DNA of 32,353 nt. Origin: Acidobacteria bacterium RIFCSPLOWO2_02_FULL_67_21 (GTDB lineage: Bacteria; Acidobacteriota; Vicinamibacteria; Vicinamibacterales; UBA2999). The position numbers and the translations under genes were made by a program. This document shows, piece after piece, positions 1-32,353 of this stretch; positions within the stretch are counted from its first letter, which is position 1, and each line of letters begins with the position of its first letter. The DNA is taken from positions 492 to 32,844 of the forward strand of contig MEKU01000005.1 in NCBI GenBank assembly GCA_001767195.1, in the 5' to 3' direction. Under the pieces are notes generated by a model. It did no database searches. It saw only the letters and a list, made by a program, of their open reading frames with translations, and had not been told where the DNA came from.

Positions 1-462
1 AGGCGCCGCCGGCTTCCGATCCAGCCGGTCCGCCTCGACATAGATCACATTCCGGGCGCTGCGCACGCGCGGCCGCACCGCCTCGGTGAGCGTCATCCGC
101 ACCCGCGCCAGCATCGCTCCGTCGGCTGCGATGGCGCTCTCCACCTCGACCGCCGAGAACGGATGGCGCGGGTCGGGCTTGAAGTTGTCGGCGAAGCCGC
201 GCGCGCTCACGTCGCGAAGCTCGATCACGAACAGCCGCGGGTCCGGCTGGGCCGCCACGTAGGCGACCGGATCCGACGCCTCGATCGCGACGACCCCGGC
301 GCGGCTCTCGACGCGCGAGGCAATCTTCTTGAGCGTCGCCACCCCGGTGGCCGCGCCGCTGGCGGCCAGCGACACGGCGCCAGCCGCCGCGAGGGCGGCG
401 CAGAACACCAGCACGGTCGTGTGTCGGTACATGTGTAGTCGCCTGGTTGACGTGCTCTCCAT
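1..462 (-). CDS. pilQ: Type IV pilus secretin PilQ, N-terminal part (cut by window edge)
   Basis: This is the amino end of the outer-membrane secretin through which the type IV pilus leaves the cell; 154 codons are visible and the frame is open at base 1. The ATG at 462 overlaps the pilP stop as ATGA. A second in-frame ATG at 432 sits just before a hydrophobic signal-like stretch (about residues 14-35), so either could be used. After the signal comes a beta-rich segment with the pattern of an AMIN domain (residues 45-150), the peptidoglycan-binding module usual at the front of PilQ. The secretin channel domain itself is outside the window. Identification rests on the AMIN-like fold pattern and on being the last gene of a pilM-N-O-P order. 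The signal is clear and the family call is strong by context. Confidence 0.85.
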   Translation of the reverse strand, partial: MESTSTRRLHMYRHTTVLVFCAALAAAGAVSLAASGAATGVATLKKIASRVESRAGVVAIEASDPVAYVAAQPDPRLFVIELRDVSARGFADNFKPDPRHPFSAVEVESAIAADGAMLARVRMTLTEAVRPRVRSARNVIYVEADRLDRKPAAP

Positions 463-1019
463 CAATTCGCCTCGGTCTGTCGGAGCACCTTCCGCACCTC
501 GCGCTGCTTGTCCAGCGAGAGCGGATCGTTGACCTGCTGCAGGATCACCATGTCGTTCTGGGAGATCGTCCGGATCGTCCCGTCGAGCAGCTTGTCGCCC
601 GCCCGCACGATGTACGTCCGCTGGTCGGCGCCCTGCAGAATGGCCACGAACCCCTCCCGGCTGCGCACGGTGCCGCGCAGCGTGATGTCGTTGACGCTCA
701 GGCCGCCAAGTCCGGCCGGGCGCGCCGCGCCGGCGCTGCTGCGCGCATCCGTGCCCCGGCGCAGCAGGCTCACAAATGGATCCCGCCGGCCTTCGGCGTT
801 GTAGGCGAACCCCGGCGGCTCGATCAGCTGATCGGTCCGGGCTGCGTCGATCGCGCCGGCCGGCTTCGCAGGCGCCGGCTGCCCGCCGCGACCCACAGGC
901 GCCTGCGCAGCGGGCGGCGCCCCTTGGGCCGCCGAAGCCGCTTGCGGCGCCTGCGCCGCCGCGGCGCGCACGGCGCCGGCCAGCCCGATCACGAGAAGAC
1001 CGATCGTCACCAGGCGCAC
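462..1019 (-). CDS. pilP: Type IV pilus assembly protein PilP
   Basis: PilP is the periplasmic protein that links the PilN/PilO inner-membrane platform to the PilQ secretin. The 185-residue product starts with a signal peptide or anchor (residues 1-22). No lipobox Cys is visible, unlike proteobacterial PilP lipoproteins. An Ala/Pro/Gln-rich flexible linker follows (about 23-65). The C-terminal third is a compact beta domain with the PilP pattern: GLSVNDITLRGTV, then FVAILQG, YIVRAGDKLLDGTI and a final charged helix. The gene ends in an ATGA overlap with pilQ and starts one base after the pilO stop, so it is translated within the operon. Function follows from domain pattern plus strict gene order. 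Confidence 0.88.
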   Translation of the reverse strand: MRLVTIGLLVIGLAGAVRAAAAQAPQAASAAQGAPPAAQAPVGRGGQPAPAKPAGAIDAARTDQLIEPPGFAYNAEGRRDPFVSLLRRGTDARSSAGAARPAGLGGLSVNDITLRGTVRSREGFVAILQGADQRTYIVRAGDKLLDGTIRTISQNDMVILQQVNDPLSLDKQREVRKVLRQTEAN

Positions 1020-1020
1020 G

Positions 1021-1686
1021 TCAGCCTCGTCCCCCTGCCGCCGCTCGCCCTGCCGCCGCGCCCCGGCCCCGCCCTCTCGCGCCCGCGCCGCGGCCGCGCG
1101 CGGCGGGCGCGGGCTCCTCGCGCGGGTCGATCAGCACGAACGTCGTCGCCGTGCACACCGCGGTAATCGTGGCTGCGGCCGGCGCGTTGTCGCGGGCGCG
1201 GATCGTGATGCCGTTGACGTTGATGATGCGCGGGAACCTGCTGACCCGTTCGAGGAAGGCCCCGAGATTGTGGTAGGTGCCCTCGAGCTGAAGGCCGATC
1301 GGCCACTCCGCATGGAGCTCCTGGGTCGTAATCGCCTGCGGCGAGAAGCCGAGGATCGTGAGATTCGACTGGGTCGCCATCGCCTGCACGCGGCGCAGCA
1401 GGTCCGCGACGTCCCGCTCCTCGGGCAGCACGACGCGCAGCCGGTCGAGCTGTGCCTGCAGGTCGCCGACCTCGCGGCGGAACTCCGGCAGCCGCCGGGC
1501 AATGGCGAGGCCGCGGTCGATTTCGCTGTTCAGGCCCGCCAGCTGGGTGCGCTTCTCCGCCAGGCTCGTCTCGGTCGGGCCGGCATACCCGTACCAGAAC
1601 GCCGCCACACCGGCGATCGCCAGCGCCGCAAACGCTCCGAGCTGTCCGTACCACGGCAGCCGGCCGAAGTTGAGGTTCATCGCCAT
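1021..1686 (-). CDS. pilO: Type IV pilus inner-membrane platform protein PilO
   Basis: PilO pairs with PilN in the inner membrane to form the alignment complex of the pilus machine. The 221-residue product has a short cytoplasmic start, one membrane helix (about residues 17-37), a coiled coil (40-90) and a ferredoxin-like periplasmic domain (about 95-180). The last 30 residues are an Ala/Gly/Arg-rich tail not typical of PilO. It is encoded by a very GC-rich repetitive stretch (about 1021-1120), where a sequencing indel would be easy to miss. Two ATGs six bases apart (1686 and 1680) could start it; neither has a clear Shine-Dalgarno site. It follows pilN after a 30-base gap containing a GC hairpin. 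Confidence 0.87.
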   Translation of the reverse strand: MAMNLNFGRLPWYGQLGAFAALAIAGVAAFWYGYAGPTETSLAEKRTQLAGLNSEIDRGLAIARRLPEFRREVGDLQAQLDRLRVVLPEERDVADLLRRVQAMATQSNLTILGFSPQAITTQELHAEWPIGLQLEGTYHNLGAFLERVSRFPRIINVNGITIRARDNAPAAATITAVCTATTFVLIDPREEPAPAARGRGAGARGRGRGAAAGRAAAGGRG

Positions 1687-1708
1687 TGCTGGGTATCGGG
1701 TTCCCGCC

Positions 1709-1726
1709 CGCGCGCTTTAGCGCGCG
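1709..1726 (-). other. Intercistronic hairpin over the pilN stop codon
   Basis: A perfect 7-base-pair stem of alternating C and G (1709-1715 with 1720-1726) closes a 4-base loop. The loop contains the TAA stop of pilN. No T-run follows, so it is not a classic terminator. It sits in the only sizeable gap of the pil operon and could affect mRNA decay or the PilN:PilO ratio; that role is inference. Confidence 0.5.
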
Positions 1727-2370
1727 CCTCCCTGCCCGCCACGGGCCGCCGCGCCGCGCCCTGCCACGGCCTCCGCCGGTGCCGCCGGCTGCCCCGGAAC
1801 GTTGATTCGAGCGCGCACGGTGAACTGGATCAGCTCCGGGGTCGCCTGCGGGCCCGTTCCCGCGGCCGGCTGGACCTGGCTGTTCACGATCTCAATCGGG
1901 CGCTGCAGCAGGGTGCCGCCGCTGAGATTGCCCACGAAGTCGGACAGGGCGATGAGCGTCGTGCTGCGGCCCTCGATCGTGACCTGCTCGCCCTCCTGCT
2001 GCATCATCGTGAGCCACAGCATGTCCGGGAGGCTCCGGCTCACGTGGTCGAGCAGCTGCACCGGGAGGCTCTGACCGCTGCGGAGCTGCTCGATGAGCGC
2101 CACCCGCTGCTGCAGCTGCTGCCGCTGCTGTTCGAACTGCTGCACTTCCGCCAGCAGCGATCGCAGGCGCGTCGCTTCCTGCTGCGCCGACGCGAGCTCG
2201 GCGTCGAGCCTCGCCGACTCCCGGCTGAGCGACCAGTACCACCACCCGACGGCCAGGACGGCGGCCACGACGATGAGGCTGGCGCCGAGCGTGAGGCGCT
2301 GGCCGAGGTCGAAGGCCATCGCCCGCTTCGCCCGCGGCCGCTCCACCCCCAGAAGGTTGATGCGAATCAT
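1717..2370 (-). CDS. pilN: Type IV pilus assembly protein PilN
   Basis: PilN is the bitopic inner-membrane partner of PilO; its cytoplasmic N-terminus binds PilM. The start at 2370 (ATG, overlapping the pilM stop as ATGA) gives 217 residues and places the conserved MIRINLL motif at the very N-terminus, which is the PilM-binding peptide in this family. A longer open frame upstream is only antisense-like filler. A membrane helix spans about residues 23-45, followed by a Gln/Leu-rich coiled coil (50-100) and an alpha/beta domain (100-185). The C-terminal end is Ala/Gly/Arg-rich, like that of PilO. The operon position between pilM and pilO agrees with the assignment. Confidence 0.92.
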   Translation of the reverse strand: MIRINLLGVERPRAKRAMAFDLGQRLTLGASLIVVAAVLAVGWWYWSLSRESARLDAELASAQQEATRLRSLLAEVQQFEQQRQQLQQRVALIEQLRSGQSLPVQLLDHVSRSLPDMLWLTMMQQEGEQVTIEGRSTTLIALSDFVGNLSGGTLLQRPIEIVNSQVQPAAGTGPQATPELIQFTVRARINVPGQPAAPAEAVAGRGAAARGGQGGAR

Positions 2371-3428
2371 CGGTCGCCCACCCGGCGGAGCGCGAGGCCA
2401 ACCGCGACGGCGGCGGTCGCCGCGATCTCTGCGGGGTTCCCATCCAGCTTCGTCGCGTCCCATGCGACCGCGCGGAACGGGTCGAACTCCTCCACCGGCA
2501 CGCCGAAGCGGTCCTGCACCATGTCGCGGAACCCGTCGGCACGGGAGGCGCCGCCGCTGACCACGATCCGATCGATCTGATCGGAGGCCGCCGTCGCCTT
2601 GAAGAAGTCGAACGTCTTCTGAATCTCGAGCAGGACGTTTCCGGTCATCGCGTGCAGGACAGGCTGCGCCTCTTCGAAGGTGGCGCCGTCGACCGCGATG
2701 CCCTTCTTCAGCCTCTCGGCGGCCTCGAACGGGAGATTCAGCTCCTTCTGCACCGCTTCGGTATAGGCGTTGCCGCCGATCGAAATGTCGCGCGTGAAGA
2801 CCGACTGATCGCCCTGGAGGATGTTGATGTTGATCGCGCTCGCCCCGGCGTTCATCAGCACGACCACTTCACGCGGGTCGAGGCCGTAATTGGCCTCGTA
2901 GGCGTTCTGCAGGGCGAAGGCGTCGACGTCCACGATCACCGGCGTCCGGCCGGCCTGCGCGATCACGCCCGTGTAGTCGCCGATCTTCTCCTTCTTCGCG
3001 GCCACGAGCAGCACGTCCATGCTGCCGCGCGACTCGGGGCCGGTGCCCGGGTCGAGAATCTGGTAGTCGAGGTTGACGTCCTGCACGTCGAACGGGATGT
3101 ACTGCTCGGCCTCCCACGCAATCGAGTCGTCCAGCTCGGAGGGCGTCATCACCGGCAGGGTAATCTTCTTGACGATCACCGCGTTGCCCGAGAGCGACGC
3201 GCAGACGTCCTTCGTCTTGAACGCCTTGTTCTCCTCGAACACGCGGCGGATCGCCTCGGCCACCGCGCCGGCGTCGATGATGGCGCCGTCGACGATCGAG
3301 TCGGGCGGCACGGGCTGCATGCCGAAAGCGGCCACGCGGTACCCTTTGCCCGCCGCCTTGAGCTCAACCGCTTTCACCGCGCTCGAGCCGATGTCGAGCC
3401 CGACGAGATTCCTGCTTCTCCCAAACAC
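2367..3428 (-). CDS. pilM: Type IV pilus actin-like ATPase PilM
   Basis: PilM is the cytoplasmic actin/FtsA-like protein that recruits the PilN tail. The 353-residue product opens with the phosphate-1 motif of the actin fold (LDIGSSAVKAVEL, residues 11-23), has the phosphate-2-like region near 190-200, and carries the adenosine motif VVSGGASRADGF at 289-300. The start is GTG at 3428, with a GAGG ribosome site about 5 bases upstream. It is the first gene of the operon, separated by about 280 bases from the divergent rplM. The length and domain layout are normal for the family. Confidence 0.94.
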   Translation of the reverse strand: MFGRSRNLVGLDIGSSAVKAVELKAAGKGYRVAAFGMQPVPPDSIVDGAIIDAGAVAEAIRRVFEENKAFKTKDVCASLSGNAVIVKKITLPVMTPSELDDSIAWEAEQYIPFDVQDVNLDYQILDPGTGPESRGSMDVLLVAAKKEKIGDYTGVIAQAGRTPVIVDVDAFALQNAYEANYGLDPREVVVLMNAGASAININILQGDQSVFTRDISIGGNAYTEAVQKELNLPFEAAERLKKGIAVDGATFEEAQPVLHAMTGNVLLEIQKTFDFFKATAASDQIDRIVVSGGASRADGFRDMVQDRFGVPVEEFDPFRAVAWDATKLDGNPAEIAATAAVAVGLALRRVGDR

Positions 3429-3480
3429 GGCAGCCTCGCTGATCTCATGAGCCGGATCGGAGCGACCCGGGGCCGCCGCC

Positions 3481-3505
3481 GCGCCTTACGCAAGCCGTAA
3501 GGCGC
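3481..3505. promoter_or_regulatory. Strong hairpin in the pilM-rplM divergent region
   Basis: A perfect 10-base-pair inverted repeat (3481-3490 with 3496-3505) has a 5-base loop. It lies 53-77 bases upstream of the pilM start, most likely in the pilM leader. A looser inverted pair (CAGACA near 3517 and TGTCTG near 3540) lies just beyond. No T-tract follows on either strand. It could be a regulator site or a leader structure; the sequence does not decide. Confidence 0.45.
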
Positions 3506-3600
3506 CCGGCGCGGCCAGACAGACCTGAGAGACCTGTCGTGTCTGCTTATCGGACGATGTGGCAGCAGCAACACGTCGGGCCGCCGGGGGCGCGGTCGGC

Positions 3601-3629
3601 TTGACAGTGGCGGCAAGTATCCGTATCAT
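3601..3629 (+). promoter_or_regulatory. Sigma-70-type promoter for the rplM operon
   Basis: A perfect TTGACA at 3601-3606 and TATCAT at 3624-3629 are separated by exactly 17 bases. This is the best housekeeping promoter in the window. It predicts a start near 3636 and a leader of about 75 bases before rplM. Confidence 0.8.
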
Positions 3630-3710
3630 CGGGGTTTGCGGCTGTCGGTCTTTTCCCGTACAGATCGGGGCGTGTCCCGGTCGGACCTACCCGCGAGGGA
3701 TTCCCTTTTC

Positions 3711-4142
3711 ATGCGTACGTTTGTGGCAAGCGCGCGGAGCGCAGACAGCCGGTGGCACGTCATCGACGCCCAGGGCCAGGTGCTCGGGCGGTTGGCGACG
3801 CTCGCCGCCACACTGCTGCAGGGCAAGCACAAGCCGTCCTACACGCCGTTCATCGACACCGGCGACCATGTCGTGGTCGTGAACGCGGCGCAGGTCCGGC
3901 TGACCGGCCGCAAGGAAGAGCAGAAGATTTACCGGCGTCACAGCGGCTACGAGGGCGGCCTGCGCGAGGAGCGTGCGGCTGTCGTCCGGCAGCGGCAGCC
4001 GATCCGGCTCGTCGAGGAGGCGGTGCGCGGCATGCTGCCGAAATCCAAAATGGGGGACGCGATGTACCGGAAGCTGAAGGTCTACGCCGGGCCCGACCAT
4101 CCGCACGTCGCGCAGCACCCCACGAAGACCGAGGTCGCGTAA
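3711..4142 (+). CDS. rplM: 50S ribosomal protein L13
   Basis: This encodes a large-subunit ribosomal protein of 143 residues. The start chosen is the ATG at 3711, which gives the family's usual length; an upstream ATG at 3636 would add 25 residues encoded by the leader and is rejected. Recognisable L13 segments are [15 protein letters not shown] near the start, [21 protein letters not shown] (about 40-60), the [16 protein letters not shown] loop (about 80-90) and the [12 protein letters not shown] motif (about 108-119). rpsI follows after 1 base, the near-universal L13-S9 pairing. Expression is expected from the strong promoter at 3601. Confidence 0.97.
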
Positions 4143-4143
4143 T

Positions 4144-4536
4144 TTGGCCAGCATCGAATACTACGCAACAGGACGCCGCAAGACTTCCGCCGCTCGCGTG
4201 TTTCTTCGCCCGGGCAAAGGACTCATCACCGTCAATCATCGGGAATTCAGCGCTTACTTCCCCACCGACGCGATGCAGACGCAGGTGCGGCGGCCGCTGC
4301 TGCTCACCGAGACCGGCGAGAAGTTCGACATTCTGGCGACGGTGGCCGGCGGGGGCGTCAACGGACAGGCCGGCGCGCTCCGGCTCGGCATTGCCCGCGC
4401 GCTGGTGGAGTTCAATGCGGAGCTGCGACCCCAGCTGAAGAAGGACGGCCTCCTGACCTCCGACGCGCGGGTCAAGGAGCGCAAGAAGTACGGCATGGCC
4501 GGCGCGCGTAAACGGTTCCAGTTCAGCAAACGCTAA
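4144..4536 (+). CDS. rpsI: 30S ribosomal protein S9
   Basis: This encodes a small-subunit protein of 130 residues whose C-terminal tail reaches the P-site tRNA. The start is TTG at 4144, one base after the rplM stop, so it is probably translated by coupling. Diagnostic segments are [16 protein letters not shown] (6-21), the [19 protein letters not shown] block (about 68-86), the KERKKYG motif and the ending KRFQFSKR. The length is normal. The rare start codon, also used by rpsB next door, may tune output. Confidence 0.97.
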
Positions 4537-4542
4537 ATGTAG

Positions 4543-4562
4543 GGCGGGCCTGAAGGCCCGCC
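4543..4562 (+). terminator. GC-rich hairpin between rpsI and rpsB
   Basis: A perfect 8-base-pair stem (4543-4550 with 4555-4562) has a TGAA loop, 6 bases after the rpsI stop. No U-tract follows and the rpsB ribosome site begins immediately after it. It may act as a partial terminator, a processing site or a structure in the rpsB leader, where S2 autoregulation occurs in other bacteria. Confidence 0.45.
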
Positions 4563-4576
4563 GGAAGGGAGGGATC

Positions 4577-5386
4577 TTGCCCGGGATCGCGATCAAGGAC
4601 CTGCTGGAAGCCGGAGTGCACTTCGGCCACCAGACCAAGCGGTGGAACCCGAAGATGAAGGAGTACATCTTCGGCGAGCGCAACGGCATCTACATCATCG
4701 ACCTGAACAAGACGGCCCGGAAGTTCCGCGATGCTGAAGCGTTCGTCTCCAATCTGGCTTCGGAAGGCAAGACGGTGCTGTTTGTCGGCACCAAGCGGCA
4801 GGCCCAGGACGCGATCGCCGAAGAGGCCCAGCGCTGCGGGATGTTCTACGTGAACCAGCGCTGGCTCGGCGGGCTCCTCACCAACTTCACCACCATTCAG
4901 CGCAGCCTCGGCCGCCTGCGCGATCTCGAGGCCATGGTCACCGACGGCCGGTACGACACCCTCTCCAAGAAGGAAATCGCCCGCGCGGAAAAGGAGAAGC
5001 GGAAGCTCCTGAAGAACCTCGAGGGCATCCGGAACATGTCGCGGCTCCCGGACACGGTGTTCGTCGTCGACACCCGCAAGGAAAAGATCGCGGTGGACGA
5101 GGCCCGCAAGCTGAAGATCCCGGTCATCGGCGTCGTCGACACCAACTGCGATCCCGACGAGGTCGATTACGTCATTCCGGGCAACGACGACGCGCTCCGC
5201 GCGATCAAGCTCTTCACGTCGAAGATTGCCGACGCGGTGACGGGCGGGCGCGGGCTGCGCGAGGCCAAGCTGGCCGAAGAGGCGTCGGCGCAGGCCGAGG
5301 AGGCCGCCGCGGCCGACGCGGCCGCGCGGCTGATACGCGTCACGCGGCCGCAGCGCCGCCCCGAGACGACGACCGCCGGCGCCTGA
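4577..5386 (+). CDS. rpsB: 30S ribosomal protein S2
   Basis: This encodes a small-subunit protein of 269 residues. The start is TTG at 4577 behind a purine-rich ribosome site (GGAAGGGAGGG). S2 hallmarks are [19 protein letters not shown] (9-27), the IYIIDLNKT segment, [11 protein letters not shown] (about 67-77), the [14 protein letters not shown] block (about 91-104) and [14 protein letters not shown] (about 180-193). The last 45 residues form an Ala/Glu-rich, then Arg-rich, tail as often seen in S2 of this group. rpsB-tsf is a conserved pair; here the two are separated by 175 bases containing an inserted-looking repeat. Confidence 0.97.
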
Positions 5387-5445
5387 GCTCGGCCGCGGAG
5401 CGCGGAGTTCGATGCGCCGGCCGTGTCCGGCGCTTCTTGTGTACG

Positions 5446-5543
5446 GAAACCACGAAGTTCACAAAGAACACGAAGAACACGAAGAACACGAACACAAGTC
5501 TGGTCTTCGGGCCCTTCGCGACCTTCGTGGCCTTCGTGGTTGA
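5446..5543. repeat. Inverted-repeat element of the CCACGAAG type
   Basis: The ends are a perfect 10-base inverted repeat (AACCACGAAG at 5448-5457 and its complement at 5532-5541). Inside, the left half carries about three 9-base units of the form GAAGAACAC, and the right half carries CTTCGTGG-type units. The whole can fold into one long imperfect hairpin. It fills the rpsB-tsf gap and ends 20 bases before the tsf start. Similar CCACGAAGRNCACGAAG elements occur across environmental genomes; that comparison is from memory. Confidence 0.7.
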
Positions 5544-5561
5544 AACGGAGCAGGGACGACA

Positions 5562-6167
5562 ATGGCAGCAATTACGGCAGAACAGGTCAAGCAGCTCCGC
5601 GACAGGACCGGCGCGGGAATGATGGAGTGCAAGGCCGCCCTCGCCGAGGCGAACGGCAACATGGAGGAGGCGGTGACCCTCCTGCGCAAGCGGGGGCTGG
5701 CGCAGGCCGCGAAACGGGCCGGCCGGGCCACCGCCCAGGGGCTCATCGGCAGCTATATCCACATGGGCGGCCGGATCGGCGTGCTCATCGAGGTGAACTG
5801 CGAGACCGACTTCGTGGCGCGCACCGAGGCGTTTCAGAATCTCGTCAAGGAGCTCGCGATGCACGTCGCGGCGTCCGATCCGAGATGGGTGCGGCGCGAG
5901 GACGTCACACCAGAGGCGGTCGAGAAGGAGAAGAGCATCTACCGCGCCCAGATGGAGGGATCCGGCAAGCCGGCGCCTGTGCTCGACAAGATCATCGAGG
6001 GAAAGCTGAACAGCTTCTACTCACAGTTCGTCCTGCTGGAGCAGCCGTCGATCCGCGACCCCAACGTCACGGTGTCGCAGCTCGTGGCCGAGACGTCAGC
6101 CAAGACGGGCGAGAACATCACGGTCAGCCGCTTCACGCGGTACCGCGTCGGCGAAGGAGTCGACTAG
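5562..6167 (+). CDS. tsf: Elongation factor Ts
   Basis: EF-Ts is the nucleotide exchange factor for EF-Tu. The 201-residue product is the short form. It has an N-terminal UBA-like domain (1-55) with [15 protein letters not shown], then the TDFVAR motif (82-87) that contacts EF-Tu, and a single short core domain, shorter than the roughly 280-residue E. coli protein. The start at 5562 has a GGAG-type site about 11 bases upstream, directly after the inverted-repeat element. It follows rpsB and precedes pyrH as in many phyla. Confidence 0.96.
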
Positions 6168-6177
6168 ATCGACCGGC

Positions 6178-6183
6178 TATAAT
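6178..6183 (+). promoter_or_regulatory. -10 element just before pyrH
   Basis: A perfect TATAAT lies 9 bases before the pyrH ATG, in the 25-base tsf-pyrH gap. Transcription would begin about 2-4 bases before the ATG, giving an almost leaderless mRNA. No good -35 and no Shine-Dalgarno site are visible. Confidence 0.5.
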
Positions 6184-6192
6184 CTGACCCGC

Positions 6193-6921
6193 ATGCCCGC
6201 CCCCTCCCCTGCCCCGCTCTACCGGCGCATCCTGCTGAAGCTGTCAGGGGAGGCGCTGATGGGCGAACAGCAGTTCGGGATCGATCCCGCCGTCACCACC
6301 CGGATTGCGCGCGACGTCGGCGACATCCAGGGGCTCGGCGTCCAGACGGCCATCGTGATCGGCGGGGGCAACATCTTTCGAGGGGTGGCGGCCAGCGTGC
6401 GCGGGATGGATCGCGCCACGGCCGACTACATGGGTATGCTGGCCACCGTCATCAACGGGCTGGCGCTGCAGGACGCGCTCGAGCAGCAGGATGTCCTCAC
6501 CCGCGTGGTCACCGCGATCGAGATGCGGGCCGTCGCGGAGCCGTTCATCCGGCGCCGCGCGATCCGCCATCTCGAAAAGGGCCGGGTCGTCATCTTCGCG
6601 GCGGGGACCGGCAATCCCTACTTCACCACCGACACCGCCGCGGCGCTGCGCGCCATGGAAATCAGGGCCGATGTGATCCTCAAGGGGACGAAGGTCGACG
6701 GCGTGTACACGGCCGACCCGATGATCCATCCGGACGCCACGAAATATCCGGCGATTTCCTACCTCCAGGTGCTCGAGAAGCAGCTCAAGGTGATGGACGC
6801 GACGGCGATTTCGCTGTGCATGGACAACAAGCTCCCGATCGTCGTCTTCAACCTGCTCGAGGCCGGCAACATCCGGCGCGTCGTGCTCGGGGAAGCGGTC
6901 GGGACGATGGTTGGTGGCTAA
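6193..6921 (+). CDS. pyrH: Uridylate kinase (UMP kinase)
   Basis: PyrH phosphorylates UMP to UDP with ATP in pyrimidine nucleotide synthesis; the bacterial enzyme is a hexamer of the amino-acid-kinase fold. The 242-residue product shows [11 protein letters not shown] (12-22), [10 protein letters not shown] (about 55-64), the [19 protein letters not shown] block (about 77-95), [20 protein letters not shown] (about 136-155) and [13 protein letters not shown] (about 165-177). All are standard for PyrH. No ribosome-binding site is seen; a TATAAT 9 bases upstream suggests a nearly leaderless transcript. frr follows after 2 bases. Confidence 0.97.
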
Positions 6922-6923
6922 TC

Positions 6924-7493
6924 ATGGACTTCAACGATCTGAAGGGAATGTTCTCGGAAGTCAAGACGCGGATGGACGCGGCGATCGACCGCGTGCGCCG
7001 CGAGATGGCCGGCGTGCGGACCGGCCGTGCGACCGTCAGCCTGCTCGACGGCATCCAGGTCGAGGCGTACGGCTCGAAGATGCCGATCAATCAGGTGGCC
7101 ACACTCTCGGTGCCGGAACCGGCGATGATCGTCGCCCAGCCGTTCGACCCGTCGCTGATGGCGGCAATCGAGAAGGCGATCAGAGCGTCCGATCTCGGGC
7201 TGAATCCGGCGAATGACGGCAAGGTGGTGCGGGTCCCGATTCCGCCGCTCACCGACGAGCGCCGGAAGGAGCTCTCACGGCACGTGCACAAGCAGGCCGA
7301 AGACGGCCGGAACACCGTCCGGCAGGTCCGGCGCGACGCCAACGAGCGCCTGAAGAAGCTGCTCAAGGAGCACAAGATCTCCGAAGACGACGAGCGGAAG
7401 GGCCTCGATCACGTCCAGAAGATCACCGACGATCACGTGAAGATGATCGACGAGCTCCAGAAGAAAAAAGACCAGGAGTTACTGGGGCACTAA
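6924..7493 (+). CDS. frr: Ribosome recycling factor
   Basis: RRF splits post-termination ribosomes together with EF-G. The start ATG at 6924, 2 bases after pyrH, gives 189 residues, close to the family norm; a longer upstream frame is out-of-phase pyrH sequence. Motifs seen are VRTGRAT (about 32-38), the PINQVATLSVPE segment, IRASDLGLNPANDG (about 88-101), PPLTDERRKEL (about 109-119) and the VRRDANERLKKL helix. Its TAA overlaps the stop codon of the convergent pfkA by 4 bases, so no terminator lies between them. Confidence 0.97.
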   Translation: MDFNDLKGMFSEVKTRMDAAIDRVRREMAGVRTGRATVSLLDGIQVEAYGSKMPINQVATLSVPEPAMIVAQPFDPSLMAAIEKAIRASDLGLNPANDGKVVRVPIPPLTDERRKELSRHVHKQAEDGRNTVRQVRRDANERLKKLLKEHKISEDDERKGLDHVQKITDDHVKMIDELQKKKDQELLGH

Positions 7494-8572
7494 TCGCCGA
7501 ACGAAACGCCGAGCGCCCGGGCGGTGTGCACGAGGTCGTAGTCGAGCGGCACCGTGCGCAGCTTGCCGACGACGTCGCCGAGCGGCACCGGCACGATGTC
7601 CGGCGGGTGGTTCGCGACCATGACGCCGAACTGCCCCTGGAGCAGCAGCTCGACGGCCTTGCCGCCGAATCGCGTCGCCAGCGTCCGGTCGAACGCCGTC
7701 GGCGCGCCGCCGCGCTGCAGGTGACCGAGCACGACGTACCGCGTCTCCTTCCCCGTACGGTCCTCCAGCTCCCTGGCGACCTGCATTCCCGCTCCCCCCA
7801 GGCGCTCCGGCTGCGCCCCGCGTGCCTGCTGAATCAGCGACACCTGGCCGCCTCGTGCCCGCGCCCCCTCCGCCACCACGACAATGCTGAAGCGCGCACC
7901 CCACTCGTCCCGATCGCGGATGCACGTCGCCACCTTCTCGAGGTCGTATGGAATCTCGGGGATCAGGATGACGTCCGCGCCGCCCGCGACGCCGCCGTGC
8001 AGCGCGATCCAGCCGGCATAGCGGCCCATGACTTCCACCACCATGATCCGGCGGTGCGCCTCCGCCGTCGTGTGGAGGCGGTCGATCGCCTCGGTCGCGA
8101 AGCTCACCGCGGTGTCGAAGCCGAAGGAGCTGTTGGTCCCCGCGATGTCGTTGTCGATCGTCTTGGGAACGCCGACGAGCGGCATCCCCTTCCTGTGAAA
8201 CTCGTAGGAGATGGCGAGGGTGCCGTCGCCGCCGATGCAGACGAGCGCGTCGAGCTTCGTGCGGTGGAACATCTCGATCACGCGCGCGGCGTAGTCGAAC
8301 GTCCCCTCCGGTGTCGTAATCGGCTCGAGAAACGGGTTTCCGCGGTTCACGGTCCCGAGGATCGTGCCGCCCAGCCGCAGGATGCCGGTGACATCGCGGG
8401 GCGTCAGCGGTCTCGCCTTCTCGGGATAGATCAGGCCGTCGAAGCTGTCTTCGAGGCCGACGACCTCGAGCCCGGCGTTGCAGCCCGCCTTGACGACAGC
8501 ACGGATGACGGCGTTCAGGCCAGGAGCGTCGCCGCCGCCGGTGAGCACGCCGATTTTCTTGAGTGTGGGCAT
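7490..8572 (-). CDS. pfkA: 6-phosphofructokinase
   Basis: This enzyme phosphorylates fructose 6-phosphate in glycolysis. The ATG at 8572 gives 360 residues; a longer upstream frame would read through the tRNA gene and is rejected. Motifs seen are GVLTGGGDAPGLN (8-20), CIGGDGT (112-118), PKTIDNDIAGT (136-146, with the catalytic Asp) and MGRYAGW (182-188). Gly after GGD is typical of ATP use, while Lys in PKTID is the residue found in PPi-dependent and group III enzymes. The pair suggests a group III ATP-type PFK, but the donor is not certain. The gene begins 17 bases after tRNA-Ala and may share its transcript. Its end overlaps the convergent frr. Confidence 0.94.
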   Translation of the reverse strand: MPTLKKIGVLTGGGDAPGLNAVIRAVVKAGCNAGLEVVGLEDSFDGLIYPEKARPLTPRDVTGILRLGGTILGTVNRGNPFLEPITTPEGTFDYAARVIEMFHRTKLDALVCIGGDGTLAISYEFHRKGMPLVGVPKTIDNDIAGTNSSFGFDTAVSFATEAIDRLHTTAEAHRRIMVVEVMGRYAGWIALHGGVAGGADVILIPEIPYDLEKVATCIRDRDEWGARFSIVVVAEGARARGGQVSLIQQARGAQPERLGGAGMQVARELEDRTGKETRYVVLGHLQRGGAPTAFDRTLATRFGGKAVELLLQGQFGVMVANHPPDIVPVPLGDVVGKLRTVPLDYDLVHTARALGVSFGD

Positions 8573-8589
8573 TCGTGAGGGAAGGTTGG

Positions 8590-8665
8590 TGGTGGACGGC
8601 AGGGGGATCGAACCCCTGACCTCTGCATTGCGAACGCAGCGCTCTCCCAGCTGAGCTAGCCGCCC
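8590..8665 (-). tRNA. tRNA-Ala (anticodon CGC), CCA encoded
   Basis: Read on the minus strand, a full cloverleaf is visible. The acceptor stem GGGCGGC pairs with GCCGTCC and includes the G3-U70 pair that marks alanine tRNAs. The D-arm, the anticodon stem with loop TTCGCAA (anticodon CGC at 8632-8630), the GGTTCGATCC T-arm and a genomic CCA end are all present. It sits just upstream of pfkA in the same direction. Confidence 0.97.
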
Positions 8666-8690
8666 GAGGATTCCCGATGGAAGATGCTTC

Positions 8691-8699
8691 AGTTTAGCA
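8691..8699 (-). promoter_or_regulatory. Probable extended -10 promoter of tRNA-Ala/pfkA
   Basis: On the minus strand TGC followed by TAAACT forms an extended -10, 25 bases before the tRNA 5' end. The -35 is weak (GTGCAA-like with a long spacer). Confidence 0.4.
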
Positions 8700-8729
8700 T
8701 GCGCGCGGCCCTCTCCTTGCACCCTCCGG

Positions 8730-8753
8730 CTTCGACAGACACTTCGACAGACA
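8730..8753. repeat. 12-base tandem duplication upstream of the GlsB-type gene
   Basis: CTTCGACAGACA occurs twice back to back (8730-8741 and 8742-8753), just ahead of the GGAGG ribosome site of the next gene. It may be a small tandem duplication or a repeated binding site. Confidence 0.5.
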
Positions 8754-8766
8754 GCTGGAGGACTTA

Positions 8767-9030
8767 ATGGAGATTCTTGGCTGGATTCTCTTCGGCTTGG
8801 TGATTGGTGCCTTGGCGAAGCTCGTCATGCCCGGACGCGATCCCGGTGGCATCATCGTGACCATCCTGCTCGGGATCGCCGGCGCGCTGCTCGGCGGTTT
8901 CGTGGGGCGCGCGCTCGGGTTCTACGGCGGAGGCGAGCCGGCGGGCTGGATCATGTCGTTCCTCGGCGCCGTTGTGCTGCTCGTGGTCTACCGGATGATG
9001 GTCGGCCGCAGAACGATCGCGCGGCCGTAG
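8767..9030 (+). CDS. GlsB/YeaQ/YmgE family small membrane protein
   Basis: This is an 87-residue protein with three hydrophobic helices (about 3-21, 28-50 and 60-80) separated by Gly-rich turns. The pattern ILFGLVIGALAKLVMPGRDPGG followed by a Gly-rich helix and GWIMSFLGAVVLL is that of the transglycosylase-associated/GlsB stress protein family. Members sit in the inner membrane; no enzymatic activity is established for them. A clear GGAGG site lies 8 bases before the ATG. It is monocistronic, since a long palindrome begins 7 bases after its stop. The family call is good; the physiological role is unknown. Confidence 0.9.
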   Translation: MEILGWILFGLVIGALAKLVMPGRDPGGIIVTILLGIAGALLGGFVGRALGFYGGGEPAGWIMSFLGAVVLLVVYRMMVGRRTIARP

Positions 9031-9036
9031 CGTGAC

Positions 9037-9126
9037 GGGCTCAGGACTCAAGGCTCAAGGCTCAGGGTACGACAGCAGGTACAATTCGAGCGTTGTGCCT
9101 TCAGCCTTGCGCCTTGAGCCCTGATC
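9037..9126. repeat. Long inverted repeat of GGCTCAAG units
   Basis: The left arm (about 9037-9067) and right arm (about 9097-9125) are imperfect complements of about 26 bases, built from repeats of CTCAAGG or its complement. They flank a 30-base loop that holds TACAAT at 9080-9085. The element may act as a bidirectional terminator for the upstream gene and may also supply a -10 element for the downstream PolX-like gene. Confidence 0.65.
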
Positions 9127-9143
9127 CGACGCCCCGTCGCCGC

Positions 9144-10415
9144 ATGTCCCTGGGGCGGGCGCATATGCTTGCCGCGGCGGTCGTTCGCGAAACCCGGCGG
9201 GCGGGCATCGGCGCCGACGCGTTGACGTGGGTGGGCAGCCTCCGTCGCTTTGCGCCCGATGTCGGCGATATCGCCCTGCTCAGCGTCGTCCCTCCACCGC
9301 GCCACGCTCACATCCTGAAGGCATTCTCTCGTCTGCCGTTTGCCACGTCGATCGCCGCGCGCACGGCCTCGAGCGTCGCTGTGGAGACGGCTCGCGGCGT
9401 GGTCACGCTGCACCTCACCACGCCCGAGCAGGCGGGCGCCGGGCTCGTCTGGCACACCGGATCGAGAGCGCACGTGGATCAGCTGCAGGCACGCGCCGAC
9501 CGGCTCGGCATCCGTTTCGACGAGGGCGCACTGGTGCGGCCCGGTGCGGGGCCGATCGCCTGCACCACCGAAGAGGCGCTGTACGCACACCTCGAGCTGC
9601 CCTATGTCGCTGCCGAGCTGCGGAGCGGCAACGGCGAGATCGCCGCCGCGGTCGGAGGCCGCCTGCCGCGGCTGATTTCCGAGGCTCACATCCGGGGCGA
9701 CCTTCATACGCACAGCGCCTGGAGCGACGGTCAGAACACGATCGCCGACATGGTGAGCGCGGCCCGGCAGCTCGGGTACGAATACCTCGCGATCACCGAC
9801 CACTCCGAGCGCGCCTGGTCGTCGCGCAGGCTGGGAGCGGACGATGTCGCGCGGCAGCGCGAGGAGATCGAGACCGTGCGGGCGCGCAGCCGGGATATCG
9901 CGATTCTGCACGGCGTCGAGGTCGACATCATGCACGACGGCAGCCTCGACTTCAGCGACGAGCTGCTCAGCGGATTCGACATCGTACTCGCCTCGCTGCA
10001 CGAGTCGGGGGGACACGACGGCCCCCGGCTCACGGAGCGGTACCTCCGCGCGATCCGCCACCCGCTCGTGAATGTCATCACCCATCCCGCCAACCGTGCG
10101 CCGGCGCACTCGGCCGGCTACGCGGTCGACTTCGACCGCCTGTTTGCGGCCGCGGCCGAGACGGGAACGGCGATGGAGATTGACGGCGCGCCCGCACATC
10201 TCGACATGGACGGCGAGGTCGCACGCCGCGCCGTTGCCGCCGACGTGACGGTCGTGATCGACAGCGACTGCCATCGCGTGGAGGCGCTCGCGCGGCAGAT
10301 GCAGTTCGGCATCGGCACGGCGCGCCGCGGCTGGATCGAGCCGCAGCAGGTCCTCAACACGCGCGGCGTCGAGGCCGTGCGCGCCTTCGTGACCCGCAAG
10401 CGCGGGTGTCCGTGA
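9144..10415 (+). CDS. PolX-like protein: intact PHP nuclease domain, degenerate polymerase palm
   Basis: Full PolX enzymes have an N-terminal HhH/polymerase-beta part and a C-terminal PHP 3'-5' exonuclease. This 423-residue protein lacks the HhH part and begins at the palm. The palm retains GSLRR (31-35), but the metal-binding motif reads VGDIALL (40-46), with Ala for the second Asp. The third Asp (normally VDLR) is replaced in VTLHL (87-91), so polymerisation is not expected. The PHP domain looks complete: H188, H190, D195, D219-H220, E259, H286, H314, D375 and H377. The start is uncertain: ATG 9144 has no ribosome site, while TTG 9093 lies 7 bases after TACAAT inside the upstream repeat. 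A second PolX with the opposite loss lies at 21590. The likely role is a phosphoesterase or nuclease; the substrate is unknown. Confidence 0.85.
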   Translation: MSLGRAHMLAAAVVRETRRAGIGADALTWVGSLRRFAPDVGDIALLSVVPPPRHAHILKAFSRLPFATSIAARTASSVAVETARGVVTLHLTTPEQAGAGLVWHTGSRAHVDQLQARADRLGIRFDEGALVRPGAGPIACTTEEALYAHLELPYVAAELRSGNGEIAAAVGGRLPRLISEAHIRGDLHTHSAWSDGQNTIADMVSAARQLGYEYLAITDHSERAWSSRRLGADDVARQREEIETVRARSRDIAILHGVEVDIMHDGSLDFSDELLSGFDIVLASLHESGGHDGPRLTERYLRAIRHPLVNVITHPANRAPAHSAGYAVDFDRLFAAAAETGTAMEIDGAPAHLDMDGEVARRAVAADVTVVIDSDCHRVEALARQMQFGIGTARRGWIEPQQVLNTRGVEAVRAFVTRKRGCP

Positions 10416-10528
10416 GACGTGTCGATCGCGCACCACCTGAAGCATTCGGCGGCACAAATGGCGAAATGCCGTGCTTTCCGGACGCCGGCTGGTTGGCCCG
10501 AACCTTGAAGGTCATGCCGGATCCAGCG

Positions 10529-11188
10529 ATGCGTCCCGTCCTGCTTCCCGTCGTCTTCCTGGCACTGGCCGCGATCGCGGCGGCTCAGTCGCGCCCGGCG
10601 CCCGACGCGCTGGCGCGCGCGCTCCAGCAGCGCTATCAGGGCGTCCGGGACTTCTCCGCCGACTTCGTGCACTCGTATCGGGGCGGCGTGCTCCGCACGC
10701 AGACGACCGAACGCGGCCGCGTGGTGATCAAGAAGCCCGGGCTCATGCGATGGGTCTATACCGCACCCGAGCGGAAGGAGTTCGTCTCCGACGGCCGCAA
10801 GGTGTATGCGTACATCCCTGAGGACCGGCAGGTGATCGTCAACGATGTGCCGGCCGACGATCAGGCGACGACGCCGGCGCTCTTTCTGGCCGGCAGAGGC
10901 GACATCGCGCGCGACTTTACGGCCGCCTACCCGCCCGCGGCCCCTTCCGGCGGCGTGACGCTGAGGCTCACGCCGCGGCGGCAGGAGCCCGAGTACGAGT
11001 ACCTGGACGTGACCGTTGATCCCGCCACGCTCCAGATCCGCGTGCTGACGACACGCGACCGCCAGGGGGGAGATTCGACGCTCACGTTTGCGAATCTGCA
11101 GGAAAACCGCGGAATATCCGATAAGGAGTTTGTGTTTCGCATCCCCCGCGGGGTCGACGTCATTACGAATGACCGCACATCGAACTAG
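10529..11188 (+). CDS. lolA: LolA-like outer-membrane lipoprotein carrier protein
   Basis: LolA carries lipoproteins across the periplasm from LolCDE to the outer membrane. The 219-residue product has a Sec signal peptide (1-18, ending in an AAA-Q/S type site). The domain then shows the LolA pattern: LQQRYQGVRDFSADFVHSY, RGRVVIKKPGLMRWVY, KEFVSDGRKVYAYIPEDRQV and a late LTFANLQENRGISDKEFVF. ATG 10529 is chosen because it starts the signal peptide; ATG 10514 would add 5 residues. It overlaps the following lipoprotein secretin gene by 20 bases, so the two are co-translated. That pairing suggests this LolA may serve the secretin. Confidence 0.9.
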   Translation: MRPVLLPVVFLALAAIAAAQSRPAPDALARALQQRYQGVRDFSADFVHSYRGGVLRTQTTERGRVVIKKPGLMRWVYTAPERKEFVSDGRKVYAYIPEDRQVIVNDVPADDQATTPALFLAGRGDIARDFTAAYPPAAPSGGVTLRLTPRRQEPEYEYLDVTVDPATLQIRVLTTRDRQGGDSTLTFANLQENRGISDKEFVFRIPRGVDVITNDRTSN

Positions 11189-12989
11189 CCGGGTCCTGAT
11201 GGTCGTCGCCGCGCTGGCCGTTGCCGGCTGCGCGACCACGGCCAGCCTTCGCCTGGCCGAGCGGGCGGAGCTCGCCCAGGACTACGACCGCGCGATCGTG
11301 GAGTACACGCGCGCCCTGCAAGCCGATCCCGATAACCGGGCGGCCCGCCAGGGGCTCGATCGCTCCACGCTCCGGGGCGCCGAGGACCACTTCCTGCGCG
11401 GCCGCCGCCACCATGCCGCGGGCCGGCTGGACGAAGCGCTCGTGGAGCTGCAGCTGGCCGCGGAGCTCAATCCCGGCGACGGCAACATCGAGGACCTGCT
11501 CACCGGCGTGAGGACGCAGCTCCGCACGAAAGTCGCGATCGCCCGCGAGGGCAAGACGCAGCTCGAAAGCCTCATCGAGCGCTCGCAGGGCTTTCAGCCG
11601 GCGGGCCTCGAGCTGCCGGCTGACGCGCGGCTCCCGGCATCGCTGACCTTCCGGGATGCGAGCGGCCGCGACGTCTACACGGCCCTGGCCCGATTCGCCA
11701 ACCTGAACATCGTGTTCGATCCGCAGTTCCGGGATCAGCCGGTCACGATCGACCTGCGAAACGCACGCCTGGACGAGGCGTTGACGTCCCTGTCCGCGGC
11801 AACCCGCAACTTCTACCGGGTCACCGCGCAGCGCACGATCACCGTCGTCCCCGATACGCCTGCCAAACGCACCGAGTACGAGGACGAAATCGTCCGCACG
11901 TTCTATCTCAGCAACGCTGACGTCAAGGAGACGCTCGACCTGCTGCGGATCGTGATCGACAACCGGCGGCTGGCGCCGATCACGGCGACCAACGCGCTCT
12001 CCATCAAGGACACGCCGGAGCGCGTGGCGGCCGCCGGACGCCTGATTTCCGCCATCGACAAGGCACGGCCGGAGGTCGTGATCGACGTCGAGCTGCTCGA
12101 GATCGACCGCACACGCCTGCGTGAATACGGGCTGCAGATCGCCTCTCCGGGCTCGCCGGGCCTCGACGGCAGCGCCGACGCCAACCGGGACGATCTCACG
12201 CTTCGCGACCTCCGCAACCTGACGCAGTCGGACATCTTCCTGACGAACCTGCCGGCGCTCTTCTACCGCCTGCTGAAGACCGACAGCAACACGCGGACGC
12301 TGGCCAACCCGCAGCTCCGGACGTCGGAGGGCATGACCGCGTCGGCCCGGTTCGGCGAGCGCGTCCCGGTGCCGGTGACCACGTTCGCGCCGATCGCCAC
12401 CGGCGGCGTCGCGCAGCAGCCGATTACGTCGTTCAACTACGAGAACATCGGCGTGAATATCGACATCACGCCGCGCACGCATCATGACGACGAGGTGACG
12501 CTCTCGCTGAAGATTCTGGTGAGCAGCATCTCCGGGTCGGGCTTCGGGGGCTTGCCGACGTTCGGCAACCGCGAGATCAGCACCGTGATCCGGCTTCGTG
12601 ACGGGGAGACGAATCTGCTCGCCGGGTTGATCCGCGATGACGAGCGCCGCGTGGCGGCCGGCATCCCGGGGCTCAGCGATCTGCCGATCGTCGGCCGTCT
12701 GTTCGCCCACAATCGCCGTGAGACGCAGGAAACGGACATCGTCCTCACGCTCACACCGCACATCGTGCGCATGCTGGATCTGTCGGAAGACGACCTGCGC
12801 CCGTTCCGCGTGGGCCGCGGCGCCGCCGGCACCGGCACCGTGCTCGACCTGCCGATCTCAACCGAACCGCCGCCAGGCCCGCCCGGCGCTCCGCCACCCG
12901 CCCCGCCCGCAACGCCGTCGCCGGCGGCCCCGATCCAGCCGCCGACCTCGCAGCCGGCGCCCGGTCAGCCGCCCACAGGGCAGCCGTAG
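11169..12989 (+). CDS. TPR-containing lipoprotein secretin (type II/III secretion or pilus-like)
   Basis: This is an outer-membrane channel-forming secretin of 606 residues, distinct from PilQ. ATG 11169 gives a lipoprotein signal with lipobox LAVAGC (Cys21). Two to three TPR-like helices follow (25-115), then an STN/N0-like domain (about 155-230), an N1-like domain (about 240-298) and the secretin core (about 300-536). The core contains RTLANPQLRT, ENIGVNIDITPR, the DGETNLLAGLI strand and the signature IPGLSDLPIVGRLF (499-512). Residues 564-606 are almost all Pro, Ala, Gln and Thr. No other secretion genes adjoin it except lolA. It could serve a type II-like system encoded elsewhere or an unlinked pilus. 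The family is certain; the system is not. Confidence 0.88.
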   Translation: MTAHRTSRVLMVVAALAVAGCATTASLRLAERAELAQDYDRAIVEYTRALQADPDNRAARQGLDRSTLRGAEDHFLRGRRHHAAGRLDEALVELQLAAELNPGDGNIEDLLTGVRTQLRTKVAIAREGKTQLESLIERSQGFQPAGLELPADARLPASLTFRDASGRDVYTALARFANLNIVFDPQFRDQPVTIDLRNARLDEALTSLSAATRNFYRVTAQRTITVVPDTPAKRTEYEDEIVRTFYLSNADVKETLDLLRIVIDNRRLAPITATNALSIKDTPERVAAAGRLISAIDKARPEVVIDVELLEIDRTRLREYGLQIASPGSPGLDGSADANRDDLTLRDLRNLTQSDIFLTNLPALFYRLLKTDSNTRTLANPQLRTSEGMTASARFGERVPVPVTTFAPIATGGVAQQPITSFNYENIGVNIDITPRTHHDDEVTLSLKILVSSISGSGFGGLPTFGNREISTVIRLRDGETNLLAGLIRDDERRVAAGIPGLSDLPIVGRLFAHNRRETQETDIVLTLTPHIVRMLDLSEDDLRPFRVGRGAAGTGTVLDLPISTEPPPGPPGAPPPAPPATPSPAAPIQPPTSQPAPGQPPTGQP

Positions 12990-12990
12990 G

Positions 12991-13087
12991 GTGCAAGCCC
13001 GCTGACGCAGGTCGGTGCAACTCCGACTGACGGTTGTCGGTGCAATCGCACTGACGATGCTGGTGCAATCGCACCGACCACCGTCAG
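12991..13087. repeat. Four tandem GTGCAA-headed repeats between convergent genes
   Basis: Four imperfect units of 23-25 bases start at 12991, 13015, 13040 and 13063, each beginning GTGCAA and most ending near CTGAC plus a G/T-rich tail. The last two contain GTGCAATCGCAC, itself a small hairpin. They fill the gap between the secretin and murA 3' ends and may act as a two-way terminator. Confidence 0.7.
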
Positions 13088-13098
13088 TCCCCTGTCCT

Positions 13099-14358
13099 CT
13101 ACTCCACCTTCGCGACCTTGGCCCCCAGCGCGTGCAGCCGTTCGACCAGCTGGCTGTAGCCGCGTTCGACGGTCTCGAGCGGCTGGACCCGGGTCTGGCC
13201 GTCGGCCGCGAGCCCGGCGGCAATCAGCGACATCCCCGACCGCAGGTCGCGGCTGTCGAGCACGCGGCCGCCCCGCAGGCGCGTGGGCCCCGTCACGATG
13301 ATCCGGTGAGCGTCGGCCAGAAACAGGTCCGCGCCCATGCCGCTCAGCTGCTCGAGCGCGAAGAGACGGAGCTCGTACATCCAGTCGTGGACGAGCGTGC
13401 GGCCGTCGGCCTGCGTGGCCAGGACGGTGAAGAGGCTCACGAGGTCGCTCGGAAAGGCCGGCCACAGGCCGGTCGTGATCCGGCGCACCGCTTTCGGCGA
13501 CGAAGGCTTCACCTCGAAGATGCCGTCCTTGAACGCACACCGCACGTTCATCCGTTTGAGGACCGCGCCGACCACCTCCATCTCGGCCTCACACGCCCCC
13601 TCGATGTCAATCTCGCCGCCGGTGATGGCGCCGACCACCGCCCAGCTGCCCGCCTCGATGTAATCGCCCCGCAACTGGTGCGTCGCCCCGCAAAGCCGGG
13701 CGGCGCCCTCGACCCGGAGCGTCGAGCTGCCAATGCCGGTCACGCCGGCGCCCAACTGCTGCAGGAACTCGCACAGCTCGACGACGTGCGGCTCCATGGC
13801 GGCGTGGCGGATCTCGGTGACGCCGTGGGCCGCGGCGGCCGCCAGCAGCGCCGTCTCGGTGCCGGTGACGGACGCTTCGTACAGGTACATCGAGGCACCC
13901 TTCAGCCCGTCCGATGCCTCGAGCAGGTGATCCGACCCGCTGCCCTGCCGCGCCCCCATGGCCAGGAGCGCCTCCAGATGCGTCGAGATCGAGCGCCGGG
14001 CCGGGAAGTCCCCCCCTGGAGGGGCCAGATGCGCCCGGCCCACGCGCGCCAGCAGGGGCCCGAGCAGCAGCACCGATCCGCGGAGCCGGCCCACCAGCGT
14101 CCGGTCTGGCGCGTGGCTGTGCAGGCGCGGAGCGCGGACCCGCAGGGTGGTGCTCCCGATCCCGTCCACCTCGGCGCCGAGATCGAGCAGCAGGCGCGCC
14201 ATGACCTCGACGTCGCCGATTCGCGGCACATTGGTCAGCACGCACTCCTCCCCGGTGAGGAGGCAGGCGGCCAGCAGCGGGAGTGCGGCGTTCTTGTTGC
14301 CTTCGACGGCGACTCGGCCCTGCAACCGGTGGCCGCCCTCTACGAGGAGTGTCGACAT
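13099..14358 (-). CDS. murA: UDP-GlcNAc 1-carboxyvinyltransferase (MurA) with Asp in place of the active-site Cys
   Basis: MurA transfers enolpyruvate from PEP to UDP-GlcNAc, the first committed step of peptidoglycan synthesis. The 419-residue product has NKNAALPLL (21-29), with the Lys that binds PEP. It retains R93 in the sugar-binding strand, FPSD with catalytic Asp at 305, and DLRSG near 371-375. The active-site loop reads PPGGDFPARR: Asp117 stands where most MurA enzymes have Cys in PGGC. Cys-to-Asp MurA enzymes are known in some bacteria and are insensitive to fosfomycin. The gene abuts murB without a gap and ends the nagZ-ldcA-mpl-pxpBC-murB-murA operon. A MurA-like paralogue with altered activity is possible but less likely. 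Confidence 0.9.
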   Translation of the reverse strand: MSTLLVEGGHRLQGRVAVEGNKNAALPLLAACLLTGEECVLTNVPRIGDVEVMARLLLDLGAEVDGIGSTTLRVRAPRLHSHAPDRTLVGRLRGSVLLLGPLLARVGRAHLAPPGGDFPARRSISTHLEALLAMGARQGSGSDHLLEASDGLKGASMYLYEASVTGTETALLAAAAAHGVTEIRHAAMEPHVVELCEFLQQLGAGVTGIGSSTLRVEGAARLCGATHQLRGDYIEAGSWAVVGAITGGEIDIEGACEAEMEVVGAVLKRMNVRCAFKDGIFEVKPSSPKAVRRITTGLWPAFPSDLVSLFTVLATQADGRTLVHDWMYELRLFALEQLSGMGADLFLADAHRIIVTGPTRLRGGRVLDSRDLRSGMSLIAAGLAADGQTRVQPLETVERGYSQLVERLHALGAKVAKVE

Positions 14359-15456
14359 TCAGCGCTTCTCCAGCAGGTAGCGGACATCCGCGTCCCCGTC
14401 GAATCCGACGAACACCGGCTCGGGCACGAGCCAGATCCCGAACCGATCCGCGACCTGCCGCTTGATTCGCGCGGCCAGCTGCAGCACATCGCGTGCCGTC
14501 GCACCGCCCCGATTGACGAGCGCGAGCGGATGCTTCGACGAAAGCCCGACGGCCCCGCACTGGTAGCCGCGCGCGAACCCCGCACGTTCGATCAACCAGG
14601 CGGCCGGCACCTTCACCGCGCCATCCGGCTGCGGAAATCCCGGGACCGGGCCGGGCGACACGGCCGCGAGCCCTTCGTACACGCCCGCGGTCACGACCGG
14701 GTTCATGAAGAATGAACCGACACTCCGGGTGTCGGGATCGGCCCGGTCCAGGACCATTCCCTTGCGGCGCCGGACCGAGAGTACTGCCTCTCGGACATCG
14801 ATCAGCCCTGGCGCCTCGATCGCGCCACGCTGCAGCTCGTCGATCAGTTCAGGATACGCAATGGCCGGCGGCCCGGCGCGGAGCTGCAGCGTCACGCCGC
14901 AGACCACGAAGCGCCCGGCATCCGTGTGCTTGAAGCGGCTGGTCCGGTAGCCGAACCCGCACTCGCCCGCGGCCAGCGCCACAACTTCGCCCGACGCACG
15001 ATCGAACGCCGTGACACCGGCAATCGACTGCGACACCTCCTGGCCGTACGCGCCGACATTCTGAATCGGCGTGCCGCCGGCGCTGCCCGGAATCCCCGAC
15101 AGGCACTCGAGTCCCGCCAGCCCGCGCAACACCGCCATCTCGACGATCGGGTCCCAGGCTTCGCCGGCGCCCGCCTGCACCCGCGCTTCGCCGTCTCGCC
15201 CGCTGAAATCAACCCCGCCGATGGCGATGTGCAGCACCAGCCCCTCGATGCTGCGATCCGCCACGACCACGTTGCTGCCGCCGCCGAGCACGACGAGCGG
15301 CACGCGGCGCGCCTCGCACCACCGGTGCGCGCGCGCGACGTCTTCGGCTGTCCGCGCCCGGAAGAACCACCGTGCGGCCCCGCCGATCCCGAGCGTCGTC
15401 ATGGGCGCCAGCGGTACGCCGGCCTCAGGCTGAATCGAACGCTCAGCGGAGGTCAA
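14359..15456 (-). CDS. murB: UDP-N-acetylenolpyruvoylglucosamine reductase
   Basis: MurB reduces the MurA product with NADPH and FAD to UDP-MurNAc. The frame contains LAPMTTLGIGGAARWF near the start, the FAD loop VVLGGGSNVVVAD, the ECLSGIPGSAGGTPIQNVGAYGQEV block, GYRTSRFK with the substrate Arg, GSFFMNPVV with the proton-donor Ser, and VPEPVFVGF with the catalytic Glu near the end. I prefer the TTG at 15456 (GAGG site 6 bases upstream, 365 residues, 14-base overlap with pxpBC). The ATG at 15495 would add 13 basic residues and has a weaker site. The next gene, murA, begins directly after its stop. Confidence 0.93.
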   Translation of the reverse strand: MTSAERSIQPEAGVPLAPMTTLGIGGAARWFFRARTAEDVARAHRWCEARRVPLVVLGGGSNVVVADRSIEGLVLHIAIGGVDFSGRDGEARVQAGAGEAWDPIVEMAVLRGLAGLECLSGIPGSAGGTPIQNVGAYGQEVSQSIAGVTAFDRASGEVVALAAGECGFGYRTSRFKHTDAGRFVVCGVTLQLRAGPPAIAYPELIDELQRGAIEAPGLIDVREAVLSVRRRKGMVLDRADPDTRSVGSFFMNPVVTAGVYEGLAAVSPGPVPGFPQPDGAVKVPAAWLIERAGFARGYQCGAVGLSSKHPLALVNRGGATARDVLQLAARIKRQVADRFGIWLVPEPVFVGFDGDADVRYLLEKR

Positions 15457-17140
15457 CGACTGCCTCGCTCTGCGCCGCAAGCGCGTCGATCGCATCCCGG
15501 TGGCTGCACGGCTGGAACTCGATCCAGTCGCCCGGCCGAAGCTGCGCGGCCAGCGGAATGTCCGCCGCGATCACCACGCCAATCTGGGGATAGCCACCGG
15601 TCGTTTGACGGTCGACCATCAGAAGGATCGGATCTCCGGACGGCGGCACCTGCAACCCGCCGATGAAAGCGGCGTCGGAGATCATCTCACCGGTCGGCGG
15701 AGCCGGAAGCGGGGCGCCGCCGGTCAGCCGATAGCCCATCCGGTCCGACTGCGGCGTGAGCGTGTACCGGGCCTCCTGCAGGCGCTCGAGCACCGCGGCA
15801 TCGAAACAGTCGATCTGCGGACCGGGGAGAATCCGGAGACGAGCCCCGTTGGACGGCACGGCGGCAGGATCCCGTCGCAGGGCCGACGTCAGTGGACGCG
15901 GCTCGCCGTGCGGCGTCCCGAGCGCAATCCGATCGCCCGCCCGGAGGGCGCGCCCGTCAAGCCCGCCGAGGCCGCTGCGCACATCGGTGGCGCGACTCCC
16001 GAGTGCCGGCGGCGTGGCAATGCCGCCGCCCAACGCCACATAGGCGCGCGCGCCTGACCGCCGCGCGCCAAACCGAAGCACGGTCCCGGTCCGGCACCTC
16101 ACCGCCTGATACCGCGGCACCTCTGCGCCGTCGAGGGATGGCTGGAGGTCCGCCCCTGCAATCGCAATCCACGTCTCCTGCTCGAAGCGCAGCTCGGGCC
16201 CCACCAGCGTCGCTTCAAGACCGGCGGCATCGGGGGTGTTGCCGGCGATGAGATTGGCAAGCCGGTGCGCGACGCCATCCATGGGCCCGGCCACGGGAAC
16301 GCCCATGTTCTGGTACCCCCAGCGTCCCGCGTCCTGAATCGTCGTCAGCAAGCCGGGTTTGAGAACGGTGAGCGAGCGGCCGGCCCTCTCGAACGCAGTG
16401 TCCGCCTTCAGGCGGACCTCGGTCCGGCTGAAGCCGGACACTACGTACGAACTCCGCTCAGAAACCGGGACGAATCTCACCTCGTCGCCCGGCGCCAGCA
16501 GCGCAGGCGGCGTGGCTGCGGCATCGAAGAGCGTCATCGACGTGCGCCCGATGATCTGCCAGCCGCCCGGCGACTCGCGCGGATAGATGCCGGTCTGCCG
16601 GCCGGCAATACCCACGGATCCGGCGGGGACGCGAACGCGCGGCATCGATTTGCGTGGGACGGCGATGGTGGGATCGACGGTTCCCAGGTACGCAAACCCG
16701 GGAAGAAAGCCGAGCATGAAGACGCGGTAAGTGCGCGATGAATGCCGCTCGACCACCTCCTGCCCGGCGCAGCCTGCGAACGCGGCCACCTCCGCCAGGT
16801 CGGGGCCGGCGTCGCCACCGTACACAACGGGCACGTCGACAACCCGACCGGCAGCCTCAACCGCCTCAGCGCCGGCAGCCTCCCCGAGCACGGACGTCAC
16901 GGCGCGCACGTCCGCCCTCAAGGGGTCCACGAACACCGCCACCGACCGGAAGGTTGACACGACGTCGCGGACGCCGTCGAGGCGGCGCTGCTCGACCTGC
17001 CGTGCCGCGGCCACCGCGCGTCCGTTGATGCCGCTGTCGAGGGCGTCCCCTGCGGCCGGCGGGGCGGCCAGCTCCATGAGCAGTGCCGAGTCTCCTGCTT
17101 CGCGAATACGCCCCGCAGGCAACGGCGACCCGTGTGTCAC
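15443..17140 (-). CDS. 5-oxoprolinase subunits B and C fused (PxpBC; KipI-KipA type)
   Basis: PxpB and PxpC, with PxpA, form the ATP-dependent enzyme that opens 5-oxoproline to glutamate; here both are one 565-residue chain. Residues 10-225 are PxpB/KipI-like, with VFMLGFLPGFAYLG (140-153) and the VRVPAGSVGIAGRQTGIYP stretch. Residues 256-565 are PxpC/KipA-like, beginning LTVLKPGLLTTIQDAGRWGYQ and including SDRMGYRL near the end. The linker (about 228-255) is the translation of a double-hairpin repeat (16399-16438). No pxpA is nearby. The gene overlaps mpl by 4 bases upstream and murB downstream, so it is locked into the cell-wall operon. Its link to wall turnover is inference. Confidence 0.9.
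   Translation of the reverse strand: MTHGSPLPAGRIREAGDSALLMELAAPPAAGDALDSGINGRAVAAARQVEQRRLDGVRDVVSTFRSVAVFVDPLRADVRAVTSVLGEAAGAEAVEAAGRVVDVPVVYGGDAGPDLAEVAAFAGCAGQEVVERHSSRTYRVFMLGFLPGFAYLGTVDPTIAVPRKSMPRVRVPAGSVGIAGRQTGIYPRESPGGWQIIGRTSMTLFDAAATPPALLAPGDEVRFVPVSERSSYVVSGFSRTEVRLKADTAFERAGRSLTVLKPGLLTTIQDAGRWGYQNMGVPVAGPMDGVAHRLANLIAGNTPDAAGLEATLVGPELRFEQETWIAIAGADLQPSLDGAEVPRYQAVRCRTGTVLRFGARRSGARAYVALGGGIATPPALGSRATDVRSGLGGLDGRALRAGDRIALGTPHGEPRPLTSALRRDPAAVPSNGARLRILPGPQIDCFDAAVLERLQEARYTLTPQSDRMGYRLTGGAPLPAPPTGEMISDAAFIGGLQVPPSGDPILLMVDRQTTGGYPQIGVVIAADIPLAAQLRPGDWIEFQPCSHRDAIDALAAQSEAVVDLR
16399..16438. repeat. REP-like double hairpin inside the pxpBC coding sequence
   Basis: Two adjacent palindromes, GTCCGCC-TTCA-GGCGGAC (16399-16416) and GTCCGGC-TGAA-GCCGGAC (16421-16438), are separated by 4 bases. 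On the coding strand they translate to the core of a linker reading GFSRTEVRLKAD. The paired-palindrome form is that of a REP/BIME-type mobile repeat. Confidence 0.75.
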
Positions 17141-18537
17141 GCCGGAAGCGCCTTCAGCAGCTTCTGATGGATCCCGCCGAACCCGCCGTTCGACATCAGC
17201 ACCACCACATCGCCGGGCTGATGCTCGTCCACGATCGTCCGGACGATATCGTCGACGAGCGGGATTGACCGGGCGCGCCGGCCCTGCGCGCGGAGATCGG
17301 CGACAAGCTGCTCTTCGGACAGGCGCTCGGCCTCGGGCAGCGTCGATCGGAAGACGGCCGCGAGCACGACTTCGTCGGCCGCGCCGAAGGCACGCGCGAA
17401 GTCCGCCTGAAACACACGACGGCAGGATGAAGCCGACCGTGGTTCGAAGATGGCCCAGATGCGCCGGGATGGATAGCCCGTCCGCAGCGCCGCCAGCGTC
17501 TCACGCACGGCGGTAGGATGATGCGCGAAATCGTCGAGCACGGTCACGCCATGGCGTATGCCGACCGTCTCGAGCCGGCGCTTGACCCCTTTGAACCGCC
17601 GCAAACCGTCCGCGAGGCGCGCCACATCGACTCCAGCCCGCCGCCCGACCGCGATTGCCGCCAGCGCATTGCGCACGTTGTGCAGTCCGAGCAGCGGCGA
17701 TTCGAACCGGCCCACGTCGCGTCCTGCGTGCCGCACCACAAAACGGGTGATACCGTCCGCATGGCTGACCTCGGAGGCCTGCCACGTGGCCCCCGGATCG
17801 ACCCCGAACGTCTCGACCGGGCTGACCGCGACATCGCGCAGGGCCGCCGCCGGCGGGCTGTCGTGCCCGAGCAGCAGCAGACCGCTGCGTGGCACCAGAT
17901 TCACGAGCCGGCGAAACGCCAGCTGCACCGCTTCGAAATTGGCGTAAATGTCGGCATGGTCGAACTCGATGTTGTTGATGACGGCGATGTCGGGCAGGTA
18001 CTTCAGGAACTTCGCCGACTTGTCGAAGTACGCGCTGTCGTACTCGTCGCCTTCGAGGACGAAGTCGCGGCCATGGCCCAGCCGGTAGCTCGAACCGTCC
18101 TGGCCAAAGTTCAGGGCCACCCCGCCGACGAGGACCGTCGGGTCGAGACCCCCATCCGCCAGCAGCCATCCCGCGAGCGCCGTCGTCGTCGTCTTTCCGT
18201 GCGTGCCCGCGACGACGATTGACCTCGACGACCAGAGGAACTGGTCGCGAATCGCCTCGGGCACCGAGCAGTAGCGAATCTTCCGATCGAGCACGGCTTC
18301 GAGCTCCGGGTTGCCCCGGGAGATGGCGTTGCCGACGATGACGAGGTCGAGCGCGGCGGACACGTGATCCTCCGCAAACGGGCTCAGGATCGGAATGCCC
18401 TCGCGCTGCAGAAAATCGCTCATGGGCGGGTAGACGTTCCGATCAGATCCCTGCACGGCGTGGCCACGCTGCTTCAACAGCGCCGCGACCGTTGCCATGG
18501 CCGTCCCGCAGATGCCAATGAGGTGAATCCGCATCAT
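17137..18537 (-). CDS. mpl: UDP-MurNAc:tripeptide ligase Mpl (murein recycling)
   Basis: Mpl joins recycled L-Ala-gamma-D-Glu-mDAP directly to UDP-MurNAc, bypassing MurC, D and E. The 466-residue product is a Mur ligase with RIHLIGICGTAM (3-14), the P-loop AGTHGKTTTTA (110-120), NNIEFDHADIY (about 187-197), the DDFAHHPTA motif and the C-terminal domain. It is Mpl rather than MurC because it carries NVYPPMS (34-40), the FEPRSASS segment and MSNGGFGGIHQKLL near the end, all Mpl signatures. The ATG at 18537 overlaps the ldcA stop as ATGA. With NagZ and LdcA upstream it forms a recycling unit. Confidence 0.93.
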   Translation of the reverse strand: MMRIHLIGICGTAMATVAALLKQRGHAVQGSDRNVYPPMSDFLQREGIPILSPFAEDHVSAALDLVIVGNAISRGNPELEAVLDRKIRYCSVPEAIRDQFLWSSRSIVVAGTHGKTTTTALAGWLLADGGLDPTVLVGGVALNFGQDGSSYRLGHGRDFVLEGDEYDSAYFDKSAKFLKYLPDIAVINNIEFDHADIYANFEAVQLAFRRLVNLVPRSGLLLLGHDSPPAAALRDVAVSPVETFGVDPGATWQASEVSHADGITRFVVRHAGRDVGRFESPLLGLHNVRNALAAIAVGRRAGVDVARLADGLRRFKGVKRRLETVGIRHGVTVLDDFAHHPTAVRETLAALRTGYPSRRIWAIFEPRSASSCRRVFQADFARAFGAADEVVLAAVFRSTLPEAERLSEEQLVADLRAQGRRARSIPLVDDIVRTIVDEHQPGDVVVLMSNGGFGGIHQKLLKALPA

Positions 18538-19457
18538 TCAACCGGGGACTCCTCGACCACCAGGGATGGCCGGGCACGAGCGCGAACACGGACGCGAACC
18601 CCGAGCGGCAGCGTCCAGCAGGGACCGGTCGTATGTCCGGAGGGAAATCCACGAAGCACCGGGCCTCGGAAGCCCGCGGCGGCCGACCGGATCACGTCCT
18701 CCACCGAGGGGCCGTCTCCGCTGCCCGTGCAGCCGCGCATCTCGCCAAAGACGATCGCCGCGGCGCGATCGAGGATGCCGCTCTGCCGCAGCTGGGTCAG
18801 CATCCGGTCGACCCGGTACGGCCGCTCGTTGACGTCCTCGAGAAACAGCACACACCCCGCCGGCGGCGTAAAAGCGAAGGAGGTCCCGAGCGAGCCGACG
18901 AGCTGCGTCATGGTGCCGCCGAAGAGCGGGCCCGACACCTCCCCTTCACGGACAACGTCCAGGCCATCGGGCTGCAGCTCGAGCCCCGTCGACCCGCCCT
19001 GCATCATGGCCAGAAGCGATTGACGGTCGTACGCCGCCTCCCCCGCCGCCAGCCGGCGCTCCAGCATCGGACCATGCAGCGCGGTCAGCCCGCACTGGCA
19101 CGTCAGCCATGAAAGCAGCGACGTGTTGTCGCTGTAGCCGACGAACAGCTTCGGCGTCCGCTGCGGCTGCCACGAGTCGAACAGGGGCAGAAGCTGGACG
19201 CTCCCGTAGCCGCCTCGAATCGCAATCAGCGCGGCCACCGACGGGTCCGACCACGCGCGCATGAAGGCGGCCGCCCGTACATCCGCCGGACCTGACGTGA
19301 ACATCGCAGTTTCGAAGATGGAGTCGTCGTAGACGGGCTCGTACCCGAGAGCCCGGAGCTCGGCGGCTCCCCGATCCAGCTCGTCGCGCGAAAAGGGACT
19401 GGCCGGCGAGACGATGGCGATCCGGTCGCCGGGCCGGACGGGTCTCGGCTTGATCAC
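18534..19457 (-). CDS. ldcA: LD-carboxypeptidase (murein tetrapeptide carboxypeptidase)
   Basis: LdcA removes the terminal D-Ala from recycled muropeptides, turning tetrapeptide into the tripeptide used by Mpl. It is a cytoplasmic serine peptidase of family S66. The GTG at 19457 overlaps the nagZ stop (GTGA) and gives 307 residues. The catalytic Ser is S109 in FVGYSDNT, the Glu lies in FLEDVNERPYRVDRML (E207, or E211 of the same motif), and the His is H275 in GFPSGHT. The long open frame further upstream is antisense-like sequence within nagZ and was not used. The end overlaps mpl as ATGA. Confidence 0.93.
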   Translation of the reverse strand: MIKPRPVRPGDRIAIVSPASPFSRDELDRGAAELRALGYEPVYDDSIFETAMFTSGPADVRAAAFMRAWSDPSVAALIAIRGGYGSVQLLPLFDSWQPQRTPKLFVGYSDNTSLLSWLTCQCGLTALHGPMLERRLAAGEAAYDRQSLLAMMQGGSTGLELQPDGLDVVREGEVSGPLFGGTMTQLVGSLGTSFAFTPPAGCVLFLEDVNERPYRVDRMLTQLRQSGILDRAAAIVFGEMRGCTGSGDGPSVEDVIRSAAAGFRGPVLRGFPSGHTTGPCWTLPLGVRVRVRARARPSLVVEESPVE

Positions 19458-20566
19458 AGGTGGCGGGCCATTTCTTCGGCGATGCGGCGATGCGCATCGC
19501 AGCCGAGGACCTCGCGATACGCCGCACCGGGCCGACCGGCGAGCGCCCCGGCCGCCAGAAACCGTTCTTTCGCCCGCCGCTGCCGCACGAGCGCGTCCTC
19601 CAGCCGCTTGTACGGAACGCGGCCGTCCTCGACGGCATGCACCAGCGCCTCCAGGACCTGCGCCTGCGCCTCGACGTCCTGCCCGCGATCGCCCGGTGCG
19701 GCCCGGCATACGAGCACGCCGTCGCACCCGGCCGCGATCGCGGCGACGGCCGCGTCGGGGACGGTGTACGTACCGGCAATGGCCTTCATCTCCAGGTCGT
19801 CGCTCAGAATGACCCCTTCGAAGCCCAGCTCCTGCCTGAGCAGCCCGCCGACAATTCGGGGTGACAGCGTCGCCGGATGCTCCTCGTCGAACGCGGGAAC
19901 CAGAACATGGGCGGTCATCATGAAGGCAGCCCCCGCCTTGATGGCCTCCTGAAAGGGCGCGCATTCCACCCGGCGGATGCGATCGGGCGGGTGCTCGACC
20001 AGCGGCAGCTCGAGGTGGGAATCCACAGATGTATCTCCGTGGCCCGGGAAGTGCTTGCCGCAGGCCGCGACACTGTTTTCCTGCAGACCGCGGACAATCG
20101 CCGATCCAAGGCGGCCGACCGTCCCGGCGTCGTCCGCCAGTGCGCGGTCGCCGATGACGGGGTTGTCGGGGTTCGTGTGAATGTCGAGCACCGGTGCGTA
20201 GTCGAGCGTGATCCCGACCGATCGCAGCTCCGCGGCGAGCGCCGATGCAAACCGGTACGCCAGCGACTCGTCGCCGCTCCGTCCGAGCGCCGCCATCGGC
20301 GGCCATTCAGTGAACGGCGCCCGGAGACGGGCCACCCGGCCGCCTTCCTGATCGACGCTCACCCAGAGCGGCCGCTCGCCGGCCAGCGACTGCAGCTCGA
20401 AGGCGAGCTCGGCCACCTGCTCGGGCGCTTCGATATTCCTGCCAAACAGAATCACGCCTCCCAATCCGAACTCGCGGGCCAGCGTACGCATCTCGCCGGG
20501 GATCGTCGTGCCCGGAAGGCTGCCGATCAGCAGCTGACCGACGGCGCGGCGGATCGATGCAGGCAT
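19454..20566 (-). CDS. nagZ: Beta-N-acetylglucosaminidase NagZ (GH3)
   Basis: NagZ cleaves GlcNAc from GlcNAc-anhydroMurNAc peptides in peptidoglycan recycling. The 370-residue product starts at ATG 20566; upstream extension would run into the divergent kinase gene. The GH3/NagZ signature is KHFPGHGDTSVDSH (171-184), including the Asp182-His184 dyad that acts as general acid/base in NagZ enzymes. The nucleophile loop is ILSDDLEM (253-260). Earlier, LGGVILFGRNI and VSVDQEGGRVARL bind sugar. There is no signal peptide, as expected for a cytoplasmic recycling enzyme. It leads the six-gene cell-wall operon. A GATAAT lies 7 bases before the ATG. Confidence 0.94.
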   Translation of the reverse strand: MPASIRRAVGQLLIGSLPGTTIPGEMRTLAREFGLGGVILFGRNIEAPEQVAELAFELQSLAGERPLWVSVDQEGGRVARLRAPFTEWPPMAALGRSGDESLAYRFASALAAELRSVGITLDYAPVLDIHTNPDNPVIGDRALADDAGTVGRLGSAIVRGLQENSVAACGKHFPGHGDTSVDSHLELPLVEHPPDRIRRVECAPFQEAIKAGAAFMMTAHVLVPAFDEEHPATLSPRIVGGLLRQELGFEGVILSDDLEMKAIAGTYTVPDAAVAAIAAGCDGVLVCRAAPGDRGQDVEAQAQVLEALVHAVEDGRVPYKRLEDALVRQRRAKERFLAAGALAGRPGAAYREVLGCDAHRRIAEEMARHL

Positions 20567-20573
20567 CGATGTG

Positions 20574-20600
20574 ATTATCGTACAGTTCGAACCTCTATAA
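20574..20600. promoter_or_regulatory. Back-to-back -10 elements between nagZ and the kinase gene
   Basis: On the minus strand GATAAT (20579-20574) lies 7 bases before the nagZ ATG. On the plus strand TATAAT (20595-20600) lies 7 bases before the kinase GTG. The -35 window of each overlaps the -10 of the other. Neither has a TTGACA match. The arrangement suggests a compact bidirectional promoter with leaderless products. Confidence 0.55.
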
Positions 20601-20607
20601 TCGTCCC

Positions 20608-21597
20608 GTGCGCATCGCGACCTCCGCGCCGACCCGGATCGACCTGGCGGGTGGCACGCTCGACATCTGGCCGCTCTACCTGTTTCATCCCGGCGCACAA
20701 ACGATCAACGCGGCGATCAGCCTCCGCGCCCGGGCGGTCGTCGAGACCCGGCCCGACGATCGCATCGTGCTCACGTCGCTCGATACCGGCGTCACCGTCG
20801 AAGCGGGCGACTGGCGCGAGCTCCGCGCCCGGACATCGCTTCGTCTGCTGTCTCGGCTTGCCTGTTTCTTCGAGGCGCGCGGGATCGCTCTGACCACGTC
20901 GTGTGAGTCACCGGCAGGCGCCGGGATCGCCGGGTCATCGGCCCTGAATGTGGCGGTCTGCGCGGCGCTGGCCGAATGGAACCGCACGCATTACGAGCCC
21001 GAGGCTCTCCTGCAGCTCGCCATGAATGTCGAAGCGCAGGCCATCGGCGTGCCGACCGGGCTTCAGGACTACCGTCCCGCCATGTACGGAGGAATCGCCG
21101 CGCTGCAACTGGAGGCCGACACGGTTCGGCGCGTGCCGCTCGACCTCGACCCGGAGGACCTCGAGGGCCGGCTCGTCCTCTGCTATACGGGCGAGCCGCG
21201 CAACTCGGGGACGAACAACTGGGAGATCATGAAGCGCCACATCGACGGCGACCGGCACGTGTTCGACTGCTTCGAGCGTATCCGCGACGCGGCCGCGGCG
21301 CTCCGTGAGGCGCTCGACCGGGGCGACTGGGACGCGGTCGGCCGCGCGATCGACTGCGAGTGGGAGCACCGGAAGCGCCTGGCGCCGGGGGTGACAACGC
21401 CGGCCATCGACGACCTCATCGCGCGGGCCAGGCGCGCCGGCGCCACCGCCGCGAAGGTCTGCGGCGCCGGTGGGGGCGGGTGCCTGTTCTGCTTCGGACC
21501 GTGCGAGCGGCGAGGCGCCATTCAGGCCGCTCTCGCTGCCGGCGGCGCCCGGCTTCTCGATTTCCGGGTCGACCGCCACGGGCTGACGCGTGGATAA
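20608..21597 (+). CDS. GHMP-family sugar kinase
   Basis: GHMP kinases phosphorylate sugars or mevalonate-type alcohols with ATP. The 329-residue product starts with GTG 20608 and shows motif 1, TSAPTRIDLAGGTLDIW (5-21). It also has the ATP loop SPAGAGIAGSSALN (101-114), a GVPTGLQDYRPAMYGG segment (147-162, with Asp154 in the catalytic position) and motif 3, KVCGAGGGGCLFCF (283-296). It resembles the galactokinase / heptose-7-phosphate kinase branch. It diverges from nagZ across 41 bases, so a substrate from wall recycling such as GlcNAc or MurNAc is an attractive but unproven guess. It overlaps the next polX gene by 8 bases. Confidence 0.82.
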   Translation: MRIATSAPTRIDLAGGTLDIWPLYLFHPGAQTINAAISLRARAVVETRPDDRIVLTSLDTGVTVEAGDWRELRARTSLRLLSRLACFFEARGIALTTSCESPAGAGIAGSSALNVAVCAALAEWNRTHYEPEALLQLAMNVEAQAIGVPTGLQDYRPAMYGGIAALQLEADTVRRVPLDLDPEDLEGRLVLCYTGEPRNSGTNNWEIMKRHIDGDRHVFDCFERIRDAAAALREALDRGDWDAVGRAIDCEWEHRKRLAPGVTTPAIDDLIARARRAGATAAKVCGAGGGGCLFCFGPCERRGAIQAALAAGGARLLDFRVDRHGLTRG

Positions 21598-22812
21598 CCG
21601 GCAGATCGCGCAGGTGTTTGCCGAGATCGGCGACCTGCTCGAAGTCGCAGGCGACAACGCGTTCAAGATCCGCGCGTACCGCACGGCCGCCGATACCATC
21701 GCCGCCTGCGCGGATCCGGTTGCGCGCATGGACGACGGGGATCTGCGTGCGCTGCCGGGCATCGGCAAGGAGCTGGCCGCGACGGTCCGCGAGCTGGCCG
21801 ACACGGGGGCGTGCAGGTTCCACCAGGAGCTGCTGCAGGAGTTCCCACCCACTATCCTCGATCTGCTGCGGCTGCAGGGCGTCGGGCCGAAGACCGTCGC
21901 GATGCTGTACTCGGCGCTCAACATCCGGACGGTCGACGAGCTGGCCGACGCCGCGCGGGGCGGGCGGCTGCGCGAGCTGCGTGGGATGGGCCCCCGCAAG
22001 GAGGCGCTCATCCTGAAGGCGATCGAAGAGCGGCAGAAGGACGCGGGCCGGCACCTGCTGGCGGACACGACTGCGGCCGCCGCGGAGCTCGTGAGCTATC
22101 TCCGTGCACAGGCGCCGGCCGTCGACTTCATTCCGGTCGGGAGCCTGCGACGCGGCTGCGACACCTGCGGCGACATCGACGTGCTCGCGGTGGGCGGGGC
22201 GCCCGCGTTGATGGATGCGTTCCTGGCCTTTCCAAAGGTCGATCGCGTGCTGGGGCATGGCGACACGAAATCGAGCGTGCGCCTGCGCGGCGGCTATCAG
22301 GCGGACCTGCGCCTGGTGCCGCCTGAGAGCCGCGGCGCCGCCGTGCAGTACTTCACCGGGTCGAAGGCGCACAATATCGTGCTGCGCGACCGGGCCATGC
22401 AGCGCGGACTGAAGCTCAACGAATACGGGCTGTTCAGGACCTCCGGCGAGCAGCGCGTGGCCGGTGACACCGAAGAAGGCATCTACGCGGCGCTCGGGCT
22501 GGGCTGGATCGAGCCGGAGCTGCGGGAGAATCGCGGAGAGATCCAGGCGGCGGAGAGCCGCCGGCTGCCGCGTCTGGTGACCGCCGCCGATCTCCTCGGC
22601 GACCTCCACATGCACACGACGGCGACCGACGGCCGCGACGATCTGGAGGCGATGGCGACGGCGGCGCTGCGGCTTCGGTGACCGCGCTGGGGAACCTCCG
22701 CTGGGGGGTGCAGGTGGCGCGCCGCGCGTGGGCGGAGCCGGACGACATCCTCAACACCAGGCCGATCGACGACATCCGTCGTCTGCTCCGCCGGCATCGC
22801 CACGCCGCATGA
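21590..22812 (+). pseudogene. polX: PolX DNA polymerase with most of the PHP nuclease domain deleted and frameshifted
   Basis: GTG 21590 opens a 363-residue frame ending at 22681. It contains the three HhH-type motifs LPGIGKEL (55-62), LQGVGPKTVA (95-104) and LRGMGPRKEA (130-139). The palm is intact, with GSLRRG (184-189), CGDIDVL carrying D195 and D197, and D239 in ADLRLV. The sugar-selecting TGSKAHN region and the linker to PHP are also intact. The PHP domain starts normally with GDLHMHTTATDG (337-348), then stops. In another frame, 22678-22812 encodes the extreme C-terminal PHP tail (ALGNLRWGVQVARRAW and ILNTRP). About 200 residues between these parts are missing. The polymerase half may still be made. 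The tail's TGA overlaps the next ATG. Confidence 0.85.
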
Positions 22813-23132
22813 GCGACGGCAAACCGTCATTCGTGCCGCTCAAGTCCCTTCGCCGCGGCGCGCCGAGCGCGCAGCAAGCGCTGGCGGACATCCGGACGAT
22901 CTATTTCTCGACCACCAAACGGACCATCCACCACGATCTGGCGCACGCGATCGGGCTCCTCAAGGCGCTGCCGACCGAGGAGGATCGCGAAAAGGCGCGG
23001 GTCTACATGGACGGGCTGGCGCAGCTCCGCACGGAATGGGGCGGTACAAGTGGAACAAGTGGAGAAAGTGGAAGAAGTGGAAAAGCAGGTGGAAGAAGTG
23101 GGGACAAGAAGAAGGGCGCGCCCGAGCGCTAA
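22809..23132 (+). CDS. Small protein of unknown function with a repeat-derived tail
   Basis: ATG 22809 overlaps the end of the polX remnant (ATGA) and gives 107 residues. The first 77 residues are mixed charged/helical (SFVPLKSLRRGAPSAQQALA, IRTIYFSTTKRTIHHDL, then an Asp/Glu/Lys-rich helix) and look like a real soluble domain I cannot name. The remaining 30 residues are Gly/Ser/Lys-rich and come from translating a 9-base DNA repeat (23044-23116). The ancestral protein probably ended near residue 77. There is no signal peptide or membrane segment. Confidence 0.6.
   Translation: MSDGKPSFVPLKSLRRGAPSAQQALADIRTIYFSTTKRTIHHDLAHAIGLLKALPTEEDREKARVYMDGLAQLRTEWGGTSGTSGESGRSGKAGGRSGDKKKGAPER
23044..23116. 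repeat. 9-base tandem repeat, GTGGAAGAA type
   Basis: About seven imperfect copies of a GTGGARNAA unit run from 23044 to 23116. They overlap the 3' end of the small gene above and encode its Gly/Ser-rich tail. Confidence 0.7.
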
Positions 23133-23455
23133 CCCAACGCGGCGCCTATCTGCACTGTTTGAGAAGAGAGAGCCGGATGCGGGAGCACACCCGCCTGATG
23201 GATCCACCCCACCAACCGGCGGAAGCCGTCCCTGGTTAATGAAGTCAATTGGTCACACTCAGTGGCCGTCGTGGGTCGGCCGCTGGATGGTCCACGCACG
23301 CGTTGTCCTGCGTCCCATACGTCCTTGTTGAGTGCGGTGTGCTCGTCGGACAGGCGCGCGACCTCGTCGAGCAACGGAACCATCGTCGGCAGATCGTCAA
23401 TCGTGGCTGCGGTCTGAAGATCCTTGAGCGTCAGTGGTGGTGTCTTCGTCGCCAT
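23129..23455 (-). CDS. Hypothetical protein, possibly decayed
   Basis: This 108-residue frame starts at ATG 23455. The first half (LTLKDLQTAATIDDLPTMVP, then LLDEVARLSDEHTALNKDVWD) looks like a helical protein. From about residue 50 the composition becomes Arg/Gly/Thr-rich, and other frames look equally plausible, suggesting a frameshift near 23300. It overlaps the toxin fragment upstream by 59 bases in another frame and just touches the convergent gene ending at 23132. I do not recognise a family. Confidence 0.35.
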   Translation of the reverse strand: MATKTPPLTLKDLQTAATIDDLPTMVPLLDEVARLSDEHTALNKDVWDAGQRVRGPSSGRPTTATECDQLTSLTRDGFRRLVGWIHQAGVLPHPALSSQTVQIGAALG

Positions 23456-23600
23456 GTCCCCGCGGTGTCCCGCGGCGAGCGTGCTCCACCAGATCGTCAA
23501 GAAACAGGTTGCGAGAGGCACGGCGATTCTCTCGCCACCAGTCGTCGATCGTGCGGATCTGAGTGTCGGCCTCCGGTGTGGTGGTAACTGGCAGGCTCAC
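23397..23600 (-). pseudogene. ParE/RelE-type toxin, truncated
   Basis: The GTG at 23600 overlaps the preceding antitoxin stop (GTGA), the usual toxin-antitoxin coupling. Residues 1-40 match the start of ParE-like toxins: a beta strand LPVTTTPEADTQI, then the helix IDDWWRENRRASRNLFLDDL. After that the frame becomes Arg/Gly/Asp/Thr-rich and lacks the core beta sheet and the C-terminal Arg and Tyr expected in ParE. The toxin is therefore broken after its first helix pair, apparently by a join to unrelated DNA at about 23480. Confidence 0.6.
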
Positions 23601-23716
23601 CGTCGCTGGCGCAACTCGTCGAGGATTGCAGAGGCCGGACGGACACGAGCGGCTTCAGCCGAAGCCCACGCTGTCGACAGCGCAGCGTGTAGCGCGCGAC
23701 GCTCCTCGTCGGTCAA
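23597..23716 (-). CDS. Antitoxin-like small protein, partner of the broken ParE
   Basis: From TTG 23716 (GAAGGAG site upstream) the frame gives 39 residues with the form TDEERRALHAAL, then RVRPASAILDELRQRR, typical of the C-terminal half of ParD-like antitoxins. The frame is open a further 25 codons upstream (LPDGTVIDLVADDEGDD), which looks like more of the same protein. No normal start is present before the in-frame TAG near 23800. The 5' end is either lost or uses a rare start. The stop overlaps the toxin start. Confidence 0.5.
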   Translation of the reverse strand: MTDEERRALHAALSTAWASAEAARVRPASAILDELRQRR

Positions 23717-23793
23717 GTCGTCTCCTTCGTCGTCCGCGACGAGGTCGATGACTGTTCCATCGGGCAGGTGGCAGGGACGCCACCTCGCGGTCT

Positions 23794-23865
23794 AATCCGG
23801 AGACGTGGGTAATAGCCTATTCCGGAGACAAGCAGGCTACGGAATCCGGACTATGGTCTAATGTT
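23794..23865. other. Repeats upstream of the NHL lipoprotein gene
   Basis: TCCGGAGAC occurs twice (near 23796 and 23822), and GTCTAAT occurs twice (near 23791 and 23857). ATTCCG (23819-23824) and CGGAAT (23841-23846) form an inverted pair. TATGGTCTAAT at 23853-23863 could serve as a -10 for the downstream gene, with a leader of about 130 bases. This is suggestive of a regulated promoter, but not decisive. Confidence 0.35.
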
Positions 23866-23996
23866 GCGCGCGGACGGCGGCCGTCGGTCCACGGTGTAAG
23901 GGGAAAGTCATGCTGAGTGCGGGATGGCCCTTGGGCGGCCTCTCGCCCATGCCGCAGCCGAAGTCGACTGAGAGTCCTTCGGCGGGGAGAGCCACT

Positions 23997-25148
23997 ATGT
24001 CATCACGCATCCTTCTGTCCATCCTGCTCATTGGCGCCGTGGCCGGGTTGGCCGGCTGCGCCGCCGACTCGGCCGACGTCACGTCGACGGCCATGGGCAA
24101 CCCGATCACCGGAGAGGGGATCCCGAACCCGGCACCGAACGTCACGGCCAAATGGGGACAGCTGCCCGCGGGGCGAACGATGGGCACGAGCGCCGGCATG
24201 GAGATCGATCCGACCGACGGGCACATCTGGACGTACGAGCGATGCGGCTCGGGCTCGGCCGGGGGGCCCGGCGTCAACTGCGACAGCAACCCGGTTGCGC
24301 CGATCTTCAAGCTCGATCGCAACACGGGCGCGATCCTCGCCAATATCGGCGCCGGCGTCATGGTCACGCCGCACGGCATGCACGTCGACCGGCAGGGCAA
24401 CGTCTGGGTGACCGACTTCAACGTGAACGAGGCGGGAACCAAGGGCCACCAGGTGCACAAATTCAGCCCCTCGGGCAAGCTGTTGATGTCGCTCGGCGCT
24501 CCCGGTCAGGCGGGGAACGATGAGCGCCACTTCAACCAGCCCAACGACGTCATCACTGCGCCCGACGGCAGCATCTTCGTCTCCGACGGTCACAGCGGCC
24601 AAGGTATGACCACGAACCAGGCGATCGAGGAGGGGAGAAAAAAGGGGCTGACGGGCCGCATCATGAAGTTCACGGCGGACGGCACATTCGTCACGCAGTG
24701 GGGGCAGATCGGCGCCCTGCACGGCGAGTTCCGCACGCCGCACGCGATGGCGTTCGACTCGCGCGGACGCCTCTGGGTCGCCGACAGGGGCAACCACCGC
24801 ATCGAGATCTTCGACCAGAGCGGCACGTATCTCGAGTCGCGCTACATGTACGGGCGCATCAGTGGGATCCACATCACCCCGGATGACATGGTCTACGCCA
24901 TCGACTCCGAGTCGAGCCCGACCAGCCACCCGAATTGGAGGAATGGCGTGCGCATCGGCCGGATCGACGCCGACTGGATCGTCGGGTTTGTCCCGCCGTT
25001 TACAGCGGACACGCGGCCGTACCAGGGCGCCGCGGGCGAGGGCGTCGCGGTCGACGCGGACGGCAACGTCTATGCCGCCGAGGGACCGAACTCCATGCGG
25101 TTCGCGGGCGGGCCGTTCACCAAGTACTCGGTCGGCGCGGGACAGTGA
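23997..25148 (+). CDS. NHL-repeat beta-propeller lipoprotein
   Basis: This is a 383-residue exported protein. ATG 23997 has a GGGGAGAG site and gives a signal with lipobox GLAGC (Cys21). The rest is a run of NHL-type blades: PHGMHVDRQGNVWVTD, QPNDVITAPDGSIFVSDGH, TPHAMAFDSRGRLWVADRGNHRIEIF (in two pieces), SGIHITPDDMVYAIDSES and GEGVAVDADGNVYAAEG. It resembles the peptidyl-amidating-lyase-like six-bladed propellers common in soil bacteria. Its ligand or enzyme function cannot be read from sequence. A clear paralogue lies at 27534-28604 on the other strand, with the same order of blades and the same DSES motif. Confidence 0.85.
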   Translation: MSSRILLSILLIGAVAGLAGCAADSADVTSTAMGNPITGEGIPNPAPNVTAKWGQLPAGRTMGTSAGMEIDPTDGHIWTYERCGSGSAGGPGVNCDSNPVAPIFKLDRNTGAILANIGAGVMVTPHGMHVDRQGNVWVTDFNVNEAGTKGHQVHKFSPSGKLLMSLGAPGQAGNDERHFNQPNDVITAPDGSIFVSDGHSGQGMTTNQAIEEGRKKGLTGRIMKFTADGTFVTQWGQIGALHGEFRTPHAMAFDSRGRLWVADRGNHRIEIFDQSGTYLESRYMYGRISGIHITPDDMVYAIDSESSPTSHPNWRNGVRIGRIDADWIVGFVPPFTADTRPYQGAAGEGVAVDADGNVYAAEGPNSMRFAGGPFTKYSVGAGQ

Positions 25149-25259
25149 GAGCCCGAGGCACGCAGGGACCGGCGCCACGCAGCCGCGGGCCCTGCGTGGC
25201 GCTCTGCTCTGGCCACGAGTAGCCGAAGACCTCGAATCCTGGAATCGGCCCGAACCGCG

Positions 25260-25403
25260 ATTGATGTCGGGCCGGTGCACCTCGAGGAAGCGCCGCAGTG
25301 CCTCCCGAATCACATCGCCCTCGTCCTGGAACCAGCCGAGCGCCACGAGCGAGCGGAGCTGCGCGTACAGTTGCTCGGGAACCTCCGTCTGGACGGTCTT
25401 CAT
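25260..25403 (-). pseudogene. Ribbon-helix-helix (CopG-type) regulator fragment
   Basis: From ATG 25403 the frame reads an RHH DNA-binding fold: the strand VQTEVPEQLYAQLRSL, then helix and turn GWFQDEGDVIREALRRFLEVHRPD. After about 48 residues the frame carries no family-like sequence and runs without a stop into antisense of the NHL gene. The true 3' end is therefore lost. Such small RHH proteins often precede PIN toxins; none is present here. Confidence 0.5.
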
Positions 25404-25407
25404 CCCT

Positions 25408-25596
25408 TTATGCTCCTGGACGATGGTAACAGAGGCCGTGCGACACAAGAGTCCTTCGGGCTGGCGCGTGAAAACAGGTCAACGACCCGCCGAGATCGGC
25501 GCTGCGCGCCGTAAAGCCCTTCGCAAGAACTTTCACCGGCTTGAGCATTTGAGCCAGCGCTTGCTCAAGGACGTTGAGCCTTTCTTTGTCGTCCAC
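25408..25596 (-). pseudogene. Truncated frame downstream of the methyltransferase
   Basis: The GTG at 25596 gives 62 residues. Only the first 25 or so (DDKERLNVLEQALAQMLKPVK) look like a genuine helical N-terminus; the rest is Arg/Ala/Ser filler. It lies 66 bases after the methyltransferase stop in the same direction. The position suggests the stump of a partner gene, perhaps a restriction endonuclease. That idea comes from position and a vague memory of similar N-termini next to methyltransferases, not from motifs. Confidence 0.35.
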
Positions 25597-25662
25597 TGAA
25601 TACCTCGACGGTTCTTATCGACCGAGCCGACCAAGGAACACGCACGGTAGGGTGAACCAGTC

Positions 25663-26922
25663 TCAATGTCGGTGCAGGATAACGATCCTGTTGGTGTTGG
25701 TCCCCTTTGCGTTATTCCTGACGCCCCAGCAGTTCGCCGTCTTGGTGAATTCCTGCTGGTTCACCATGACGAACAGGCGGTCAAACGGGAGCCCTTCCGC
25801 AGCTTCCCATACTAGACGTTCAAGAAGGACCTTGCCGTTACGGACCTCGCCAACCTCGAAGGCGACATGCCCGCCGGGCTTAACAACCCGCGCCAATTCG
25901 TTCAGCGTCTCCCGAACCATGTTCTGCCACCCCGCCTCGGTTCGGTGGTGCGCAATGGCGACGCTTGCCACGTCGATGCCAGCGAACCAGCTTCTGAGCC
26001 AGTTGTCTTCGGCGTATTGCACAATGTCGAGGAACGGTGGGGACGTGACGACCAACTGAACCGAACCGCTGCCAATCGCAGGTGTCGACTGCGCTGTGCC
26101 GGTGACCAACAGCGACGGTGGGTGGGATGCCACGGGTCCGTCACTCAGCAGCGACGCTGTCTTTTTCAAAATCAGCTTCTTTACGTCGCGGTCCGGGGGT
26201 GTCTGTCCCCTCCGTTCATTGATCTTCCGCTGCGACTGAGCGGATACGGCTTGATTCGGCGGAAGTGTGTAGACGGAGAAGAAGCCCGGTGAATGGCCGG
26301 ACAATCGGTTGATCGCCACCATCCTGATCCAGTCGTCGACGGGGTCTGGGGTGCGGTCTACTGGAGCTCGTTCAATCAGCCAACTGCGAAGCGCGCAGAT
26401 GTGACGCAATGTCCGCGGGCTGTAGAAAGCGAGAAGCTCGGGGTCATCGACCTCCCCCTCATCCCACCTGACTTGGTCCAACCTGCGAGCGACCTCGCCG
26501 ATCGCCGGTGGTTCCAATCGGGGTCGGCTGAACAGGACGCTCAAGGGGTTGATGTCGTTGCCGATCGGCTGGCGGCCCATGAGAGCCGCCTGAACGGGAG
26601 TTGTCCCCCGCCCCATAAACGGATCGTAGACGGCGTCGCGGGGCTTAGTGAGACGCTTGATGAAGAACTCGGGAAGCTGCGGCTTGAAGCAAGCCCGGTA
26701 GCTCACCTCGTGGACCGAATGGGCCTGACGCTGACCTGAGGTCCAGAATTCGTTGATCAGGTAACGGATGGGGCCTTCCCACACTTGGACCGAAGGCTGA
26801 CCGAACTCGCTGAAATTTTGGACCAGATCGACGAAAGGCGGCACCGCTCCATCGCTTACGGATTCCGGAACCGCGGAAACCGGCTCGAACAGGGGAAGCG
26901 TATTGCGAGCCGAATAGGTCAT
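25663..26922 (-). CDS. Site-specific DNA methyltransferase (N4-cytosine or N6-adenine class)
   Basis: This is a 419-residue SAM-dependent DNA methylase. ATG 26922 is chosen; an upstream extension to 27033 is non-conserved filler. Motif X-like sequence is FKPQLPEFFIKRL (79-91), motif I is DPFMGRGTT (100-108), motif IV is VTSPPF (292-297) and motif VIII-like is VVKPGGHVAFEVGEV (346-360). SPPF favours N4-cytosine methylation. The order X-I-long insert-IV-VIII, with about 180 residues between I and IV, matches the alpha-like layout with a central target-recognition region. The catalytic motifs look intact. Base composition is visibly less GC-rich than the flanks, and an integrase remnant lies 145 bases upstream, so it was probably acquired. 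No intact endonuclease is present. Confidence 0.85.
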   Translation of the reverse strand: MTYSARNTLPLFEPVSAVPESVSDGAVPPFVDLVQNFSEFGQPSVQVWEGPIRYLINEFWTSGQRQAHSVHEVSYRACFKPQLPEFFIKRLTKPRDAVYDPFMGRGTTPVQAALMGRQPIGNDINPLSVLFSRPRLEPPAIGEVARRLDQVRWDEGEVDDPELLAFYSPRTLRHICALRSWLIERAPVDRTPDPVDDWIRMVAINRLSGHSPGFFSVYTLPPNQAVSAQSQRKINERRGQTPPDRDVKKLILKKTASLLSDGPVASHPPSLLVTGTAQSTPAIGSGSVQLVVTSPPFLDIVQYAEDNWLRSWFAGIDVASVAIAHHRTEAGWQNMVRETLNELARVVKPGGHVAFEVGEVRNGKVLLERLVWEAAEGLPFDRLFVMVNQQEFTKTANCWGVRNNAKGTNTNRIVILHRH

Positions 26923-27066
26923 ACCAAATGTTAGCGGACATCCTGAACCTTCCGCCCGCCCTTGTTGGGAAGATCCCTTTCGCGAAGTGTAGATCAGGAC
27001 ACCGTTCTGAGCGGAAGGAAAACAGGCCGACACCCCGCGAGAGCATCGGCCTGTATTTCCTGGTGG

Positions 27067-27316
27067 CTAGTCGATCGTGTAGCTGGCTGCTCCGCTCGGC
27101 CGTGACAGTGTTGGCGGACGACGACGCTGACGCTTGGCTTTCTTCTCCTCCTGCTTCTTCTGTTGTTCCTGTTCCTCGTGGAACCGTTCCAGCCGGTCAG
27201 CCGCCTGCGGCAGACTCGCCTGCGTGATGCGGAGGTAGATGGACGTGGTTTTGATATCGGTGTGGCCGAGCCACGCGCTGATTTCGTGGAGCGAGACGTA
27301 ATCGCTGCCGCTAAAG
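27067..27316 (-). pseudogene. Tyrosine recombinase (phage-type integrase) C-terminal fragment
   Basis: On the minus strand the frame reads LHEISAWLGHTDIKTTSIYL (His of the WLGH motif and the catalytic Tyr in SIYL), then RITQASLPQAADRLERF and a Lys/Gln/Glu-rich tail ending in TAG at 27067. A stop codon lies in frame about 20 bases before the fragment, and the catalytic Arg and the first His are absent. Only the last 80 or so residues remain. It marks past integration next to the methyltransferase. Confidence 0.8.
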
Positions 27317-27324
27317 CCGCAGAT

Positions 27325-27530
27325 TCAGTTGGAGAACTCGCAAGGTCCTGGGCGAGTGGATGCCAGTTCATGAACGAGCGCGGCATCGTCGCATTGGCCG
27401 CGCCCTTGGAAGCCGTCCGAATAGAGCGCACACGGCAGCGGCACATCTCCGTTTCCGAAACTGATCGGCCCGCTCGGCGTGGCGCATTGCAGGCTGCGAG
27501 CGGTGCGCCAGTACGTGCCGGCCCCGGCGA
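27325..27530 (-). other. Possible coding remnant between the NHL paralogue and the integrase tail
   Basis: One minus-strand frame here reads like protein with even composition and three Cys (FAGAGTYWRTARSLQCA, then GFQGRGQCDDAALVHELAS), ending in TGA at about 27325. There is no start codon, since it directly follows the NHL gene stop in a different frame. It could be a displaced gene fragment; no family is recognised. Confidence 0.25.
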
Positions 27531-27533
27531 AGG

Positions 27534-28604
27534 TCACTTCCGCACGTACTTCGTGATGCCCCGCACAGTCGCCTCGGCCGTGTAGATGTTGTCGGCGGCG
27601 TCGACGGCGATCCCCTCGCCCATGGCGCCCTCCTCCGCGTTCGTCATGTGCGGCGGAATGAACATCGTCACCTTGCCGTCCTTCAGGCTGCCGATGCGGA
27701 TCCCTTTCAGCCAGCCGGGGTGCCGGCGCGCGTCCGACTCCGAGTCCGCTGCGTAGAGTATGTCGTTGCGGTCCACGGCAATCCCGCTCACCCGGCTGAA
27801 CTCCTTGTACTCGGTGATGTACTTGCCTTCCTTGGTGAGGATCTGCACGCGGTGGTTGTGGCGATCGGCCACGATCAGCCGGCCCTGAGAGTCCCACGCC
27901 AGCATGTGCGGCGTCCGGAACTCGCCGGGCGCGGTGCCCGTTCGGCCGATCGTCCGCAGGTACCTCCCGTTGCGATCGAAAACGGAAATCCGCCCGACCA
28001 GATTCGGATCCTCGACGTCGGTGTGGCTCTCAGCCACGTAGACGTCGCCCGTCGCCGGGTCGGTAATCGCGTGCGTCGGATCGGTCAGCGCGTTCGGCGG
28101 GTTACCCACCACGCCCGGAGTGCCGATCGTCATCAGCACGTTGCCGTTGGGGCTGAACTTCACGACGACGCTCCCCTTCTTCTGCTCGTTCGGGTACGCC
28201 TGCCGGTCCTTCGCGTTCGGCGCGCGCGCGTCGGCGACCCAGGCGTTGCCGTCGCGGTCGACGTGCAGGCCGTGCGGCCACACGAACATGCCGCCGCCGA
28301 ACGCGGTCACCCGGCTGCCGTTCTCGTCGAACTTATGCACCGGGTGCGCCGTGCTCCCGAGACATCCCGGCGTCGTGCCCGGCGAGCATCGATCGACGGC
28401 CCAGAGGGAGCGGCCGTCGCGATCGATAGCCACGCCGTTCGACCCGCCCCAGGGCCGATCGGGAATCTTCGCCCAGTCGCGGATCGTGACGTACGGGTTG
28501 GCGCCGTTGTTCACGGGCGCGATGCCCTGTGTGAGGACGGCGGTGGCAAGTTCGGCGGCCATCGCCGCGCCCAGCGCGAATCGCAGCAAAGCCGACGAAG
28601 CCAT
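27534..28604 (-). CDS. NHL-repeat beta-propeller protein, exported (paralogue)
   Basis: This is a 356-residue protein with an N-terminal signal sequence (about 1-25, no lipobox Cys) from ATG 28604. Blades include SNGVAIDRDGRSLWAVDRC, PHGLHVDRDGNAWVADARA, TDPTHAITDPATGDVYVAES, FRTPHMLAWDSQGRLIVADR, VSGIAVDRNDILYAADSES and GEGIAVDAADNIYTAEA. Order and wording match the plus-strand protein at 23997, but that one is a lipoprotein and this one is not. A promoter with TTGCGC, a 17-base spacer and TAGGGT ends 7 bases before the ATG. The two paralogues converge on the acquired block between them. Confidence 0.85.
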   Translation of the reverse strand: MASSALLRFALGAAMAAELATAVLTQGIAPVNNGANPYVTIRDWAKIPDRPWGGSNGVAIDRDGRSLWAVDRCSPGTTPGCLGSTAHPVHKFDENGSRVTAFGGGMFVWPHGLHVDRDGNAWVADARAPNAKDRQAYPNEQKKGSVVVKFSPNGNVLMTIGTPGVVGNPPNALTDPTHAITDPATGDVYVAESHTDVEDPNLVGRISVFDRNGRYLRTIGRTGTAPGEFRTPHMLAWDSQGRLIVADRHNHRVQILTKEGKYITEYKEFSRVSGIAVDRNDILYAADSESDARRHPGWLKGIRIGSLKDGKVTMFIPPHMTNAEEGAMGEGIAVDAADNIYTAEATVRGITKYVRK

Positions 28605-28611
28605 GCGCGTT

Positions 28612-28640
28612 ACCCTACAGCGAAACCGGCACGTGCGCAA
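28612..28640 (-). promoter_or_regulatory. Promoter of the second NHL gene
   Basis: On the minus strand TTGCGC (28640-28635), a 17-base spacer and TAGGGT (28617-28612) precede the ATG by 7 bases. This implies a start of transcription at or beside the start codon. Confidence 0.5.
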
Positions 28641-28732
28641 CGGCAGGGATGCCTGCGCGTCACGACGCCCCGCGCACGGCGGGCAGCCGCTTCAGGCTCA
28701 CGACGCCTCGAACGTCGCCGACGAGCGCGTGA

Positions 28733-28773
28733 GCTACGGTTGGCAAGCCAAAGCGAAGGTCGCCCACCGTAGC
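28733..28773. repeat. Cloverleaf-like palindromic repeat
   Basis: An outer 8-base inverted repeat, GCTACGGT (28733-28740) with ACCGTAGC (28766-28773), encloses two small hairpins: TTGGC-AA-GCCAA (28740-28751, sharing one base with the outer arm) and GCGA-AGG-TCGC (28753-28763). The 41-base unit folds into a three-arm structure. It lies between two 3' and 5' gene ends, outside any gene. Confidence 0.6.
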
Positions 28774-28802
28774 GGCAGTCGCGCTCGCCGCCTCTTGCGG
28801 CA

Positions 28803-29380
28803 TCACCGCCCGATCAGCCGTGCCACCCAGCCAGACAGATCGTGGAACTCGACGGGCTCCTCCCGCAGGCGCTTGCGCGAGATGGGCGGGGTGACGATCT
28901 GGCTCCCGCCCGGCGCGACGCGACGGACGGTGTCGGGAAGCGGCGCGAGCGGCTCTGTGTGCTCGATGTCCATCCGCGGCTGGGGCTCGCTCAGGAAGGA
29001 CTCGAACGAGTGCGACGCGGCGACCCGTTCACTGAGAAACGGCTTGTCGGCGCCAAGGAATCGCGCGAGCACCGTCTTCACGATCGAGCAGTGATCGAGC
29101 GCGACGCTCGGTCCCTTGCCCGGCGGGACCCACGGCGAGACAACGAAGGTCGGCACCCGCATGCCATACGGGATGGGCACGTGGTCGGGCAACGAAACAG
29201 GGTCCGGCTGGTCCGTGTCCGCCGTCGCCACCTCCAGCGTGTCGAGGCCGATCGCGACATCGCGCAGGTGCCCCAGTCGCCCCAGTGGATCGCGGCCGCC
29301 GGGCCGTCCCTCGCCTTCGGGCACGAGCACCTCCTCAGCGAGCCGACCCGGATCTGCTGTGTCCGGGGCGGCGCGAGCGC
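28803..29380 (-). pseudogene. Phosphoesterase (phospholipase C / acid phosphatase AcpA type), C-terminal fragment
   Basis: The last 150 or so residues match the end of phosphoesterase-family enzymes: YGMRVPTFVVSPWVPPG, then a DHCSIVKTVLARFLG helix (the His-containing late motif) and FESFLSE. The N-terminal three quarters, including the metal-binding Asp/Glu and the Asn/Ser nucleophile region, are missing. Sequence before about 29330 looks like noise. No start codon with a ribosome site precedes the matching part. The gene was apparently cut when this zone was rearranged. Confidence 0.6.
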
Positions 29381-29452
29381 CAAGGGATCGTGGCGGCGTC
29401 GCAGAACGGGCTTTCGTTAATGTCGGGAGGCTGCTAATGCTTCCTACCGTCC

Positions 29453-30109
29453 TCATCTGGGCGCAAGTCTCCTGCGAGCGGCGGTCCTGATCACGTCCGG
29501 CACGTTGCGATCGGCCGCCAGGGTCTTCACCTCCGCCTCGTGCAGCCGCGACAGCAGGGTGAGCGAGACCGGGATCGGCGTCTTCGGGTTCTTCGTCAGC
29601 GCCGCCACAATCGAATAGTTCTTCGCCCACGCCCGCGTCTGGCCGATGATGCGCAGCACGTCATCGGAGACGTTGGCCATCTTGGCGATGCGCTCCACCT
29701 CCGAGTCGGTGATCTTCGGGCTGCTCAGTACGGCCACCGCCACGATCTTGTTCGGGTCGCGCACGAGAACCGCCCGTTCCTCGCGTGTGCCCTTCATGGC
29801 CAGCGCCAGACGCTGGCCCGGGCTCATGGCCGCAATCTTCTGCAGCGTCGTTCCTTCCGGCACCGCTTCCCCGGCGCCCGGCCCGGCAGGCTCCGCCGGC
29901 TCGCCGGGCGGACCGGTCATCATGCGCAGACCGTCGGCCGCGAGACGCGCAATCTCCGGATCCGCGTCGGTGACCAGCAGCTCGAGCAGGCCGCGCTGCT
30001 CGTGGTCGCGGAGGCCCAGCTCCCGCCGCGCCACCATGAGCCGGATGTCGCGGTCGACCTCGCCGCGCTTGAAGAAATCCAGAAGAGGGGTCGTCGCGCC
30101 GGGATCCAT
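29453..30109 (-). CDS. Helical-repeat (HEAT-like) protein of unknown function
   Basis: This is a 218-residue soluble protein from ATG 30109. It is almost entirely helical. Short paired helices, such as RDHEQRGLLELLVTDADPEI and SPKITDSEVERIAKMANVSD, resemble HEAT or leucine-rich variant repeats. A Gly/Pro/Ala/Glu linker spans about 65-85. The second half repeats a pattern of VxxDPNKxVAxAVLSSPKxT. It lies 27 bases after the RodZ-like gene in the same direction and probably shares its transcript. The specific function is not known to me. Confidence 0.75.
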   Translation of the reverse strand: MDPGATTPLLDFFKRGEVDRDIRLMVARRELGLRDHEQRGLLELLVTDADPEIARLAADGLRMMTGPPGEPAEPAGPGAGEAVPEGTTLQKIAAMSPGQRLALAMKGTREERAVLVRDPNKIVAVAVLSSPKITDSEVERIAKMANVSDDVLRIIGQTRAWAKNYSIVAALTKNPKTPIPVSLTLLSRLHEAEVKTLAADRNVPDVIRTAARRRLAPR

Positions 30110-30136
30110 GTCGAGGCTGCCGCGGGTGCCGCCCGA

Positions 30137-30541
30137 TCAGTTCCGGAGCGTCATCGTCACCAGCAGCGCGGCGCCGAGCAGCGCCGAAAGAACGACGACG
30201 ACAATCACTGCGGTGATGCCGACGCGCCTGCGGACATCGGCCGCGTCGCTGTCCTGGAGCGCCTGAGGGCTTCCGACGGTGGAGTCGTGGGGAAACTGCA
30301 CGAGGAAATCACGGACCGTCTGCTCGGGATCGAGGCCGACCTCGGTCGCGTACGAGCGGACGAACGCGCGTGTGAAGATGCCGCCCGGCAGCCTGGAAAT
30401 ATCGTTGCGCTCGAGCGCTTCGAGCGCGCCGACCGACAGCTTGGTGGCGTCGGCGATCTGACGCAGGGTGACGCCGCGCTCTTCACGCAGCCGCTTCATC
30501 TTCGTCCCGAAGTCGGGCTTCAACGATTCGGCCATCACCAT
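30137..30541 (-). CDS. RodZ-like helix-turn-helix membrane protein
   Basis: This is a 134-residue protein from ATG 30541 (a second ATG at 30535 is equally possible). Residues 10-75 form the HTH typical of RodZ: KMKRLREERGVTLRQIADAT, then LEALERNDISRLPGGIFTRA, followed by the SYATEVGLDPEQTVRDF helix. A single membrane helix (about 109-131) ends the protein, so the periplasmic domain of full RodZ is missing. RodZ links MreB to the wall machine; short forms are common. TACCAT 11 bases before the ATG may be a -10. Confidence 0.8.
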   Translation of the reverse strand: MVMAESLKPDFGTKMKRLREERGVTLRQIADATKLSVGALEALERNDISRLPGGIFTRAFVRSYATEVGLDPEQTVRDFLVQFPHDSTVGSPQALQDSDAADVRRRVGITAVIVVVVLSALLGAALLVTMTLRN

Positions 30542-30567
30542 GCTGCGCCCAAATGGTAGGGAAGGCG

Positions 30568-31203
30568 TCAGGGGGTGTCAAACACGTGCGCCGCGGCCGC
30601 GACCGCCGGGCCGAGCGCATCGACGGCGCAGTCGGCGAACAGTCCGATCGCCGCAAAGCCGGCCGCGCCGGCCCGTCCGACCCCGTTGAGACGCCCGGCG
30701 GACATGCCGCCAACGGCCAGAACCGGCAGTGCAACGGCCGTACACGTTTCGGCAAGGCCGGCAAGACCGGCACCGGTGGCGCCCGGCTTCGATGGCGTCG
30801 GAAACACGGCGCCGTACAGCAGATAGTCGAGGCCGCCGGCCGCCGCCGCCTGCCGAGCTTCGAGCGGCGAGTGCACCGACCTCCCGATCAGGAAGGACGA
30901 CGGCGCCACGGCCCGGGCGCGGATGCCGGGCATGGAATCGCCGCGCAGATGGACGCCGTGCGCGCCGGCCGCGAGCGCCACATCGAGGCGATCGTTCACC
31001 ACGACGCGGGCCTGCGTGCCGCGCACCGCGTCGATCGCCTGCTCGACCAGGCCGGTCAGCGCGCGCGCCCCGAGCGTATGCTGGCGCACCTGCACGAGGT
31101 GGACGCCCGCAAGCGCCGCGGCCCGAATCCGATCGACGAGCGCGCGCATGGCGGCGGGCTCCGGCGAGATCGAGGCGGTAATCATGCACACGACCGGATG
31201 CAT
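30568..31203 (-). CDS. ThiE/TenI-family protein (thiamine phosphate synthase-like)
   Basis: This is a 211-residue TIM-barrel protein. It has VHLVQVRQ (34-41), VVVNDRLDVALAAGAHGVHLR (68-87, in two parts), FLIGRSVHS (104-112), YLLYGAVFPTPSKPG (127-141) and a phosphate-binding VLAVGGMS (161-168). ThiE joins the thiazole and pyrimidine halves of thiamine. Here the usual REK after VQL is replaced by RQ, and the QDD after GVHL is replaced by RGD. It may therefore be TenI-like or a diverged ThiE. The ATG at 31203 overlaps the preceding stop (TGATG). No other thi gene is near. Confidence 0.8.
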   Translation of the reverse strand: MHPVVCMITASISPEPAAMRALVDRIRAAALAGVHLVQVRQHTLGARALTGLVEQAIDAVRGTQARVVVNDRLDVALAAGAHGVHLRGDSMPGIRARAVAPSSFLIGRSVHSPLEARQAAAAGGLDYLLYGAVFPTPSKPGATGAGLAGLAETCTAVALPVLAVGGMSAGRLNGVGRAGAAGFAAIGLFADCAVDALGPAVAAAAHVFDTP

Positions 31204-31454
31204 CAGGACGTGATGGACGGAGGCCGATCCTGCGCGCGGCTCAAGACGATCGAAAGAAGCTCGCCGAGCCCCACCAGCACATTAATCAGACCGAGCCCGG
31301 ACACGGCGCCGCGCACGAAGTTGTTGGTGATGAGCGATTGGAGGAACGGGGCCAGCTGCGCGAAGTAATTGCGATCCCAGAACGCCGACCAGGGCAGAAC
31401 GATCAGCACGAACCCGACTTCCACGAAGAGAAGCACCAGCAGAAGGCGCTTCAT
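31203..31454 (-). CDS. Small two-helix membrane protein
   Basis: This is an 83-residue protein with membrane helices at about 3-22 (LLLVLLFVEVGFVLIVLPW) and 48-70 (VRGAVSGLGLINVLVGLGEL). Between them is an aromatic-rich loop (SAFWDRNYFAQLAPFLQ). The ATG at 31454 overlaps the upstream TPR gene stop as ATGA, and its own stop overlaps the ThiE-like start. It is likely an inner-membrane protein translated with its neighbours; no function is recognised. Confidence 0.75.
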   Translation of the reverse strand: MKRLLLVLLFVEVGFVLIVLPWSAFWDRNYFAQLAPFLQSLITNNFVRGAVSGLGLINVLVGLGELLSIVLSRAQDRPPSITS

Positions 31455-32353
31455 CGGCCGTGGCTCCCGGCCTGCGCCCGCGTCAGCTGCTCGATGCGGC
31501 GGCGCACGTCACGATACCCCGCGGCGTCGGCATCCAGCTCGACCAGGATCGCGAGCGCGCGGGCCGTTTCTCCCAGACGCTCGAGTGCATCCGCCAGGTC
31601 GTACAGGACGTTGTACGCCTCCTCAGGCGAGGCCGCGGGGTCGTCCGCCGCCAGCTCCAGCCAGTCGACTGCGGTCTGCAGCTCGCCGCGCCGGATGCAC
31701 AGGCGACCGAGATCGGCCGCGGCGCGGGCCCGCGTTCGCGGTACACGCGTCGCCGTCGTCAGGTCGCGAATCGCCTCGTCCTCCCGGCCTGCCTGCAGAT
31801 GCTCGCGCCCGCGATCGTAGGCCTCATCGTCCTGTGGCTCGCGCTCGACGGCGGGCGCGCCGATCCCGGCGAGGATCTCGCTCAGATCGACCTCAATCTC
31901 TTCAGCGGGCGGGCCCGCGGGCGCCTGCGGGTCCCCGGTGTCGAGCGACGGGCCGAGGAGCGCCAGCGCGCGCCGCCGCCGCTCCGCGTGCGCGGTGGAT
32001 CCGGGCTCCCGCTCCAGCAGGTCCTCGGCAATGACCCGGGCTTCGCTGCCCATCCCCGCCTCGAGGTAGGCATCGGCCAGTCCTGCCTGCGCCGCCCGCA
32101 GCGCCCCGTCGGCGCCCGCATCCACGCACAGCTCGACCAGCTTCATGAGCGCCGGGATATGTGGGGCGGCAGCGACAAACGTCTCGAGCGCGCCGATCGC
32201 CCGCGTCCAGTCGCCGTCGAGCACCGCCGCGTCGGCGGCGACCTCGACACACCCGAATGCGCTGTCGAGGCGTCCTTCCCGGGCCGCCTCGAGTGCGACG
32301 CCAAGAACGGCGCCGTGAAACGTCGTGTCGAGCATGAGCACGCGGGTGAGGAG
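31451..32353 (-). CDS. Tetratricopeptide-repeat protein, C-terminal part (cut by window edge)
   Basis: About 300 codons are visible, and the frame is open to the last base of the window, so the start lies outside; a GTG at 32341 is internal-looking. The protein is built of TPR-like helix pairs: ALEAAREGRLDSAFGCVEVA, the GDWTRAIGALETFVAAAPHI pair, AQAGLADAYLEAGMGSEARV and, after an acidic linker (EEIEVDLSEILAGIG), RGREHLQAGREDEAIRDL and ARALAILVELDADAAGY. Such proteins scaffold complexes. It is followed by the small membrane protein with a 4-base overlap. Confidence 0.8.
   Translation of the reverse strand, partial: LLTRVLMLDTTFHGAVLGVALEAAREGRLDSAFGCVEVAADAAVLDGDWTRAIGALETFVAAAPHIPALMKLVELCVDAGADGALRAAQAGLADAYLEAGMGSEARVIAEDLLEREPGSTAHAERRRRALALLGPSLDTGDPQAPAGPPAEEIEVDLSEILAGIGAPAVEREPQDDEAYDRGREHLQAGREDEAIRDLTTATRVPRTRARAAADLGRLCIRRGELQTAVDWLELAADDPAASPEEAYNVLYDLADALERLGETARALAILVELDADAAGYRDVRRRIEQLTRAQAGSHGR

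Follow-up and report, generated by a model that had tools for sequence, protein, structure and literature searches.

The pxpBC locus

The window, i.e. the whole stretch of 32,353 nucleotides that was analysed, carries on its minus strand, at 15443-17140, a single open reading frame of 565 residues, pxpBC, which encodes the fused 5-oxoprolinase subunits PxpB and PxpC. The models of both subunits scored above their curated cut-offs within this one frame, as expected of a PxpB-PxpC fusion: PxpB spans residues 16-224 (TIGR00370, 202.6 bits for a cut-off of 145.6; PF02682) and PxpC residues 257-561 (TIGR00724, 290.7 bits for a cut-off of 230.2; PF02626). The product was also matched over nearly its full length to PDB entry 3oep (TTHA0988). 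As the PxpC proper equivalog NF045499 gave 252.8 bits, below its cut-off of 500, the 5-oxoprolinase activity of the product should be regarded as putative, i.e. proposed by homology only.

Between the two domains, the minus-strand frame reads ...SSYVVSGFSRTEVRLKADTAF... at residues ~231-249. In the AlphaFold model (mean pLDDT of 78, pTM of 0.83), both halves were confident, the lowest pLDDT (~32, i.e. below 50) fell on residues 231-253 and the part described below as a REP element had no secondary structure; the linker of pxpBC is predicted to be disordered.

Despite its 5-oxoprolinase-type identity, pxpBC sits amid genes of a peptidoglycan (recycling) operon: a muramoyltetrapeptide carboxypeptidase-like gene, mpl, pxpBC, murB and murA were found with overlapping ends at 13099-20306 of the window, all on the minus strand.

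An inverted pair of REP units in the linker

The linker sequence consists of two palindromes in inverted orientation. On the plus strand, the hairpins GTCCGCC-TTCA-GGCGGAC (16400-16417) and GTCCGGC-TGAA-GCCGGAC (16422-16439) both have a perfect 7-bp stem and a 4-base loop. The coding strand reads CGTAC-GTAG-T-GTCCGGC-TTCA-GCCGGAC-CGAG-GTCCGCC-TGAA-GGCGGAC-A-CTGC, in which outward-pointing tags (GTAG and GCAG) enclose the palindromes and a 4-base spacer separates them, a layout typical of a BIME-like REP pair. Unit A (16422-16444, minus strand) comprises the tag GTAG at 16441-16444 and the stem-loop GTCCGGC-TTCA-GCCGGAC, and unit B (16395-16417, plus strand) the degenerate tag GCAG at 16395-16398 and the stem-loop GTCCGCC-TTCA-GGCGGAC. 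The original prediction of two perfect 7-bp hairpins with 4-base loops, lying between the enzyme domains and read in frame as a linker, was thereby borne out; the limits it gave (16390-16446) take in both hairpins and the tags for the most part, and the pair with its outer tags occupies 16394-16449 on the minus strand. This dimer is open in four of the six frames, two of them on the coding strand.

In the window, the single-hairpin pattern with up to three mismatches was found three times (the element's own two arms, one of them on both strands) for 0.11 expected. Folding of the whole element gave a z-score of -8.2, and none of 200 shuffled sequences folded as well.

The REP family and RAYT genes of this genome

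Searching the window's genome with a 68-base query returned at least 61 matches (40 of 245 candidates scored). The tagged CGTAG unit, i.e. that of unit A, was found genome-wide with up to two mismatches 254 + 251 times, i.e. ~505 copies, among which a few palindromic sites were possibly counted on both strands, vs 0 and 1 in the reversed control; exact stem-loop sites numbered 32. Chance as the source of the hairpins and of the repeat family is ruled out. Stem types were assessed in a 709-kb sample (about 17% of the genome, some of its contigs having been picked for being rich in REPs), where GCCCGGC occurred 47 times, GCCGGGC 32, GTCCGGC 14, GCTCGGC 7 and GCTTGGC 5, each staying paired: the stems covary between copies, their sequence varying while pairing is kept.

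With REP_Tyr_transpos (NF047646), two genes were detected above the cut-off of 80, at 94.9 and 114.4 bits. On contig C10, the RAYT gene is flanked by REP units lying within ~150 bp of it on either side. GTAG-type REPs bear this tetranucleotide at one end of a palindrome with a stem of 5-13 bp and a loop of 2-20 bases (PMC3733652). We found the end tag, the 7-bp stem with its 4-base loop, dispersed copies with paired variation and a REP-flanked RAYT gene; the linker element is a GTAG-type REP belonging to a family of ~500 copies in this genome. A REP-like mobile element with further genomic copies and an accompanying RAYT, as had been proposed from the letters of the window, is hence present, the further copies being those of the single unit.

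The exact combination of both units was recovered only once in this genome, and in three other genomes with the exact-dimer pattern, so that the two-unit element with this exact sequence is not a frequent fixed unit. The stem type of unit B is rare, GTCCGCC being found in one of 125 tagged stem-loops of the 709-kb sample, namely the pxpBC copy; three other inverted REP pairs with perfect stems were present in that sample. No copy of the element was found by the phage search, no relatives by a related-locus search of genome contigs, and no mention of the peptide SGFSRT by the literature search.

Near the second RAYT gene (contig C26; L099 13314-13991), there is no GTAG unit of the common kind. 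This gene is flanked by repeated GTGGGGCGGGT-like segments, perhaps a repeat family of its own.

Among relatives, RAYT and REP are loosely associated, which further REP types and the incompleteness of some genomes would account for. Genomes G017, G018 and G005 gave neither a Y1_Tnp match nor a REP hit, and G015 and G031 have REPs and no Y1_Tnp match. In G012 and G006, Y1_Tnp was matched and REPs of this type are almost absent.

Fused and separate pxpB and pxpC genes among relatives

Counting this genome, 17 members of the family were identified with the fused gene (G002 was counted as fused, its gene being cut by the contig end inside the linker), and 11 of them lack a repeat of this kind. Split pxpB and pxpC genes were compared at 20 loci of relatives, and none of these junctions has a palindrome (7-bp hairpin); in the other searched families of the order, the two genes are separate as a rule.

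Linkers of the fused genes are 57-111 nt long and differ in every relative, their sequences not being alignable. Six linkers, those of G000, G004, G011, G013, G022 and G026, contain REP-type palindromes, and repeats occupy this linker in other genera too; G026 has three units and G011 half, the G022 palindrome is decayed and the G004 stem is a different one. The G002 linker has a palindrome of still another kind, of which its genome carries one good second copy; the linkers of G014, G015 and G027 contain simple tandem-like repeats instead, and those of G003, G007, G018, G005, G017, G012 and G031 no clear repeat. As to whether the linker might be conserved in genomes without the repeat, which would speak against the original prediction, the fusion is present there and the linker sequence is not conserved.

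A maximum-likelihood tree was inferred from the two domains, the linker being left out, and a separate IQ-TREE run was also made. On the linker-free tree, the fused or split state requires one change (SH-aLRT 97) and the presence or absence of a REP within the fused set also one, the REP-containing genes forming a nested group of six (support 43). The fusion is older than the repeat: whether the root is placed among the split genes or among basal fused genes, the REP group still falls inside the fused group, so that the fusion came first.

Other loops of PxpBC also hold repeat-like extra segments, in G014 (L062 1012-2736; e.g. FSRTQPFDKLRVAPSIVEGQRV, an insert outside the linker) and in G013 (L052 1483-3222). 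The linker thus appears not to be the only PxpBC loop that takes inserts.

Probable entry of the repeat into the linker

We consider it very likely that pxpBC was already fused when a REP dimer of the GTAG family entered its linker, and that this happened in an ancestor of one subclade within the family. As to how, we infer that the dimer was mobilised by RAYT, that its insertion was neutral and took place once, long ago, and that it was renewed afterwards. Entry would presumably have occurred via RAYT-dependent transposition or repair-associated copying. With four open frames in the dimer and a linker that is probably disordered and length-tolerant, a frame-keeping insertion would have cost little and been retained; conversion with REP copies elsewhere in the genome may then have renewed the insert.

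The number of insertions is where the data pull in two directions. In the three relatives checked, the linker repeat matches the dispersed family of its own genome: 55 matches were obtained for the G026 linker in G026, 39 for that of G013 in G013 (vs 3 in G000 and 2 in G022) and 26 for that of G004 in G004, with fewer or weaker matches in the other genomes tried. This reflects either repeated hits on the linker or an old insert renewed by conversion. That the linker received several independent hits from different local repeat families, as a recurrent landing or survival site, has in our view a substantial, somewhat less than even, chance of being true. The deviating stem of the G004 palindrome and the different palindrome of G002 agree with it, as does the location of 7 of 34 hairpins in the linker, i.e. 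in 5% of the gene length (p = 0.0014, kinship being ignored). Moreover, the REP stretches of G000 and G026 are 84% alike for 67-68% in the gene, with paired changes in the stems, which could indicate separate insertions, and the weak support of the REP-linker grouping (43) counts against a single entry. On the other side, one change suffices on the tree for the REP in the linker, and G000, G026, G013 and G022 have in common the A-B layout, the frame and the rare unit B, whose core CTGAAGGCGG is identical in G000, G013 and G022 and occurs in a diverged form in G026. These common features would favour one old insertion followed by renewal, while the unrelated palindrome of G004 favours a separate event in that genome; independent insertions are possible. 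Recurrent hits would alter the history of the element, not its nature.

We hold more doubtfully a broader view, in which the pxpBC linker would capture repeats recurrently and be rebuilt in several genera from whichever dispersed repeat is active in the genome concerned. If so, interdomain linkers in REP-rich bacteria would evolve largely by repeat turnover and not by point mutation.

A selected role of the hairpin, either in slowing the ribosome between the domains or in providing a second start (the GTG in GTAGTG) for free PxpC, seems very improbable to us. The strong fold of the element would suit such a role, as would another REP of this genome that gives a ccmA-like gene its stop and a ccmB-like gene an in-frame GTG start (see below), but relatives keep the fusion without any linker hairpin and there is no conserved structure in the linker.

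Finally, it is extremely unlikely that the dimer landed between unfused pxpB and pxpC, abolished the stop and so created the fusion: being open in two coding-strand frames it could in principle bridge two genes, which are separate as a rule in the other searched families of the order, but the linkers of 11 fused relatives are without a REP of this kind, none of the 20 split junctions has the hairpin, and the repeat-free fused genes of G007, G018, G005 and G015 branch outside the nested REP group. Of the two roles originally offered for the repeat, having created the fusion or having been tolerated in it, the second is thus the one retained, a REP dimer having very probably entered a pre-existing fusion.

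Comparison with known systems

Intragenic REPs have already been described, in-frame inserts encoding 20-30 residues, and Di Nocera et al. (2013, PMC3733652) proposed linkers or loops as the places of tolerated (neutral) inserts; REPs were also reported at about the same recB site in two Xanthomonas species (PMC3733652). The pxpBC linker REP is a clear new example of this known phenomenon and not a new kind. It resembles the GTAG REPs of PMC3733652 in its end tag GTAG, short palindrome, inverted pairs, REP-flanked RAYT and in-frame insertions, and differs from them in host lineage and stem sequences, and in that the insert connects a two-enzyme fusion, against which it can be dated. With its predicted disorder, the pxpBC linker would be just the situation suggested by Di Nocera et al. 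for neutral intragenic REPs (PMC3733652).

Rickettsia palindromic elements (RPE) are likewise palindromic repeats translated inside functional proteins (cited in PMC3733652). Intragenic R. conorii repeats matching RPE-4 and RPE-6 are of the CGTC type and have no associated transposase (PMC3733652), whereas the element studied here has a GTAG tag and a REP-flanked RAYT, a distinction drawn by description and not by sequence. The PxpB-PxpC fusion itself is not new: TTHA0988 (PDB 3oep), a PxpB-PxpC (= KipI-KipA) fusion, also has both halves in one chain and in the same order, but its connector shows no REP-like peptide in the alignment.

The interest of the case lies in selfish DNA turned into part of a protein, with an order of events, fusion first and repeat later, that the tree settles. 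It also points to local repeats as a source of material for the disordered connectors of REP-rich genomes, an idea testable across the linkers of many gene fusions.

Other intragenic REPs of this genome

In-frame REPs were surveyed in the 709-kb sample, with ORFs picked by length and codon-position GC. The sample contains 114 GTAG stem-loops vs 10 in the reversed control. Only 25 of the 114 lie inside ORFs, despite the ~84% of the DNA that such ORFs cover; coding DNA is therefore depleted of REP insertions, though these are not rare in it. Alanyl-tRNA synthetase (AlaRS; L097 5256-8006) contains one in-frame REP, with extra residues around 272-300 compared with 3hxu. Three tandem in-frame REPs were found in Maf (L109 7809-8477), at residues ~110-150, where a gap separates two aligned parts of YhdE, and four in-frame units between the two domains of a GT4 glycosyltransferase (L110 11680-12873). 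Genes for a BrxX-like methyltransferase and an S9 peptidase carry in-frame REPs too.

One further REP unit lies where a ccmA-like gene meets a ccmB-like one (L044 ~1496-2182). The TAG stop of the ccmA-like gene comes from the GTAG of this unit, and the ccmB-like gene, whose ccmB match is below the model cut-off, can start at a GTG that lies in frame within the unit.
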